Shown: positions 1 to 64,000 of the stretch, one piece after another | Position numbering within the stretch: the stretch's first letter is position 1 | Layout of the letters: each line of letters begins with the position of its first letter | Origin: Acidithrix ferrooxidans | Lineage (GTDB): Bacteria > Actinomycetota > Acidimicrobiia > Acidimicrobiales > Acidimicrobiaceae | NCBI RefSeq assembly: GCF_000949295.1 | Contig: NZ_JXYS01000029.1 | Coordinates: forward strand, 1 to 64,000 | Direction of reading: 5' to 3' | Length of the DNA stretch: 64,000 bases | Notes under the pieces: generated by a model | Told to the model about the DNA's origin: nothing | Database searches by the model: none | The model's input: the letters and a program-made list of their open reading frames with translations, nothing else | Program-made: the position numbers and the translations under genes

Positions 1-922
1 TACGCTTCGCTTCAGAGGAAGCATGTGAAGATCATTTGATCAAATAGCTTATGCTATGAGGGATTTAGATGCCCAAAGTGTGACTCTGACCAGTTTACCT
101 TAATCAGGCCAAACCATCGAAGAAATGCAGCATCTCGAGCTCCACTTTTTCAATGTAAATCTTGTCACCGTCAAACTAGCGTTACCTCCGGAACCATCTT
201 CCATCGAAGCCATATCTCTTTATCCAAGTGGTTCTCCGCTATCTATCTATTGTCCAACGACAAGCGTGGTCTTTCGGCTACTACCATTGCTAAATTCGTT
301 CAAGTATCTTATTCGACTGGCTGGTTGATGCTAAATAAGCTACGAAAAGCAATGGCTGACCGAAATGGTTTATATAAACTTGGAGGAAACGTCCAGGTAG
401 ATGAGTTCTTTTTAGGTGGTGAGAGCCATGGCGAAGGCAGAAGAGGAAAGGGAACAAAACAAACCAATGTCCTAATTGGAGTGTCGATTAGCAATGGTGC
501 TCCTACTCATTGCTTCATGGAAGTAATCAAAGATACCACTGCTAAATCACCCAAAGATGTTTTTGTGAGACGTTTAGATTCTAATACCAAGCTGATAAGT
601 GATGGTAACCCAAGTTACGGGGTATGTGCTGAAAGACCTTGGACTAGCGCACTGGTTCACTCTATCCAAAGACGAACAAGCACATGTAACATTCAAATGG
701 CTCAACATCCTGATAGGGAACTGCAAGAAATTTATCGACGGAACATACCACGGACGTGAGGAACATAAGCAACTTTACCTCGAGGAATTCGCATACCGAT
801 TCAACCGAAGGCACTTTGAAATGTCCTTGGTAGAGCGACTTCTCAATACATGTGTGTTTGCGTCTCCACATCCGCTACTCCGCGAATCTGATTCCAAAAT
901 GGCTCTTGCTTACGAAACTTGA
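1..922 (+). pseudogene. IS1595-family (ISXO2-like) transposase, frameshifted
   Basis: Three frames must be joined to read the protein. Positions 3-44 give the usual N-terminal FASEEACEDHLIK piece. Positions 46-615 give the zinc ribbon (CPKC at 70-81, then CKSCH), the linker and the DDE core (QVDEFFLGG, then VLIGV and ISDGNPSYGV). After a shift near 615-625 the frame continues as LKDLGLAHW and RFNRRHF, ending in a stop at 920-922. In this family the core catalyses cut-and-paste or copy-out transposition as a DDE-type nuclease. With at least two frameshifts it should be inactive. The 5' end is missing from the window. Family assignment is firm from motif order; activity loss is inferred. Confidence 0.85.
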
Positions 923-930
923 TAAGTATG
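1..930 (+). mobile_element. Remnant of an IS1595-family insertion sequence, cut by the window edge
   Basis: The region carries one decayed ISXO2-like transposase and ends where the threonine synthase frame on the other strand loses homology, so the right end lies near 920-935. I could not identify terminal inverted repeats or a target duplication. The left end is outside the window. Confidence 0.7.
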
Positions 931-1830
931 AATCGCTATTCCACTGGCAATGCTTGAGCCAGCGCTCTCCCCGCAAAGATAAGATGACGACTGTGTCAAG
1001 CTTTCTTCCCTCCACTTTTTGGCAATTGGCGAACACTCTGATGCCTGTACTGCAATGATTCTAGGGGAGCTATCGATCAAACCTAGGGACCTTAGCTCAC
1101 GAAGTCCTAACGAAACCCCAAGTAGCAAGGTGCCATTGCCTAGGGGGATAAAGATATTCTCGCAGAGTCTTCCCCCAAGCTGTTCGAACAATTCATAGAG
1201 ATAGGTCTTGGTTCCATTGAAAATAAGTGGATTGTAGATGTGGCTTGCATAAAAGATCTTATGGCTCTCCACGTGGTCGATAGCGGCTTCTGATGCCGCC
1301 GAGCGATCACCCTGAATTACATGAACCTTCGCCCCAAAAGCATCCAATTGCTTTATTTTACGCTTTGTGGTTCCCTCTGGAAGGAATATGTCCAACTCGA
1401 TACCTGCCACTGCACAATAAGCGGCAAGTGAGACTCCGGCATTACCACTGCTATCTGCGGCCGCACGATGAACATTGATGGCCTTAGCATGGCTCACAAG
1501 CACCGTAGAACCCCGATCCTTAAAGGACAAGGTTGGCATCAAATAATCAAGCTTCAAAACCGATCCTACGGATTCCTTGATAATCGGCGTCATGCCTTCA
1601 CCGAGAGTTATTGCAGCGCCAAGCGAGGCGCTGGACGTATAGGGAGACAAAAAATCATATCGCCACAAAGACCAATCGTTTGCATCCCTAAAAATTCCTC
1701 GGCCAACATCGCTCTTTCTCAGATCGAATAATCCGCCACACTCACAACGCCAGGCATAGGTTGAAATGTCATAGCTCATGGCACAGTCTCTACAAGAATA
1801 AGAAAGCAGCTCTAAACACCTACATCTCAA
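910..1830 (-). CDS. thrC: Threonine synthase-like PLP enzyme, C-terminus lost at the IS junction
   Basis: Threonine synthase converts O-phosphohomoserine to threonine with pyridoxal phosphate. The N-terminus has the small zinc-ribbon-like start (CRDC and CECGG, residues about 13-32). The PLP lysine lies in LSFKDRGS near residue 104, the substrate/phosphate loop is SSGNAG near 128, and the PLP-phosphate loop is PLGNGTLL near 230. The frame stops at 306 residues, about 40-60 short of the family, just after the IASGIAI segment that normally leads into the last domain part. The lost homology coincides with the IS1595 remnant. The missing 3' part may lie beyond the IS, outside the window. The product is probably non-functional unless another thrC exists. 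Confidence 0.8.
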   Translation of the reverse strand: MRCRCLELLSYSCRDCAMSYDISTYAWRCECGGLFDLRKSDVGRGIFRDANDWSLWRYDFLSPYTSSASLGAAITLGEGMTPIIKESVGSVLKLDYLMPTLSFKDRGSTVLVSHAKAINVHRAAADSSGNAGVSLAAYCAVAGIELDIFLPEGTTKRKIKQLDAFGAKVHVIQGDRSAASEAAIDHVESHKIFYASHIYNPLIFNGTKTYLYELFEQLGGRLCENIFIPLGNGTLLLGVSLGLRELRSLGLIDSSPRIIAVQASECSPIAKKWREESLTQSSSYLCGESAGSSIASGIAIHTYQVS

Positions 1831-2161
1831 TGGCTAACAAAACTTCAAAATCTTAACTACACGACTTATCTTTGTTAGCGCGAGTAGAAAAAATTACGGA
1901 TCCATACCTCAAAGCTAGAGAAGATTTAAAGGCGTGCCCACAACAAAAGGGTGCACCACCAACCCGCTAAGTCATGGGTAACTCCGCAGTTATCACCTTG
2001 CATAGCATCAAAGAGCTATCTGGCGAGTTCAAAAGAAAAAGATCACGGATCGATCATGCTACAAAGGTCAATCAAATAAAATACACCCATTACTCTTTCA
2101 CAAAACAGGCTCAATATTAACAATAACCTAGCCAATAAACCGCGTCGTGTGAAGCAAATTC
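1831..2161. other. Intergenic stretch between thrC fragment and amidotransferase
   Basis: No open frame with recognisable protein similarity and no strong hairpin seen. It should contain the thrC promoter (minus strand) and the 3' region of the amidotransferase gene. Confidence 0.5.
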
Positions 2162-2899
2162 CTAGAGAGGAATAGATCTAAAGGCCATGGTGCTACGCTC
2201 GACAATCATCAATTTACGATTGTCAATCGCCTTGGCGTTCTCTCTAACCCAACCACTCGAAGCCACCACTAGCGCATCTTGCAAAACCTGGTAGGAAAGC
2301 TGATAGTAATCGTCTGGGAGATCATTCATAATTTGGCTTGTATCGTAATACGAGAGTACGTAAAGAAAATCTGGTGTGACTAACATCGAATTCAAACTGG
2401 AATACGACAAAGATTGAGAGATTCCTTCGGCAGCACGACTGATTGCCTGTTCTAGTGGGAACGCCTTGGCATAGGTCATAATCAATCGAAAAATGAGTTC
2501 GCTGTCTGTAGTTCCTTCGATCAAATTCATCTGATCACTATCGATCCAATCTTTTATCTTCTCAGATTCAAAAATTGATCCATTATGACAAAATGCCACC
2601 TCGCCATCGATGAATGGATGGCTGTTTGAAGGCGAAATCTCTAGATCTAGCGTCGCCCATCTCAAATGCACGATTCCAATATCTGCTTTCGAATAGCGCG
2701 TCATTGAAAAAAATTCATCATCGCCATATGCTGAATTCGGCGACTTCTCAAAGGCCAATTCGTTATTAAAAAACTGGGCTATCCCCCAGCCATCGCCATG
2801 TTGCAGAAAAGACAGCTTCTCAAAATCCTCGAACCCTACCCCAGCAAGTTTGCCTATCGGTGTAGGACTCTCGCATACAAATCCAAGAAGTCGACACAT
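2162..2899 (-). CDS. Class II glutamine amidotransferase family protein (YafJ-like)
   Basis: The protein begins MCRLLGF, so after Met removal Cys2 becomes the N-terminal nucleophile, the hallmark of Ntn class II glutamine amidotransferases. QHGDGWG (about residue 34) and IVHLRWAT (about 75) are the conserved glutamine-site segments, followed by NSHPF and FCHNGSI. At 245 residues it has the length of stand-alone YafJ/EgtC-type proteins without a fused synthetase domain. The partner or acceptor substrate cannot be read from the sequence. No ergothioneine genes lie next to it, so the EgtC label is not supported. It stands alone, with long gaps on both sides. Confidence 0.85.
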   Translation of the reverse strand: MCRLLGFVCESPTPIGKLAGVGFEDFEKLSFLQHGDGWGIAQFFNNELAFEKSPNSAYGDDEFFSMTRYSKADIGIVHLRWATLDLEISPSNSHPFIDGEVAFCHNGSIFESEKIKDWIDSDQMNLIEGTTDSELIFRLIMTYAKAFPLEQAISRAAEGISQSLSYSSLNSMLVTPDFLYVLSYYDTSQIMNDLPDDYYQLSYQVLQDALVVASSGWVRENAKAIDNRKLMIVERSTMAFRSIPL

Positions 2900-3659
2900 T
2901 AGTTCAACCCATCTTTCCAGAGATCAATAAAAAGAATAACCCTGCGCACTTCTTCTCTTAGTCTTTGACAATTAAATCAATCTCGCTCATCTTTATCGTT
3001 TAGCAATCTGATTAGCAAGAGAATCTAGGAAATCTTCGACGACATATAGAATATACCCAAGGAAAATAGCCGAGGAACCTGGACCAAATTACAAGACCCC
3101 AAATGGCTGGGCCTTTCACATCGCGACAAACAAGTTGCTGTGTAATATACCACGGTCTCAATCGCTGTAGATCTTCAACCGTAGTAGTCGAAGATAAACC
3201 ATGTTCATCAGTCTCGCCCAACTACCTTTACCTAGTTGGTGACCGATTTCAAAATATTTCAAAAAATCCTATGGCCAAGTAGAGCTCTTTTATAAAAGGG
3301 TCGAACGCGTAAACGAGCTCTACTCTTTTAGCTGCAATAGTTGCAAATTTCACTGGCAAGTCACTGCACAAATTCGAGTTATGACAAATCAGGAAACATA
3401 TAAAAAGCCAAACCCTTTCAGAGTGTAACCGACTAGCTGACCTGGTCTTTGACCCCACACTTGCCCTAGGTGATCAATTAAAAGAATGATCACCAACTTT
3501 GACTAACGAAGATCCCCTGTGGATCAAACGAAGCTGGGACTTACTCCTAAGCCGCACCATGATCACCAACCAATAGTTGGCTTACGTGGATCGTTTCGCC
3601 TACGACTGGCATCGACTTTCAACCACAGACCTAGCCGGCCACAACTCTATTAGATGATA
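2900..3659. other. Long gene-poor region with a decayed frame and a hairpin
   Basis: No intact gene is convincing. On the minus strand about 2993-3221 looks like a small membrane protein broken by a frameshift: a W/G-rich hydrophobic stretch (GPAIWGLVIW) is followed in another frame by VVEDFLDSLANQIAKR and a stop. I cannot name the family. At 3470-3495 there is a perfect 8-bp inverted repeat (GGTGATCA/TGATCACC, 10-base loop) that could end the ahcY transcript. The 12-mer ATGATCACCAAC occurs twice, near 3487 and 3558. Confidence 0.35.
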
Positions 3660-4940
<1,281 letters not shown>

Positions 4941-5028
4941 CTACAAAAACATCTATTTAGAACGACAATGCTATATCAAAATCTCAAAGACAAGAACCTT
5001 ATAAAGATACAAAGATCGACCCCTTATA

Positions 5029-6084
5029 CTAGAGTCTGGGGTCCTTGAGCCTTTCTTTTAGCTCGTTGAGCACTGCTATGGGGCCTGGATCGACTCCGTA
5101 GGCACCCGCTAGGTGAAGCGAGACAAAATCTCCTATAATGGCCAAGTCAAAAAATTGAGCCAATTCACCCTCACCTTGGGCGTTTACTTCAAACGAATCA
5201 GATACGTTGGGATCGATAAATTCGCTGGTGATTTCATAGCGCCTCGAAACCTGCGGATGCTCGTTATCGTGGCGCAACCGAACGACTACCAAATCTGATT
5301 TCGTCATAGGCCTAAGGGATTCCCACCCGGCTAACTCATTGTGGCAATTTTCTGGGTATAACGAACTGAAAGCCATTGCCTTGGCATTTTCATTGATCTG
5401 CGCGCGCCAGCGTGTTGATGCAGCCGACCCAACCGATCCAGAAGAGTGCAAGAGAGTCAGCTTAGAGGTGAGTCTCTCCGCAATCTCTTCAGCCAGAGAC
5501 TTCCTACCTATCAATTGATCTCTTCGACGAGAGAGTTGGGAGATTGTCTGATCGATCCAATAACTTCCGCCGGGGAAGAGACCAATCGCATCTAAAACCG
5601 CCAATGGTGGAATCGACAGAGCACCAAGAGCAGCTCGTGGTTGAGGTATCGAATCAGGAACAGAGATATAGGTGGAGTTGGTATCCATTGCCAGATCTGC
5701 CAGCTCCCCGCCGGTCGAAACAACTACGACTTGTGCGCCCATCTCAACAGCCATACCCACTGCTTCTTGAGTCTCCTCCGTCTCTCCGGAAAAAGACATT
5801 GCAAAGACCAAAGTGCTAGGAGAAATGTATGCTGGGGTGGTATAAGACTTCACGACGGAAGCTGGCACTGGAAGAACGGGCCCAGCAGCCGCGACTAGTA
5901 CATCGCCTGCGATTCCGCTTCCGCCCATTCCAAAGACTACAATATTCTCGACTTTGGACTTGTCGGGAAGGTTCGAAATTTCGGCCACTCTTGCAGCCGC
6001 AGCGCTAACTTGTTCGGGCAGTGATGAGGTCACGTCCCACATCGACAATGAGTCGGCAACCTTATAAGGCCATTCTGTGCTCAT
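5029..6084 (-). CDS. Bifunctional phosphoglucose/phosphomannose isomerase, SIS domains
   Basis: It interconverts fructose-6-phosphate with glucose-6-phosphate or mannose-6-phosphate. The first SIS domain starts VVFGMGGSGIAGD (about residue 48), with the phosphate-binding MSFSGETEET near 97. The second SIS half contains RWRAQINENAKAMAF (about 225), typical of the bifunctional PGI/PMI family, and the C-terminal DLAIIGDFVSLHLA segment. The length of 351 residues is usual. It lies 199 bp downstream of the Trm112-like gene and 91 bp upstream of ahcY on the same strand. Together with manB it would make mannose-1-phosphate for GDP-mannose (inferred from family and context). Confidence 0.9.
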   Translation of the reverse strand: MSTEWPYKVADSLSMWDVTSSLPEQVSAAAARVAEISNLPDKSKVENIVVFGMGGSGIAGDVLVAAAGPVLPVPASVVKSYTTPAYISPSTLVFAMSFSGETEETQEAVGMAVEMGAQVVVVSTGGELADLAMDTNSTYISVPDSIPQPRAALGALSIPPLAVLDAIGLFPGGSYWIDQTISQLSRRRDQLIGRKSLAEEIAERLTSKLTLLHSSGSVGSAASTRWRAQINENAKAMAFSSLYPENCHNELAGWESLRPMTKSDLVVVRLRHDNEHPQVSRRYEITSEFIDPNVSDSFEVNAQGEGELAQFFDLAIIGDFVSLHLAGAYGVDPGPIAVLNELKERLKDPRL

Positions 6085-6283
6085 CGATCAGCGCTCACTT
6101 TCATAAATTCTCTTAAATTAAGACACACTCTAAAGCTGCTGCGTCAAAAACTAATTCGACGCGAGACAAATTTATCTCAAAATTGGATAAACAAAAAGCC
6201 CAAGGAGATTGAACTGAAAAAATTCGATCAATCGCCCTGGGAATGGGCTCCAAGACTCGCATATAAAGTCCCAATGGGAGATT

Positions 6284-6508
6284 TCAGCCTTTACCGGTGA
6301 CTACATGATCAAGTGATCCAAGGCGAGCGGCTTCTTTATCATCAACTATCTCAGATTCATCGACCAGCAAAATCGGGATATCGGTTTCTATCCTAAATTT
6401 GCGTTGCGACCTTGGGTTGTAGAGAATATTTTCACTCTCGATATACCAAAGCTCACCTTTGTCGACCGGGCAAACAACCAGAGATACCAACGTCTGTGAG
6501 ATACTCAT
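6284..6508 (-). CDS. Trm112-family small protein
   Basis: This 74-residue protein has the actinobacterial Trm112/UPF0434 pattern: LVVCPVDKGEL near residue 9, YNPRSQRKFRI near 31 and IPILLVDESE near 46. Only the first cysteine of the zinc-binding set remains, as is usual in actinobacterial members, so a structural zinc site is doubtful. Trm112 proteins activate methyltransferases in eukaryotes; the bacterial role is poorly defined. It starts one base after the manB stop, so it is very likely co-translated with manB. This position between manB and the PGI/PMI gene is shared by many actinobacteria. Confidence 0.85.
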   Translation of the reverse strand: MSISQTLVSLVVCPVDKGELWYIESENILYNPRSQRKFRIETDIPILLVDESEIVDDKEAARLGSLDHVVTGKG

Positions 6509-6509
6509 C

Positions 6510-7889
6510 TCAACTCCTAACTGAATCAGCCTTGGAAATTACCGCCAAGACTTCCGCTAACTTTGAAGCAACCTCTTCTTGAGTTCGCGCCTCAAGATTC
6601 AACCGCAATAGCGGCTCAGTATTAGATGGTCGCACATTAAACCACCAATCACCAAAATCAAGAGTCAAGCCGTCTATCTCTGTGGCGCGAGCACGCTTAT
6701 CATAGGCATTTTTGATAAAAGCAATAACCGCGTGGGCATCGCTTACCCGCGTATTTACCTCACCAGAGTCACAATATCGCTCAAATGGCTTTCGAAGCTC
6801 AGATAGCGGCGTCTGAGATTTAGAGATCTGCTCCAAGATAATCAAAGCCGCAATCATTCCAGAATCAGCTCGATAGTTATCCCGAAAATAATAGTGGCCA
6901 GAGTGTTCGCCACCAAAGACAGCTCCCGTCTCAGCCATTACATCTTTAATAAAGGAGTGGCCTACTCGAGTCATAACCGGGACTCCACCTGATTCAATAA
7001 TCACTTCCGGTACAGCCTTTGAACAGATCAGATTGTACAAGACGGTCGAACCCGGCGACCTCTCGAGCATCGCCTTTGCAACCAAGGCAGTGGTCAGTGA
7101 GCCAGATAACGGGGCGGCATTATTATCGACCAAAAAGACACGATCCGCATCACCATCAAAAGCCAGGCCAACATCTGCGTTCAAAGAGACAACCGCATTC
7201 TTCAAGTCAGCGATGTTCTCGGGCTGTATTGGGTCTGCCGGATGATTTGGAAAGTTACCGTCTAATTCACCGTAGAGAATCGTCAAGTCGAATGGTAGTG
7301 AACCAAATACCGAAGGCACGACATAGCCACCCATACCATTTGCGGTATCAGCCACGATGCGCAGAGGAGCTAGCTTGCTAACGTCAACGAACGAACGAAT
7401 GTGATTGCTAAATTCCTCCAAAAGATCAACTTTGTTATTGATCGAGGCGTTGACACCTGAGTCGGCGACCTCTTTGAACTCTCCATTCAAATATCTTCGA
7501 GCATTCTCTTTTATTTCGCCAAGGCCTGTAGCTTCCCCAACTGGCTTAGCCCCAGCTAAACACATCTTTATCCCGTTGTAGGCTGCTGGATTATGCGATG
7601 CCGTAAAGGTAACTCCGGGCTCATTCAGTCGACCAGAAGCAAAATAAAGCATATCCGTAGAGCAAAGACCAATCTCATCCACACCAACGCCAGCTCGATT
7701 AGCACCGCTAATAAATGACTCGCTTAGAGCAATACCACTTGGACGCATATCTCGTCCCACTACGATTCGCTCAGATGCAGCAAATTGACCAAATGCGTAA
7801 CCGATGGCCTCTGCCACCTCAGGAGTCAACTCTTCAGGAGCCAACCCGCGAACATCGTACGCTTTAAAAATCTTGTCAAGCGAATCCAC
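6510..7889 (-). CDS. manB: Phosphomannomutase/phosphoglucomutase
   Basis: It transfers phosphate between C6 and C1 of mannose or glucose phosphate. All four domains are recognisable: the active-site phosphoserine loop TASHNPAAYNG (about residue 96), the metal-binding DGDADR (about 243), the sugar-specificity segment GGEHSGHYYFRD (about 327) and the phosphate-binding RPSNTEPLLRLN near the C-terminus. The length of 459 is typical. The start is GTG, preceded by GAGG seven bases upstream. It heads the manB - Trm112-like - PGI/PMI - ahcY series. Substrate preference (mannose or glucose) cannot be decided from motifs alone. Confidence 0.93.
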   Translation of the reverse strand: MDSLDKIFKAYDVRGLAPEELTPEVAEAIGYAFGQFAASERIVVGRDMRPSGIALSESFISGANRAGVGVDEIGLCSTDMLYFASGRLNEPGVTFTASHNPAAYNGIKMCLAGAKPVGEATGLGEIKENARRYLNGEFKEVADSGVNASINNKVDLLEEFSNHIRSFVDVSKLAPLRIVADTANGMGGYVVPSVFGSLPFDLTILYGELDGNFPNHPADPIQPENIADLKNAVVSLNADVGLAFDGDADRVFLVDNNAAPLSGSLTTALVAKAMLERSPGSTVLYNLICSKAVPEVIIESGGVPVMTRVGHSFIKDVMAETGAVFGGEHSGHYYFRDNYRADSGMIAALIILEQISKSQTPLSELRKPFERYCDSGEVNTRVSDAHAVIAFIKNAYDKRARATEIDGLTLDFGDWWFNVRPSNTEPLLRLNLEARTQEEVASKLAEVLAVISKADSVRS

Positions 7890-8116
7890 CAGAAAACCTC
7901 GCTAGCTAAAAAAACGCAGTCAAAAAGACTTGCGATCCATTCCACATTATGAATTTGTGGACACACGAAAGTATGAATCTAGTTGATAATCTCCGTTTAT
8001 GAGCGATAACCAGCATGCAAATTCGTAACGGGGGTGCCATTATTCGTAATAGTAAAATTCAAGACTTTGAGATGAACTTTATATCAACATTAAATTAAAG
8101 GAGGTAAACAGCCGAA

Positions 8117-10564
8117 CTATGAGCGAAAGATTGCAAGGATCCTTTTACGCTCAACAGCAATAAGAGCCAGCACTAGGGTAATCAAAGATATAATCGTTCC
8201 GAGATTATCAGCGGCACTGTTTTGGTAAGAGACTGTGACATGAGATGAAGTTGGATAGACGACCATTTCATTGGGAGCAGCCCTATATGGCCCTAGTCCC
8301 CCGGAAACCTTAAAATTAGGAAAATAAGATTCCTTGATAATTACAGGCACACCAGGCCTACTTACATTAAAGGAAACCGTGGAGTTGGTCACTTTTAAGT
8401 TGGAAACCACAACTGACGGTAGCGGCGAAGTCTTGGTGACGGTCTTGTTGGCAGGTACTCGCAAAAGACCAGCTGGGCCGCTGGCAAGTCTCACAACAGA
8501 ATATTCACTTGGATTTTGGTAATACAATAAAGCTGGGGGTAGCCAAGAACTCTGCGCATTTGTGACTCCTGTCATAACCACTGGAGCCTGCGTGAGCGGA
8601 GTGACAATCTGGGAGTGACTCACCTCATAGATGTTCCAGGTCTCAGTGAGAACAGGCGTCGTAGAGGTAGGGCTTATCGCAGGGAGTGTGGCGATTAGTT
8701 TCAAATTCGGATTTTCATTGGCCGCTATCTTCAGGGCCGGCGAAAACGCCATATAGTATCGCACGCCTAGCAACTGGAGGTGCTGCACTCCAAGGCCAAC
8801 ATTTATACCAGAATATGGTAGACCTGCCATCGCCTCCGAAGGTGCAGCGGAAAGTTCAGACTGATTTAGAAAGTGATAGGGAGTCGTTGCCGAAGATTCA
8901 AAAAATAGGCCCTCCATCGAATCAATACAATTATTCGTCCAATAAGGCAAGAGCATTAGAGCCATTGGAGTACCGAAATCGTTTTGGTTCGAATTATATT
9001 CCCACATAGCGCGCCCGCAACCATACTTAGCACCGACGCTCTTCATCTCGAGCATCAATGCTCTATATTCGCTAAAACCAACCTTTGCTTCGTATCCCGT
9101 GTAGTTCCATTTGATCCAGCTCGGAACAAAGCTAGGGGTCACTTTGATCGGAAACCAGGGGGGACTTCCCACAAGTTGGAGTAAAACCACAGCCAAAATT
9201 GATACCGACGAAAGTACATACAGCGCTCTTCGAATTGAGGCTACTTGAGCTTTAGCAGTCGCCCTTGCCATGCTCTGAGCCGGAGCTATATAGTCCGACA
9301 AAATACCGCCGGAGCTATCCTGGGATCCAGTGGGGGCCCCATAGCGAGCAGCCGTGGGGATCTGCAACCCTATCGAACTTCCAATCGAAGAACGAACTCC
9401 CGGAAGAAGCTGGAGAAAGATGGTTTTGCGCCATCCAAATAATGCCGCTAACAACTCGACAATGACATAGACGCCAATAGCCGCCAAGATATATATCGCT
9501 AGGACATAAAACGGAAGGACACGTCCGTTGTAAACGGCCTTTAGCGGGAAAAAGACGAAAGCAATAGCAGAGGTGACCGCAACAGTCCCAAAGAGGCCAC
9601 CTATTTCAATCTTTAGAAAAAGAGAAGCGACAAATCCAATTACAGCCAGAGCAATGTAGACGCGCAACTCTGAAGGGAAAAGGCTCACGGCATAAGTGGT
9701 AATACGTGACCAACCCATTGACGTTGAAAAAGAATAGTTCACGATGAGCGGTATTTCCCAGATGGCCGACAATCCGATCATTATCAAGATTGAAATGGTT
9801 GCCCCTAAGACTAAATTTCGCTTTCTCCTAATTACTGCCAAAAAAATCAAGATTGCGACAGCAAAAGCGGCTGGAATGATATGAGCCAGCAAGGTCGCTG
9901 AAAGCAAGATTCCGCTAGCCACTCTCCGCTTCGTGGAACCGGGATCAACAAGCAAGACGGCAACGGCGAAAAAACACAGAGATAAAGAGATAGCAAACGA
10001 ATACTCACCAGCTAATGTTGATGCGATATTTCCGCCATCGATTGTGAATGATCGATCAAATAGGTAGGCGACAGCCATTATTGATGTCAGCCCCGACAGC
10101 AGATAGCCAACCTTCATAGAGCGAGCAAAATAATAGATTGCAATCGGAAGGGTGAGAGGGCCAATTGCTGTAGTCAATTTGAATGCAACGCCGTAGGGGA
10201 GTATAAAACTCAAAATGGCTGTAATTATCCCTGGCAAGGGGAAATAAAAGACATAAAGTGGATATCCTGCATACCACGAAGAGCTCCAACCGGTAAGGCG
10301 AAAATGGTTGAGAATGTGATGGATGTAAAAATACGGAACTGAAAAATGAGCTCCCGTATCGCCACCGGTAGTTGTGGTATTGGAGAACAAAAGGCTTGGA
10401 TGATACTGCCAAATCAAAAAGACGACTGTACTAGCAACTATGAAATAAGTCAATATTCGTTCGAATGAAGAACTTCTTCCCTCCGAAGGCGGCTCAGCAC
10501 TGTTCTGGGGTGAAACGTCGGTTCCGTCAGTACCATCGGCGTTCAAATCGGTCTCAACGAACAT
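8117..10564 (-). CDS. Large polytopic membrane protein, PTPS-related/GT-C-like
   Basis: The 815-residue protein has a charged cytoplasmic N-tail (about 1-33), roughly a dozen hydrophobic segments to about residue 480, a long soluble, presumably extracytoplasmic part (about 490-785), and a final transmembrane helix before a basic end (ERKRILAIF). The first loop contains GGDTGAHF and SSWYAGYPLYVFYFPLPG. This matches the 6-pyruvoyl-tetrahydropterin-synthase-related membrane family and the acidic first loop of GT-C glycosyltransferases. A role in transferring sugars from lipid carriers at the outer face is inferred from that architecture. No polyprenyl-phosphate partner gene is adjacent. Despite the family name it has no PTPS fold. 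Confidence 0.75.
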   Translation of the reverse strand: MFVETDLNADGTDGTDVSPQNSAEPPSEGRSSSFERILTYFIVASTVVFLIWQYHPSLLFSNTTTTGGDTGAHFSVPYFYIHHILNHFRLTGWSSSWYAGYPLYVFYFPLPGIITAILSFILPYGVAFKLTTAIGPLTLPIAIYYFARSMKVGYLLSGLTSIMAVAYLFDRSFTIDGGNIASTLAGEYSFAISLSLCFFAVAVLLVDPGSTKRRVASGILLSATLLAHIIPAAFAVAILIFLAVIRRKRNLVLGATISILIMIGLSAIWEIPLIVNYSFSTSMGWSRITTYAVSLFPSELRVYIALAVIGFVASLFLKIEIGGLFGTVAVTSAIAFVFFPLKAVYNGRVLPFYVLAIYILAAIGVYVIVELLAALFGWRKTIFLQLLPGVRSSIGSSIGLQIPTAARYGAPTGSQDSSGGILSDYIAPAQSMARATAKAQVASIRRALYVLSSVSILAVVLLQLVGSPPWFPIKVTPSFVPSWIKWNYTGYEAKVGFSEYRALMLEMKSVGAKYGCGRAMWEYNSNQNDFGTPMALMLLPYWTNNCIDSMEGLFFESSATTPYHFLNQSELSAAPSEAMAGLPYSGINVGLGVQHLQLLGVRYYMAFSPALKIAANENPNLKLIATLPAISPTSTTPVLTETWNIYEVSHSQIVTPLTQAPVVMTGVTNAQSSWLPPALLYYQNPSEYSVVRLASGPAGLLRVPANKTVTKTSPLPSVVVSNLKVTNSTVSFNVSRPGVPVIIKESYFPNFKVSGGLGPYRAAPNEMVVYPTSSHVTVSYQNSAADNLGTIISLITLVLALIAVERKRILAIFRS

Positions 10565-11120
10565 GCCGAATCTCCCTATGTCCCTTCACTCTCAGGATGC
10601 CCCAACATAAAGCGAATCGCGTCCGCCAAAAACATCCTTCAAGTTAACTTAGTTCGGCTTGCCACAAATATTGAGACAAGGACGTCAAAGTCACGCCCTA
10701 TTCAGGGATTTCTAACCCCAACACTAAAGACTTGCGGCTGGATCTGAAGATGAAGATCGACCCTAGAAGTCGAAGGCGTTGATCTAGCGACATTTGTCTG
10801 ACCCCTATTCGACCAGATTATCAAAAGTGCCCACCGATAAAAGGACATCTCAATAACCAGAGCTTTAAAGTAAAGCCAATGCCTGCGCCCCAAAACTTTG
10901 TCGGAAACTAAACACTGCAGCTCTATGGTGGACTTAGGCACAAGATTATCAACAGAAGTTCTGCCTAACCAAAAACGCATTCTTGATCTCGATTCATAGT
11001 TAGCCCAAAGGATAAAAGTCGCTATTTAGTCATTAATTAAGATCGACTATCGAATGGGAATCCCTTGACTTGTCATCATTTAGGGATTGGAAGTCATCCG
11101 AAGGTCAATCGATTACGGAA
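10565..11120. other. Intergenic region, no gene recognised
   Basis: A 92-codon minus frame at 10702-10980 is open, but its composition and lack of any domain or ribosome site make it unconvincing. Promoter elements for the large membrane protein should lie near 10570-10650, but I could not pick one with confidence. Confidence 0.45.
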
Positions 11121-11294
11121 CTATCGACGAAGTGCCGTTGCCAAAGTAAGGACCTCAGAGACCTCGACACTATCGCCATCAGCATTCCAGATTCTCTTTT
11201 CACAATGCGAACAAGAACGCAGCGTGACATTATGGCCACCGATGTTGAGAGAGATTTCGACGGTTGTGCCTAAACGGCAGTTTTCACAGAGCAC
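11121..11294 (-). CDS. Small zinc-ribbon protein, function unknown
   Basis: The 57-residue product has two Cys pairs, CENC (residues 3-6) and CSHC (about 28-31), separated by a beta-rich segment, then WNADGDSVEV and a short C-terminal helix. This is the layout of small actinobacterial zinc-ribbon proteins. I choose the GTG at 11292-11294 because GGAG lies six bases upstream; an in-frame ATG at 11313-11315 would add seven residues but has no ribosome site. The function is unknown; DNA, RNA or protein binding are all possible for such a ribbon. It stands between the membrane protein gene and the CPBP protease gene, on the same strand as both. Confidence 0.65.
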   Translation of the reverse strand: MLCENCRLGTTVEISLNIGGHNVTLRSCSHCEKRIWNADGDSVEVSEVLTLATALRR

Positions 11295-11576
11295 AGGAGC
11301 CTCCAATGGTAACATTATGGCGGTAGGGCGATCAGATCCTGAAAGCTTTCAAAATTAATCGTCACCTTGTGATCAGACCTTTAGAAAAAATTCAACGATT
11401 AACTAAAAAATTCAAAAGACAAAGAAGTCCGCCTACGCCCTATTGCAAATTTGAATGAATTTTCAAACAAGCTAAAAGATAGAGACGATCAAGTTGGCTA
11501 TCATAAGGTGGAAATCAATCTGAGAATAGCGCATAGATTTTCTCTAGATCGCCATGTTAGGCAGCCCCAACGGGAT

Positions 11577-12347
11577 TCAACGGTGAACCAAGGCGATGAA
11601 GGTGACCAAATTGAAAGAGGCATGGGTCACTATTCCCGCGCCTAAGCGCTTTAACTTGATTCTGTAGACCGCTAGCACTATTCCCACGGCGAACAATCCC
11701 AAGGTTTGCAGAGGCTCCACGTGTGCGAGTGCGAAAATAATCGCAGAAGAGACAACCGTAATCAAGTTGCCAACAAAAACCGTCATCTTCCTTGTTTTAT
11801 AGCCGATGCTACCCAAAAGTAGCCCGCGGAAAAAGATTTCCTCAGCAAACGGAGCACCGACAACAATTATCAGTCCAACAACAATCGTGTCTATCGAGAG
11901 GCCATGAGCTGATGAAGTGATTTGATTGGCCGGCCCGGAGAGCTGATTTTGCAAATTTGGAATCACTGACTCTAACGGCAGGTATAGCAAAGGTATGACA
12001 ACTAATTGCAATAAAACCCCGGACAAGATCCCAATAGGAAGGTCGATCTTCAAATTGAATTTAAGACCGTAATCCCTTCTAAGCGATCCGGTTCCACGCC
12101 TCTTGGCAACGAAATAGGCACCACCTAAAAAGCCACTCCAGGTTCCAATAGAGCTAGTTATCAAATCCCCAACCGAAAGGCCAGCTAAAGATGTCTTTTC
12201 ATGAGTTGCAACTATATAGATGAGAACTAACAGGTTCGCCAAGAAGATGGCCAATGCTAAAAATCCAAGGGCGCCCCAAAGACCATCGATCACAAACTCG
12301 CCGTTATCTTGACTACTGGCTTCGCGCATTCCATCAAATCCTAACAA
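11577..12347 (-). CDS. CPBP-family intramembrane metalloprotease (CAAX protease-like)
   Basis: About eight hydrophobic segments carry the Abi/CPBP motifs: EEIFFRG (about residue 168, metal-binding Glu pair and Arg), FALAH (about 209, metal-ligand His) and HASFN (about 243, second His). These define glutamic-type intramembrane proteases related to Rce1. The natural substrate in bacteria is usually unknown. The length of 256 fits. The annotated start is TTG at 12345-12347; the in-frame ATG at 12327-12329 is equally possible. It is divergent from ftsH, with about 210 bp between them. Confidence 0.85.
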   Translation of the reverse strand: MLGFDGMREASSQDNGEFVIDGLWGALGFLALAIFLANLLVLIYIVATHEKTSLAGLSVGDLITSSIGTWSGFLGGAYFVAKRRGTGSLRRDYGLKFNLKIDLPIGILSGVLLQLVVIPLLYLPLESVIPNLQNQLSGPANQITSSAHGLSIDTIVVGLIIVVGAPFAEEIFFRGLLLGSIGYKTRKMTVFVGNLITVVSSAIIFALAHVEPLQTLGLFAVGIVLAVYRIKLKRLGAGIVTHASFNLVTFIALVHR

Positions 12348-12546
12348 GAACTCTTTTGGCCCTTTAGTCTCGTGGCCCTTCAGAGGGTTCTAAGCGATCC
12401 AAAGTTGAATCCCTAAGGTCAAGATGCTAAAGGTCAAAGACGAAAAATAGTGACAAAAAGAATGGAATCAGGGGACAAAAGCCATTGAATCACCCCTTTT
12501 TAATAGCTCGCCGAGATCCAAGGGCAATATAATTTTCTCACTCGCC

Positions 12547-12552
12547 TAGATT
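12547..12552 (+). promoter_or_regulatory. Candidate ftsH -10 box, leaderless
   Basis: TAGATT at 12547-12552 is followed by seven bases and then the ATG at 12560. The spacing places the transcription start at the A of ATG. No ribosome-binding sequence precedes that ATG. No good -35 is seen. Confidence 0.4.
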
Positions 12553-12559
12553 GTTAGTA

Positions 12560-14527
12560 ATGAGCAGACAAATGCCTGATATGAGGCCACAGGGTCAAAA
12601 CCCTCTAAAGAAAGTTCCCGGAGGCCAGGAGCAAACATGGAAGTGGCTCGTTGGAGTTTCCGTCGCCGTAATCCTAATCTTGGTACTTACGTTGAACGTA
12701 TTCAAAACAACGCCCGCAACCACGCTGTCGTATTCCACATTCCTACAAGATGCAGGATCCAAGCAAGTTGCAACGGCGCTGATTGATAACTCCACCGGCA
12801 AAATTACTGGGCAATTCAAAGACGGTACAACTTTTAGCGTCTATGGACCATCGCCCTCGGTCCCCAACGACCTCACGACGCTTCGAGGCGAGGGAGTATC
12901 GCTCAGCTTCGCCACGTCGCAATCTAGCCTTATTGGCCTTCTGATTAGTTGGCTAGGACCAGTGCTATTACTAATTGCTCTCTTCGTATTTCTAAATCGA
13001 CGGGCTCAAGGGCAAATGAGCGGCATAATGTCAATTGGACGCTCACGGGCAAAGGTTTACTCTTCTGAAAGACCCAAGACAACCTTCGATGATGTCGCTG
13101 GCTATACCGGGGTCAAACAAGAGATCACTGAGGTTGTTGACTTTTTAAAGAATGCCTCTCGTTTTAAAGAGATAGGAGCACGCGTACCCAAGGGAATACT
13201 CTTGGTAGGCCCTCCTGGAACGGGTAAGACCCTTTTAGCCCGAGCGGTAGCAGGAGAAGCGGGTGTACCTTTTCTTTCGGTTACAGGCTCAGACTTTATG
13301 GAGATGTTCGTTGGAGTCGGAGCATCGCGGGTTCGAGACCTCTTCCAGACTGCTCGCAAGCAGGCCCCTGCGATCATCTTTATAGATGAGATCGATTCGA
13401 TTGGACGCAAGCGAGGCGCAGGTCTTGGAGGCGGCCACGACGAACGCGAGCAGACATTAAACCAGATGCTCTCTGAGATGGACGGTTTTGATACGACCGA
13501 GGGCATCGTAATGATGGCAGCGACAAACCGACCGGACATATTGGATTCAGCTCTACTGCGCCCCGGAAGATTCGATCGACAGATAGTCGTACCTTTACCA
13601 GACTTGGAAGAAAGACGTCCAATCCTTGCTGTTCACTGCGTCGGCAAGAGAATAGCTGATGACGTAGACCTCGAAGTAGTCGCACGCGGTACACCCGGTA
13701 TGAGCGGAGCTGATCTAGCAAACCTAGTGAACGAAGCGGCACTACACGCCGTTCGACGCGGCGACAACCAGATCCATATGGAAGATTTCGAAGCGGCGAG
13801 AGATCGCGTACTCATGGGTCAACGTAGAGATTCGGTTGTACTTTCTGATGCAGAAAAAGAGAGAGTTGCCTTTCATGAAGGAGGTCATGCCGTCCTCGCA
13901 TACCTCTTACCACATGCCGACCCTGTTCATAAAGTCACGATTATCCCAACAGGAATGGCTCTTGGAGTCACACAGCAGCTTCCACTTGAGGAAAAGCACA
14001 TCAACTCAAAAGAATATATTGAAGATTCTCTAGCAGTTCGAATGGGCGGACGGGTCGCAGAGATGATAATCTACGGCGACCTTTCTACCGGTGCATCAAA
14101 CGACCTAGTTCGAAATACCGAATTAGCGCGCAAGATGGTTCGGGAATGGGGAATGAGTGCCCAGGTTGGACCAATGGCTTGGGGAAGCCAAGAGATGGTT
14201 TTTCTTGGCGAAGATCTAATGCATACACGCGACTACTCGGAACAGACATCGCGAGTCATCGACGAAGAGGTTGAAAAAATCCTTCGCGACCAAGAAGAAC
14301 GAGCCATGGTTCTGCTCTCAAAACACAGGTCCGGTCTCGAAGCGGTGGCAAAGTCTCTCTTAGAGATTGAAACTGTTGCCGGAGAAGACGTCGGTCGGTT
14401 AGTTGATGAAGCCAACGGTGGACCGGTCCACGCCGCCGACAAGAACAAGTGGATTCCTCGAATCTCATACACCTCTGAAATCGACCAAACAACAAACTCA
14501 AACAACAATGGACTGCAATCCACTTAA
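12560..14527 (+). CDS. ftsH: ATP-dependent zinc metalloprotease FtsH
   Basis: FtsH is a membrane-anchored hexameric AAA+ protease that extracts and degrades membrane and regulatory proteins. A short N-terminal tail precedes a helix (about residues 29-48), the extracytoplasmic domain, and a second helix (about 123-145). The AAA core has Walker A GPPGTGKT (about 217), Walker B IIFIDEID, and the second region of homology ATNRPDILD with arginine fingers RPGRFDR. The peptidase site is HEGGH (about 438), with a third zinc ligand in the DLSTGASND segment. I start at ATG 12560 rather than TTG 12551 because the -10 box sits seven bases before it. The strong palindromic terminator at 14615 follows. Confidence 0.95.
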
Positions 14528-14614
14528 TTAATGGCTGAATAAAAATAACCATAGGTTTTACAGGGCGATAGAGCAGCTTCTATTACCATCTGGAGCCACT
14601 GGATTTAACTAAAG

Positions 14615-14648
14615 AAACCCCCACTTAGAAATTTCTAAGTGGGGGTTT
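14615..14648. terminator. Bidirectional terminator after ftsH
   Basis: A 34-bp perfect palindrome, with arms from AAACCCCCACTTAGAAA meeting at the centre, ends in TTTT on the plus strand and has AAAG before it on the other side. It is 88 bp beyond the ftsH stop. Confidence 0.9.
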
Positions 14649-15898
14649 TCGTCTATATTCGCACTATTTGAAGTCAAGACCAATGGCTCGAGGCGAGCTT
14701 TGCTCGAGCCAAATAAAAATCGTCACATAAAGTTCCGCGAGCAAGACAAGTTTCAATTGACAATTGCTGATATGCCAAGTTTCCGCACCTCCAAATGCAC
14801 AGGCCCATTGAAAGTAATCCAAATACAACATTGCGAGAAGAAATGATCCTCCATCCGCGTCAAAGCTAAACAAGTGAAAGTAGCTACACCGATTCAATCC
14901 ATAGTCCCAAAGGAACTCTCAGAACGGCATAGGTCCTTGGAATCTATCGATAAAGTAGCGCTTTGATAAATTGATACAAAATCTCAGAGTTAGGCAAAGA
15001 TAACACTTTACGCCCAGACTCTAATAATGCTTTCGCTATAACCCACGCCATATTTTGGACCACTGCTCCATCGGCAGCTGTCACTAACCAATAGAGGCCC
15101 TCACCACTAGGAACGTTAAACACCTGATACCACGCAGATCCTCGACGTTACAAATAAAACGAGGGTCGCGCACCTTTTGTGTAAATTTGAACCTTATAAT
15201 TTCCTGCCTTTAAATCCCTCTACCAGATAGATCTCTTGAGTTAGGTTAGCTTTCCCAACCATCAATAACTAGCGGTAGCGTTTTGTGGACAGATAATAAG
15301 ATCTTGGCAATATCCACAGAGCACTGGCTCTTGACCTGTAAATCCACCTTGGACACCTAAAAATACATGGGCAGGCAACAAGCTAAACAATGACACCGCT
15401 ATTGGATACGAGAACCCTGAGGGGACCTTCGAGCTTAGCAAGCAGAACGCTCTTGGGCAAGAGATTTCCTATGGTTTTACCATCTCACTCCAAGGATCAA
15501 CAGACAACTTGCCTAGGCTCGATAGGATTTGGTCCAATTTGCAAAGGTTAAGTAAATGTCATGTTCACAAGACAATCAACCCACGGGTTAGCACTGTGCA
15601 CCTAGACAATTGAACAAGTGAGCCCATAACGTAACTCCTTTGAAATTCACGGTTCGCATCTACTGTCGCATAGACCATAGCCAACCGCAATCTCTGTCAA
15701 ACAAGAATTCCAAAAAACTGATTTACGAACTGTTCGATTGCCCCTTAGCAAGAGATCGAACTCAACAGGTTAGATATGATAGCAAAGACGCACCTAGTGC
15801 CAGTAGATCCCAGTGCTAATCAATCCCAGGGGCGAGCCTCGATAACTTGAAACGGCCATCGTCCTCACCGAGGCTTCGAGGATCTTAGAAAAAGTATA
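14649..15898. other. Gene-poor region of about 1.25 kb
   Basis: Apart from the short minus frame at 14944-15147 (listed separately) I see no gene. A 77-codon minus frame at 14664-14897 has no recognisable features. An imperfect hairpin (CCTCG/CGAGG) lies near 15140-15165. The stretch looks like decayed sequence. Confidence 0.45.
14944..15147 (-). pseudogene. Short coding-like fragment, family unknown
   Basis: This frame is open from after a TAA at 15148-15150 to a TAG at 14944-14946. It reads as a plausible protein: GEGLYWLVTAADGAVV, then MAWVIAKALLESG, and LPNSEILYQFIKALL. The only start candidate is GTG at 15121-15123 (59 residues), with no ribosome site. The regular alternation of strand-like and helix-like segments suggests the end of a former gene whose 5' part has decayed. 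I do not recognise the family. Confidence 0.3.
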
Positions 15899-15914
15899 TC
15901 GAACATTTGTTCGT
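15899..15914. promoter_or_regulatory. SOS box (LexA operator) before small gene at 15950
   Basis: TCGAACATTTGTTCGT matches 11 of the 12 fixed bases of the actinobacterial SOS consensus TCGAAC-N4-GTTCGA. A weak -10 candidate, TAGCAA, overlaps its right edge (15914-15919), and the small gene starts 36-50 bases downstream. The geometry resembles that of the dnaE2 operator in this window. Confidence 0.75.
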
Positions 15915-15949
15915 AGCAACTGTCACAGTGGTATGAGATGATTCTTTCC

Positions 15950-16162
15950 ATGAGAGGACAGATTCTACTTATTGAAGATAACGATACCAAGACTAAAACC
16001 ATAGCGCACGAATATGACCATTTGGCCCCTGACTGGAAGCTTGATGAAAGAACACGTAAGCTAGGACTTTGGCAGATCGAGCAAGCACGGCGCCTTTTAA
16101 TTTCTCAAAGCAATAATGATTCAAAGAGCGGATTCAAAGAGCGATGCGCTCGAGTTCGCTGA
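15950..16162 (+). CDS. Small SOS-box-linked protein, function unknown
   Basis: The 70-residue product (MRGQILLIEDND start) has a variable acidic N-half and a charged, helical C-half containing DWKLDERTRKLG and then IEQARRLL. I believe this WxLDExTRxxG...A(R)xxL pattern recurs in small actinobacterial proteins, but I cannot name a function. An in-frame ATG at 15938 would add four residues; neither start has a clear ribosome site. An SOS box ends 36 bases upstream of the first ATG, so induction by DNA damage is inferred. The YdjC-like gene begins 85 bp downstream on the same strand and could be co-transcribed. Confidence 0.6.
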   Translation: MRGQILLIEDNDTKTKTIAHEYDHLAPDWKLDERTRKLGLWQIEQARRLLISQSNNDSKSGFKERCARVR

Positions 16163-16247
16163 GAATAAGGGAGCGACCCTAACCCAGGACTAGGAGTTCA
16201 CGACTAACGTAAAAGGGTAAGGTGTAGCGAATGTGGAGTAACGGCCA

Positions 16248-17120
16248 ATGGAAACAGATGAGCTCCTAGAGCGCCTCGGCTTCAACCCTGAAGCCAAGCT
16301 TTCAATCTTCTCTTGTGACTACCTAGGTTTCTCGCACTCATTCAACGAAGGAATCTTCGAGTCTCTACGTGAAGGAATTGCCACAACGGCACGGTTAATC
16401 GTTGGTGCCCCATGGTCAAAAGAGGTAACCTCCCTCTATCGTGGAGAAGATATTGGGGTCTCGCTGGTCTTTACCTCAAGTCACTCCATCTTCTCGATGA
16501 CACCGCTAACTCAGTCCCCCACTCTTCTCAATGGCTCGGGAGAATTTCCAAGTTCAAGGGTGGAACTATGGGAACATGCCGACACCGACGAAGTAAGGCG
16601 TGAGTGTAGAGCGCAGATTGAAAGAGCCATTTTTATGGGCTTCGACCCTTCTCATTTAGCATCAGAAGAACAGGCACTAATCCTTCGACCGGAATTCTTC
16701 GACGTTCTATTAGATATCGCAATCGAATTTAAGTTACCACTTCGAATTCCATTCGAAAGCGAGACAATCCACTTAGGCTTTCCCGCTGGCGCATTAGCAG
16801 CCGACGAAGGTATCGTCTCCCCGACGCACCAGGTCTGCAACTTCGACCAAGATGGCAACTATCAAGAGCCTGGGATAGATACTTTCACAAAGGCAATTTC
16901 AGCTCTCACTCCGGGAATTACAGAGATTTCATTTCGACCTTCGGCACAAGGGAGCGAGCTCGAGGCGCTGATGGGCCCGCAATCTAGCCATTACGATTCA
17001 TCAAGAGCTTTTCTGACCTCCAAAGTTGCCTTGGAAATTATAAACGACTTCAAGATAACGCCCATTGGCTACCGAGAGCTCAAGAAAGTTCAATCCGACC
17101 TCCGTCGAACGATCAAATAG
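16248..17120 (+). CDS. YdjC/ChbG-fold carbohydrate deacetylase-like protein lacking metal ligands
   Basis: The overall sequence follows the actinobacterial ChbG/YdjC deacetylase family: NEGIFESLREGIATTARLIV near residue 32, WEHADTDEVRRECRAQIERA near 107, LRPEFFDVLLDIAIEF near 147, and a C-terminal IGYREL. Active members need a metal-binding Asp pair and His residues. Here the usual C-D-D-L-G site reads CDYLGF (about 24), the GVHL site reads GVSLVF, the H-L-D-S-H site reads HLASEE, and the later HPA site reads RPSA. The fold is probably kept and deacetylase activity lost. GGAG lies nine bases before the ATG. A binding or regulatory role is speculation. Confidence 0.75.
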   Translation: METDELLERLGFNPEAKLSIFSCDYLGFSHSFNEGIFESLREGIATTARLIVGAPWSKEVTSLYRGEDIGVSLVFTSSHSIFSMTPLTQSPTLLNGSGEFPSSRVELWEHADTDEVRRECRAQIERAIFMGFDPSHLASEEQALILRPEFFDVLLDIAIEFKLPLRIPFESETIHLGFPAGALAADEGIVSPTHQVCNFDQDGNYQEPGIDTFTKAISALTPGITEISFRPSAQGSELEALMGPQSSHYDSSRAFLTSKVALEIINDFKITPIGYRELKKVQSDLRRTIK

Positions 17121-17237
17121 TGTACGATGGGAGAACATTAAGCTCCGTGTTGAGTCAATTGCAGATTCAACCATCAACTAAGGGCTAAAATGGCTTCTAA
17201 GGTGATCTCTATATAAGCTGAGATCCCAAACATAAGG

Positions 17238-17429
17238 ATGGTTAACTTGCTAGCCGAGCTATTGGGACAAGACGCACTAATTGTAGTGCTAGTAATCGTT
17301 GTAATCTTCGGGGCCTCAAGGCTACCCAAGATGGCCCGTTCATTGGGTCAAGCAAAAGGCGAATTCGAAAAAGGACTAAAAGAGTCCGACCAGAGCAAAT
17401 CAGCCACTGAGTCCAAGGACCAAGCTTAA
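17238..17429 (+). CDS. tatA: Sec-independent translocase subunit TatA
   Basis: This 63-residue protein has one N-terminal transmembrane helix (about residues 12-25), the hinge FGASRLPKMARSLGQA typical of TatA, an amphipathic helix containing the EFEKGLKES pattern, and a charged tail. TatA multimers form the translocation path for folded twin-arginine proteins with TatC. No tatB or tatC is in the window. A terminator begins two bases after the stop, so it is the last or only gene of its transcript. Confidence 0.9.
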   Translation: MVNLLAELLGQDALIVVLVIVVIFGASRLPKMARSLGQAKGEFEKGLKESDQSKSATESKDQA

Positions 17430-17430
17430 T

Positions 17431-17469
17431 TATTTTTAGGGTTCGACTCTAAATTGAACCCTAAAAATA
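17431..17469. terminator. Terminator of tatA
   Basis: Perfect 14-bp arms TATTTTTAGGGTTC / GAACCCTAAAAATA surround an 11-base loop, giving A/T runs on both outer sides. It can work in both directions. Confidence 0.85.
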
Positions 17470-18333
17470 GTATTCGTACATATCTTAAGATAGGGTCGCG
17501 CCTAGCTATGACCAAGGTCGTATAGATCATAAACTCATAGAACCTAATGACCCAGGACCTAACAGTGGCGAAACACGGCCCAAAACAGTTGAATGCAAAC
17601 GTCCATCGTAAGGCAAAGCACTCCTGAGAAATTCGCTATCGAGTTTGTGCTCCACTTTGGAGTTTACGACAATCAAGCTACTAGTATCTACGATCTCCTT
17701 CTCGACCGTAGCGGCGAGCAACCAATGACGGTGCCAATCTTTCTATTGATCGAGCTATCGAACAAGAAATGCACTCAACGTCGTACGAAGCATTAATCGT
17801 ATCTAACATGATTATCCACAAGTCAAAACACCAACTGATGACAATTATAAGCGAGGTTACAATCGTCAAATTTGGCTATGGGTCCTGAAGCTTGAAGCCG
17901 AGGGAGGCCTAGTTACCACCGTCACGGTTAGCACTAAACTCGGCATCTCTGAAATCGACTTGCACGTTCATGGAACCCAAGAACCTATATTTCGCCTCAT
18001 GCTCTAAAGCGTTAGCTATAGTAAGACAATTTTTTGGGTGCGGCAAGAACCAAACCGGCACTCTGCATCGATCGGCATCTTCAAAGGCAAAATGCCTTTG
18101 CGTCTTGAACCAACCAGCAAAATCAGCATCCACTGCAGGTAGCATAAGCGCCGGCACCATCTCCTTTGGCCTCGATCAAGGCCAGACCCGCTCCAGAGCA
18201 CCTCTAAAAGATATATAGGGTTGGACTTGATACGACCCAGAACTAGCGGCCAAACTTCCCTGATTCAAGTCATCAGGAAGAGTTTATTACTTAATGGACG
18301 AACCGCATGAAAACAAATATGACCAAAAATAAA
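17470..18333. other. Gene-poor region, possibly decayed
   Basis: Short open frames exist (plus 17593-17796; minus 17909-18160), but none shows a recognisable domain, ribosome site or neighbour link. The minus frame at 17909-18160 has a reasonable amino-acid composition and may be a gene remnant. Confidence 0.4.
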
Positions 18334-18361
18334 GTTAGGCAACCCATATAGGTTGCCTAAC
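18334..18361 (-). terminator. Terminator of the SCP2-like gene
   Basis: Perfect 11-bp arms GTTAGGCAACC / GGTTGCCTAAC with a six-base loop are followed on the minus strand by TTTATTTTTGG. It lies about 100 bp beyond the stop of the minus-strand gene. Confidence 0.85.
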
Positions 18362-18458
18362 ATCTCTGCGACAAAACCCATCAAGGGGCTGAATCCGATT
18401 CAAAATAGTAATGCCAAAGACACACCGTCTTTTTGGCCGAACAGGCCGACCCAAAAGC

Positions 18459-18851
18459 TTAGAACTGCGTAATCTCTAGGATATCTTTTTGTAGTTGACG
18501 ATATTCCGGAGAATTCGTAACTGGCAAGAGTGACATCAACTTGCCAATGTTGCCTTCTACTTTCATCCTACCCTGCATAAAAGCGGCGTTGGCATCTAGC
18601 TGAAGCTTCTGAATTTTGACTGCATCGTCGTAATTTTGGACGAGGGTAATCTCAGATCCGTCGAGCTCTCCGAGGTCACTCTCGATGAGCTTACCATTTT
18701 CAATGATCCAGTAGTAAAGAATATTGCCATCGGGACCACCCTCAATTCGATACTGAATACGAGCAGTAGCACCTTGACGCTCTGGCTGACCCTCGGCCAA
18801 CTTGGCGCTCTCGTCTATCCATTCCTTGCTCAACCATAAATATTTAGACAC
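18459..18851 (-). CDS. SCP2 sterol-binding-domain-like protein
   Basis: The 130-residue protein matches the single-domain SCP2-like family: LSKEWIDESAKLA at residue 7, a central five-strand sheet region (ARIQYRIEGG, YYWIIENGK, ITLVQNYDDAVKI), and the FMQGRMKVEGNIGKLMSLLP segment near 90, characteristic of these lipid-binding domains. Such proteins bind lipids or acyl-CoA; the actual ligand is unknown. The start is GTG with GAGG seven bases upstream. It appears to be a single-gene transcript with its own terminator. Confidence 0.8.
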   Translation of the reverse strand: MSKYLWLSKEWIDESAKLAEGQPERQGATARIQYRIEGGPDGNILYYWIIENGKLIESDLGELDGSEITLVQNYDDAVKIQKLQLDANAAFMQGRMKVEGNIGKLMSLLPVTNSPEYRQLQKDILEITQF

Positions 18852-18995
18852 CCAATAACCTCATCTTACAATACTAAAAATTAACAAAACACGGGGTGCC
18901 AAGGCACCTATCGAGCCTTAAAAGTACCCAAAACCAAAGCTAGCAAACTCTGGAACAATTTGTTAGGGAAAATCCAAAGCACCTAATCTGATTGT

Positions 18996-19847
18996 CTACA
19001 ATCCACCAAATAAATCATCTTCAATTCCGACGAATTCATAGCCCACGGGTCCCCTGGCTAGATACAAGTCCTCCGTCGGGTATGCGTCGAGCTCGTCATC
19101 TACGTCAAGACCAAACCAAAACGGTGAGTTCGGATCTATCTGTGTGCGATGCGCCAGTAGTGCATCCCGCCGTATCTGAGAAAAGCCCTTGAGCGCTATC
19201 TTTGTTGTTGCGAGGTAATCCTGGATTGCGTCTTCAAACCAACCAGATGTAAAAGGTGACTCTAAGCCCAGCTCAATAAACTTCTCATGAATCGCGAGGA
19301 TCCGCTCTTTAGTCCAAATGTGATAATACACCTTCTCAATTTCGTGAGGTGCATCGCCTTGAGGCTCGAAGGCTGGGTCTGAAGCCAACTCCATCGCTCG
19401 CATGGAAAGATGATAGACCCTAACGTGATCAGGGTGTGGATAGCGACTCTGTATCTCTGGGTAAGTGAGCATAACACTGGGGCGTTCCTGGCGAATGACG
19501 CGGGCAACAACGCTGGCGGCTTCATCGATTGGAACCATAGCAAAACAAGATGGATTCTCATTTGCCGGAGTTCCTACCATTCCCGAATCTCTGTAGCCCA
19601 ATTTTACAAGGCGATGATAACCAATGATCTTGACTGCCTCATCTAACTCTTGAGATCGGATCATCGCGAGATTTGCTCGAACATAATCTGTCTTCATTGC
19701 AGGGTTAATAATGTCGCCCTCTTCACCACCGGTGGCCGTAATCAAGACTGCCCGGGCTCCTTCGCTAACATAGCGAGCTATGATAGCAGCGCCCTTTGAA
19801 GACTCATCATCTGGGTGTGCGTGTATAGAAATAATAGTTTTGTTCAT
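18996..19847 (-). CDS. mca: Mycothiol conjugate amidase-like deacetylase (LmbE/PIG-L family)
   Basis: Mca cleaves mycothiol S-conjugates formed with toxins; it is a zinc amidase of the PIG-L fold. The zinc motif is HAHPDDES (about residue 8), with the third ligand in PHPDHVRVYHL (about 137), and TGGEEGD and YRDSGMVGTP as family blocks. The C-terminal part (FSQIRRDALLAHRTQIDPNSPF) matches Mca better than MshB. The closely related MshB cannot be fully excluded. I start at MNKTIIS (19847), next to the conserved block, rather than the ATG seven codons upstream. It supports a mycothiol-using actinobacterium. Confidence 0.8.
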   Translation of the reverse strand: MNKTIISIHAHPDDESSKGAAIIARYVSEGARAVLITATGGEEGDIINPAMKTDYVRANLAMIRSQELDEAVKIIGYHRLVKLGYRDSGMVGTPANENPSCFAMVPIDEAASVVARVIRQERPSVMLTYPEIQSRYPHPDHVRVYHLSMRAMELASDPAFEPQGDAPHEIEKVYYHIWTKERILAIHEKFIELGLESPFTSGWFEDAIQDYLATTKIALKGFSQIRRDALLAHRTQIDPNSPFWFGLDVDDELDAYPTEDLYLARGPVGYEFVGIEDDLFGGL

Positions 19848-20129
19848 TTGTAGCCAGACTACTTTCAATTCGCAAATGTTCGTACATTACTTCTTCTCTA
19901 AAATCAATGCACAGTCCAATCGCCCTACAAAAGCCAATCAACTATTAGCACAACCAATATATTCCCACGTCACATAGGTACCAAAGGTTCCACAACCTCA
20001 ATTTTCCACACTCACAAACCAAGAAAACAACTCAAGCGGGCAAAGGTCATGGATAACCCATCATTTCATTATGACCAAGGCAACAACTCAATCCAATTGG
20101 TAATCAGCCGCAAAATATCCGCCAAACGC

Positions 20130-20162
20130 AAAAAGGATAGCCGCCAAAGCTGACGACTATCC
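20130..20162 (-). terminator. Terminator of the liv operon
   Basis: On the minus strand an 11-bp stem with two G-U pairs (GGATAGTCGTC / GGCGGCTATCC) and a six-base loop is followed by five T. It sits 50 bp after the livJ stop. Confidence 0.85.
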
Positions 20163-20212
20163 TCAATGCGAGGTTGCTTCGAAATCTCGACTAAGAGAGC
20201 CCTAGGCGTCTC

Positions 20213-21565
20213 TTACTTCAGATTCGCAGGCACCGGAGCCTCTGCCGATGCATGAGTGGTAACTGCACCATTTACGTTGGTAACATAGATAGGCGAGCTT
20301 GGAGTCACGGTGTTATTCGCACCAATCGTCACAATTTCACCCCCCATAAAGCCAAGGTGCTGAGTGGCTGAATAACCCATCGGAACGAGACCTGGTCCAA
20401 CCCAAGTCGATCCCTGGCTGTTTATTGCATTTATCAAGGACTGACGAGTTGGATTTTGGCCGGCCGCCTTCATTGCTAACGAGGTGTAATAGGCCATAGA
20501 CATTCCATATACCGTATTGCCATCAAAGGGTTGCGATGCATCGTACTTGTCATGAATCTTCTTGAATAGCGTAATCCACGGATCCGAGGTATTGGCAGCT
20601 GGTGGCAGATAGGTCAAGGTTTGCAATCCTTGCAAGGCTGAACCGCCCACCTTTCCTTTGGAGAAGTTACTCACCAATCCAGAAAGAGTATAAGGATCAG
20701 CTCCAACGGACGCGCTCAAAAGAGCGGGCTGAAATCCAGTGGTAGCCATCGCCAAGAGCGCCAACGCTGTAGCAGCTGGAATCGTTAGGAGTACGACTAC
20801 TTGGGCACCTGCCGCATGAAGTGAGGCAACCTGCGTTCCAAGACCATTAGCAAGAGTAGTTGGGTCATACGGTTGAGCCGAGACGATCTGTCCTGAGGTC
20901 AATATCTGCTTGAGGCCGATCAATCCACCGCCACCGAAATCATCATTTTGATAGAGGACACCGATCTTCATTCCGGGATACTTGCTCTTGATATAGGTTC
21001 CTAAGATCTTGCCTTCAATTATGTAATCAGGCTCAAATCCATAGGTATAAGGGTGGATCTTAGGCTGATTCCAACAATCACAACCCGAAGAGACAAAGAT
21101 ATCCGGAATCTTATTGGTATTCAAAAAGTTGACGACTGCTTGGTGAGTTGGCGTACCCAAACCGCCCAAAATACCAAACACATTGTCCTGTAAGACAAGC
21201 TTTTGTACCACCTGAACAGTCTGAGCCGGATTATAGGCATCATCTTCGTACTTTAGGGTAATACTTCGCCCGTATACCCCACCATGGGCGTTGAGATAGT
21301 CAAAAAATGCCTGTATTGCTGGCGCTATCTCGGAATAACCCGGTGCTGCTGGTCCAGTCAATGGCTGGTGCGATCCAAACAAAATGCTTGTAGCAGTAAT
21401 CCCAGGAGCAGATGCAGTGTTTTTTGTTGCCCCTGGAGTCGAACTCGACCCAGAAGATCCGGACGAAGTTGTCGAACTACCACAGGCTGCTGCTAGCAAA
21501 CTTAATGAAGCAGCCGCTGCCAAGATACGAAAGCGTTTCGTCAACGATGAACGCTTATTCCCCAT
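20213..21565 (-). CDS. livJ: ABC transporter substrate-binding lipoprotein, branched-chain amino acid/amide type
   Basis: An N-terminal lipoprotein signal peptide ends in LLAAACGSS (lipobox Cys near residue 28), followed by a Ser/Gly linker and a type I periplasmic-binding (LivJ/AmiC) fold: GSHQPLTGPAAPGYSE near 64, YNPAQTVQVVQKLV near 113, and a YGFEPDY segment near 173. It would be anchored outside the membrane and deliver substrate to LivHM. The substrate could be branched-chain amino acids, amides, urea or others; the sequence does not decide. It is the last gene of the minus-strand livG-F-H-M-J group, 375 bp after livM, and ends in a good terminator. Confidence 0.88.
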   Translation of the reverse strand: MGNKRSSLTKRFRILAAAASLSLLAAACGSSTTSSGSSGSSSTPGATKNTASAPGITATSILFGSHQPLTGPAAPGYSEIAPAIQAFFDYLNAHGGVYGRSITLKYEDDAYNPAQTVQVVQKLVLQDNVFGILGGLGTPTHQAVVNFLNTNKIPDIFVSSGCDCWNQPKIHPYTYGFEPDYIIEGKILGTYIKSKYPGMKIGVLYQNDDFGGGGLIGLKQILTSGQIVSAQPYDPTTLANGLGTQVASLHAAGAQVVVLLTIPAATALALLAMATTGFQPALLSASVGADPYTLSGLVSNFSKGKVGGSALQGLQTLTYLPPAANTSDPWITLFKKIHDKYDASQPFDGNTVYGMSMAYYTSLAMKAAGQNPTRQSLINAINSQGSTWVGPGLVPMGYSATQHLGFMGGEIVTIGANNTVTPSSPIYVTNVNGAVTTHASAEAPVPANLK

Positions 21566-21940
21566 TTATTTCCCCCTAATTATCAACGACAAATACTGAC
21601 CATTCATGGCTTCGAGCACCCCGCCCGAACCAAGATCAATAGTTGTCTAATGTGATTCACTAAGACTAGACAATCCGCGGACGAAATGTTGGTCAATTCA
21701 CAGTTTTGGGAGATAAAAATAGAGATCGATAAGAAAATTATTCAAACAAGACGACCGATCCCGTATCAGATAAAAACCTTAAAAATTAGAAGCCGACCTC
21801 AAGGCACAAAAACTCCGACTTGGGACGATCTATAGTCAAATAATAAAGATATCCATCTGATCGCCGCCATCGAATTATGGAGCTTCAAAGCGTTATCATG
21901 GGATAAAAATGATGAAAGTCAGCCAGAAGGCTCAATAGTC
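21566..21940. other. Intergenic stretch between livM and livJ
   Basis: No gene seen. The gap is long enough to hold a separate livJ promoter, which would allow the binding protein to be made in excess. No clear element could be chosen. Confidence 0.4.
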
Positions 21941-23053
21941 TCACTTAGATAATTTGCCTTGTCGTCTCAACACAACCTTTGAAAATCCACTTCTCAAAAG
22001 ACCCTGTATCCCCATTGGAGCCAACAAGATAATCACGATCAAAAGTACTCCATATAAGCCCAAGGATAGATTCGCCGCGATTCCCTGGTTCAGGTTCAAT
22101 TTCTCTGTAGCCGTGGTGGCCCACTGTGGTACGTAGACCATTATGAATGCGCCCCAAATCGGACCTGCTATGGTTCCAGTTCCCCCGATTACCATTCCAG
22201 CCAAAAGAGATATTGAAAGGGTAAGGGTAAATGCGCCCGGAGAGACATTCGACGAAACCAAAGCCAACAATGCGCCGCCCAAACCAGCAGCCCCAGCGGA
22301 GACAGCAAAGGCGAAGACTTGGGTCTTTTGAACTGAAATTCCCGAAATTCGACTTGCAATTTCGTCATCCCTCACAGCCCTCATATTGCGCCCCGTCTTG
22401 GAGCGTATGAGGTTTGCAAATATGATGATACCAATTACGATACAAATCATATCAATAACAGCTAGATATTGCTGAGCAGAAAAGGTTGCGCCCAAAAAGG
22501 CAGGTGGCGATGGTTGTGTAATTTGAAGCCCCTGATAACCACCAAAAAGAGATCGATATCGAGTCGCTATATCGGGTAATCCCAACGCCAAAGCGAGGGT
22601 AGTGCCCGCCAAATAGGGTCCCCTCAGTCGAGCAGCCACCAATCCCAACAAAGAACCAAAGATAAAGGTCACCAGCGTCGCCAAGATCAAAAGAACCGCT
22701 AATGGTAATTTGGTATGAAGTTGAAAAAGGGCAAAGGTCCAAGCTCCGATCGCCATTAAGGCTCCATGTCCAATGGAGATCTGACCATTCTGGCCAACCA
22801 AAAGAGACAGGCCCAAAAGCGCCAATATATAGGGCCCCACCTCAGCAAGTTGATAGTTGCGATAGAGGCTTAAGTGACCGCTTATTACAAAAAACAAGGC
22901 AATTGCGACAATTCCTATTCCGCAATTACGAATAAGTGGCAATCTCCATAAGGGCAACTTGATCTTCTCTGACGCAGCTTGATCCAATTGCTTTGGTGGA
23001 ATCTCTGAGACGAGATTCTCATTTGATTCACCCGAAATCGTGGACTCCTCCAT
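21941..23053 (-). CDS. livM: Branched-chain amino acid ABC transporter permease LivM
   Basis: A membrane subunit of about nine to ten helices with a hydrophilic 35-residue N-tail. Family segments are YILALLGLSLLVGQNGQISIGHGALMAIG near residue 77 (interrupted list of conserved G and Q residues), the EAA-like coupling loop RNMRAVRDDEIASRISGI near 224, and GGTGTIAGPIWGA near 292. It pairs with LivH to form the channel. Its start ATG overlaps the livH stop (TAATG) and GGAGGG lies just upstream, so the two are translationally coupled. Confidence 0.92.
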   Translation of the reverse strand: MEESTISGESNENLVSEIPPKQLDQAASEKIKLPLWRLPLIRNCGIGIVAIALFFVISGHLSLYRNYQLAEVGPYILALLGLSLLVGQNGQISIGHGALMAIGAWTFALFQLHTKLPLAVLLILATLVTFIFGSLLGLVAARLRGPYLAGTTLALALGLPDIATRYRSLFGGYQGLQITQPSPPAFLGATFSAQQYLAVIDMICIVIGIIIFANLIRSKTGRNMRAVRDDEIASRISGISVQKTQVFAFAVSAGAAGLGGALLALVSSNVSPGAFTLTLSISLLAGMVIGGTGTIAGPIWGAFIMVYVPQWATTATEKLNLNQGIAANLSLGLYGVLLIVIILLAPMGIQGLLRSGFSKVVLRRQGKLSK

Positions 23054-23931
23054 TAGACCCTCCGTTCCGAAATTGAAGAAAAGAGTCCTTGTGGCCGGGC
23101 CATCAGTACTACCACCAGAATCAAAAATGCACCCGGATTCTCTAGGTCCGAACCCAGATAGCCGCCTATTAGCGAGAGTGATACTCCCATTATCAACCCT
23201 CCAACAAGAGCGCCTACCGGCGAATCAAGTCCACCTATGATTGCAGCTGTAAAGGCAAAAACTAAAACTGCATCCATATTGTTTGGAAATAGAAAGACAC
23301 GCGGGGCTGCGAGCATTCCTGCAACGGCACCGCCAGCACCGGCCAACGCCCACCCTAACGTCAACATCCTTCCAACCCTAACCCCTAAGAGTCGTGCCAC
23401 CTCGGGAGCAAAAGCCGAAGCCCGCATCATCATTCCAAGTTTGGTATAGCGAAACAAAAAGACTAAAGCACCAAGCAAGACCAAGACAACAACCAATATG
23501 AATATGTCAAAGGGTGAAATACCTAATCTTGATTTCCCAATTTTGATTCCTATCAAAGAAAAATGGGATGGAAAGTTTCTGAGAGTTGCCCCCCAGATGA
23601 CGCCGGCCATCGCTTCAAGGGTGATAAGTACGCCAACTGCAACGATCACAGCATTAAGGGGCGATTTCGATTCAACCCTCCTCATCAAAAAGCGCTCAAT
23701 CAGTGCCCCGGCTATAAAACCAAAGATTACCGCGATCAAAAATGCCAGATAGTAAGGCACACCCCGATCTATGAGGGAGACAGCCACATAGGTAGAGAAC
23801 ATAGCCAATGCGGCTTGTGAAAAATTAATCACTCTGGTGGACCGAAAGATCAAAACGATACATATCGCCACAACTGAATAGATCAAGCCATTGCTCAAAC
23901 CAATCAGCACAAAGTTACCAAGGTTACTCAA
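23053..23931 (-). CDS. livH: Branched-chain amino acid ABC transporter permease LivH
   Basis: The 292-residue membrane protein has the LivH layout of about eight helices, starting FVLIGLSNGLIYSVVA near residue 7. The coupling loop is LGMMMRASAFAPEVARLLGV near 168, followed by GGLDSPVGALVGG near 239. The start is TTG, supported by GGGGGA five bases upstream. It is 48 bp from livF and overlaps livM by one base. Confidence 0.92.
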   Translation of the reverse strand: MSNLGNFVLIGLSNGLIYSVVAICIVLIFRSTRVINFSQAALAMFSTYVAVSLIDRGVPYYLAFLIAVIFGFIAGALIERFLMRRVESKSPLNAVIVAVGVLITLEAMAGVIWGATLRNFPSHFSLIGIKIGKSRLGISPFDIFILVVVLVLLGALVFLFRYTKLGMMMRASAFAPEVARLLGVRVGRMLTLGWALAGAGGAVAGMLAAPRVFLFPNNMDAVLVFAFTAAIIGGLDSPVGALVGGLIMGVSLSLIGGYLGSDLENPGAFLILVVVLMARPQGLFSSISERRV

Positions 23932-23979
23932 TCTTCCCCCAAATCAAATTCCATCGTCAAAAAGTCTCCCATTGGGCAC

Positions 23980-24684
23980 CTAAAAACCTAAATAGTGATG
24001 GCGTAAAGCTGCATCTTCCTTGATAGCAGAGGCCTTGTCTGATACGACCACCTCGCCCAAAGAGAGCACCACAGCTTCGTCAGCGACCGATAAGGCACTT
24101 CTCGCATTTTGCTCAACTAGTAAGACCGCAAGGCCCTGATCGTCACATAGCTTTCGAAGAAGTGACATTATCCCGGCAGTAACCAATGGAGCCAGCCCTA
24201 AGGATGGTTCATCCAAAAGAAGGGCTTTTGGCTCAGACATCAATGCTCGTCCTACGGCAAGCATCTGCCTCTCGCCTCCAGAAAGGGTAAAGGCTGCCTT
24301 GGCGGATCGCGGAAGCAGTGGTGGAAATAGCTCATAGACCCAATTCAATTTGGATTTAATGTCAAAATCCTTCTTCCAAATTGCTCCCAAGCGAAGGTTT
24401 TCATCCACCGTCATCTCCTGAACAACGCCACGCCCTTCGGGAACGTGTGAGATTCCCATTCGAGCTATGTCTTCTGGGTTCTTGTTCTCGAAGTGCAATC
24501 CGTCTATGGATGCACTTCCATCAATTGCCTTTACCAATCCAGACAATGTACGAAGCAACGTCGTTTTACCAGCGCCATTAGCTCCAAGGACCGCCGTGAT
24601 CTTAGATCGATCGACCGACATGGTAACTCCGCGTAGCGCCTTCACCGGGCCATAACTCGCGGAAAGCCCTTCAACTATGAGCAA
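23980..24684 (-). CDS. livF: Branched-chain amino acid ABC transporter ATPase LivF
   Basis: A cytoplasmic ATP-binding subunit with Walker A GANGAGKTT, a short ISHVPEGRGVVQEMTV block typical of LivF, signature LSGGERQML, Walker B ALLLDEPSLGLAP and the H-loop region ending LLVEQN. I start at the TTG 24682-24684, which has GGGGAG six bases upstream and removes a 24-residue non-homologous extension that would overlap livG. The gap to livG is then 49 bp. It forms a heterodimer with LivG to power LivHM. Confidence 0.92.
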   Translation of the reverse strand: MLIVEGLSASYGPVKALRGVTMSVDRSKITAVLGANGAGKTTLLRTLSGLVKAIDGSASIDGLHFENKNPEDIARMGISHVPEGRGVVQEMTVDENLRLGAIWKKDFDIKSKLNWVYELFPPLLPRSAKAAFTLSGGERQMLAVGRALMSEPKALLLDEPSLGLAPLVTAGIMSLLRKLCDDQGLAVLLVEQNARSALSVADEAVVLSLGEVVVSDKASAIKEDAALRHHYLGF

Positions 24685-24733
24685 CTTTTTCTCCCCTTGT
24701 AAAAAGTAAACTTCAAACCAATAATCGAAGGTG

Positions 24734-25522
24734 TCAAATAGTAACATCTTCCCCAAGGTAAGCTTGGGTTACTATTGGATTTGCCCTAATTTCGCTGGGA
24801 TTCCCGTTCGCTATCACCCGTCCGAAGTCCAAGACTGTAATTGTCGAACATACCCGCATGACCAAATCCATATGATGCTCGACCAGCAAAACACCCAAAT
24901 TCTTGGAGAGACCCAGGATTAAATCACCGAGCTCATCCATCTCAACGTTGGAAAGACCAGAAGCTGGTTCATCAAGAAGGATAAACTTCGGAGATAGAAC
25001 TAGTGCTCGAGCTAAAGCAACCTTCTTTTGGATGGCATAGGGTAACGACGGAGGAAGGCGTTTAGTAAAAGGGGAAAGACCCAAATCTGCAATCACCGAA
25101 AGCGCCAAATCCTTGATTCGAGCCTCCTCGGTGACAGTCGCTCCTGCTCCCAATAAGGAGCGAAATGGCCCCACTTTGGTCAGCGATGTCCCGCCAATCA
25201 TCACATTTTCAAGCACTGTCATTCGAGAGAAGAGGCCCAGACCTTGCAAGGTTCGAGAGACTCCCATCTTTGAAAGCTGCTCTGGTCGTAGTGTCTTGAC
25301 TTCATTCCCAAAGTAGGTCAACTTTCCCGATGACGGCTTTACGAATCCGCACAAGACATTAAAGAGTGTCGTTTTCCCCGCCCCGTTTGGGCCAATAACT
25401 CCATGAACCTCACCCAAATTGGCATTTAGCGAAACTCGATCCAAAGCAACCAGACCGCCAAATCGAACTGTAACCTCGTCCGCAATCAATGTCGAATTTT
25501 CCATAATAGAGTTTGACATCAT
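24734..25522 (-). CDS. livG: Branched-chain amino acid ABC transporter ATPase LivG
   Basis: This 262-residue ATPase has Walker A GPNGAGKTT (about residue 43), the LivG-type GVSRTLQGLGLFSRMTVLEN block (about 89), Walker B FILLDEPASGLS and H-loop VLLVEHHMDLVM. The signature region reads SLPYAIQKKVALARAL: the usual LSxGQ motif is changed to LPYAI. That is close to, but weaker than, the LivG norm (LPYGxQR). It is the first gene of the liv operon and follows an almost 500-bp gene-free region that should hold the promoter. Confidence 0.9.
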   Translation of the reverse strand: MMSNSIMENSTLIADEVTVRFGGLVALDRVSLNANLGEVHGVIGPNGAGKTTLFNVLCGFVKPSSGKLTYFGNEVKTLRPEQLSKMGVSRTLQGLGLFSRMTVLENVMIGGTSLTKVGPFRSLLGAGATVTEEARIKDLALSVIADLGLSPFTKRLPPSLPYAIQKKVALARALVLSPKFILLDEPASGLSNVEMDELGDLILGLSKNLGVLLVEHHMDLVMRVCSTITVLDFGRVIANGNPSEIRANPIVTQAYLGEDVTI

Positions 25523-26016
25523 CCAAGGTCGATATCTGCGAATTTATAACATTTATCGCCCAATTCTTTCCGCCTAACCGAGCCATACCCCACCAATAAG
25601 CCGTTAGGGAAACGAATAACTAACTAATGACCATATATTTATGCTTCCAACAAATAATGGATTATTTTGTCGCTATAAATGACAGACCACCTCAAGGTAA
25701 AACAATAGGCTTTAGTGGAGGTACCACAAGAGATTTTGCCCTGTGGGAATGAGAGCTATTTGACAAATAATGTCAAATGCTTTGAGAGCAGCCAGCAGGA
25801 TTCCATACGAGCGGGGTCGGCAAATTCCAAAGCTCGCAAAGGCAAACTTTTAATAGTTAATTAAGCACGCCATATCACTCAATTTGGGATAGATCGCCTT
25901 AAATCGGGAAGATCATTTGATTCATCGAATCAACCAACTTCCTTCTGAAGCTTGATGGGAGACCCAAAAAGTCAACCCTTTAAAAGCTGCAACACAAAGA
26001 ATAGGAACCGCCAAAG
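25523..26016. other. Divergent intergenic region between livG and the EamA gene
   Basis: No gene seen. AT-rich; it must contain the promoters of both the liv operon and the EamA transporter. I could not identify an operator. Confidence 0.4.
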
Positions 26017-26919
26017 ATGAATGTCAAGCACGCCACCACCAAAAACTCACCAGGTGGAGTTCTCGCAGCATCATATGCAGTCGCTGTATGGGGTTACGGC
26101 AACGTTCTAGCAAGAATGATTCCAATCTCCGGACCTCTGTTATCGGTCCTTAGAATGAGCCTTGGAGCCATAATTGCCATCGCAATGGCTTATTCGACCC
26201 GCCGAAAACTTACCGTTAGAATCCTAAAGCTGGGCCTCTGGGGAGGTGTGGCATTCGGCCTAAACAGCCTCTTTTTCTTCAGCGCGGTAAAGTACACCTC
26301 ACCGACCACAGCAACAGTCATCGGCGCGCTGCAGCCTGCCCTCTTGATGACGGTATCTGGAAGACTCTTCGGAGAAAAAGTCACCACCAAAACGATATTC
26401 GGTTCCATTGTCGCCATAGCAGCCACAGCACTTGTCGTCTTTGGCGCCCCTAGGTCGGGACACGACTCACTCTTTGGAGACTTCCTTGCCCTATTGGCTC
26501 TAGTAACCTATGCACTTTACTTTATATTTTCCAAACAAGCCCGCCTCAAAATAGATACCATTGAATACCAAGCAGGCATGCAAATCTCCGCTGCGTTGGT
26601 AGTCCTTCCATTTGGCATCTTTCTGGGCGGTGCCAGCTCAATCACAATACACAGCCTATATTTGGTTGCAATTCTTACGATCATTCCAGGTAGTGGTCAC
26701 TTCTTCATCAATTGGGCTCACAGCCATTTGGAGCTAACTCTGGCCTCTATTCTTACCCTTAGCACTCCGATTGTGACAATGATATTTGCTTGGATATTAC
26801 TTGGAGATAAGGTAAATCTCAACCAAATCATCGGCACCGCAATTGCGATAGGCGCATTAGTTTTTGTCGTCGTAGATGGAACTAACCAAAAACCAAAAAT
26901 AGATACATCTTTGAATTAA
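26017..26919 (+). CDS. EamA/DMT-superfamily transporter
   Basis: The 300-residue protein has ten predicted helices as two EamA repeats. The first runs from VAVWGYGNVLARM to YTSPTTATVIGALQPALL (about residue 93), the second from FLALLALVTYALYFIFSK (about 156) to LTLASILTLSTPIVTMIFAWILLGD near 250. EamA proteins export amino acids or other small metabolites. The substrate cannot be told from the sequence. AGGAA lies 11 bases before the ATG. It stands alone between two gene-poor stretches. Confidence 0.88.
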   Translation: MNVKHATTKNSPGGVLAASYAVAVWGYGNVLARMIPISGPLLSVLRMSLGAIIAIAMAYSTRRKLTVRILKLGLWGGVAFGLNSLFFFSAVKYTSPTTATVIGALQPALLMTVSGRLFGEKVTTKTIFGSIVAIAATALVVFGAPRSGHDSLFGDFLALLALVTYALYFIFSKQARLKIDTIEYQAGMQISAALVVLPFGIFLGGASSITIHSLYLVAILTIIPGSGHFFINWAHSHLELTLASILTLSTPIVTMIFAWILLGDKVNLNQIIGTAIAIGALVFVVVDGTNQKPKIDTSLN

Positions 26920-27919
26920 TGGTCGCTATTACCACTGACAGATTTCGTAGTAATAAATTAGCCAGATAGGTAATCTTATCTGAAATATGAAAATCCTAAT
27001 ATGTCTAATATTTCAGGTGGAAACCATGCCTTAACCCTCAATTGAAAATCAATATCTCTTTCTTTGAAAGTTAAACCAACTAGCACAGAGATCAGCAGCA
27101 CAAAGATCAATAAAATGAGGCGCTTTCAATGGAGTCAAAGATGACCGTCAAAGGCGCCATCACCTCGCCAATCACTATATCTTGTCCGCCGAAAGTACCA
27201 AACACGAATGAGGCGCCGAAGGAAGGTCATAGACCAGATGGATGGTTACAAAGATAGAATAAAAACCTTTGAGAAGTTCGATGTCACCGCCAACCAAAGA
27301 GTCGACCTTTTAGCTATTTCGATAGCTCTGAGATAGCTATTAGAGTACTAAAGACCAACACATAAAAGCGATATAGCGCATTTTGTACAATCAAGTCCAG
27401 ATATTCATACCTACAGTCACCGCTTTCATCGTCTTATAGGTTAGCTATATCTTTTACCAAGTGCCTAGTTCCATCTTCGGTACCGATCAAGTTGATCCTC
27501 GATCCATCGTGGCGACCAAAGCACCGAAGTCACTTTATAAAAGCTGAGAATATTTATTCAAGATAAATTTATAATTAATCAATTATCTAAGCTAATGACA
27601 CACTTTATAATTAAAACGGCTAGCAACTTTTTACTTATAAAGATCGGATCAAATCACTAAACGCTATCTCACATAAAAAGTCACATTAAAATGGTTATTT
27701 ACCTAGATTAATTATCTAATAAGCAAAACTTAACTTGGATATCAAAGGCATAAGGTACAAAATTAGATTTGAAGTATTTGGCGCTAAAGAGATCTAGCAA
27801 AATAATCTATATAAAGATCTATCTCAAAGAACAACAGGAAATAGCTAAAAATAACAAGGCTTGGGATCTTGTTCACGAACTTAAATTAATATCACCATAT
27901 CCGTTCGACGTCGAAAGAG
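26920..27919. other. AT-rich gene-free region downstream of the EamA gene
   Basis: About 1 kb without a convincing gene; 27540-27800 is especially AT-rich. Short repeats of TAGCTAT/ATAGCT occur at 27313-27345. A plus frame at 27769-27978 runs into the dnaE2 3' end and shows no domain, so I do not accept it. Confidence 0.45.
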
Positions 27920-30900
27920 CTAGTGAAAATCTCTCGACATTGAACCTATGGAGATATCGAGAGGCTCAATATGCTTAGCCACGATATTTACCACTCCGGA
28001 ATAGCTCTCCAAAACTCCCTCGATGATCAATGCATTCGAAAGCCTAACTATCTGTCTGTGGCTATCCCATATATCCCTTGCCACCACCACATTCATCAAT
28101 CCAGTCTCATCTTCAAGGCTGATAAAAGTTACCCCGTTAGCCGTTGCCGGTCGCTGACGATGGGTCACGACTCCTGCGACCTTAATTCGATCTCTATTTC
28201 TACGCGCCACTAGCTCACTTGCCAAAGAGACACCAAAACCAGACAATCGATCCCGAAAAAATGCCATTGGATGACTAGTTGGTGTCATTCCAAATGCGGC
28301 TAAATCCATGTAGCTCCTATCCTTAGAGGTCATCTCCTTTAGTTTTGGAGCCTCGTCTCCAAGTGTCATTCCGGGCAAACCATTCGAGGCACGCCTAGCC
28401 AAAGGCTCTGCTATCCAAATCGCCTGCCGCCTCGTCAAGGTAGCTCCAGCCCCACTTGAGGTAAGTCCCTCGAGGGCCCCTGAGCTAGCTAAAGACTCAA
28501 GTTGCGCTCTATCAATTGACGTCTTGATCACAAGATCTTCAATATTTAGATATGGTGCATTCGCAACTATTGAAGATGCCATGGCTTTGCCTACCTTGGC
28601 TATCTGACCAATTCCTATTCGTAGATTGGGCCCAATCCGACAACGTTCATGGATGTCAGAGATGTAGCCACCTTCGGATTTCGGCCTCTCATTCCCAGAG
28701 GCAACAAAAGAGGGGTCCCTCACGACCGATGGCCCTTCCAAGGTGCATTCAACGCTTGAGAAGTTCACATGTGGACCTAGCACTTCAACACCGTGTCTCT
28801 TAGCATCTTCTATAAGAGTCTCTCTTGACCAAAAACCCATTGGCTGAGAATTAATAATCGAGGCTGCAAATGCAGCAGTATAGAAGTACTTGAACCAAGC
28901 CGAAGCGTAGACCAGATAGGCAAACGACGCCGAATGACTCTCGGGAAACCCAAAGTTGGCAAAGGCCTCCAATTTCGCAAAGATCTCATCTGCCGTCCTC
29001 TCGACGATACCATTTCGAGCCATCCCCTCATAAAAGCGAACTTTGAGTTTTTCCATTCGATCTTTAGATCTCTTGGATCCCATAGCCTGGCGCAACTGGT
29101 CTGCTTCAGATGGGGTAAATCCGGCCACATCGATTGCCATCTGCATGAGTTGCTCTTGAAATAGAGGTACCCCAAGAGTCTTAGAGAGAGATTTCTCTAA
29201 CAATGGATGAAGATAGGTAACCTTCTCTAGACCATTTCGTCGGCGGATATAGGGGTGAACCGAACCACCTTGGATGGGTCCTGGCCTTATCAGAGCCACC
29301 TCAACAACAAGATCATAAAAGTGTCTTGGTCTCAGTCGAGGTAGCGTTGCCATCTGTGCCCGACTCTCGACTTGAAAGACTCCTACTGTATCCGCCTGTG
29401 AGAGCATCTCGTAGACGACATCTTCTTGGGGAATTAGCGCCAAGTCGCACCTTTGCCCGTAGTAACCAAAGACCGTATCCACCATGCGATGAAGGGCCTC
29501 TAGCATGCCCAGACCCAAAAGGTCAAACTTGACCAAACCCGCTATAGCGCAATCATCCTTATCCCATTGGAGTACGGTTCTTCCAGGACGACGAGCCCAC
29601 TCAACCGGGCATACCTCCACAATTGGCCGATCGCAAATCACCATTCCACCGGTATGAATACCCAAATGTCGCGGAGACCGTTCAATCTCAGTGGCGAACT
29701 GCGCAACTCTTGGCGGAAGATCTAAAATCGGCTCCCCTTTTGCATCTCTAACAGCCACCATTTCCGCCAAGGACTTATAGCGGTCCACTTGCTTTGACCA
29801 AGTGTTGATCACAGAGGTTGGATAGCCAAAAGCCCTCGCCACATCTCGTATGGCTGAACGCGATCTATAGGTAATTACATTGCTAACTTGGGCGGCACGG
29901 TCACGACCGTACTTTTCATAGACATACTGAATAACCTCTTCCCGAGCCTCACTTTCAAAGTCAACGTCGATATCTGGAGGGCCATCTCGCTCTGTTGAAA
30001 GAAACCTCTCAAATAGCAACCCCAGCGAGACCGGATCAACATTGGTTATTCCAAGGGCATAGCAAACTGCAGAGTTTGCAGCCGACCCCCTGCCTTGGCA
30101 GTAGATATTAGAGGATCTAGCGAATTGTACAATATCCCAAACAATCAAAAAATATCCACCAAATCCCAACCTTTCAATTATTTTAAGTTCGTACTCAAGC
30201 TGAGCATAGGCCCCCTTGACCCTCTCGTTATCCTTTGGACCATAGCGTTCGGTCGCCCCTTTCATAGTCAGGCTTCTAAGGTAGTACGTCTGAGACTGAC
30301 CATGGGGAACCAAAGAATTAGGCAGAGCCGGAGCGAGCAGTGAAAGATCAAATGCGCATTCAAGGCCAATCTCATAGGCCCGAGAGACCAGCTCTGGATA
30401 TCTACGAAAGCGACGAAGTTGATCCCTCGGAGAACGCAAGTGCGCCATCTGATCCACCGGAAGCCATCCGTCAATTCCATCTAGATTCTTGCCAGCCCTA
30501 ATAGCAGCGGTAACCGAATGCAATTTAGCGTTCTTAGTACTGGCGTAGTGAACGTTATTGCTAGCAACACAATTCAAGTCAAGGTCTGTGGCGATCTTAA
30601 CAAATTCATCGTTACGGGCTTGATCTAGGGGATCTCCATGATCCCAACACTCGATAACAAACCTATCTCTACCAAAGATTTCAGAGAGCTCTTTGGCAAC
30701 TCTTCGAGCAGCCTGGGGACCATTTTCAATCAAAGCGGACGACAAGCCACCCTTGCGACATCCACTAAGTATGACCCAATCCGTATAGTCACAACGAGAC
30801 AGGTCATCAAGAGAAAGATCAAAGACCCCCTTATTTGAATCTTTTAAATGACCTTTGGAAATCACGCGAGAAAGGCTCGCATAGCCACTGGGGTTTTTAG

Positions 30901-31180
30901 CCAAGATAACTAGATGTTCACCTTGAGGATCTTCAATATTGTCTCTTGGCTTTGTGGAGTTTATGGTCAACTCAGCCCCAAAAACCGTCTTGAGAGAGGT
31001 CCCTCGTGCAGCTCCTGCAAAAGCCACGACGCCATAGAGGCCATTGTGATCAGTTATGGCACAGATCGGAAGTTCCGCATCTATCGCTCGTTCAACTATC
31101 TCACTTGGACTTGAAACACCATCCAAAAAACTGAAATTAGAGTGGCAGTGAAGCTCGGCGTATTTTGGGTTATCGTTCAC
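27920..31180 (-). CDS. dnaE2: Error-prone DNA polymerase III alpha subunit DnaE2
   Basis: DnaE2 is the catalytic polymerase of damage-induced mutagenesis, working with ImuA' and ImuB. The N-terminal PHP domain begins YAELHCHSNFSFLDG. The C-family palm carries GRGSAANSAVCY (about residue 364) and the catalytic PDIDVDFES (about 400), followed by finger motifs (LFQEQLMQMA, SDADQ-like SEADQLRQAMG) and a C-terminal OB fold ending in the VVNIVAKHIEPL segment. The length of 1086 is typical of DnaE2 and shorter than DnaE1. The start is GTG, with no ribosome site, seven bases after a -10 box, so the mRNA appears leaderless. An SOS box lies in its promoter. Confidence 0.93.
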   Translation of the reverse strand: MNDNPKYAELHCHSNFSFLDGVSSPSEIVERAIDAELPICAITDHNGLYGVVAFAGAARGTSLKTVFGAELTINSTKPRDNIEDPQGEHLVILAKNPSGYASLSRVISKGHLKDSNKGVFDLSLDDLSRCDYTDWVILSGCRKGGLSSALIENGPQAARRVAKELSEIFGRDRFVIECWDHGDPLDQARNDEFVKIATDLDLNCVASNNVHYASTKNAKLHSVTAAIRAGKNLDGIDGWLPVDQMAHLRSPRDQLRRFRRYPELVSRAYEIGLECAFDLSLLAPALPNSLVPHGQSQTYYLRSLTMKGATERYGPKDNERVKGAYAQLEYELKIIERLGFGGYFLIVWDIVQFARSSNIYCQGRGSAANSAVCYALGITNVDPVSLGLLFERFLSTERDGPPDIDVDFESEAREEVIQYVYEKYGRDRAAQVSNVITYRSRSAIRDVARAFGYPTSVINTWSKQVDRYKSLAEMVAVRDAKGEPILDLPPRVAQFATEIERSPRHLGIHTGGMVICDRPIVEVCPVEWARRPGRTVLQWDKDDCAIAGLVKFDLLGLGMLEALHRMVDTVFGYYGQRCDLALIPQEDVVYEMLSQADTVGVFQVESRAQMATLPRLRPRHFYDLVVEVALIRPGPIQGGSVHPYIRRRNGLEKVTYLHPLLEKSLSKTLGVPLFQEQLMQMAIDVAGFTPSEADQLRQAMGSKRSKDRMEKLKVRFYEGMARNGIVERTADEIFAKLEAFANFGFPESHSASFAYLVYASAWFKYFYTAAFAASIINSQPMGFWSRETLIEDAKRHGVEVLGPHVNFSSVECTLEGPSVVRDPSFVASGNERPKSEGGYISDIHERCRIGPNLRIGIGQIAKVGKAMASSIVANAPYLNIEDLVIKTSIDRAQLESLASSGALEGLTSSGAGATLTRRQAIWIAEPLARRASNGLPGMTLGDEAPKLKEMTSKDRSYMDLAAFGMTPTSHPMAFFRDRLSGFGVSLASELVARRNRDRIKVAGVVTHRQRPATANGVTFISLEDETGLMNVVVARDIWDSHRQIVRLSNALIIEGVLESYSGVVNIVAKHIEPLDISIGSMSRDFH

Positions 31181-31230
31181 AACTAATATTGTAATCGAAC
31201 ATCTGTTCGATTACAATATTAGTTGTGAAC
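31175..31230. promoter_or_regulatory. 56-bp palindromic SOS operator with two mirrored promoters
   Basis: Two perfect 26-bp arms flank ATCT at 31201-31204. The core TCGAACATCTGTTCGA (31195-31210) is a full consensus SOS box. On the minus strand TTGTAA (31216-31211), a 17-base spacer holding the box, and TACAAT (31193-31188) make a promoter. Seven bases later comes the dnaE2 GTG. By symmetry the plus strand has TTGTAA 31189-31194, the same spacer, TACAAT 31212-31217 and a GTG at 31225. LexA bound here would block both. Confidence 0.85.
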
Positions 31231-31306
31231 CCGAACGACCAAGGGTCTCTGGGGCAAATACCTCTCGACCTCAAGGGGCCTAAAGAATCGACCAGCCGTA
31301 AGATGA

Positions 31307-33040
31307 TCAATCATAGATCGCCTCCAGGTACCATCTAGAGTTTTGAATTATCGCCATCATCGCAACTCCGTCATCAGCCACAACTTGGATTCTTGCTAGC
31401 CTTTTAGAGTTTTTGGAGTCCCACCACTTCTCGTTCATCGGCCATGGTCCTATAATCTTTGAGATCTTCTTAGGCCTCTCAAAAAGAGAGTTGATAACTA
31501 TCTCGTGCGGCTCCGAGGTAAACTCCCCCGATCCGCTAACGCTTACCTTTAGGCCATCAACTCCTAATATCTCCATTGGAACCACAGGATCAAAGACCAA
31601 AGATGGTTCAGGACCTGGGACCTGGCCCGGCCAAGGAGAAGAGCTAATCCTCGATGAATCTTGAGGTTCTTCAAAGAGTTGCAACTGCCACTCAATCAAC
31701 TTAAACTTATCTCTCGGAGATCTTCCCGAATTGCTCTTCGGAACGGTAATCGAGCCGTCTCCAAGGCGCGCCTTGGCCCTTTCAATCGCCCTCAAGACCT
31801 GCTCTTTGGGGTGAAAGGCGCAGGAATAGAGATCCAGCTGTACCGAGGGGTTCGAGGTGACATCTAGGACCTCAACCTCACAATAGACCACCCCTGAACT
31901 TGGTGGCTCTCGATTGGTCTTTGAATTAGGCGTAGTCCACGAGTCAAGTTGCCATCGGGACCAACTCAAAAGAAACTGAGTAGATATAGGAATCCCACTG
32001 GTCCACACCCTAGAGAAAGTCTCGGCCGACTCCGTCTCAAAGACCACTCTCACCCTTAGCGGATAGAGTCCTCTGTCGTAAAGGGAGGAAAAAAGAAGAT
32101 CCACATTTGATCTCATGGAAAAGATAATTGTCTCAGCCAAATAGCCCGGAGGATCAAATTCGACTCTAACAGAGTGGCTGGCCTTCACATCCCTCTTTTG
32201 AATCCCACTGCCATCTATCCCATTTCCCAGCTCGAACAGTCGTCTACCCATCGAACCAAATCGTTCGATAAGCAAATTGCGAGGAAGCTCCAGTAGATCG
32301 GAGACCTTATCGATGCCAGAGGATCTCATAGTTTCAAAGTCGTGTCCTTGCCCGAAGACCTCTATAGGGAAACCCGATAGAAACTCCTTGGTGAAACCCA
32401 CCTTGACCACAACGCCAAAGCCAGAGGCGACCTTAGCGCAAAAGAGGCCATCGGCCACGCCGAACAAAAACCAACTACCATAGTCAGAAGTTGACTCCTC
32501 TTCTAAGGTGGAATTTGAGAAAGGTCGATCCGGACTCCGCCTCTTTTTGCTGGGATTCGCATAGACCTCAAAGTCAATCTTTCCCAGCGCCTTTGCGAGC
32601 TTTTTCAAGAGAGACGCCTCACCACCAAAATACTTTGCCGGTCCCTTTAGGTTGAAGCCACACAGACCAGGAGAAAAGACCTCGACCTCAGGGCAAAACT
32701 CCTCTGCGACATTGATCACTCTTTCAAATTGCGAGAGCTCTAAGTCGTAGTCGGAGTCGATCACCAACAACTCCGAGGATTTTTCCAATGTGGCCTCAAT
32801 GCGATCTTCAACTCTTATGCCAAGAGCCCGTGCAGCCAATGTAACCGCCACTACCCTTTTGTTGTCAACCACAATCGCCTGTTGATCTTGAGAGATCGAA
32901 CGTGACAGAAAAGGCCAGTTAGGGACAAAGATGACGAGCATTCGTGGAGTATTTACCTGATCTAACTCTTCGAACAGACTCTGACTGGATCCATAACGCC
33001 TCATAGTCCAACGACCAGTTGCATCTTGGAAGCGGACCAC
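31307..33040 (-). CDS. imuB: ImuB, Y-family polymerase-like mutasome protein
   Basis: ImuB is a catalytically inactive Y-family homologue that bridges DnaE2 to the sliding clamp. The fold starts LVIFVPNWPFLSR near residue 35 and includes ARALGIRVEDRIE (about 90), the polymerase-like VFSPGLCGFNLKGPAKYFGGE region, and HhH-like LLELPRNLLIERFG (about 251). The DDE carboxylates of active Pol IV are not evident. Near residue 455 the sequence WQLQLFEE contains a QLxLF clamp-binding motif, the key interaction element of ImuB. It overlaps imuA by 40 bp and is followed after 126 bp by dnaE2. Confidence 0.88.
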   Translation of the reverse strand: MVRFQDATGRWTMRRYGSSQSLFEELDQVNTPRMLVIFVPNWPFLSRSISQDQQAIVVDNKRVVAVTLAARALGIRVEDRIEATLEKSSELLVIDSDYDLELSQFERVINVAEEFCPEVEVFSPGLCGFNLKGPAKYFGGEASLLKKLAKALGKIDFEVYANPSKKRRSPDRPFSNSTLEEESTSDYGSWFLFGVADGLFCAKVASGFGVVVKVGFTKEFLSGFPIEVFGQGHDFETMRSSGIDKVSDLLELPRNLLIERFGSMGRRLFELGNGIDGSGIQKRDVKASHSVRVEFDPPGYLAETIIFSMRSNVDLLFSSLYDRGLYPLRVRVVFETESAETFSRVWTSGIPISTQFLLSWSRWQLDSWTTPNSKTNREPPSSGVVYCEVEVLDVTSNPSVQLDLYSCAFHPKEQVLRAIERAKARLGDGSITVPKSNSGRSPRDKFKLIEWQLQLFEEPQDSSRISSSPWPGQVPGPEPSLVFDPVVPMEILGVDGLKVSVSGSGEFTSEPHEIVINSLFERPKKISKIIGPWPMNEKWWDSKNSKRLARIQVVADDGVAMMAIIQNSRWYLEAIYD

Positions 33041-33621
33041 TTGTTTGCGCTCACTTCAATCTTCAGCGTTCTAGTTGCAATTGGAGCACTTCCATCGAGT
33101 TGCCAACTCGATCCTTTGGCCAATAAGGAAAAGTCACAACTACCCGGCCAGGTCGCCCCTTTTTTTCCAAGGGTAGAAAGATAGATAAGGATCGACTTTG
33201 TCTTTCTTGTGCGTTCCGAAAGCTTTCGTGCGCGAGTCGCATCAAGCGGAGAAGATAAAACTACAATATCAAAGCCATCTAACATAATGGCGGCGATCTC
33301 AACCGCCTCCGAAGAGGTACACTTCACATTGAGAAGTCTCTTCAAGTCGACGCCATGATCCCTAGCTGCAGCAAAACCAAGATTCGGGCTGCCTACGATA
33401 GCAATCCAGTTCCCCATAGAGCTAGGTCTTGCCAGAAGTCCAAATAAGAGTGATGTAATTCCGCTCCCTAATTCACCGCCAAGCACACCAACCGATCCCC
33501 GACGCAAAGAAGAGTTAGGTAAGATGTCCCTAAACTTATCCAGAACCTCTATCCGCTGATCGATAGCTAAAGTTGTTGGAGCAACAATTGCCGAAAATTT
33601 AGCTAAATCCTGTCTGCCCAT
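33001..33621 (-). CDS. imuA: ImuA-like RecA-fold mutasome protein
   Basis: The 206-residue protein has the RecA/SulA-like fold of ImuA'. The nucleotide loop GGELGSGITSLLFG (about residue 49) lacks the GKT lysine, as expected for the non-ATPase mutasome member. Later segments are NWIAIVGSPNLGFAAARDHGVD and the DIVVLSSPLDATRARKL strand-helix. It starts the imuA-imuB-dnaE2 order. The ATG is six bases after TATAGT, and no ribosome site is present, so a leaderless mRNA is likely. An SOS box overlaps the promoter. Confidence 0.82.
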   Translation of the reverse strand: MGRQDLAKFSAIVAPTTLAIDQRIEVLDKFRDILPNSSLRRGSVGVLGGELGSGITSLLFGLLARPSSMGNWIAIVGSPNLGFAAARDHGVDLKRLLNVKCTSSEAVEIAAIMLDGFDIVVLSSPLDATRARKLSERTRKTKSILIYLSTLGKKGATWPGSCDFSLLAKGSSWQLDGSAPIATRTLKIEVSANKWSASKMQLVVGL

Positions 33622-33625
33622 AATA

Positions 33626-33657
33626 AAACTATATCGAACATATGTTCAATATAGTTT
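33626..33657. promoter_or_regulatory. SOS box of imuA within a near-perfect 32-bp palindrome
   Basis: TCGAACATATGTTCAA at 33634-33649 differs at one position from the SOS consensus. It sits in a 32-bp palindrome with a single mismatch. On the minus strand TATAGT (33633-33628) lies six bases before the imuA ATG. The mirror TATAGT (33650-33655) lies five bases before a plus-strand ATG at 33661 that opens only five codons. Confidence 0.8.
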
Positions 33658-33742
33658 GTAAATGGATAGATATCTTTAAAGTTCAGGAATAACTGATCTA
33701 TAAAAAAGATCGCTCAAAAGTTTTCTGGATCAACCTGCCAAC

Positions 33743-34201
33743 CTACCCGGCTTGTCTGGTCCTAAAGAACTCAAGGGCCTTATCAGCATGAGCATTCATT
33801 GCAAACTCAGAGGCAAAGATCTCAAGAACCCTCTGATCTTGACCAATAACGAAGGTGTGCCTCTTGACGGGTATAGGACCAAATCGCCTTTTTACCCCAA
33901 ATTGCTCAGCTACGACCTGATCGACATCAGATAAAAGCGGGTAATCAAAGTCATGAAGGTTGGAAAACTCCTTTTGTTTGGCAACTTTATCGGCGCTAAT
34001 CCCAACGCGCTGTGCGCCAGCCCGCTCAAACTCCTCTTTGAGATCGCGAAAATGACAACTCTCGGCGGTGCATCCCTTAGTCATGGCAGCGGGATAAAAA
34101 AACAGAACTATTGGACCGCCCTTTAACTTTTCGCTCAAACGAAATAACTGCTCATTCTGGTCGTACAGTTCAAAATCTGCCACCAAGTCGCCAACGTTCA
34201 T
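33743..34201 (-). CDS. bcp: Thiol peroxidase, PrxQ/BCP type
   Basis: It reduces hydrogen peroxide and organic peroxides using a thiol partner. The sequence has LVADFELYDQNEQLF at the start and the active site FYPAAMTKGCTAESCHFRD, where the peroxidatic Cys (about residue 44) and a second Cys five residues on form the PrxQ disulphide pair. FGVKRRFGPIPVKRHTFVI follows near 102. The length of 152 is typical. AGGAG lies seven bases before the ATG. It is upstream of, and on the same strand as, nothing clearly related. Confidence 0.9.
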   Translation of the reverse strand: MNVGDLVADFELYDQNEQLFRLSEKLKGGPIVLFFYPAAMTKGCTAESCHFRDLKEEFERAGAQRVGISADKVAKQKEFSNLHDFDYPLLSDVDQVVAEQFGVKRRFGPIPVKRHTFVIGQDQRVLEIFASEFAMNAHADKALEFFRTRQAG

Positions 34202-34430
34202 ATTTCTACTCCTATAAAGTCACCACAGAGACCTACTAGACAACCATCGCAGCGATAACAAAATTTCGAGAGACCCCAGACGAAAACCAAAATTAGATAA
34301 CCATCTGACCAAAGAGGCCCCAATAACACCCCAAGTCTCACATATGAGTTGGAGAGCTTTGTATAATGCAGCCTCCCCGTTCTATCTGAAAATTATGCTA
34401 TCTCTGAAAATATCGATACCAAATTGACTA

Positions 34431-35105
34431 TTAGACCTTCGTCCAGCTAAGGATGTAGCGATAATAAAGCCCTCTTTTGATCTTACAATTCGGTAAAAGA
34501 TGACCAGCGATCACTTTGATCTCTCGCAGACTCTGACTCGGAACCTTAGTCACCACCTGGATCCCTCGAACTTCCCAGTGAAGTCGACTCATAAGGCGAA
34601 CGGCCGGAAGAAACAACCCTGATAGCGTCCAATCTCCGATCGACTTATTAGCGCTAAGACCAATCACTATCAATTTGCCCCGGGACGCAAGAGCAGTTTT
34701 ACCCGTGAAATCGCTCTCTCAAATTCCATGTGATGAAGGCTAGCAACCATTGTGACCAGGTCATAAGAGTCGTACTCGATATCAATTCCATGAAATCACC
34801 CTCGATGACTCTCACATTCTCTAACCCATCAATTCGCACACGGGCTCGCATGATCGCCCAAGAATCAGGGTCGATCCCAACTACAGATCGCGAAAGGAAA
34901 GATAGTCGTTCAAGCAAAAGGCCCTCCCCACACCGAAACGTCAAGCACGTCCCCATTCAGGCCATGAGCTACCTCAAGAATGAAGACATGGTAGGCGGTG
35001 TTGTGGTTCCAGAACTCCATAGCATAAGTGTAAGTGTGTGGCAAGCTCTCACTGCCATGGCAGAATCTAAGCACCACGAGCAAGCGCATTGGGCAAAACC
35101 CATAT
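34431..35105 (-). pseudogene. Class I SAM-dependent methyltransferase, frameshifted
   Basis: Joining minus-strand frames gives a continuous methyltransferase. The start is near 35030: AMEFWNHNTAYHVFILEVAH and NGDVLDV. After a shift near 34930 comes CGEGLLLERL, SVVGIDPDSWAIMRAR and ENVRVIEGDFME. After another near 34800 it reads EYDSYDLVTMVASLHHMEF. After a third near 34685 it reads LIVIGLSANKSIGDW to the stop at 34431. Motif I carries DVxCGEG and the acidic SAM-ribose loop GIDPD. At least three shifts make this a dead gene. The original substrate is unknown. Confidence 0.75.
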
Positions 35106-35343
35106 AGATCTGCTTTCTTTCTTCAATCTAGCGATGAGGTCTGAGAGATAATTGCACAAGTGGATTTAACCCGTTTTGGATTATAAACTCTGTACTTAAT
35201 GCCAAGTAAGGCAAGGCAATTGCAGTCTGGGTCAAAAAATACCACCCGAAATAGTTGATCTATGAATTGCGCGATTGTCTCCTAGTGGCAGTCGCCCGGG
35301 CTATTCCGAGCAAAAATTCAAATTGAAACGAAAGATCACCAAA

Positions 35344-38300
35344 TCATGCAATCCTTGAGGTGCTAGAGTCGTTAGATTCACGCCAAAGAGATGCATAAAC
35401 GGAATCATTACGCAAGAGTTCATCGTGAGAACCCTCCTCAAGAAGTCGACCATCGCCAATTACAAAGATTCGATCAGCAAGAGCAGCGCTCTGAAGTCGA
35501 TGTGCTATCAAGATACATGTGCGGCCACTTGCAACCACTCCCATTGCTTGTGTCACCTTGCGTTCGCTAGATAGATCCAAATTGGCGGTAGCTTCATCTA
35601 AAATCAAGATCTTCGGTCGAGCCAGATATGCACGAGCTAAAGCGATCAGTTGACGCTGTCCACTAGATAACGCTCTACCTCTCTCGCTCACTTCATAGCT
35701 ATAACCACCTGGAATCTTATCGATAAAAGAATCGGCCCCTACAGCCGTTGCCGCCTCCTTGATCTCCTCGAATGAAGCCTGAGGACGAGCAAATGAAATA
35801 TTGGATGCAATGGTCCCAGAAAAGAGAAAAGCCTCTTGGGGCACATAACCTAGATGGGATCTAAAGTCATCTAGATCAAGATCTTTAAGCGGTTGGCCAT
35901 CTATAAGAATTCGCCCATCAGTTGGATCATAAAGCCGGGCGATCAACTTCACAATTGTAGACTTTCCTGCTCCTGTCTCACCGACTAGAGCTACGGTATC
36001 GCCACCTTTGATGTGCATTGAGATAGCCTCGATAACGTTTCGATCACTTCCGTCATAGGAGAATCCCACATCCTCAAAGACGATCTCGCCACTATCTATC
36101 AGCGGCTTTATCGGCGTCAAAGAGGCCGGTGTCGTTGTTGGCATATTCAAGAGTCGATCGACTTGAACCAGAGATACTCTTGCCTGTTGAAATTGGTCAA
36201 AGGTCTGAGAAAGCTGCTGAAGTGGCGCAAAAAGTTGATCGATATATAGGGTAAAAGCAATCACAGCGCCAACCGATATCACCTTTGCGTTGACAAGATT
36301 CGATCCATACCATAAAACCGAAGTCGAAGCTAAGTCAGAGAGAAAGAGGACAAACGGAAAGTAGATAGCCACTAAGCGCTGCGCCTTTACCCTAGAGTCA
36401 CGATACCCTTGCGATACCCGATTGAACTCTTTTGCATTTTGAGCTTCGCGGGAAAAGGCCTGGGTCACCCTAACCCCAGAGATCCCCTCTTGAAGATTGG
36501 CATTCACCGCAGCTATCTTCTCTCGTGAAACTCTATAAGCTCTCGTTGAGCGACGTTGAAACCAAACTGTAGCTATGGCAAGCGGAATGAGAACATAGAG
36601 GGCAGCCAGGGCCAAACGTGGATCGATAACCAACATAACTATCGAGATTGCCACAAAACTGAATAGGTTCACCAAGGCGCCAGTCAAACCGCTCTGTAGC
36701 AAATTCGAAAGAGCAACCACGTCGGTAGTCATGCGAGTCAAGATACGGCCGGACATCTCAGATTCGTAAAAGCTAAGCCCCAAACGTTGCAAATGAGAGA
36801 AGATCCGCAACCGCAAGCCATAGAGGATTCGCTCGGTAGTGATATTAGAGAGGATGTTCTGCATGTAGACAGCGCCCCAGTCACAAAGGACCACAAAGAC
36901 ATAGAAGATGGAGACAAGAACGATCATCGACAAAGAGCCACCTACTACGCCCTTGTCGATACCGGTCTTTATTGCATATGGGCCAGCGAGTGAAAGGATC
37001 GTATCAGCCAACAAGAAGGCAAAACTGGCTAGTAGTTTCCAGCGAAATGGCGATATAAAACGCCAAAATGCAAAATGATCAACATCTTTGGTCACTAACT
37101 CCTCATCGACATCTGGAGTCATCTCCTCGGCCGGAAGGCTGTTTAGAGCTTGCGCCAACCCCGGAGTTAGGCTAAGTGCAGCATCTCTCGGACCACCACC
37201 GCCTCCCCTGCCACCCCGTGCAAGACGAAAACCTTGAGACTGAGCTAACGGAGTTGAAGGTGCTTTGGTCGTTGATCCAGATAAGGTAGTAGTTAACTCT
37301 TCATCGCCCTCAGAGATCTCATCGCCCTCAGCAGAGATCAGCTTTCTGTAGATCGCAGATCGATCGATCAACTCGCTATGGCTTCCACTATCTTCCACAC
37401 GCCCGGAATCAAGGACGACTATCCGCTGAGCGAGGCTCAAAGTAGAACGGCGATGGGCAATAACCAAGACCGTTCTCCCCTTGGCAAATTCACGAAGAGC
37501 CTGGTTGATCTCAGCCTCAGTTGTCACATCTACCGAAGAGGTGGCGTCATCCAAAATCAAAATATCAGGATCTGTTATGAGTGCTCTAGCAAGAGCAACT
37601 CTCTGGCGTTGACCGCCAGAGAGAGTAATTCCATACTCTCCGACCACAGTGTCAAAGCCATTTGAAAGACCCTCGATAAAAGATAGGGCGCCCGCCCGTT
37701 CAGCTGCAATTCGAATCTCCTCCAATGTCGCATCGGGATAGCCGAAGGCAATATTTTTAGCGATCGTATCCGAAAATAAGAAACTCTCTTCAAAGACAAC
37801 TCCTATCTTTTTTCGCAACTGCGCAATTGAGAGCTCTTTTATATCAACGCCGCCAATAGCGATCGAACCGCGATTTAGGTCATAAAAGCGCGGTAGCAAT
37901 AGCGCCAAAGTGGATTTTCCCGAACCCGAAAGGCCGACAAAAGCTGTTACAGATCCACCCTCTACCTCTAGGGAGAGACCCTTTAGGACTGGATTTCCAG
38001 GTTGATATTCAAAGTAGGCATCACTAAAGGCTATCGTTGCCGGAAGAAGAGGCATCTCGCTTGGAAATTCCGCATCCTTGACAAGCGGATTAGCGTCTAA
38101 GAGTTCAAAGATTCGCTCTGCACCCGCCTTTGCCTGCTGCGAAAAGGTTACCAGAACCGAAACCTGTCGAATAGGTGCACCGATCTGAACTATATAGGAA
38201 AAAAAGACCAAGAAGGTGCCAATTGTCATCTCATGGTGCAGCCCCAGGTAACCACCGACCAACAAAACCAGCGCCTGTATGAGTCCCGGCAACGAAGAGA

Positions 38301-39057
38301 GCGAAGATTGGAGTCGAGCCTCAATCTTGTCGACTCTGACCGAGGAGCGAAATAGAGCGAGAGCGGCCCGCGATAGCTCTGCCAAGCGCGCCTTCTCGCG
38401 TCCAAACCCCTTTACGACTCGAACGCCACTGATCGACTCTTCTACGACAACCGCGACTTCGCCTTCTTTTACTTGAGCGTCATAGACTGCAGGAAAAACC
38501 TTTGCGCGGAGTCTATAGGCGACACTTCCAAGCAAGGGGATAGCACAGAACTCTATCAATCCCAATATCGGAGAGAGATAGAACATCACGCCAAGGCTCA
38601 CAACGAGCATGAACAGATTTCCAAACATCAAAGGCAAAAAAGATAAAAGACCCTGAATTAGCCCGACATCCGAATTGGCTCTAGATACAAGCTGTCCGCT
38701 CTGAAGCTGATCGTGACGGGCAAAGTCAAGGCGTTGCAAGTGAGAAAAGATCCTACTTCGAATGTCATGCTGAACGTCAAAGGCGAGTCGGCCCCCAAAA
38801 TAACGTCGCAGAAACGAGAGGCCAAATGCTCCAAGTGCCAGAATGATAATACCAATAGCAAGACCGGCAGGACTGTACTTATGTACTACCATCGTAGAGT
38901 CGATGATCTGACGCTCCAAAAGCGGTATCACAACTTGAATCAACATGCCCAAAACAGAAGTTACGAGGGCTGTAGTCACTGCAAGACGATGAGAAAATAC
39001 TATTTTCGCAAGTCGTCTCACCCAATTATTTGATTTAATTCTTGTCTCCGGAGGCAT
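35344..39057 (-). CDS. Fused double ABC exporter (TMD-NBD-TMD-NBD), one degenerate ATP site
   Basis: The 1237 residues contain two complete half-exporters in one chain: TMD1 about 20-320, NBD1 345-585, a Gly/Arg-rich linker (about 620), TMD2 670-960 and NBD2 990-1225. NBD1 has Walker A GLSGSGKST, signature LSGGQRQR and Walker B LILDDATSS, with Asp in place of the catalytic Glu. NBD2 has Walker A GETGAGKST, altered signature LSSGQRQL and normal LILDEATAN. NBD1 Walker B and NBD2 signature meet in one degenerate site, as in heterodimeric exporters such as TM287/288. Substrate (lipid, peptide or drug) is unknown. The start ATG overlaps the stop of the small upstream gene. Confidence 0.9.
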   Translation of the reverse strand: MPPETRIKSNNWVRRLAKIVFSHRLAVTTALVTSVLGMLIQVVIPLLERQIIDSTMVVHKYSPAGLAIGIIILALGAFGLSFLRRYFGGRLAFDVQHDIRSRIFSHLQRLDFARHDQLQSGQLVSRANSDVGLIQGLLSFLPLMFGNLFMLVVSLGVMFYLSPILGLIEFCAIPLLGSVAYRLRAKVFPAVYDAQVKEGEVAVVVEESISGVRVVKGFGREKARLAELSRAALALFRSSVRVDKIEARLQSSLSSLPGLIQALVLLVGGYLGLHHEMTIGTFLVFFSYIVQIGAPIRQVSVLVTFSQQAKAGAERIFELLDANPLVKDAEFPSEMPLLPATIAFSDAYFEYQPGNPVLKGLSLEVEGGSVTAFVGLSGSGKSTLALLLPRFYDLNRGSIAIGGVDIKELSIAQLRKKIGVVFEESFLFSDTIAKNIAFGYPDATLEEIRIAAERAGALSFIEGLSNGFDTVVGEYGITLSGGQRQRVALARALITDPDILILDDATSSVDVTTEAEINQALREFAKGRTVLVIAHRRSTLSLAQRIVVLDSGRVEDSGSHSELIDRSAIYRKLISAEGDEISEGDEELTTTLSGSTTKAPSTPLAQSQGFRLARGGRGGGGGPRDAALSLTPGLAQALNSLPAEEMTPDVDEELVTKDVDHFAFWRFISPFRWKLLASFAFLLADTILSLAGPYAIKTGIDKGVVGGSLSMIVLVSIFYVFVVLCDWGAVYMQNILSNITTERILYGLRLRIFSHLQRLGLSFYESEMSGRILTRMTTDVVALSNLLQSGLTGALVNLFSFVAISIVMLVIDPRLALAALYVLIPLAIATVWFQRRSTRAYRVSREKIAAVNANLQEGISGVRVTQAFSREAQNAKEFNRVSQGYRDSRVKAQRLVAIYFPFVLFLSDLASTSVLWYGSNLVNAKVISVGAVIAFTLYIDQLFAPLQQLSQTFDQFQQARVSLVQVDRLLNMPTTTPASLTPIKPLIDSGEIVFEDVGFSYDGSDRNVIEAISMHIKGGDTVALVGETGAGKSTIVKLIARLYDPTDGRILIDGQPLKDLDLDDFRSHLGYVPQEAFLFSGTIASNISFARPQASFEEIKEAATAVGADSFIDKIPGGYSYEVSERGRALSSGQRQLIALARAYLARPKILILDEATANLDLSSERKVTQAMGVVASGRTCILIAHRLQSAALADRIFVIGDGRLLEEGSHDELLRNDSVYASLWRESNDSSTSRIA

Positions 39058-39299
39058 TAATTTTTAGGATTAACCGATTGGCCCACCTCGTCAGAGATAT
39101 AGTTCGAGACGGCCAACCCAGAAAATCCAAGAACTATTGAGACGATACCAAGGGCGATATGTACAAATCTAAATGTGCGAGAATGATCCTTGTCTCTAAC
39201 CATATTACGCACTAGCCGTGCCCACACATAAAAAGTCCAACCAGCAGTTATACGAAGGCTCAAGATAGCAGCCTTCTTGGATTTTATCAACTTGGGCAT
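39057..39299 (-). CDS. Small membrane protein coupled to the ABC exporter
   Basis: This 80-residue protein has a basic N-half (KSKKAAI, KDHSRTFR) and one clear transmembrane segment, HIALGIVSIVLGFSGLAV (about residues 47-64). Its stop overlaps the start of the exporter gene (TAATG), which strongly suggests translational coupling. I do not recognise a family. A helper or regulator of the exporter is a reasonable inference from context only. Confidence 0.65.
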   Translation of the reverse strand: MPKLIKSKKAAILSLRITAGWTFYVWARLVRNMVRDKDHSRTFRFVHIALGIVSIVLGFSGLAVSNYISDEVGQSVNPKN

Positions 39300-39372
39300 A
39301 TCTGTACACTTCCTAAAATTTCAATTCAAAACAACTGTTTCAAGGCGACACCATGGACTTTAAACCAAAGAT

Positions 39373-40335
39373 CTAAATACCCAGCCGAGTTCTCAAGGTT
39401 CGAAGAATCGGCATCATGGCCGATTGCTCATATTGATAAGATCGCTCATTGAGCTCTTCAATCTCACCATTCTCCAAAACGATCTCTCCGGCGCCAACAT
39501 TTGCCTCTAGCTGAGAGACACTTGAAGCGCCAGGTATCACAACAACATTCGGGTGTGAAATTATCCAAGCCAATGCAATTTGTGCACTGGATGCACCATA
39601 TTTGGCACCGATCTTCGCCAAGGCAATGAGAAGTGGCTGCATTCGCTCGATTGCATCGATTCCAAAGTGTTTATTTATGCGACGAATATCGCGTGGACGA
39701 TTATCAAAACTAAATTTCCCCGATAAAATACCTTGCTCTAAGGGAGAATATGCAATCACTAGGTGTTTGGTCGCCTGAGCAAATGGAATAATCTCCTCTT
39801 CCGCTCGCCGATGCAAGAGCGAGTAGTGAACTTGATTTGAATATATCGGTCGGCCAAATTTTCTCTCGAGATCTTCCCAGTCATACCTAGAAAAGTTAGA
39901 TATTCCGAACTTACCCGCTAAATCTCTCGATACCACGCCATCAAGAGCGCGAGATAAAGATGAATTCGAAAATGCTGGATTTCGAAAATGTACCTGATAG
40001 AGGTCTATCTTTGACGACTGGAGGCGTTCAGAACTCTTCTTGGCGTGCAGGGCAAAATACTTTTCAGAGGCATAGACCGGCCAAACCTTAGTCGCGACGC
40101 AAACGTCCTTGGCTTGTCGTCCTAGAACTCTTCCGATTATTCGCTCAGACTCTCCAAATCCATATAGTTCAGCCGTATCAATTAGGGTGACACCCAATTC
40201 AAGCGCGCGCTCTAGTATTGCACGAGCCATCGAGGAGGCGTAATCTGAACCGTAATTCCACTCTCTTGATCCAAATTGCCACGTTCCAAGGCCCACTGCG
40301 GAGATCTTTTGATCTCCAAGATCGTAATATTTCAC
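39373..40335 (-). CDS. Aldo/keto reductase
   Basis: An NADPH-dependent TIM-barrel oxidoreductase. The catalytic tetrad is visible: Asp and Tyr in LIDTAELYGFGES (about residue 50), Lys in VATKVWP (about 83) and His in YQVHFRNP (about 114). The cofactor site appears in the C-terminal VVVIPGASSVSQLEANVGA block (about 260). The length of 320 is usual. The substrate is not predictable. It lies 73 bp upstream of the small membrane protein gene on the same strand, but the functional link is unclear. Confidence 0.88.
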   Translation of the reverse strand: MKYYDLGDQKISAVGLGTWQFGSREWNYGSDYASSMARAILERALELGVTLIDTAELYGFGESERIIGRVLGRQAKDVCVATKVWPVYASEKYFALHAKKSSERLQSSKIDLYQVHFRNPAFSNSSLSRALDGVVSRDLAGKFGISNFSRYDWEDLERKFGRPIYSNQVHYSLLHRRAEEEIIPFAQATKHLVIAYSPLEQGILSGKFSFDNRPRDIRRINKHFGIDAIERMQPLLIALAKIGAKYGASSAQIALAWIISHPNVVVIPGASSVSQLEANVGAGEIVLENGEIEELNERSYQYEQSAMMPILRTLRTRLGI

Positions 40336-40643
40336 TTAACTAATGCTATTTGAGAATCGAATACACCTAACCAGGAGTTAGGTTGTGGCCAAGCAAAAGA
40401 ATCCCTCACATAAAAGCAGCGACAAAGACCGCACCTAACCATTCGCCGATAGCACTTCGGGCGCTATCACCGCTCTTAGAAAGGAAATCCCTAGAAGCAA
40501 CGATTGGCCCTAGGGAAAATCTCACTTCGATAATGTCGAGCTAATCGTTGTCGGTCTAATTCCTTATCGATGGATAGAGACGGAATTAACTCTCATGGAT
40601 AGTCGAAATATTGATAGTCGAATGACACGACTGCAGTTAAGGC
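40336..40643. other. Intergenic stretch between SDR and aldo/keto reductase genes
   Basis: No gene. A hairpin with GATAGC/GCTATC arms lies near 40446-40465 and could end the SDR transcript. Confidence 0.4.
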
Positions 40644-41411
40644 CTATTTGGGTGGCATCCGAAGTGCGCCATCCAAACGAATGACTTCGCCGTTGATGTA
40701 GCCATTTCGAACAATCTCCATTACCAAAGATGCAAAGTCTTCTGGCAGACCGAGTCGATGCGGAAAAGGAACTCCAGCGGCCAAAATACCACGAATCTCA
40801 TCGGGCAGCTGACCAAGTAATGGTGTATCCATTATTCCTGGGGCAATCGTTACTACTCGAATCCCAGCAGCAGCCAAATCTCGTGCAGCAGGCAGCGTCA
40901 TACCAACGATTCCACCCTTTGATGCGGAGTAGGCAAGCTGACCGATCTGTCCATCGTAAGCCGCTATCGAAGCAGTATTTACGACAAGACCTCGCTCACC
41001 ATGTTCCATTGGCTCGGACTTTGAGATCGCCTGAGCACCAAGACGCAACAGGTTGAAGGTTCCTATAAGGTTCACTCGCATGATTCTCTCGAAGGTTTCG
41101 AGCTTGTGTGGGGACCCATCTTTACCGATAGTACGCTCAGCAGCACCGATTCCGGCACAGTTTACAGCGAGACGCAATGGTGCCTTTGAGGACGCCAATT
41201 CTATAGCGCCCAAAACGTCGGTCGGATCGGAGACATCACCTCCAAAATAGTCGGCTCGATCTCCAAAAGTGCCAGCGAATGCCTTAGCACGCTCTTCATC
41301 GCGATCCAAGACGGTACAAAAGGCCCCAGCCTCGATTATTCTTCTAACGGCGGCGGCTCCGAGACCGGATGCTCCCCCGCTGACAATTGCAGATGCTCCA
41401 GAAATATCCAT
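40644..41411 (-). CDS. Short-chain dehydrogenase, 3-hydroxyacyl-CoA dehydrogenase type 2-like
   Basis: The Rossmann motif SGGASGLGAAAVRR is at residue 11, NCAGIG near 86, the catalytic Ser in VVNTASIAAYDGQIGQ near 147, and YSASKGG (Tyr/Lys) near 161. Overall it resembles HSD10-type 3-hydroxyacyl-CoA dehydrogenases (the insertion RTIGKDGSPHKLETFERI and the PGIMDTPLLGQLP segment), suggesting a fatty- or branched-acyl-CoA oxidation role. It is divergent from aceE. The exact substrate is not proven. Confidence 0.87.
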   Translation of the reverse strand: MDISGASAIVSGGASGLGAAAVRRIIEAGAFCTVLDRDEERAKAFAGTFGDRADYFGGDVSDPTDVLGAIELASSKAPLRLAVNCAGIGAAERTIGKDGSPHKLETFERIMRVNLIGTFNLLRLGAQAISKSEPMEHGERGLVVNTASIAAYDGQIGQLAYSASKGGIVGMTLPAARDLAAAGIRVVTIAPGIMDTPLLGQLPDEIRGILAAGVPFPHRLGLPEDFASLVMEIVRNGYINGEVIRLDGALRMPPK

Positions 41412-41688
41412 GGTATAGAATTTAGAGTCAATTTAACGGCTCGACAGCTAATTCGACCAATTCCGTCCCTCAAAGCTCAATTTAGGGCAAAAATGCTTGT
41501 TAATTTCAACCGTCATTGTTCACAATTCAAGGACTCCAAACAACGCCATCTCGATCAAGGACCTCCCTCGATGGAAACTATGGATCGAACCAAGGAGTCT
41601 GCGGTGATTGAAAACTACTTTGAACTGGTAATACTACAACTATGTCGCCAAATCGAAGGAGACAATTTATCACCTTTAATGCTCAGAT

Positions 41689-41718
41689 GTGACAGAGAGC
41701 AAAAAAAGTGCTTAGATT
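41689..41718 (+). promoter_or_regulatory. Candidate leaderless promoter of aceE
   Basis: GTGACA (41689-41694), an 18-base spacer and TAGATT (41713-41718) are followed by six bases and the aceE ATG at 41725. There is no ribosome-binding sequence, so the mRNA probably begins at or next to the start codon. Confidence 0.45.
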
Positions 41719-41724
41719 CAGAGT

Positions 41725-44448
41725 ATGATAATCGATGGCTTTTCACACCAAATACCAGATATCGACCCTCAAGAGACCACGGAGTGGGTTGATTCCTTCA
41801 ATTCTCTCGTTGATGGGAAGGGAAAATCAAGGGCAAGTTATATCCTTCTGAGACTCCTCGAAGCTGCTCGATCGAGTCAAGTAGGGTTTCCAGCAACCGT
41901 TTCAACTCCATACATAAATTCGATACCACCCGAACAACAGCCGTGGTTCCCTGGCGACGAGGAGATGGAACGACAGATACGTCGTTACATTCGATGGAAC
42001 GCCGCAGTTATGGTGACCAGAGCAAACATGAAATCCGATGGCATCGGGGGTCACTTGGCAACCTATGCAAGCTCGGCCACCTTGTATGAAGTTGGTTTCA
42101 ACCACTTTTTCAAGGGAAAATCAAATGGTGGGCCTGGTGATCAGGTCTTTTTTCAGGGCCATGCATCGCCAGGAATCTATTCACGCGCATTTGTTGAAGG
42201 TCGATTGAGCGAGGCACAACTCGACAATTACAGAATGGAGACGGGTGGAAATGGACTTCCTTCGTATCCGCATCCAAGATGTCTACCTGACTTTTGGGAA
42301 TTTCCAACAGTCTCAATGGGAATCGGGCCGCTAACGGCAATCAACCAAGCGTATTTCAATAGATATCTACAAAATCGCCAGCTCTGTGATACCTCTGAAT
42401 CTACCGTTTGGGCCTTCGTCGGTGACGGCGAATTTGACGAACCCGAGACCACTGCAGGGCTCTCACTGGCCGGTCGCGAGAAACTTGACAACTTAGTAAT
42501 GGTCGTCAACTGCAACCTACAACGCCTAGATGGCCCAGTTCGAGGCAATGGAAAGATAATACAAGAGCTCGAAGCCACCTTGCGTGGATCTGGATGGAAC
42601 GTCATAAAGGTGATCTGGGGAAGTGCATGGGACGAACTGCTAGCAAGAGATATCGACGGTGTTCTGCTCAACAAGATGAATTCAACCTGTGACGGGGAAT
42701 TTCAAAAACTCGCTACCGAAACTGGTGCATACATACGAGAGCACTTCTTCGGGCCAGATCCTCGACTTAGACGATTGGTTGAGCATTTATCTGACGATGA
42801 ATTGGTAAAGCTTCCAAGAGGCGGCCACGACTACAAGAAACTCTATGCGGCCTATAAAGCTGCAACCGAACATAGTGGTGCACCAACGGCTATTTTGGCA
42901 AAGACGGTCAAAGGATGGACTCTAGGATCAGGAATAGAGGCACGAAACGCAACTCACCAGATCAAAAAGATGTCAAGGGATCAGTTGCTTGCCCTTCGTG
43001 AAACCCTAGATTTAGATCTAGAACTTCCAGATTCTGCTTTTGAAACAAAATTACCACCATACATTCGCCCCAAGCCAGGCAGCGATGTCTATGAATACAT
43101 GATTCAAAAGAGAAGGAGCTTGGGAGGAAACTCGCCATCTCGCACTGTAAAGGCGTCACCGCTTCCCATGCCAGCGCAGGCATGCTTCAAAGAGTTCTAT
43201 CAAGGCTCAGGACGGGTCTCGGCGTCCACGACGATGGCATTTGCCAAATTGCTAAAAAATCTTGTTCGAGATCCAAGTATAGGCAACCGAGTGGTTCCGA
43301 TAATTCCAGATGAAGCTCGAACTTTTGGCCTTGAATCGCTCATCAAAGATGTCAAGATCTACGCGTCGCAGGGACAAAGGTATACCCCTGTGGACGCCGG
43401 CCTACTACTCTCCTACGAAGAGGGCGTGGACGGGCAAATCCTCGAGGAGGGAATTACCGAGGCTGGCTCAATGGCAACCTTCCAGGTCGCTGGAACCAGC
43501 TATTCCACCTTTGGATGCCCCACAATTCCGTTCTACATGTTCTATTCAATGTTTGGATTTCAACGCACTGGCGATCAGATATGGGCTGCGAGCGATGCTA
43601 GGTCGCGCGGCTTTCTAATTGGCGGTACCGCAGGGCGTACCACTCTGATGGGTGAAGGACTTCAGCACAACGACGGTCACTCCCTCTTGCTAGCTTCTAC
43701 CGTTCCTAGCGTTCGGGCGTATGACCCAGCATTCGCCTACGAGATGGCAATCTTGGTAGAACACGGGATAAATGAGATGTATGGGGTGCCTCAAAAAGAT
43801 GAGATCTATTACATCACCCTCTACAACGAGAACTACCAGATGCCAGCTATGCCAGAAGGCGTGGACTTCGAGGAGGTAAAAGCCGGGATAATAAATGGGA
43901 TCTATCTATTTAGACAAGCGCCATCGATCGAGAATGAAAATGGAAACCTTAGGGCAACAATTCTCTTCTCGGGAACTGCTTGGCTAGCTGCTGTAGAGGC
44001 TCAGAAGATACTAGCAGAGAGATACTCTGTGGCGGCTGACCTATACTCGGTCACCTCGTACAAGAGTCTGCGTGAAGATGCTCTTGAAACCGAGCGTTAC
44101 AACCGTCTCCACCCCCTCTCCGCCCCTCGTCAATCAACTATCAGTTCCGTTCTCGATGCATCCTCAGGACCCATTCTTGCGGTATCAGATTTCATGAAAG
44201 CAGTTCCAGATCAAGTGGGACGATTCCTTGCCAATAGGAACTTTACTCCACTGGGAACAGATGGCTTCGGTAGATCTGATACAAGAGAGAACCTACGCAG
44301 ATACTTTGAAATAGATGCTCCACAAATCGTAGTGGGAATATTAAATTCCCTCGCGCAGGAGAAGCTGGTCCCAATGACATTGGTGCAAAGTGCTATCGAT
44401 GAACTTGGAATCGACGCATCCAAAACGGATCCGCTCAGAACCATCTAA
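41725..44448 (+). CDS. aceE: Pyruvate dehydrogenase E1 component, homodimeric type
   Basis: It decarboxylates pyruvate with thiamine diphosphate and passes the acetyl group to E2 lipoyl domains. The length of 907 and the start block WVDSFNSLVDGKGKSRASY identify the AceE type, used by actinobacteria instead of E1-alpha/beta. The ThDP-Mg motif is GDGEFDEPETTAG, ending NCNLQRLDG (about residues 232-266). Other blocks are AVNA-like GGHLATYASSATLYEVGFNH near 110 (conserved H/G pattern) and FQRTGDQIWAASDARSRGFLIGGTAGRTT near 612. No E2 or E3 gene is adjacent. A hairpin follows 33 bp after the stop. Confidence 0.94.
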   Translation: MIIDGFSHQIPDIDPQETTEWVDSFNSLVDGKGKSRASYILLRLLEAARSSQVGFPATVSTPYINSIPPEQQPWFPGDEEMERQIRRYIRWNAAVMVTRANMKSDGIGGHLATYASSATLYEVGFNHFFKGKSNGGPGDQVFFQGHASPGIYSRAFVEGRLSEAQLDNYRMETGGNGLPSYPHPRCLPDFWEFPTVSMGIGPLTAINQAYFNRYLQNRQLCDTSESTVWAFVGDGEFDEPETTAGLSLAGREKLDNLVMVVNCNLQRLDGPVRGNGKIIQELEATLRGSGWNVIKVIWGSAWDELLARDIDGVLLNKMNSTCDGEFQKLATETGAYIREHFFGPDPRLRRLVEHLSDDELVKLPRGGHDYKKLYAAYKAATEHSGAPTAILAKTVKGWTLGSGIEARNATHQIKKMSRDQLLALRETLDLDLELPDSAFETKLPPYIRPKPGSDVYEYMIQKRRSLGGNSPSRTVKASPLPMPAQACFKEFYQGSGRVSASTTMAFAKLLKNLVRDPSIGNRVVPIIPDEARTFGLESLIKDVKIYASQGQRYTPVDAGLLLSYEEGVDGQILEEGITEAGSMATFQVAGTSYSTFGCPTIPFYMFYSMFGFQRTGDQIWAASDARSRGFLIGGTAGRTTLMGEGLQHNDGHSLLLASTVPSVRAYDPAFAYEMAILVEHGINEMYGVPQKDEIYYITLYNENYQMPAMPEGVDFEEVKAGIINGIYLFRQAPSIENENGNLRATILFSGTAWLAAVEAQKILAERYSVAADLYSVTSYKSLREDALETERYNRLHPLSAPRQSTISSVLDASSGPILAVSDFMKAVPDQVGRFLANRNFTPLGTDGFGRSDTRENLRRYFEIDAPQIVVGILNSLAQEKLVPMTLVQSAIDELGIDASKTDPLRTI

Positions 44449-44480
44449 ATAAGACGACTGATTGTTCATTTATAATCACA

Positions 44481-44526
44481 AGATACTGCTCTAAGTGGAG
44501 ATTGACCTCGACTCGGAGCAGTATCT
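44481..44526 (+). terminator. Hairpin after aceE
   Basis: Perfect 11-bp arms AGATACTGCTC / GAGCAGTATCT enclose a 24-base loop. There is no U-tract, so it may be a stabilising 3' stem rather than an intrinsic terminator. Confidence 0.55.
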
Positions 44527-44991
44527 CACTGTGTAATCAATAACTCGCTGATAACGGCAAGATCGATATAAAAGCGCCATCACCTCCTTTTTTCGATCTA
44601 TCTCTACCTGGTTGCAAAATTAGAACGTCATTCCGAGGACTTCAAAAAGTGACATAGTCCACAAATACCTCAGCTCAAATCTTGGCCGCACTCATAGTCC
44701 CACAGGACCAAAATCTACATAATTATTGCCAAGCAGATCTCTTTTTGCCTGTTCATCAAAGTAAAAAAGCTAAATACACACTCACCGTTAGGTCCACGAT
44801 AACTGGAGGCTCTTCCTATGGAGATAAAGGCGGTTTGGTTATAGTGGCGGCATCTAGTAAAGGAGATCTCAATAATCAAAGTGGCCGAGTATAAGAAGAT
44901 AATTTTACCAATAATAGATCTTAAAGGAAGTTCTAAGGACTGACGATAGATCTCGCAAGATGAGGAGGATCAATCACCACCTTCAATCTCT
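44527..44991. other. Region upstream of the pilin gene
   Basis: No gene accepted; a 70-codon plus frame at 44682-44894 has no recognisable feature. AGGAGG at 44963-44968 is too far from the listed pilin start, but it marks a possible ribosome site for an unrecognised start. Confidence 0.4.
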
Positions 44992-45546
44992 TTGAGCAAG
45001 GATTATCGAGCAAGGAAGTTCGACAAGAAGATGAAAAGGCGCTTGGCGGCTGCCAGTAGACTTACCGATATTCAAGACGGATTCACCATGGTGGAGCTGA
45101 TGGTCATAGTCTTGATCATTGGAATCCTAGCAGCTATCGCCATCCCAACCTATCTTGGCGTTTCAGCATCCGCGCAGAATAAACAGGCGGAAGCCACTCT
45201 TAGAAATGCATTTTCGGCCGAGAAGATCTACTTCTTCCAACACAACGGCTACAGCTCTATCAACGCCACACAGTTGGCCAAGATTGAACCTTCTCTGAGC
45301 TATGTCGACGCCATAGCCCCCAGTAAAGTAAACGAAGTAGACGTCTGGTATGCCACTGGAGGCGTTCCACATGGAACCTACGCGCCCGAGTGCATAACTA
45401 CCTACTCTCAAACCGGGAATTATTATTCTATCTATGACAACGGCGGCACATCTATGGCGCCTATTCAATACCTAAAATCTACCCAAATGCCCACCACCTG
45501 TGGAGGAAGTGGGTGGTCGACCACAACAACAGCTGCTGGCTGGTAG
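44992..45546 (+). CDS. pilA: Type IV pilin-like prepilin
   Basis: A basic leader precedes the prepilin-peptidase site DG/FTMVELMVI, with Glu5 of the mature protein conserved. A hydrophobic helix (ELMVIVLIIGILAAIAIP) follows, then a coiled, soluble region and a C-terminal domain with two cysteines, CITTY and TTCGGSG. The mature protein is about 154 residues. The first start is TTG 44992; ATG 45031 would give a 17-residue leader and is equally plausible. No pilus assembly genes are near, so this pilin is orphaned. It could form a pilus or pseudopilus for adhesion, electron transfer or DNA uptake; none is proven. Confidence 0.85.
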   Translation: MSKDYRARKFDKKMKRRLAAASRLTDIQDGFTMVELMVIVLIIGILAAIAIPTYLGVSASAQNKQAEATLRNAFSAEKIYFFQHNGYSSINATQLAKIEPSLSYVDAIAPSKVNEVDVWYATGGVPHGTYAPECITTYSQTGNYYSIYDNGGTSMAPIQYLKSTQMPTTCGGSGWSTTTTAAGW

Positions 45547-46137
45547 CGAGAGCGTCTTCATTTTCAGAAAAAAGCCACACCTTTGCGCTATCGTTCCGGG
45601 AGATTACATGGAATTGAACCATCCTCATCTCCTGAATTGCCCGTATTACCCGTACAATCTCTAGCGCGCACATCATCAATGTCGCCTATTTGAAGTCACG
45701 ACCCTAAGTACTCAGAAGCACTTAAAAACTGGCCACCCCAACCAAGTGATTGCACCTTTAGCCAATTTACGACAATCACCTCGAAGAGGCAGAAGGTCTT
45801 GGTCGATTATCTAAAATCACCAAAAGCGGCTTCTTTATATCTCCCTTCGTCCTAGAAGATCATGGTAATAAAAGATCACACAAGCTACGAAGAAAAGGTA
45901 AATCGAACCCAAAAAACCTCCCCGAAATCGATCTATCATCGACGCACCTGTGGATCAACAGACCTCCATTCCAACCAAGACGAAGTCAATAGCCCCCTTT
46001 TGTGGTACCTCCTTTCATGAACCAACCGGAGTTGCCTGACTAAAGATTTATGCGAAGAGCAAGTCTTTGTGATCCAGTGAGCAACTAACTTATAAAACAA
46101 CAACCTAACCAGTCGAGACCTTCTCACAAGGAACCAT
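45547..46137. other. Gene-free region between pilin and HhH-GPD genes
   Basis: No convincing gene. A stem GGAGAT/ATCTCC (minus strand) lies near 45598-45632; it superficially resembles a tRNA T-arm region but is not a tRNA. Confidence 0.4.
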
Positions 46138-46719
46138 ATGCCTTTTTATATTGCAGCAGAAGAAAATGCCAATTTATTACTGGATCAATCCCCGCTAGCG
46201 CTACTCATTGGTATGGTTTTAGATCAACAAATACCAATGGAGCGGGCCTTCTCGGCACCGTACCTCCTTCAAGATCGACTCGGGCAACCTCTCGATGCGC
46301 AATATATTGCCACCATGGATCCCGAAAAGCTTCAAGAACTATTTTCAATCAAGCCCGCGCTACATCGGTTCCCATCAGCAATGGCTAAGCGAGTCGCAGA
46401 GGTGGCAAGGCTAGTTGCCGTTGATTACAATAACGACGCAGGAGCAATTTGGAATAACGCAACTTCTCCAAGCGACCTCTTCAAACGCATCTGCGACCTC
46501 CCTGGCTTTGGGATCGATAAGACCAAGATCTTCATAGCACTCCTAGGCAAACAGGTTGGAATAAAGATAGATGGCTGGCAGGAAGTATGTCAACCATTCG
46601 GAGAAGAAGGTACCACTATAAGCGTCGCGGACATTATCGATGATGCGACATTTGCTAGTGTGCGCCAATTCAAGCAAGAGATGAAGCTGGCCAAGAAGGC
46701 GAAGACCGATGAAGTTTGA
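46138..46719 (+). CDS. HhH-GPD base-excision repair family protein
   Basis: The N-terminal half contains LIGMVLDQQIPMERAF (about residue 28), typical of HhH-GPD DNA glycosylases. The hairpin is LFKRICDLPGFGIDKTKIFIALLGKQ (about 121, listed in part: LPGFG with following Lys). The usual catalytic Asp region reads KIDGWQEV, and no Fe-S cluster cysteines are present. This matches the short actinobacterial HhH-GPD-type proteins of about 190 residues. The damaged base recognised is unknown. AAGGA precedes the ATG by five bases. It overlaps thiE by 11 bp. Confidence 0.82.
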   Translation: MPFYIAAEENANLLLDQSPLALLIGMVLDQQIPMERAFSAPYLLQDRLGQPLDAQYIATMDPEKLQELFSIKPALHRFPSAMAKRVAEVARLVAVDYNNDAGAIWNNATSPSDLFKRICDLPGFGIDKTKIFIALLGKQVGIKIDGWQEVCQPFGEEGTTISVADIIDDATFASVRQFKQEMKLAKKAKTDEV

Positions 46720-47332
46720 CTATTCCGATAGACGGCTATATCTGTGCATTGGGATCTCAGAGCAAGTCCGCGACGTTGTGCGTGCCGCCATCGACGGTGG
46801 GGTTGATGTAGTACAGCTGCGCGAAAAAAATGCTGAAGCTCAGCCAATCATTGAGACCGCCTTAGCCTTAAAGGAGATATTAACGAGGAACGACATTCCA
46901 TTTTTTATCAACGATCGTGTAGATATTGCCAAGATAGTAGCATCAGATGGAGTTCACCTAGGTCAAGGTGACATATCCCCTACCCAAGCGCGGACAATCT
47001 TAGGGCCCGAAACAGCCATAGGCAGGTCAACCCATTCAGTAGCCGAGTGCCAAAGGTCGCTCGACGAAGAGATAGCATACATCTCAGCTGGCCCCATCGA
47101 AAAAACTCCCACAAAACCATTGAGAGATCCCGTTGGAGTGGACTATGCGCAATATGCCATAAAGACATCCCCGCGACCGGTTTTTATCACAGGTGGGATA
47201 ACACCGGAAAAAATCCACGAGTTAAGTCCTTTGGGTATCTCCCACTTTGTCGTAGTGCGATATATCACTCAAGCAAAAGATGCATTTCTTTCAGCAAAAA
47301 AACTAAGGGACGCTATCGACCAATATTGGTAG
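46709..47332 (+). CDS. thiE: Thiamine-phosphate synthase
   Basis: It couples HMP pyrophosphate and thiazole phosphate to thiamine phosphate. Motifs in order are VVQLREKN (pyrophosphate binding, about residue 34), FINDRVDIA (about 66), GVHLGQGD (about 84), GRSTHS (about 106), YISAGPIEKTPTKP (about 127) and FITGGI near 156. The length is 207. The ATG overlaps the HhH-GPD gene, so the two are co-translated; the link is probably positional rather than functional. No TPP riboswitch or other thi gene is visible nearby. Confidence 0.93.
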   Translation: MKFDYSDRRLYLCIGISEQVRDVVRAAIDGGVDVVQLREKNAEAQPIIETALALKEILTRNDIPFFINDRVDIAKIVASDGVHLGQGDISPTQARTILGPETAIGRSTHSVAECQRSLDEEIAYISAGPIEKTPTKPLRDPVGVDYAQYAIKTSPRPVFITGGITPEKIHELSPLGISHFVVVRYITQAKDAFLSAKKLRDAIDQYW

Positions 47333-47366
47333 GAGTCCGGTTTGTCGCTTAGTCCAAAATGGCTAA

Positions 47367-48128
47367 CTACTCATCTATTCGTGCGATCCAACCAACCACA
47401 AGGGCCAACAGTCGTGGGTCTGCTCTTAGACTTTCGCCACCGGCTGAGATGAAGTGTAGCTCACCGTGACCTGCCACATCCTCAACCAGCTTGCGTAGGT
47501 CGTTGGCGTCTATCGCATTGTCGTCACCACCTTGAATAATCAACCAAGGAATGGTAGATAGGCTCTGCACGCTCAAGCTGGGGTCAATCGCATGAAATTC
47601 ATTCTCCCAGCTTTTGATCATCTCTATTGATCCAGGCACACCAACCCCGAGACTCTCAAGTTGATCGGCCAATTCATAGACGGAAAGGCCATAGGGAGGA
47701 ACGGTCGGAATAGTGGACACTGTGACGACACCTTGCAGGTCACGGATCTCGGCCGCGGCGGCCAAAACTGGAATCGTAGCCAACTCAAAGCCAACCATAA
47801 ATACACGATCTACGTGCATTTCATCTCGAAAATATGAAACAGTATTCACGAGGTCCTGGCGCCACGTCAAAGGCGAGAAAGCACCCTGAGAACCACCCAC
47901 ACCGGACAAATTAACTACCGCCACCATACACCCCGATGATGTAACTAGACGTTGCTGAAAGTTATCCAGATAGAAGTCGACCTCGACTCCGGAAACTCGT
48001 GGAGCGGTGGGAGCACCATAGGCTAAAATCAGTGCCCTTGGGGGAGGAAGATTGTCCATTTTGGACTTAGAATCCTCTACCACCGATACATTCAGGCGTT
48101 TTCCACCCGATGGAATCTCAATAATCAC
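47367..48128 (-). CDS. Alpha/beta-hydrolase-fold protein lacking nucleophile and catalytic His
   Basis: The sequence follows actinobacterial alpha/beta hydrolases: ALILAYGAPTAPRVSGVEVD (about residue 32), oxyanion-type NLSGVGGSQGAF, and the acid strand IIQGGDDNAID (about 194). Active relatives have a nucleophile elbow G-F-S-x-G and a His just before the last helix. Here the elbow reads MVGFELATIPV (Glu at the nucleophile position), and the His region reads GGESLRADPRLL. The Asp is kept. It therefore looks like a non-catalytic binding protein, or one using other chemistry. It begins with GTG and is not in an obvious operon. Confidence 0.75.
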   Translation of the reverse strand: MIIEIPSGGKRLNVSVVEDSKSKMDNLPPPRALILAYGAPTAPRVSGVEVDFYLDNFQQRLVTSSGCMVAVVNLSGVGGSQGAFSPLTWRQDLVNTVSYFRDEMHVDRVFMVGFELATIPVLAAAAEIRDLQGVVTVSTIPTVPPYGLSVYELADQLESLGVGVPGSIEMIKSWENEFHAIDPSLSVQSLSTIPWLIIQGGDDNAIDANDLRKLVEDVAGHGELHFISAGGESLRADPRLLALVVGWIARIDE

Positions 48129-48230
48129 AGAGTCAGCCTAAATTCATACCCGAAGAAGAAAACCGATATCGTCGCATGTTAGAAGTTGAAGTATAACCCC
48201 GATGGAAATTCCGCGTATCGTCCATTAACC

Positions 48231-48593
48231 TTAATCAACCTGGGGAGTGTAAAACTCATTAAAAGCTTGCCAAGCTCGAGGGCCATAAACAGTACCCGGA
48301 CCCCCTAGCATTAGAATCGTAACTCCAACCATCTCGGCGACCTCTTGAGGGGTCACGCCCTTTCGTGCGGCCCCTCGCGCATGCGAGGAGATACAACCGT
48401 CACATTCGCGGGCAATCGCGATAGAGAGAGCGATCAACTCCTTGTATTTAGCTGGCAACTCTCCCTCTGCCATCGCAGCTCGAGAGAGATCAGCGAAGCC
48501 CTTCCATACATCTGGTGTAAGTGCCCGCAACTCCTTTGCCGGAACTGAAAGATCCCTCGAGAGACTCTGATAATGGCCATGGCTTTCATCCAT
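48231..48593 (-). CDS. Carboxymuconolactone decarboxylase (AhpD-like) family protein
   Basis: The 120-residue helical protein has the AhpD-type redox pair CDGC followed by SSHARGAARKGVTPQEVAEM, with the proton-relay His three residues after the second Cys. Such proteins act as small alkyl-hydroperoxide reductases or disulphide carriers; true carboxymuconolactone decarboxylases lack the Cys pair. GGAGGTG lies just before the ATG. It lies 100 bp upstream of the hydrolase-fold gene on the same strand, and could form an operon with it. Confidence 0.87.
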   Translation of the reverse strand: MDESHGHYQSLSRDLSVPAKELRALTPDVWKGFADLSRAAMAEGELPAKYKELIALSIAIARECDGCISSHARGAARKGVTPQEVAEMVGVTILMLGGPGTVYGPRAWQAFNEFYTPQVD

Positions 48594-48795
48594 GTAGCAC
48601 CTCCAACTTTTGACTTAGCAAGATTTATCAATTCCAATATCAAAAAATTTTCATATCAGAAATAACTTTTATGGCAAATCTATCAAAAATCTAAATAGAT
48701 AAATCATCTGCTAAATACCAAGATCTTGGCGGGCCACACAAAAGGGTCCCGCCAGTAGATCACCATCTCACCGATTAGTTCAAGCAAAAAGCGGA

Positions 48796-49911
48796 CTAAA
48801 GACCTATCTTTTGTGCGAGACGTTCACGATGATAGGAAGAATCCCCAAATAGCAACTGGGAAGCCTTTGCGCGCTTGAAATAAAGATGTGCGTCGTGCTC
48901 CCATGTGAAGCCAATTCCACCGTGAATCTGGATATTCTCAGCGGCAGCTTTGAAATAGGCATCTGAACAGAATGCCTTCGCCAAGGGAGCTGAAATCTCA
49001 AACTCTTCATTTTGCTCACTCGCCGCCCACGCTGCGTAATAGGCTGCCGACTTTGCTGATTCAACCTCGAGAAGTACATCAGCACACTTATGCTTTATCG
49101 CCTGGAAACTTCCAATCGGTCGCCCAAATTGGATTCTGGATTTAGCGTAATCCACAGCCATCTCCAAACAACGTGAGGCACCTCCAACCTGCTCGGCCGC
49201 CAAAGCGACTCCAGCTAGATCGAGAGTTGTTTCAATTGCTCTAGCAGATGCACCTTGAGTGCCAATCAACCGCGCTGGAGTACCATTGAACTCTATTGTG
49301 GCCATCTTTCGGGTTGAATCCAAGGTCACGATGGGAGTTATAGTCATGTTGGGGGCATCGGACTCTACAACAAGCATTGAAATGCCATCGGTGGTGCGAG
49401 CCACAACAATTATCTTGTCGGCGATGCTGCCATCAATCACATAACGCTTCTCGCCATTGATAACCCAAGACGAGTCGATAGCTGTAGCCGTCGTCGAGAT
49501 CCCATCCAGATCCCATCGACCATCCCCTTCGGTGATAGCCAAGGTTACCAAGGTCTCACCAGAGGCAATCGAAGGAAGAAGATCGGCCTTTGCCACCTCA
49601 TCATCACTTTGGAGAATCGCATTTGCTCCAAGCGCAACACTAGAAAAATAGGGGCCGCAAAAAAGCGCCCTGCCCATCTCCTCGAATACAACAGTCAACT
49701 CGAGTGGGCCAAATCCAGCGCCACCAAACTCTTCTGGAATCGCTAAGCTGCAAAGGCCCAGCTGATTATTTAAGATATCCCATACCTCACGGTCATATCC
49801 CTCTTGCGTCTCCATCTGCGCTCTGACGCTAGAAGTTGGCGATTTATCTTCCATAAAACGCCTAACCGACTTACGCAACTCTTCCTGTTCTTCAGAAAAT
49901 GCGAAATTCAT
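48796..49911 (-). CDS. Acyl-CoA dehydrogenase
   Basis: A FAD-dependent enzyme that introduces the alpha-beta double bond into acyl-CoA. Seen in order: FAFSEEQEELRKSVRRF at the start; the middle beta-domain with LAITEGDGRWDLDGI (about residue 132 of the long frame) and VINGEKRYVIDGSIADK; the C-terminal helical domain with DYAKSRIQFGRPIGSFQAIKH (conserved R and F); and QIHGGIGFTWEHDAHLYFKR. The catalytic Glu is usually near that last motif, here probably the Glu of WEHD. I start at ATG 49911 because GGGGATGAG directly precedes it; a longer ATG at 49977 adds 22 residues unlike the family. Confidence 0.9.
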   Translation of the reverse strand: MNFAFSEEQEELRKSVRRFMEDKSPTSSVRAQMETQEGYDREVWDILNNQLGLCSLAIPEEFGGAGFGPLELTVVFEEMGRALFCGPYFSSVALGANAILQSDDEVAKADLLPSIASGETLVTLAITEGDGRWDLDGISTTATAIDSSWVINGEKRYVIDGSIADKIIVVARTTDGISMLVVESDAPNMTITPIVTLDSTRKMATIEFNGTPARLIGTQGASARAIETTLDLAGVALAAEQVGGASRCLEMAVDYAKSRIQFGRPIGSFQAIKHKCADVLLEVESAKSAAYYAAWAASEQNEEFEISAPLAKAFCSDAYFKAAAENIQIHGGIGFTWEHDAHLYFKRAKASQLLFGDSSYHRERLAQKIGL

Positions 49912-50081
49912 CTCATCCCCATTCGTAGGCTTCCTATAAAACCATTTGATGCCAAACCAAAACCCAAATCTAGCCAAAGTTCAATACAAATGTGTGGTAA
50001 TTGCTAATTGAGACCTAGATTTATAAAAACACTACCACATGGTCCAAAGTATCGACATTGAAAGAGTGCAGGAATAAAGCC

Positions 50082-50702
50082 ATGACACCATCCCTTATCA
50101 AGCTCTATCAGGACTCCGCCTTTAACTTATACAAATGCGTAGTAGGTCCACTTGACAACAACGTCTACATTCTGCAATGCCGCGACAGTGGCGAATCAGT
50201 CCTTATTGATGCAGCAAATGAAGATGACTACCTTCAACAGCTTTGCGAAACCTATAACGTTCGAAATGTTCTAGAGACCCATGGCCACGATGACCATATC
50301 GCAGCGGTGCCAGCGCTTAGAGATGCGGGGTATAACGTTGCCATCTCCGCCCAGGATTCATCCATGCTCAAATCTTACGACCAAATATTAATTGATGAAG
50401 CTATCATCACCATCGGAAGACTCAAGGTAGAGGTTATTCACACTCCCGGCCACACTCCAGGCTCCTTAAGCTTTCACCTTCAAGATAGCCCACTACTTTT
50501 CTCTGGAGATACATTATTTCCAGGAGGACCCGGCGCTACACACTTTCCTGGAGGTAACTTCCAAGAGATAATCAATTCAATCGAACGAAAGCTATTCGCA
50601 AGATTTGACGGAACAACGATAGTATTACCCGGTCACGGTGAAAATACCACCATCGCAAATGAAGCTCCAAATCTCAACGAATGGATCTCAAGAGGCTACT
50701 GA
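50082..50702 (+). CDS. Metallo-beta-lactamase-fold hydrolase
   Basis: The zinc motif is ETHGHDDHIAAV (HxHxDH, about residue 75), the second His lies in HTPGHTPGSLSF (about 130), the bridging Asp in FSGDTLF (about 149), and the last His in VLPGHGENTT (about 187). The pattern and size fit the glyoxalase II-like/hydroxyacylglutathione hydrolase branch. The thiol ester substrate is unknown; in a mycothiol organism it could be a mycothiol adduct (inference). The ATG at 50082 has AGGA eight bases upstream and is preferred over the earlier TTG. Confidence 0.85.
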   Translation: MTPSLIKLYQDSAFNLYKCVVGPLDNNVYILQCRDSGESVLIDAANEDDYLQQLCETYNVRNVLETHGHDDHIAAVPALRDAGYNVAISAQDSSMLKSYDQILIDEAIITIGRLKVEVIHTPGHTPGSLSFHLQDSPLLFSGDTLFPGGPGATHFPGGNFQEIINSIERKLFARFDGTTIVLPGHGENTTIANEAPNLNEWISRGY

Positions 50703-50979
50703 CCCAAACCGCCAATGACCCTATCAATTCATGCACAGTCTGACAAAGCGAACAAAAGGTTACGGGTCGTTTACGAAAAGGTTAATTTCGCCAATGAAAT
50801 TTCGATAGTCGCATTCACATAAAGTCGCAAAAGAATAACAGTAATAAAATTGTAGGTAACAATTAAAATTCGCTCGAAAATCTTAAGATAAGGCGTATAT
50901 CCTAACTAACTCATAGAAACAACCCTGATTTTCGAATTAGCCCTTAATTACGCACCGATTTCTACTAAAGAAGGAAACA

Positions 50980-51570
50980 TTGAAGACCGGTAATAACGCT
51001 ACAATAGCAACAATATTCAATCGACGATCGAGTGGCAAACTCAACCCACCGGGACCAAGCGAAGCAGAATTGATTACAATACTTCGAGCCGGAGCTGCAG
51101 CACCAGATCACAAATTGACCAGACCCTTTTGGTTTATCGTCTTTGAAGGTGACGCACGCCTTGAATTCGGAGAAGTCTTAGCCGAATCTATGACTCGTCG
51201 CAGTTTAGCCTTAGGCATCGAACCAACTCAAGGTCAAATCACAAAAGAAAAGACAAAATTCCTAAGAGCACCCCTAGTCATTGCGGTCGCTGCCAAAAAA
51301 CACCCCGAGATAGTCCTACCCGATGAAGAGTTAATTTGCGCCGGTGCCGCAGCCGCACAAAATATGCTACTAGCAGCAACTTCTTTCGGCTACGGTTCGA
51401 TGTGGCGCAGCGGCGATGTCCTCTTTGATCCATTCATAAAAGAGGCGCTCGGATTAGCAAAAACAGATTATCTTATAGGTTTCCTCTATTTTGGATCCTA
51501 CAAAGACGGTATCGCCCCAGAGCCAAACGATCCGGAACTAAGCGATATCGTATCGAAGTGGGAGTCATAG
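50980..51570 (+). CDS. Nitroreductase family protein
   Basis: An FMN-dependent oxidoreductase of about 196 residues. The FMN-binding NRRSSGKLNPPGPSE (about residue 13) and AAAPDHKLTRPFWFIV (about 36) segments match the short YdjA-like nitroreductases, followed by AAAAQNMLLAATSFGYGSMWRSGD (about 127), the dimer/FMN block. The start is TTG with GAAGGA five bases upstream. It ends 58 bp before sufC on the same strand. The physiological substrate is unknown. Confidence 0.85.
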   Translation: MKTGNNATIATIFNRRSSGKLNPPGPSEAELITILRAGAAAPDHKLTRPFWFIVFEGDARLEFGEVLAESMTRRSLALGIEPTQGQITKEKTKFLRAPLVIAVAAKKHPEIVLPDEELICAGAAAAQNMLLAATSFGYGSMWRSGDVLFDPFIKEALGLAKTDYLIGFLYFGSYKDGIAPEPNDPELSDIVSKWES

Positions 51571-51628
51571 GTATTATTACTATCTAGATAGGGAAAATAT
51601 CTACCAACAGCCACTATTATTTAAAAAC

Positions 51629-52375
51629 ATGGCTTTCCCTCTCTTCGAACTTCGCGATCTACACGTCAGCACTGACGATGACAAAGAAATCCTCAAAGGC
51701 GTGAACCTCACGATACCCATCGGTGAGGTTCACGCGCTCATGGGACCAAATGGCTCAGGAAAGACCACTTTGGCCTCAGCCCTTCTGGGTCACCGAGGGT
51801 ATCGCATAACCTCGGGGTCGATCTTGTTCCACGGTGAAGATATCACCGAATGGAGTACTGACGCCCGAGGAAAAGCCGGGATCTTCCTAGCATTTCAATA
51901 TCCTGAAGCCATTAGCGGCGTCTCGGTAGTGCAGTTCCTACGCCAGGCCATGAGTGCTCGTAGAGGGGTAGATGTATCGGCCCTTGAAGTACGCTTTGAA
52001 ATGCTCGATTGGATGGATCGCCTTGGAATGGACCCGTCCTTCGCTGAACGTTATCTAAACGAAGGATTTTCAGGCGGCGAAAAAAAGCGCAATGAAGTCC
52101 TCCAGCTTGCCCTTTTGAATCCCGATTTCGCAATATTAGATGAAACCGACTCGGGCCTCGATATCGACGCACTTAGAGTCGTATCTAGAGGTATCAATGA
52201 AGTGCGCTCAATCAATCCGAATCTGGGAGCCTTATTAGTAACGCACTACCAGCGTTTTCTCGACGAGGTACATCCAGATAAAATTCACATCCTTATCGAT
52301 GGAAAGATAATCGCTAGTGGTGGCATGGAGATCGTAGAAACCCTAGAAATAAGCGGCTACGAAGGATGGAGATAA
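51629..52375 (+). CDS. sufC: Fe-S cluster assembly ATPase SufC (copy 1)
   Basis: This 248-residue ATPase of the SufBCD scaffold has Walker A GPNGSGKTT (about residue 36), the Q-loop FLAFQYPEAISGVSV, the SufC-type signature GFSGGEKKRNEV (about 149), Walker B FAILDETDSGLD (about 171) and the H-loop LVTHYQRFL. It overlaps sufS by 10 bp and forms sufC-sufS-sufU. In most actinobacteria SufC follows SufB and SufD, which are missing here. A second, different sufC lies at 60180. Confidence 0.92.
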   Translation: MAFPLFELRDLHVSTDDDKEILKGVNLTIPIGEVHALMGPNGSGKTTLASALLGHRGYRITSGSILFHGEDITEWSTDARGKAGIFLAFQYPEAISGVSVVQFLRQAMSARRGVDVSALEVRFEMLDWMDRLGMDPSFAERYLNEGFSGGEKKRNEVLQLALLNPDFAILDETDSGLDIDALRVVSRGINEVRSINPNLGALLVTHYQRFLDEVHPDKIHILIDGKIIASGGMEIVETLEISGYEGWR

Positions 52376-53646
52376 CACAAATGGGGACTCTACCGGAGAT
52401 GCCGAATTTAAATGAATTGAGTTTCGATCCAAAGGTAATCAAAAAAGATTTCCCCATATTTTCCCAAAACCGAGATAAGCCGCTTGTCTTTTTAGATTCC
52501 GGAGCATCTTCACAAAGACCCACGTCAGTACTAGACGCCATGGACGACTACTACCGCACCACACACGCCAACGTCCATCGGGGAGTTTACGCTCTAGCTG
52601 AAGAGGCGACAAACCGCTATGAAGCCGCCCGCCTAAAAATCGGTAACTTTATAGGTGCGCCCAATCCATCCAAAGAGATTGTCTTCTCAAAGAACTCAAC
52701 CGAATCACTAAATCTAATTGCCAATTCGCTTGGTCACGGTTACTTGCACGCAGGTGACAAGGTCGTCCTAACCAAAATGGAACACCACGCTAATCACGTT
52801 CCCTGGATCATGCTTGCATCTTATCTTGGTATAAAACTAGAATTCATCGACCACGATGAACAAGGTCGCCTTATCCTAGATAACTTAGATCAAACATTAG
52901 ATGGCGCCAAAGTCGTATCGCTCACTCTCGCCTCAAACGTGCTAGGAACGATTACTCCTTTTAGTCAGATAGCTCAAGTCGCTCACAGTTATGGTGCAAT
53001 TGTCGTTGGGGATGCCTCTCAATATGTGCCACATATGCCCTTAAACGTAAAAGAGCTTGGTGCTGACTTGGTAGCATTCACTGGTCATAAGATGCTCGGA
53101 CCAACAGGTGTTGGCGTGCTATGGGGAAATCTCAAAACCCTTGAATCGATGCCGCCCTTCTTAGGAGGTGGCGACATGATCGCCGATGTACGCCTTGAAA
53201 GCTATACCCCTAATGAACTTCCATATAAATTTGAAGCGGGGACACCACCAATCGCTGAAGTCATTGGCTTAGGAGCAGCCGTTGACTACTTGAATAATCT
53301 TGGTATGCAAAATATCGCTAATCACGATCGAGCAATAATGAAGATTGCTCTCGAAAAAATCAATGATCGCTTTGGAGACACCATCAAGATTTATGGTCCA
53401 AAAGACTACAAGGAGCGCTCCGGCTGCATCTCGTTTAGCTTTGAAAACGTGCACCCCCACGACATATCACAAATACTCGACCTCCATGGCGTGTGCGTAC
53501 GAGCTGGCCACCATTGTGCAAAGCCATTGATGCGTGAATTGGGTGTAGCAGCAACGGCTCGAGCCTCATTTCATATCTACAACGACGAAGATGACGTCGA
53601 CGCACTGGTAGAGGCGCTTGCCGAAGCACAGCGCTACTTTAGCTAA
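52366..53646 (+). CDS. sufS: Cysteine desulfurase SufS
   Basis: A PLP enzyme that removes sulphur from cysteine and passes it to SufU. The N-terminal FLDSGASSQRPTSVLDAM (about residue 43), the PLP-contact FSKNSTESLNLIA (about 106), the PLP Lys in AFTGHKMLGPTG (about 230), and the persulphide Cys in VCVRAGHHCAKPLMRELG (about 375) are all present. The length of 426 is typical of SufS. It overlaps sufC upstream and sits 79 bp before sufU, so the three belong together. Confidence 0.94.
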   Translation: MEITQMGTLPEMPNLNELSFDPKVIKKDFPIFSQNRDKPLVFLDSGASSQRPTSVLDAMDDYYRTTHANVHRGVYALAEEATNRYEAARLKIGNFIGAPNPSKEIVFSKNSTESLNLIANSLGHGYLHAGDKVVLTKMEHHANHVPWIMLASYLGIKLEFIDHDEQGRLILDNLDQTLDGAKVVSLTLASNVLGTITPFSQIAQVAHSYGAIVVGDASQYVPHMPLNVKELGADLVAFTGHKMLGPTGVGVLWGNLKTLESMPPFLGGGDMIADVRLESYTPNELPYKFEAGTPPIAEVIGLGAAVDYLNNLGMQNIANHDRAIMKIALEKINDRFGDTIKIYGPKDYKERSGCISFSFENVHPHDISQILDLHGVCVRAGHHCAKPLMRELGVAATARASFHIYNDEDDVDALVEALAEAQRYFS

Positions 53647-53725
53647 TCATAAAAGCCACCCGCCAAAGGCAATCACCCAAAAGGGGCCATTGCAATACGA
53701 CGATTAGACTCTTAATCGATAAATT

Positions 53726-54214
53726 TTGAATGAAGGTACGAAGGAAATGCAGGGATTAGAGGATCTATACAGGGAGATCATCCTTGACCACTACAAGAAC
53801 CCAAGAAATTCAGGAACATTGGAATCGCCACCGGCACTGAAGAATGAGGGTTACAATCCGCTATGTGGTGATGAAGTTACCATCTATGTAAATTGGGATG
53901 GTGACAAGATAGCCGATATAAAAATGGCTGGACAGGGTTGTTCGATCTCTCGCTCCTCAGCCTCGCTTATGACAATCTCCGTAAAAGGCAAATCCTTAGA
54001 GGAGGCCCGGGGAGTAATTAAGACCTTTAAATCTCTACTATCTCTTGCAGATGATCATGAAACAGTAGAGATTCAAACCAACGAAGACCTAAGGGCTCTA
54101 GGCGAACTAGCCGCGCTTCAGGGTGTGGTGAAATTCCCAGTTCGCATCAAATGTGCGACCCTCGCTTGGAACACATTTTCTCAAATTCTAGATGAGATAG
54201 ATGCGACCATTTAA
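53726..54214 (+). CDS. sufU: Fe-S assembly sulphur-transfer protein SufU
   Basis: SufU is the zinc-dependent sulphurtransferase partner of SufS in actinobacteria and firmicutes. The three conserved Cys and Asp are seen: DHYKNPRN (about residue 20), YNPLCGDEVT (about 45, C and D), AGQGCSISRSSAS (about 72) and RIKCATLAWNTF (about 146). The start is TTG at 53726 or ATG at 53747, which has AAGGA close by; the second gives MQGLEDLY, the usual start. It is the last gene of the sufC-sufS-sufU set. Confidence 0.92.
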   Translation: MNEGTKEMQGLEDLYREIILDHYKNPRNSGTLESPPALKNEGYNPLCGDEVTIYVNWDGDKIADIKMAGQGCSISRSSASLMTISVKGKSLEEARGVIKTFKSLLSLADDHETVEIQTNEDLRALGELAALQGVVKFPVRIKCATLAWNTFSQILDEIDATI

Positions 54215-54898
54215 CCCTAGGCGGCTTAGTCATTCCTAAATAAGGTCTATGGCCACCGAATACACCCAACCAACTGAAATACCTAAATTCATTGGAAAAA
54301 CTAAAAATAAATGCTAATCAAAGGTGGCTAAGGACTAAGATAACTTTGCTCTTGTCTCCGATAAGTTTGGCTATTTCGAGACAGCTGTGTCCTTGGGCTC
54401 CTAATTTCTAATCAATTCATTGATGGCCTAACCTTTGGCATTTGATGACTCCCGGGTGGTTTTGAACGTTCCAATATAAGGCTTACTGGGGTGGTCAATT
54501 TAATGTTACTGGCAACAGATACACCCCAATTGGCCCGGAAATAAAAGTCCGAGTCGGCACATCTCCAATCCGTCAAACGTTGGTCGCTAGATCAACGTAA
54601 GGCATACACCCCAGGTTCACGGTCGCAAGGCCAGAGCCCAAAGTAGCACCCCGAACCGGGTCCTGTCTGATTTATCTCAGACCAGCGCAAGCCAATAACT
54701 AGCAACCTCACCTACCAGTATCAATTCCTCGATACCCGACCAGATGTTCGTGGTGGCGTGATGGACGGCATGTGAGGCAACCTCAACCAAACGATAGGGG
54801 CCAGAAGCCACGTCCGTAAAGGCAGGGAGGGTTCGAAGCCGTGACTAGAACCCAGATAGTTCACGAGTAAAACCACGCTAAAGCCGAAAGGCTGGAGC
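54215..54898. other. Gene-free region with a GC-richer, structured half
   Basis: No gene seen. From about 54590 to 54890 the base composition is clearly more GC-rich than its surroundings. It contains hairpin-forming pieces, for example GGGTTC/GAACCC at 54828-54852 and GCC-GAAA-GGC at 54883-54892. It could be a structured RNA or an old mobile-element remnant; I could not assign either. Confidence 0.4.
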
Positions 54899-54930
54899 TA
54901 AAATAGCTACATTGCAACCAACGTAGCTAT
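54899..54930 (-). terminator. Terminator of the phosphodiester glycosidase gene
   Basis: On the minus strand ATAGCTAC...GTAGCTAT arms extend into a 12-bp stem (one G-U pair) with a GTTG loop and then TTTTAG. It lies just after the stop at 54947. Confidence 0.85.
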
Positions 54931-54946
54931 CTCGCTCGGTATAATT

Positions 54947-56170
54947 TCAACCAGCTGGCACGCTTGAGGTTGTAGATGACGATGTCTGAGGAATTACATG
55001 CCCATTTGCATCCGTAGGCCGAGCAAAGGCGGCAATAAAGTCTCGAGCGGTACCTTCAAAGTAGCGAGCAGGCGGCCGCAGCATATTGTAGACCAGACGG
55101 GATCCATTACTAGGTAACGCTAGACCGTTATTTGTCGATGGATTGAAATAGAAGAAGTTGGTCCAAGTGGAGTTGATATCCATCTCCATAGCGCGAACGG
55201 CCCCTGCCCTAATGAGAATGTTCGCCAAGTTGGCAGTACTAAGACCCGCTCCTGCTGCATAGATTATCGCTCCGTTAGCCGTCACACCGACTCCAGACCG
55301 CCAAACCAAAACAGCATTCCCAACAGTTGCCCCCCAAATGAGAAAGTTATTGGAGTAGACCGCAGGATTAACTTTCCCATTATCGACAATCAATGATAGA
55401 TTCTGTCGCACAGACGCCACATCTGAAGTTAGCGTCTGATCTCTACCCCACTGCACGACATTGGCAGTACCATTTTTATAGATTACAAAAGACGCTGCGC
55501 CATTTACTAACGGATAGACCTGACGACCCTCAGAATACCAGCCGCCCTTGGCATCCTGCATTCTAAAGCCCGCGTTGAAGGCAGCGACCAAGCTTTGCTC
55601 TTCTGTCGTGGAAAATGGGGCCATGTAGGTCCATGGTCCATGACCTGGCTCTGCCGCCCCTGCAAAAAGGGTAAACGAGAGCAAATTCGGATCCATCCAT
55701 GCCACTCCAGCCACAAGGGATGTATAGACCGTAGAAGGACGAATGGTCGTGGTGTAAAGACCAGCCACCCCGCCGATCAATCTACCCTGAGGCTGCCAAA
55801 CGCCTTCTCCAGCTATAGACGGAGATACGAATGGAACCAAAGATTTAGGTGGGGGCAGATGGGCAGGACCCTTAGCTATAGTTGTAGTCGTAGACTTCGT
55901 CACCTTGGCAATCGCCCCGGCTGGTGGTTTGCCACCTACTGGTGGCTTGTTGTGGCTATACCAGAAGTTCTCTGCATAGCGAACAATAGAAGCTCCACCG
56001 TGACCACGAATCCACTCAACTGTCTTTACCCCCAAGCTACTACTACCAGGGGCAGTAAGGGCTGTTCCATAAGACCACGCTACGGTGGATATGAGAATTG
56101 CCCCAACTAAGACTATTGAAATTCTAAAATATCTTGGTCGAAAACGTCTACGGCTATAGGTTCTTTGCAT
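54947..56170 (-). CDS. Phosphodiester glycosidase family protein
   Basis: The N-terminus has a basic stretch and a membrane anchor/signal (IVLVGAILISTVAW, about residues 19-32), followed by a Pro-rich spacer. The catalytic domain matches the NAGPA-like fold: MDPNLLSFTLFAGAAEPG near 155, AAFNAGFRMQDAKGGWYSEG near 193, SLIVDNGKVNP near 258, and the acidic MEMDINSTWTNF near 325. Members cleave GlcNAc-phosphodiesters or related cell-wall sugars. Here a secreted or membrane-attached envelope role is inferred from the N-terminus. It is downstream of the histidine kinase gene (105 bp) on the same strand. Confidence 0.85.
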   Translation of the reverse strand: MQRTYSRRRFRPRYFRISIVLVGAILISTVAWSYGTALTAPGSSSLGVKTVEWIRGHGGASIVRYAENFWYSHNKPPVGGKPPAGAIAKVTKSTTTTIAKGPAHLPPPKSLVPFVSPSIAGEGVWQPQGRLIGGVAGLYTTTIRPSTVYTSLVAGVAWMDPNLLSFTLFAGAAEPGHGPWTYMAPFSTTEEQSLVAAFNAGFRMQDAKGGWYSEGRQVYPLVNGAASFVIYKNGTANVVQWGRDQTLTSDVASVRQNLSLIVDNGKVNPAVYSNNFLIWGATVGNAVLVWRSGVGVTANGAIIYAAGAGLSTANLANILIRAGAVRAMEMDINSTWTNFFYFNPSTNNGLALPSNGSRLVYNMLRPPARYFEGTARDFIAAFARPTDANGHVIPQTSSSTTSSVPAG

Positions 56171-56275
56171 TATTCCACTTCTCGCTAATTTCTATTAGCT
56201 GAAAATCTTCATACCGACTGTAGCTGATTCAATAAAAGCCACAGGGCAAAAACTACCTACTACAACATAAATGGT

Positions 56276-57877
56276 CTACGTATGAATTTGCTGAATTGAC
56301 TCAACATCAAGGTCTGCAAAGTCTGGATCTATAGGAAGATGCAGTATAAACTCCGCTCCCCCTAATTCAGCAGGTTCAGCCGATACTTCAATTGTACCCT
56401 GATGAAGTTCAACCAACGCAGCGACGATCGACAGACCTAGCCCTGACCCGCCACTAATTCGCGCGCGATCTTCATCAACCCTGTGAAACCTCTCGAAGAC
56501 TTTCTCTCTCATCTCAGGTGCTATGCCCGGCCCATCGTCTCCGATGCGTAACTCAACGCTAGCCTCTCCATGGTAATCAATAGTTCTTAGACCAATCGAA
56601 ATCGTAGATCTCGAATGGCGAGCAGCGTTTTCGAGTAAATTCCGGATGACACGTATTATTTGATCCCTATCTGCCCTAACTCGCGCCGCGCTCACCCTAG
56701 TGGCATCCACGATCTTCTGATTGTGGATTCGAACCCGTCGAGCCTCTGCGGAGATAATCTCATCTAGATCTACCGACTCTAGGGATGGTCGAATCACCTT
56801 TTCGTCGAGCTTGGCCAAGGTCAACAAATCTGCCACAATCCGCTGCATTCTCTGAGCTTCATCCAGCGCTGCATTCAAGGACTGAGGTATATCGGTGGCT
56901 TCTGGATGCAAAAGCGCCACCTCAAGTTCGGCCCGAATCGACGATATGGGACTTCTCAGCTCATGAGATGCGTCAGAGACGAACTGACGTTGACGCTCAG
57001 TCGAGACCTCAATTCGATCGAGCATTGCATTCATCGTAAAAGCAAGGGCCGCTATCTCATCTTTTGTTTGTGGAACAAAGACTCGCCGATGCAGATTGGA
57101 ACCGGAGATATCGCTAACTTCACTTCTGATCTTCTCAACCGGAGAAAGAGCTAGTCCTGTAACAAACCAAACGATCAATCCAACCAGTATCACCAAAAGT
57201 GGAAAGACAACAAAGAGCGACGTCTCAATAGCATTAATTGACTGTTCTCGCGAGGCTAACGAAGCCCAGACAAAGACATAGACCTTAGCGCTAGCAAGCT
57301 TTTGATTCCCTGCGGCAGGACCTATCTCCTTTTTTGTAGTAAGAACTGGAGTCTCAGATCGCTCTGGAAGTCCTATATCCGGAGTAGCTCCCGATGAGAA
57401 CTTCACAATACTGAGTCCCTCGCTTGAAACCGGAACTGCAGCACCTACTATAACTCCGTTTGAATCACGAACAAAACGGCGATGAAGATTCGAAGCTGGA
57501 GGCGTATAGGTCAAGTTGACGGCACCTTGAGCCGGCGGAATCTTAGTGATTGGACCCAATCCGCTAAAATTTCCAGTTGATGCTACTACGCGTCCCTGGG
57601 AATCAATGATTTGAACTCCCAAATCTCCCCGAGGAGCCGGCAATGGATTAAGAATATCCCTGCTGTGGAGCATAATAGATACAGTACCGAGCTCCGTGCG
57701 AGCTAAGTTCATGGCCGCCTGATCGAAGGCATCTAACGTATTACGAAGTAATACAACTCCAGCCAAAAAAAGGGCCAGAGAGACTACTAGAACTGCCGCA
57801 AACGTTGTCCGTGCACGTACGGACCTATAAAAGGATCGAGTCTTAGCCTTAACTTCGTTTTGTATCTTTCGATCCAT
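56276..57877 (-). CDS. Two-component sensor histidine kinase
   Basis: A membrane kinase with a basic N-tail, TM1 (about residues 24-46), an extracytoplasmic sensor region of about 160 residues, TM2 (about 225-247), a HAMP linker (LSPVEKIRSEVSDISGSNLHRR), the H-box FVSDASHELRSP (about residue 303), the N-box NLLENAARHS, the G1 box DDGPGIAPE and the G2 box GGSGLGLSIV. The length of 533 fits an OmpR-partner kinase. The response regulator lies upstream on the same strand but 531 bp away. The signal sensed is unknown. Confidence 0.92.
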   Translation of the reverse strand: MDRKIQNEVKAKTRSFYRSVRARTTFAAVLVVSLALFLAGVVLLRNTLDAFDQAAMNLARTELGTVSIMLHSRDILNPLPAPRGDLGVQIIDSQGRVVASTGNFSGLGPITKIPPAQGAVNLTYTPPASNLHRRFVRDSNGVIVGAAVPVSSEGLSIVKFSSGATPDIGLPERSETPVLTTKKEIGPAAGNQKLASAKVYVFVWASLASREQSINAIETSLFVVFPLLVILVGLIVWFVTGLALSPVEKIRSEVSDISGSNLHRRVFVPQTKDEIAALAFTMNAMLDRIEVSTERQRQFVSDASHELRSPISSIRAELEVALLHPEATDIPQSLNAALDEAQRMQRIVADLLTLAKLDEKVIRPSLESVDLDEIISAEARRVRIHNQKIVDATRVSAARVRADRDQIIRVIRNLLENAARHSRSTISIGLRTIDYHGEASVELRIGDDGPGIAPEMREKVFERFHRVDEDRARISGGSGLGLSIVAALVELHQGTIEVSAEPAELGGAEFILHLPIDPDFADLDVESIQQIHT

Positions 57878-58408
57878 TGCCAGCTTGACACCACTTTTTC
57901 ACACACGTCTAGATGACTTTTCAAAACAAATCAACCTAGAGCCACCGAGCTACGACCTCCCCAAAAAAGAGATGGATCCCAGCTACGGAATCAACCAACT
58001 CTAAACCAAAAAAACACATTGGCACGTAAGATCTAAAACAAAAAATATAGTCAACATCCAGAAAGCGCCAACACGCTCAGAAAGTCAGACCTGCACCAAA
58101 GACAAAGCTCCAGGTCTCTAAATCAAGCCACAGCGCAAACCGTATCCGCGGTAAAAAAGCGTTGACTAAAAGCTCCAGCGACGATAAGCAACAGAATCCA
58201 TACAGATGCTAACGGATGAAGATCGGCTGAACTTTAGGTGAGATGACGCCTGAGACCTGTCCTGGATATAACGCCCAGGGATCATTGGGCTACTTTTAAG
58301 CGCAAACCTCCCTGAATGTAAACTGTGATTTAAAGCCAGAACGCAAATCACCGACAAAGACGAAACACACAAACAAACAGGCCAATCGAAGTGCGCCAAG
58401 CAGGCAAA
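57878..58408. other. Unusually long gap between response regulator and kinase
   Basis: No gene is convincing; a 77-codon minus frame at 58166-58399 has no recognisable feature. A separate promoter for the kinase is likely here. Confidence 0.4.
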
Positions 58409-59083
58409 TTATGATATGACATAACCAGCTCCTCGAATAGTTCGAATTGTCTTTGTTCCAAATGGTGCATCGATCTTCTTGCGCAGATATCCGACATAGA
58501 CCTCAACGATGTTTGAGTCACCTTCGAAGTCATAGTCCCAAACGTGCTCTATGATTTCAGATTTGGTCAACACCTCGCCTTTTCGCCGAAGCAAAAGCTC
58601 GAGTAAAGAAAATTCTCGAGATGTCAGTTCAATCTCCACCAAACCACGGCTCACTCCATGGCTCGCTGGGTCAAGAATCAAATCATCGACGCTCAACTGG
58701 GCTGGCCGAGAAGGCGATGACCGCCGCAGCAGGGCCCGAATCCGAGCTAACAATACTGTAAAAGAAAATGGCTTCGATAAAAAGTCGTCAGCGCCGGTAT
58801 CTAATGCCTCGGCCTCATCGAGTTCTCCATCCTTTGCAGTTAGCATCATTATCGGGCACCAAATCTCAGATTCACGAAGCATTGCACATAGCTTAAATCC
58901 ATTGATCCCGGGCAACATAATGTCAAGAAGGATCACATCATATGGGCTCTCCTTGGCTAGTCGCAAACCTTCAGTTCCACTATTTGCTATATCGACTGCG
59001 AAACCCTCAGCCTGCAAGCCACGTCGTAACGCCTCGGCGAGCCTTACCTCGTCCTCAACAACCAGCAGCCGCATATCACTCAC
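58409..59083 (-). CDS. OmpR/PhoB-family response regulator
   Basis: The receiver domain starts LLVVEDEVRLAEALRRGL, with the acidic pocket Glu-Asp at residues 10-11 and the phosphorylated Asp in DVILLDIMLPG (about 54). The conserved Thr lies in MLTAKDG and the Lys in FLSKPFSF (about 104). The winged-helix output domain (about 130-224) has LTSREFSLLELLLRRKGEVLTK and ends in the DNA-binding/hairpin IRTIRGAGYVIS. The start may be GTG (MSDMRL) or ATG three codons later. It partners the kinase downstream. Confidence 0.93.
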   Translation of the reverse strand: MSDMRLLVVEDEVRLAEALRRGLQAEGFAVDIANSGTEGLRLAKESPYDVILLDIMLPGINGFKLCAMLRESEIWCPIMMLTAKDGELDEAEALDTGADDFLSKPFSFTVLLARIRALLRRSSPSRPAQLSVDDLILDPASHGVSRGLVEIELTSREFSLLELLLRRKGEVLTKSEIIEHVWDYDFEGDSNIVEVYVGYLRKKIDAPFGTKTIRTIRGAGYVIS

Positions 59084-59248
59084 CTAACCTAAAATCTGGC
59101 ACCAAGATTATCAAGAACCCACCGACATTATAAGTAATCTTCATGAAAGCTAACAAAGAGTCAAATTTATAAATCGGCAAAGGTCTATTCTCACTTTGAA
59201 AAATAGGCTAACCTTTGGTTTTAGATCACATCAACCAAGGAGCTTTCA

Positions 59249-59440
59249 ATGAAAGTAGAAGTCGACTTTGAAAAGTGTCAGTCAAATGCAATTTGCATGC
59301 GAATTGCGCCAACAATCTTTGAAGTTAGAGAAGACGGATATCTCTACGTTCTAAACGATACACCAGACGAAGAACTTCGCGAAACATTGATCGAAGCGGT
59401 TGAATCGTGTCCGACCCAAGCGCTCTCGATCATAGGTTGA
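59249..59440 (+). CDS. Small 3Fe-4S-type ferredoxin
   Basis: The 63-residue protein has three cluster cysteines: Cys10 and Cys16 in EKCQSNAICM, and the third in VESCPTQAL (about residue 54). The fourth ligand position is replaced, as in 3Fe-4S ferredoxins that serve cytochrome P450 or mono-oxygenases. It would carry one electron at a time in the cytoplasm. AAGGAG lies seven bases before the ATG. No P450 or reductase gene is in the window, so the partner is unknown. Confidence 0.87.
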   Translation: MKVEVDFEKCQSNAICMRIAPTIFEVREDGYLYVLNDTPDEELRETLIEAVESCPTQALSIIG

Positions 59441-60179
59441 AGATGATCCACCAAAGATAACGCAATTTAGACGATAACCAACTAGGCAATTTCAAAAGCC
59501 ACACGCTTGAGGTGCTCAAATCAACTTCATTTGTTCAGGCTGTAATCACCTCGAACTCTAGCGAGCCTTCAAATATGGCAAGTGGTAACTGCATTGGTCC
59601 AAAGCGCCTACTTTGCCCCATCATTAGAAACACGTGCCCTATGTGTTACCTGCTGTATCTAATACCTAAAATCTTACCGCTAGAACCCCAAGCGAAAATA
59701 CTTGCCATTTTATCTAGAGTCCAGTTGCAAAGGCCGAGTGAAATCGGGCTAATTATGGCGAAGAGAGATACCTCTAGCTGCTGACATCCCTGACCAAGGG
59801 CCATGGCCCTTGGGGATCAAAATTCTGAGGACAGCCAGTCGCCCTGGATAGATTTCGTCCAAAGCAAAAAGAAATGATTTCAGAAGCGACCAACAAAGAC
59901 GATACAGATATAGAAGATTAAACGAAGAAGGAGGCGCTATGCGCCTCCTTGACTTCCCCCATCCAGAAAAAGCAAGCGCCTGGAAATCCCCACTACACTG
60001 ACCAAACTCCCCCAAGTTGCTTTCGCACGGCCTGTGAATTTCCTTGCGCTTCACTGAGAACCAGTATACACACCAGTGACTTAAGTCACAAATCACTAAA
60101 GGTAGAAACCTCTAAAAAAAATTAAAATCTGATGAAATTATTGCCGCAGGGAAGGATTTATCAGCCACAAAGAGGAATT
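59441..60179. other. Gene-free region with palindromes
   Basis: No gene recognised. It contains a 20-bp perfect palindrome at 59795-59814 (CCAAGGGCC/GGCCCTTGG) and a hairpin with 10-bp perfect arms at 59928-59950 (AAGGAGGCGC, 3-base loop). These could terminate a ferredoxin transcript or mark a small RNA. Confidence 0.4.
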
Positions 60180-60194
60180 TCACCTCTTTTTTGG
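60169..60194. terminator. Hairpin overlapping the end of sufC copy 2
   Basis: AAAGAGG/CCTCTTT with a seven-base loop overlaps the stop of the minus-strand gene. The plus side runs into six T; the minus side has only TTTG. It may terminate from either side. Confidence 0.5.
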
Positions 60195-60941
60195 ACCATA
60201 ACCTGTTCGTTCAAGCTCGAAAGCCAACTCCGGACCACCGCTACGATTTATGTGTCCATCTTCAAAGACGTGCACAAAGTCAGGCTCGAGCTCACGCAGA
60301 AGGCGGGAGTAATGAGTGATGACAAGTACACCTAGCCCCTCTTCCTTAACCATCAAAGCGATACGGCGAGAGACGTCACGCAGAGCATCAATATCTAGAC
60401 CGGAATCGAGCTCGTCCAAGATCGCAATCTTCGCGCCGAAGGTAGCCAGCTGAAAGGTCTCGGCCCGCTTTTTCTCGCCACCAGAAAATCCAACGTTTAC
60501 ACTTCGCGAAAGAAGCTCTGGCGAAAGACCAATTGCAACTGCCTCTTTACTTAAGTCTTTAGCAGCCAACCTAGCTTCGTCCAAATTCAGCTCACGGGCA
60601 AGGTCATCAAAGCTCACGCCCACCAGTTCGGGAGGGTACTGGGCAATCATGAACAACCCAGCCCGGGCCCTTTGGTAGGTCGGAAGATTAGTAAGTTCCA
60701 AATCATTCAAAAAAATCCCGCCAGAGGTCACCACATATGGATTCTTTCCCATGATGGTAGATGCAAGCGTCGTCTTGCCTGAGCCATTAGGGCCCATTAT
60801 CGCGTGGACTTCGCCGGCCTTTATAGTCAAATCAACGCCCTTGACTATCTCTTTGTGGTCTATCTCAATATGAAGATCCACAAGGCGCATGACCGAATCT
60901 ACTGAGGTCTTGGCAGCTATCGTCATTTGATTGTCACCCAT
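60180..60941 (-). CDS. sufC: Fe-S cluster assembly ATPase SufC (copy 2)
   Basis: A second SufC-type ATPase of 253 residues. Walker A is GPNGSGKTT (about residue 51), the Q-loop LFMIAQYPPELVGVSF, the signature VGFSGGEKKRAET (about 158) and Walker B IAILDELDSGLD (about 180), where Leu replaces the usual Ile/Thr after Glu. The H-loop is LVITHYSRLL. It differs clearly from copy 1 (51629) in the segment between Walker A and signature. It overlaps the Rieske gene by 19 bp and is last in sufD-Rieske-sufC. Confidence 0.9.
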   Translation of the reverse strand: MGDNQMTIAAKTSVDSVMRLVDLHIEIDHKEIVKGVDLTIKAGEVHAIMGPNGSGKTTLASTIMGKNPYVVTSGGIFLNDLELTNLPTYQRARAGLFMIAQYPPELVGVSFDDLARELNLDEARLAAKDLSKEAVAIGLSPELLSRSVNVGFSGGEKKRAETFQLATFGAKIAILDELDSGLDIDALRDVSRRIALMVKEEGLGVLVITHYSRLLRELEPDFVHVFEDGHINRSGGPELAFELERTGYGPKKR

Positions 60942-61240
60942 AACTTTCCATCTTCTACGTGAACGTCATAGACGGGCACAGCACGCGTTGCAGGTAGCGT
61001 AGTGGGCTTGCCTGTGACAAGAGAGAAAGTACTTCCGTGCTTCCAGCACTCCAGTTCCTTCTCTTGCGAATAGACTTCACCTTCGCTCAATGCATAATCT
61101 GCGTGGCTGCATTTGTCTCCAATGGCATAAAAATCATCGCCTATTCTGACAATTGCTATTCGATGACCACCGACCTCGACGCTTCGCGCCTTTCCGACCT
61201 CGAACTCTTCAACCGTTCCAAGAGCGATACTATCGTGCAT
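60923..61240 (-). CDS. Rieske-type non-heme ferredoxin in the Suf cluster
   Basis: A 105-residue Rieske ferredoxin with the 2Fe-2S ligands CSHADYAL (CxH, about residue 43) and LECWKHGSTF (CxxH, about 64). Such proteins are common in actinobacterial suf clusters and are thought to act in electron supply. It overlaps sufD by TAATG and sufC by 19 bp, so all three are coupled. GAGGGAGA lies upstream of the ATG. Confidence 0.9.
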   Translation of the reverse strand: MHDSIALGTVEEFEVGKARSVEVGGHRIAIVRIGDDFYAIGDKCSHADYALSEGEVYSQEKELECWKHGSTFSLVTGKPTTLPATRAVPVYDVHVEDGKLWVTIK

Positions 61241-62574
61241 TACAAGGTCTCCCTCAATTTGATATCAACCAATTCATTGATTACCTCAACCGCCTCTGAC
61301 GAAGCGATCCCCTCCATAATCTCGTTGAAAAACCCCTTAACGATAATCCGCTTGGCACGTTCTGGGTCAATTCCGCGAGATTCCAAATAAAAGACCATCT
61401 CTGGATCGATCGGTCCTACTGCTGACGCATGCGAACATCGAACATTGTTCTCTCTGATATCCAAATTTGGCACCGAATCAGCGCGCGCGCCTTCAGAAAG
61501 CACGAGGTTTCGATTTGTCTGAAAGGCATCGGAACGCGAGGCGCCCTCTTCAATGCGGACTAAACCAGAGTATACCGAGTGCGAATTCTCCGAAACTGCC
61601 CCTTTGAAGAGCAACTCCGAAAAGGTATTTGGAGCATGATGATCCTGGAGAGTGCGAAAGTCTAGCATCTGGCTACCGCTTGCAAAATAAGCAGCCTTCA
61701 GGTAGGCCTTGGCATCGGCTCCATCCAAGTGGCTCTCCGCGCGAACACGAGCGTAGCTACCGCCAAAGCTAAAAACGCCAAATTCAAGCTTGGCATGATC
61801 GCTAATGCGTGCCGAGCAGTTGGCAACGATATAACCATCTTTAGAAAGGTCTTGAATCTGATAGTGATAGAGGTTGGAGCCTGCCCCTAAGCAACTAAGA
61901 AAGTTTGCCCCTACGAAGGAGACAGAAGGCTCCGAAGATATGAACTCAATGACATTTGCTTGGGATCCATCTCCCAAAACCACGACAACGCGTGGCAAAA
62001 ACGCCACATCCTCACCAGGCACCCTGTAGCTTATGACTATCGGTTCATCAATCTTCGCATTGTCGGCAATCGATATGACGTAATGATCTTGCGAGTACGC
62101 CAAGGAGTATGCAGAAAAAAAGTCGTCCATCAATAGATACTCGTCCCAATGAGGTTTTGTTATATCAGAGATATGAGAGACACTGAGAACCTCAGAGTTT
62201 TTAGCCTGGTCATAGATGTCCAAAGAACCTGGAGCAACTTCTAGATACAGTGAAGAAGATGCCACGAGAGATGCTTTTAGGCCATCTAATAGCGGTGGAA
62301 CTCCATCGAATAGCTTGATTATTGGCTTTGAAAGGCCAACTCTTAACGAGAGTGAAGTCAAATCCTCAACTCTCGAATAACGCCAAATCTCCTCGCTGGG
62401 AGCTGGAAAGCCAATTTCGATCGCCTTTTTCCGGGCGTCCTCCCGAAGAGAGGTTAGCCAAGAGCCATCCCCTCCTAAAACAGTCTGGTTTTCAAGTTCG
62501 AATGCTTGGACGCTGCCAATTTCGCTCGACACGGTCACCTCGATCGCAATTTCAAAAATAATTTCTCCTATCAC
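61240..62574 (-). CDS. sufD: Fe-S cluster assembly scaffold SufD
   Basis: SufD is a structural partner of SufB and SufC in the scaffold complex. Family blocks are ARKKAIEIGFPAPSEEIWRYSRVEDL (conserved P and W-R-Y/S near residue 49), VVVVLGDGSQANVIEF near 198, the beta-helix stretch YFASGSQMLDFRTLQDHHAPNT near 293 and the C-terminal SHASAVGPIDPEMVFYLESRGI near 383. No full SufB ATP/cluster cysteine pattern is evident, so SufD rather than SufB is preferred. The GTG at 62574 is an unsure start; an inner GTG (13-15 residues later) has GAGG upstream. Confidence 0.88.
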   Translation of the reverse strand: MIGEIIFEIAIEVTVSSEIGSVQAFELENQTVLGGDGSWLTSLREDARKKAIEIGFPAPSEEIWRYSRVEDLTSLSLRVGLSKPIIKLFDGVPPLLDGLKASLVASSSLYLEVAPGSLDIYDQAKNSEVLSVSHISDITKPHWDEYLLMDDFFSAYSLAYSQDHYVISIADNAKIDEPIVISYRVPGEDVAFLPRVVVVLGDGSQANVIEFISSEPSVSFVGANFLSCLGAGSNLYHYQIQDLSKDGYIVANCSARISDHAKLEFGVFSFGGSYARVRAESHLDGADAKAYLKAAYFASGSQMLDFRTLQDHHAPNTFSELLFKGAVSENSHSVYSGLVRIEEGASRSDAFQTNRNLVLSEGARADSVPNLDIRENNVRCSHASAVGPIDPEMVFYLESRGIDPERAKRIIVKGFFNEIMEGIASSEAVEVINELVDIKLRETL

Positions 62575-62782
62575 GATAGTAGAATCCCAATTGGAATTCG
62601 CCTACAAACGGATTGTCAAACCTAGTTCTTCAAATTTGCAAAGGAATATCGGCGACTTCAGCCCATTTGCAAGCCAATCCTTCCAGACCGAATTAATGGA
62701 TCTAACCCGGCCAAGAGCCACAATGTAGGGCAAATCTAGATAATCGAAAAAACCGACAATTTGTTGATGTTAGCATTATGAA

Positions 62783-63592
62783 ATGTCTAGTAACCAATGT
62801 ATCGAATACAAAATCAATGGCCACATTGGTCACGTAATCCTCTCACGTCAAGAGCGAAGAAATGCAATGAATCCTGCATTCTTCGAAGAATTCCCTCTAG
62901 CCATCAAAGAGTTAGTTAAAGATGGCCAAGTCAGAGCCATCGTAATTAGTTCAAGTGGAAATGACTTTACAGTCGGCCTAGATCTAAAAGAGTCGATACT
63001 CCATTCACCTGGTGGATCAGTAGCTAAATCGGCTTCGATCATGTACGAAAGAGTCAAAGCTCTGCAGGACTCTTTTTCAGTCTTAGAAAATACTTCGATT
63101 CCTGTAATCGCCGCGATCAGCGGATATTGTATCGGTGGCGGTGTCGATTTGATTGCTGCATGTGATATCCGAATCGCATCTGCGGATGCAATCTTTTCCA
63201 TAAGGGAAGCCAAGATCGCTATCGTTGCCGACCTGGGATCTCTGCAAAGGCTTCCCTCGATAATTCCACGAGGCCACCTTTATGAGCTCGCACTAACGGC
63301 TGAGGACTTTGGAGCCGACCGAGCCCTAGAGATAAACTTAATCAATAGGATACTCCCGACAAAAGAAGAAGTAATTGAAGCAGCCTTTGAGGTTGCTAAA
63401 AAAATCGCTGCCAACTCGCCGCTCGCCACAGCTGGCACAAAAAATATTCTCAATTCAGTTTATGGTCACCACCTATCTGAAGACCTTGACAGGGTTGGCC
63501 TTTGGAACTCAGCCTTCCTGCGCTCAAATGACCTAAACGAAGCCATTGGCTCCTTCATAGAAAAGCGACCCCCTAACTTTACCGGAGAGTAG
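62783..63592 (+). CDS. Enoyl-CoA hydratase/isomerase (crotonase) family protein
   Basis: The crotonase fold is seen in HVILSRQERRNAMNPAFFEEF (about residue 17), the oxyanion-hole FTVGLDLKE (about 62), and ISGYCIGGGVDLIAACDIRIASADAIFSIREAKI (conserved G-G-G, Asp and E near 115-148). The second Glu region reads VADLGSLQRLP. This DxG pattern resembles delta3,5-delta2,4-dienoyl-CoA isomerases. The exact reaction is not settled. It is divergent from sufD, with a good inverted-repeat terminator 80 bp downstream. Confidence 0.88.
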   Translation: MSSNQCIEYKINGHIGHVILSRQERRNAMNPAFFEEFPLAIKELVKDGQVRAIVISSSGNDFTVGLDLKESILHSPGGSVAKSASIMYERVKALQDSFSVLENTSIPVIAAISGYCIGGGVDLIAACDIRIASADAIFSIREAKIAIVADLGSLQRLPSIIPRGHLYELALTAEDFGADRALEINLINRILPTKEEVIEAAFEVAKKIAANSPLATAGTKNILNSVYGHHLSEDLDRVGLWNSAFLRSNDLNEAIGSFIEKRPPNFTGE

Positions 63593-63670
63593 TAAGGTAG
63601 ATGGCAAGGCAGATGGGCCACAAAGACCCAACGTAGTAAGAGGCGGACACCACAGCCAAATAAAAGATCT

Positions 63671-63708
63671 AAATCACCTTATTGGATTCTCGCTCAATAA
63701 GGTGATTT
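63671..63708 (+). terminator. Terminator of the crotonase gene
   Basis: Perfect 14-bp arms AAATCACCTTATTG / CAATAAGGTGATTT enclose a 10-base loop, about 80 bp after the stop. The arms end in TTT, giving a short U-run. Confidence 0.75.
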
Positions 63709-63863
63709 AGCACCTTGTCGAACCGCCATTTCCAAGGTATCCATAAATTGAGCGAAATGGAACGCGACGTGCTAGACCTCAGATTGGGCTTGGTTCGCCC
63801 ATCGCGTACAACACATCCCGTACGACAAAAGACGAGCTTTTATCGCCGAATAAGCTACCTTAC

Positions 63864-64000
63864 CTAGTCGCGATCTTTGCGTCGGAAAAGGCCTCGCCGT
63901 TTCTTCGATTCTTTTAATTCGTTCATCGTGTCAAAGACTGCGGAATTGACAACATCTTCAGCACGATTTAAGAGCTCCTCGATATCGCGCTCTTCGTCTT
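63864..64000 (-). CDS. C-terminal end of an unidentified protein (partial)
   Basis: On the minus strand a frame enters from the window edge and reads to a TAG at 63864-63866: EERDIEELLNRAEDVVNSAV, then DTMNELKESKKRRGLFRRKD. It is highly charged and helical with a basic tail. The rest of the gene is outside the window. No family can be named from this piece. Confidence 0.6.
   Translation of the reverse strand, partial: DEERDIEELLNRAEDVVNSAVFDTMNELKESKKRRGLFRRKDRD

Follow-up and report, generated by a model that had tools for sequence, protein, structure and literature searches.

A small-protein family of Acidimicrobiia with a candidate sliding-clamp motif behind damage-type promoters

To our knowledge, bacterial clamp binders known to be damage-induced are either polymerases or accessory proteins of large size. 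A clamp motif near the N-terminus (QLSLPL) is carried by Hda of Escherichia coli, an AAA+ protein controlling DnaA. In animals, p21 and PAF15 are small, mostly disordered, damage-linked ligands of the sliding clamp, and bind PCNA via a PIP box. In mycobacteria, changing the QLPLWG motif of ImuB abolishes both ImuB-clamp foci and mutagenesis (PMC10421592), so mutasome function can hinge on such a motif alone. Mycobacterial genes bearing PafBC and SOS elements together are also known (PMC8223512).

The DNA analysed here (the window) is a stretch of 64,000 nucleotides from Acidithrix ferrooxidans. A gene for a 70-residue protein lies at 15950..16162 on the + strand. The protein consists of a clamp-binding-like N-terminal motif, a linker, a conserved helix and a basic tail. 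Conservation marks this small open reading frame as a real gene, because homologues were found in the genus, in the family and in much of the class Acidimicrobiia. Single-sequence and profile searches recovered homologues in 7 of the 11 other genomes of the genus (the four without a match are 82-89% complete) and in other genera of the family. Across the class, 99 of 296 sampled genomes, about a third, were positive, corresponding to 67 of 148 genera, with homologues of 45-75 residues. Outside Acidimicrobiia, a search of the whole phylum found no convincing member. Pfam, NCBIfam, PADLOC and PDB sequences were searched with the small protein and returned no match of useful score, and there is no family model for it in Pfam or NCBIfam. 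Matches to DUF5528 (E 0.044) and to PHROG entries were weak, below any cut-off, and were rejected. No description of the family was found in the open-access literature, although one elsewhere is possible; as far as that literature, Pfam and NCBIfam reach, this is an undescribed family of Acidimicrobiia.

The family N-terminus reads MxxQ[LIM]xL[LI] and is followed by one conserved helix, WxLDxxTRxxGxxxxxxARxxL. The N-terminal pattern fits the clamp-binding consensus (QL[S/D]LF or QxxLF; PMC12309361), but has I or L as the fifth residue instead of the preferred F. In the window protein the candidate beta-clamp-binding pentapeptide is QILLI, codons 4-8 (15959..15973, + strand), against a family consensus of Q[LIM]xL[LI]. 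The helical motif is WKLDERTRKLGLWQIEQARRLL, codons 29-50 (16034..16099, + strand), as located from the homologue alignment and the predicted structure. An alignment of 33 homologues shows no variation at Q4, L7, D32, G39, A46, R47 and L50 (window numbering) and very little at W29, L31 and T35. Sixty-three homologues were re-detected with a helix-only profile. Within their first 25 residues, 52 of these contain Q[LIMV]xL[LIFM], compared with 0.3 in shuffled sequences, and in 39 the glutamine is exactly Q4; the profiles of the original collection included the N-terminus, a mild bias in these counts. Most of the exceptions are near-matches (QLLLV, for example) or start-site errors. AlphaFold2 predicted residues 1-32 as disordered and a single helix over 33-68, with confidence of 94-97 over residues 31-50. 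By its short motif, the conserved position of that motif and the predicted disorder, the N-terminus looks like the tag through which repair proteins dock on the beta clamp of DNA replication. A second clamp-like motif, QPTLPL, was seen near the C-terminus of two homologues (L032 and L035).

The gene product is best read as a ligand of the DNA sliding clamp that stands alone and is induced by damage, with the helix serving a second partner or DNA; we give this reading a probability of roughly 60%. It would share with mycobacterial ImuB an SOS-regulated gene, a clamp-binding motif and action without polymerase activity of its own. ImuB differs in being a large Y-family pseudopolymerase whose motif is internal, whereas members of the small family have 45-75 residues and carry theirs at the extreme N-terminus. 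Hda is similar in the placement of its motif, but the small protein has no AAA+ domain. The resemblance to p21 and PAF15 is a functional analogy only, with no sequence relationship.

The 16-mer TCGAACATTTGTTCGT (15899..15914, strandless) precedes the gene and forms the upstream edge of its promoter. It agrees with TCGAACN4GTTCGA at 11 of 12 positions, as the initial annotation had stated, and the spacing given there also held, with 35 bases between the box and the start at 15950. A first-order simulation of the window gave an expectation of 0.22 boxes per 64 kb with at most one mismatch, versus three present: that of the small gene (15899), that of dnaE2 (31195) and that of imuA' (33634). Across the genome (4.02 Mb), only four sites match the core CGAACN4GTTCG exactly. 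Two of these are within the window; the others are inside an acyl-CoA dehydrogenase gene and before a glycosyltransferase-like gene. Upstream of recA of the same genome lies TCGAACATATGTTCTT, with the same box core. In the genus, the box was kept in all eight members that have the small gene (this genome and seven others), always at -50/-51 from the start. These comparisons identify TCGAACATTTGTTCGT as a genuine LexA box, because recA, dnaE2 and imuA' of the same genome carry it and the homologues of the genus have it at the same place. The remark that the box is placed like those of the known SOS genes in the window was thereby borne out.

The two other SOS-box genes of the window belong to a mutasome locus on the - strand, formed by dnaE2 (27920..31180, box at 31195-31210), imuB (31307..33040, with its own clamp motif QLQLF) and imuA' (33001..33621, box at 33634-33649). 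NCBIfam models confirmed DnaE2 and ImuA'. A perfect 56-bp palindrome (31175-31230; 27-nt arms, 2-nt centre) is centred on the dnaE2 box; it reaches into the first dnaE2 codons and is far longer than a LexA operator needs. The imuA' box lies inside a longer imperfect palindrome (33613-33670; 29-nt arms, 76% complementary).

Aligned upstream regions of 67 homologues showed a LexA box at none of those outside the genus (sister genera and other families), although recA in these genomes keeps the same box core. A different element was shared. TGTCAC-N11-ATAMT (that is, TGTCAC-N10-xATAMT), with at most two mismatches, was present at -28/-29 in 60 of the 67 distinct homologues across Acidimicrobiia, the loci coming mostly from protein searches and a few having entered via the promoter pattern itself. 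TGTCAC and the spacing fit the PafBC motif TGTC(G/A)(G/C)-N10-TANNNT, while the first base of the -10 hexamer is usually C or G in the homologues, versus T in TANNNT. The variant TGTCAC-N10-TA-N3-T has been reported in M. tuberculosis (PMC8151990). In the window, alignment with relatives and this published variant place the upstream half of a PafBC/RecA-NDp-type promoter at TGTCACAG (15921..15928, + strand) and its -10 hexamer at GATGAT (15937..15942, + strand), 7 bp before the start. The hexamer of the relatives is xATAMT and ends about 7 bases 5' of the ATG; GATGAT deviates from this consensus. Position 15950 was taken as the start rather than 15938, that of the longer open reading frame: the first residue of the orthologues aligns with 15950, whereas 15938 is part of the conserved -10 hexamer. 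With this conserved promoter spacing the mRNA is probably leaderless, starting at 15950.

A stricter pattern, TGTCACACN9ATAMT, was searched in 198 Acidimicrobiia genomes and gave about 90 matches, against 4 for the reversed control. Besides the small gene, its targets included UvrB, RecC, three RmuC, a Y-family polymerase, the rpsF-ssb-rpsR operon and many DUF222-HNH genes. The TTGTCAC promoter pattern had no matches in the A. ferrooxidans genome, because the element there is ACTGTCACAG and the -10 is GATGAT. That genome encodes a single fused PafBC of 653 residues, matching the Arthrobacter PafBC structure (PDB 6sj9) with E 4e-32. The element resembles that of the mycobacterial PafBC/RecA-NDp regulon in its TGTC-type sequence, in the 10 bp that separate it from the -10, in its repair-gene targets and in the co-existence of PafBC and SOS elements at some genes. 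It differs in that Acidimicrobiia mainly use TGTCACAC with xATAMT, and in that recA was not seen with the element in the Acidimicrobiia genomes checked; in A. ferrooxidans it was seen at neither recA nor dnaE2. Taken together, the promoter sequences, their repair-gene targets and the encoded PafBC support PafBC as the likely regulator of the small gene.

On the question of whether homologues elsewhere have the box, the answer was therefore divided: all in the genus do, and beyond it the box is absent while nearly all keep the PafBC-type promoter. Since that promoter is itself of a damage type, the proposal of a damage-induced small protein survives and broadens. In the simplest history suggested by these alignments, the class as a whole shares a PafBC-type core promoter and one genus alone has a LexA operator. 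With the operator at a fixed position beside the class-wide core, the alignments also hint at the way in which the two damage responses are combined.

Two sets of genes among these targets were noted. In one genome (G061, loci L183-L191), nine DUF222-HNH genes have the PafBC-type promoter and, directly downstream of its -10 and ahead of the start, the LexA box CGAACATATGTTCG. The same damage-type promoter was found before genes for a Cas7-like protein (GSU0053), a SAVED-domain protein and a SMODS-like nucleotidyltransferase (L175, L209, L232). The SAVED and SMODS targets are two CBASS-type genes, and these promoters hint at damage-inducible defence systems.

A YdjC-like gene (PF04794; 16248..17120, + strand) follows the small gene after 85 bp, as annotated initially, and is a probable co-transcribed neighbour. 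The order ftsH - small gene - YdjC was kept in the genus and in the related genera read in detail. The shared transcript proposed for the two genes is plausible, because both order and spacing are conserved. YdjC is the closest conserved neighbour of the small gene, and we know of no link between it and DNA repair. At metal-ligand positions, the CDD and GVHLTL of a relative (L025) correspond to CDY and GVSLVF in the YdjC-like protein, which is consistent with loss of the metal ligands. Between ftsH and the small gene, 14528-15898 is a stretch of about 1.37 kb with no obvious gene, compared with roughly 0.1 kb in relatives; it had no match in the fetched loci or in the rest of the window.

This neighbourhood allows the small protein to be a partner or regulator of the YdjC-like protein, with an N-terminal motif that has nothing to do with the clamp. 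A YdjC gene is next on the same strand, within 1.5 kb downstream, at 32 of 83 loci, including several in other families. Most other homologues have no YdjC within that distance, the substrates of YdjC proteins are carbohydrates, and the N-terminal motif closely fits clamp binding, so we consider a YdjC partner improbable. Still further from the evidence is a damage-induced inhibitor of cell division of the SulA, SidA or Rv2719c type, which the initial annotation had suggested on the strength of a small protein with an SOS box ahead of it. The protein has neither a membrane segment nor a signal peptide (hydropathy over 19 residues peaks at -0.36), and it shows no LysM domain and no family match. 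Its conserved parts are one helix and a motif indicating the clamp, and the suggestion, left unsupported, is very hard to credit.

The same annotation had offered a mutasome accessory, and part of this stood. In its strict form, the protein would be a fourth dedicated component of the ImuA'-ImuB-DnaE2 mutasome, binding the clamp and handing it to DnaE2, or stabilising DnaE2 on it, in translesion synthesis. LexA control is common to the small gene, dnaE2 and imuA' in the window, and ImuB too works via a clamp motif. ImuA' was above cut-off in 80 of the 99 genomes with the small gene versus 62 of the 197 without (odds ratio 9, from raw counts in which phylogeny and genome size are ignored). Where the small gene and imuA' are on one contig, 18 of 25 genomes have them within 45 kb (12-45 kb apart), all of these genomes belonging to the same taxonomic order as A. 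ferrooxidans. This linkage is conserved within the order, but it is non-operonic and is lost outside it, and the wider promoter regulon is one of general repair. Strict co-occurrence also fails, as 19 of the 99 genomes with the small gene have no ImuA' above cut-off. Seven of these (G219, G231, G258, G277, G286, G296 and G307, from families f24, f29, f31 and f35) are at least 95% complete. With several families (f29, f31, f35) having the gene but no detectable ImuA', the small protein has no strict tie to the mutasome, and a dedicated fourth component is unlikely. Unlikely as well is a brake on replication, in which the protein, as a kind of minimal p21, would fill the clamp cleft, evict the replicative polymerase and so slow forks in damaged cells. 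A small, apparently damage-regulated protein with a stand-alone clamp motif and no catalytic domain would suit that role, but conservation is equally strong in the helix and in the motif, pointing to a second partner and to a role beyond competition.

A damage-induced clamp ligand with a second contact would work as follows. In the undamaged cell, LexA on the box (-51 to -36) would block the promoter from just upstream. On damage, RecA-triggered cleavage of LexA would free the promoter, and PafBC, activated by single-stranded DNA, would recruit RNA polymerase at the TGTCAC element. A leaderless mRNA would be made, probably together with that of the YdjC-like gene. The disordered N-terminus (QILLI) would then dock in the cleft of DnaN to which polymerases and repair proteins bind, while the helix WxLDxxTRxxGxxxxxxARxxL and the basic tail would contact a partner or DNA. 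Clients of the clamp would be displaced or recruited; most plausibly this would aid a handover to factors for translesion synthesis or repair, the ImuB-DnaE2 mutasome being an example. The wider generalisation is offered tentatively, at somewhat less than even odds: a free-standing peptide-and-helix adaptor under LexA and PafBC control may reassign the clamp during damage across Acidimicrobiia, and would then be the bacterial equivalent of the small eukaryotic clamp ligands that are linked to damage. If true, a damage-controlled clamp ligand of 45-75 residues would be a simple handle on the change of clamp partners after damage.

Elsewhere in the window, a raiA RNA, a structured non-coding RNA, was detected at 3428-3639 on the - strand with a score well above the gathering score.

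Follow-up and report, generated by a model that had tools for sequence, protein, structure and literature searches.

SOS-induced expression of dnaE2 is established in Streptomyces venezuelae, where the gene's LexA box starts at position -68 relative to the predicted start codon (PMC9380542). The locus described here is like the ImuA'-ImuB-DnaE2 mutasome of other Actinobacteria (i.e., Mycobacterium and Streptomyces) in having the same genes and the same class of LexA box. However, in Acidimicrobiaceae the box lies within the spacer between the -35 and -10 elements, about 21 nt from a predicted leaderless start, unlike in S. venezuelae. Symmetric promoters commonly fire both ways in E. coli (PMC12825309), and in the bidirectional promoters characterized by Warman, Grainger and colleagues the transcription start sites are located inside or on either side of a single, shared pseudo-symmetric -10 element. 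Quasi-palindromes in E. coli become more perfect through template switching (PMC7202029); fork-blocking DNA-protein crosslinks stimulate the process (PMC6357072), which both creates and maintains perfect stems by means of multi-base compensating changes (PMC8794818). Template-switch mutations at quasi-palindromes, as described by Ripley, by Lovett, and by Monttinen and Loytynoja, come from RNA genes, reporter genes, and mutational hotspots, whereas the sites considered here are LexA operators.

The window (i.e., the whole stretch of 64,000 nucleotides that was analyzed) belongs to genome G000, which comprises 4,019,867 bases in 183 contigs; all other G-numbers refer to relatives, mostly MAGs. 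The features of the window on which the analysis is based are the following.

31175..31230, no strand: perfect palindrome of 56 bp with 27-bp arms and centre TC (inverted-repeat search)
31195..31210, no strand: LexA operator (SOS box) TCGAACATCTGTTCGA, 0 mismatches to the actinobacterial consensus
31211..31216, minus strand: -35-like hexamer TTGTAA of the dnaE2 promoter (promoter scoring)
31188..31193, minus strand: -10 hexamer TACAAT of the dnaE2 promoter (promoter scoring)
27920..31180, minus strand: dnaE2, error-prone DNA polymerase, predicted leaderless GTG at 31180-31178
31189..31194, plus strand: mirror -35-like hexamer TTGTAA (promoter scoring)
31212..31217, plus strand: mirror -10 hexamer TACAAT (promoter scoring)
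31225..31338, plus strand: 37-codon frame from the mirrored GTG (31225-31227), probably not a gene
31307..33040, minus strand: imuB, Y-family-like mutasome subunit, upstream of dnaE2
33001..33621, minus strand: imuA', Rv3395c-type, NF058630 above cut-off
33626..33657, no strand: imuA' quasi-palindrome with 16-nt arms and one mismatch, around the LexA box 33634-33649

The 16-bp actinobacterial LexA consensus TCGAACANNTGTTCGA was matched without mismatch at 31195-31210, a TCGAAC-N4-GTTCGA palindrome in the promoter of the SOS gene dnaE2, and the genome encodes LexA (G000:C1:72829-73455, above the TIGR00498 cut-off). The 17-nt spacer of TTGTAA-17-TACAAT is taken up by the box on both strands, each time with a GTG 7 nt further on; that of the minus strand (31180-31178) opens the 1086-aa DnaE2. 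An earlier sequence-only reading had described this anatomy correctly, from the two hexamers and the GTG to the full SOS box in the spacer on both strands. It was also right that the arms are perfect, but had given them 26 bp, while the single inverted repeat found by the inverted-repeat search at this switch has arms of 27 nt each (31175-31201 and 31204-31230), 100% complementary and 2 nt apart.

The distance from box to start codon is nearly constant across the family. Counted from the box centre, the start codon of dnaE2 is at nucleotide 21 in 16 of the 22 Acidimicrobiaceae promoters, at 22 in four, and at 23 in two, the latter being the distance in the window. For imuA', it is at nucleotide 21 in 14 of 17 promoters, a count that leaves out the rows of G001 and G006, at 19 in two, and at 17 in one ambiguous case; the ATG of imuA' in the window is at nucleotide 21 from the centre of the box 33634-33649. 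In these promoters, the -10 directly follows the LexA box and the start codon falls past the -10 at the conserved spacing (about 6-8 nt) that marks a leaderless promoter, at the point from which RNA polymerase would start transcription. A constant distance of this kind is to be expected of a leaderless promoter that has its operator in the spacer, which argues for a leaderless dnaE2 as far as box, -10, and start-codon geometry can indicate. The same near-constancy, together with the mismatch-free box, gives good support to the earlier claims that LexA controls dnaE2 and that its leaderless start has the operator between -35 and -10. LexA bound to the 16-bp box would shut RNA polymerase out; after DNA damage LexA would be lost and, judging from the geometry, a leaderless mRNA would start at or next to the GTG of dnaE2. 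A conserved, fixed distance from LexA box to start is documented here for an acidophile family, at mutasome promoters that are predicted to be leaderless. The site is most likely an ordinary LexA-controlled leaderless promoter that has become extraordinary in shape through template switching.

Chance is excluded as the origin of the 56-bp symmetry because the 19 symmetric pairs outside the 8-bp half-site have a probability of about 3e-12 (per-pair match probability of 0.248) and because no longer near-loop-free palindrome exists in the 831 kb that were searched, a background of partly chosen loci. A mobile or repeated element was rejected as an explanation: the 56-bp sequence is single-copy in the genome, its other matches comprise the LexA-like core only, and the plasmid search returned no match. 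A known RNA family was rejected as well, as only chance matches to miRNA hairpins were obtained, far below gathering scores. Other long near-loop-free palindromes of this genome sit 3' of genes, some of them with T tracts, and the one studied here could by analogy be a bidirectional terminator between imuB and dnaE2. Yet its stem is AT-rich, there is no T tract on either side, the terminator search found no G+C-rich stem followed by a T run at the palindrome, and a conserved LexA promoter is contained within it, which makes this role extremely improbable.

Extended arms were found at a minority of the operators, on separate branches of the tree and with different sequences. Specifically, long arms occur at dnaE2 in G000 (28 positions from the centre), G034 (21), G001 (18) and, imperfectly, G030, and at imuA' in G009 (21), G024 (17) and, imperfectly, G025 and G000. 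On the DnaE2 tree, the four palindromic dnaE2 operators require four changes, in which gain and repeated loss are not fully separable. The outcome that the sequence-only reading had named as refuting, arms that are not conserved outside the box, was observed in most congeners, which are asymmetric there, but not in G001, which carries a palindrome with different arms. The motif TATTNTAATCGAACA and its mirror are common to G000 (N = G) and G001 (N = C), so that one position differs on both arms together. Symmetry at positions 11-22, measured over 49 nonredundant LexA-type sites from the family, was 0.39 versus 0.30 after swapping arms (z 5.2), whereas 51 sites of other Actinobacteria showed no excess at these positions (z 0). 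Folding with swapped left flanks revealed a bimodal distribution of hairpin strength: about one third of the sites stand out strongly, and most of the remainder are close to the swapped-arm expectation. An order-wide scan of 298 genomes with the extended-motif pattern gave matches in genus g1; a wider family of the motif was unsupported, since the matches in G048 and G119 are only partly symmetric and their genes were not identified.

These patterns also bear on the idea that the palindrome is a structural element, which would extrude as a cruciform or whose extended arms would strengthen binding of LexA or RNA polymerase and so tune SOS induction. The single strand does fold strongly as DNA (-28 kcal/mol, z -9.9). 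However, asymmetric sisters keep the same core, and the lack of conservation of arm sequences between species argues against an extended protein motif, so we consider this explanation highly improbable.

We favor, with a probability of roughly two in three, the view that the 56-bp symmetry is the mutational product of template switching and does not reflect the need for a second, backward promoter. The LexA box, already a perfect palindrome, would seed template-switch (quasi-palindrome) mutations, during which the polymerase for a short time synthesizes one flank as a reverse-complement copy of the other, and a single step would turn the flanks into a perfect inverted repeat. The switch would thereby copy the promoter half, here including the GTG, onto the other strand, and the plus-strand promoter and its 37-codon frame would be by-products. 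Like the known mutations of this type, arms would be perfected in one multi-base event with compensating changes. The comparison with sister species covers the sites of G009 (imuA') and G034 (dnaE2). The clearest case is imuA': the G009 site is a perfect palindrome, G005 and G008 share its right arm, box, and collinear outer flanks, and the differences are clustered in the left arm, where they make G009 perfectly symmetric. A similar pattern was observed at dnaE2 of G034 when compared with G033 and G040. The bimodality of hairpin strength likewise fits episodic events better than constant selection.

The indications on the direction of copying at the window's own site conflict. On the one hand, G034 and G009 suggest copying from right to left. 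On the other hand, the left TTGTAATCGAACA of the 56-bp palindrome occurs unchanged in the asymmetric promoters of G002, G011, and G006, and the -10 itself may thus be a copy of the -35 side; the left TTGTAA shared with these promoters suggests copying from left to right. One old palindrome with repeated decay may account for the distribution in place of repeated template switching. Moreover, the ends of several arms coincide or nearly coincide with the start codon, a pattern that selection on promoter or RNA could produce as well, and the relatives compared are mostly MAGs. No report of LexA operators as recurrent template-switch targets was found in the literature searched. The new element is that mutasome LexA operators would be recurrent template-switch sites within a family, as suggested by modest numbers of mostly MAG sequences. 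A bolder version, in which the Acidimicrobiaceae operators are recurrent hotspots at which the error-prone system's own promoters are rewritten again and again, each time in one step, into perfect palindromes and some of the resulting hairpins also silence read-through translation, is possible but doubtful. The family offers a natural series of one regulatory site (asymmetric, quasi-palindromic, and perfectly palindromic), through which the seeding of template switches by palindromic repressor sites, and the rebuilding of promoters in one step, would become testable.

Selection for a bidirectional promoter would be another origin of the mirror half. It would have LexA control two divergent leaderless transcripts, the plus one running antisense to the 3' end of imuB and regulating or encoding something. 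Promoter elements are indeed present on both strands around one symmetric region, both directions score an equal 9/12 against the sigma-70 consensus (plus 31189-31217; minus 31216-31188), and divergent transcripts commonly arise at symmetric promoters in bacteria (PMC12825309). As in the promoters of Warman, Grainger and colleagues, symmetric DNA could engage RNA polymerase in two orientations; unlike in those, two full promoters mirror each other around a repressor site, with predicted starts 45 bp apart. The mirror promoter could fire, and a degree of divergent transcription under LexA is plausible. However, the mirror half is missing in most congeners, the mirrored start codon is present only in G000 and absent at the other palindromes, and the mirrored hexamers of G024 are just 11 nt apart. 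No divergent gene was found in the palindromic cases examined, in which the upstream gene is codirectional (imuB at dnaE2 of G000, G001, and G034; a peroxiredoxin gene at imuA' of G000 and G009), which leaves the mirror promoter without a gene to serve. The plus-strand GTG opens a 37-codon frame to 31338, as the sequence-only reading had stated, but this frame is antisense to imuB only at 31307-31338 (32 nt). That the symmetric operator was selected for divergent transcripts was not supported, given that long arms occur in a minority, on separate branches, and with different sequences. No evidence for selection of the plus transcript emerged, and we regard a selected bidirectional promoter as improbable.

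A better functional rival is provided by the RNA. Read-through RNA from imuB is predicted to form a hairpin of 26 bp that pairs the GTG of dnaE2 and that would be absent from the native leaderless transcript. DnaE2 would then be made only from its own hairpin-free SOS transcript; with the GTG paired only in read-through RNA, the mutagenic polymerase would stay off until its own promoter fires. Folding of the read-through RNA gave -77 kcal/mol versus -50 for shuffles (z -5.9) and placed the GTG within the stem. In addition, no ribosome site precedes dnaE2, and the perfect arms stop at the start codon or close to it in G034, G009, G024, and G001. Protection of this kind is known for the transposase of IS10. 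The proposal of the sequence-only reading that the palindrome hides the GTG upon read-through is structurally sound according to folding, but a requirement for it across the family was not supported: most sister promoters lack a strong hairpin, including imuA' of G008, which stands beside G009 with the same upstream sequence. Insulation by RNA is thus an unlikely reason for the palindrome, although it would be a live rival where the maintenance of the palindrome is concerned. The natural series of sites in the family would also allow a test of whether leaderless SOS genes acquire protection from read-through by such a palindrome.

Other palindromes and LexA-like sites were also observed. Further long near-loop-free palindromes, mostly 3' of genes and terminator-like, are located at 14615-14648 of the window, L238:14028-14078, L239:10852-10891, and L237:14712-14750. 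In G009, a palindrome of non-LexA type with 15-bp arms and a 2-nt centre (L244:18187-18218) precedes a gene start by about 27 nt and is a possible second operator with extended symmetry. The imuA' promoter of G025 (L175, around 2165) has a quasi-palindrome of 28 positions around its LexA box, the outer arms of which contain AGGAGGTGGGTA, placing a ribosome-site-like sequence and its mirror within the arms. A multicopy element was detected at L018 and at about 35 other places in G000, often near contig ends. It carries remnants of an IS1595-like transposase (a weak, sub-threshold Pfam match) and, near one end, a LexA-like core GAACATCTGTTC that in some copies (L008, L012) lies in a palindrome of 14-bp arms. 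Finally, a 74-codon frame (15938-16162) that has no Pfam match is closely preceded by a LexA box with one mismatch (15899-15914 of the window); situated ahead of a YdjC-like gene, the frame is possibly a small SOS gene.
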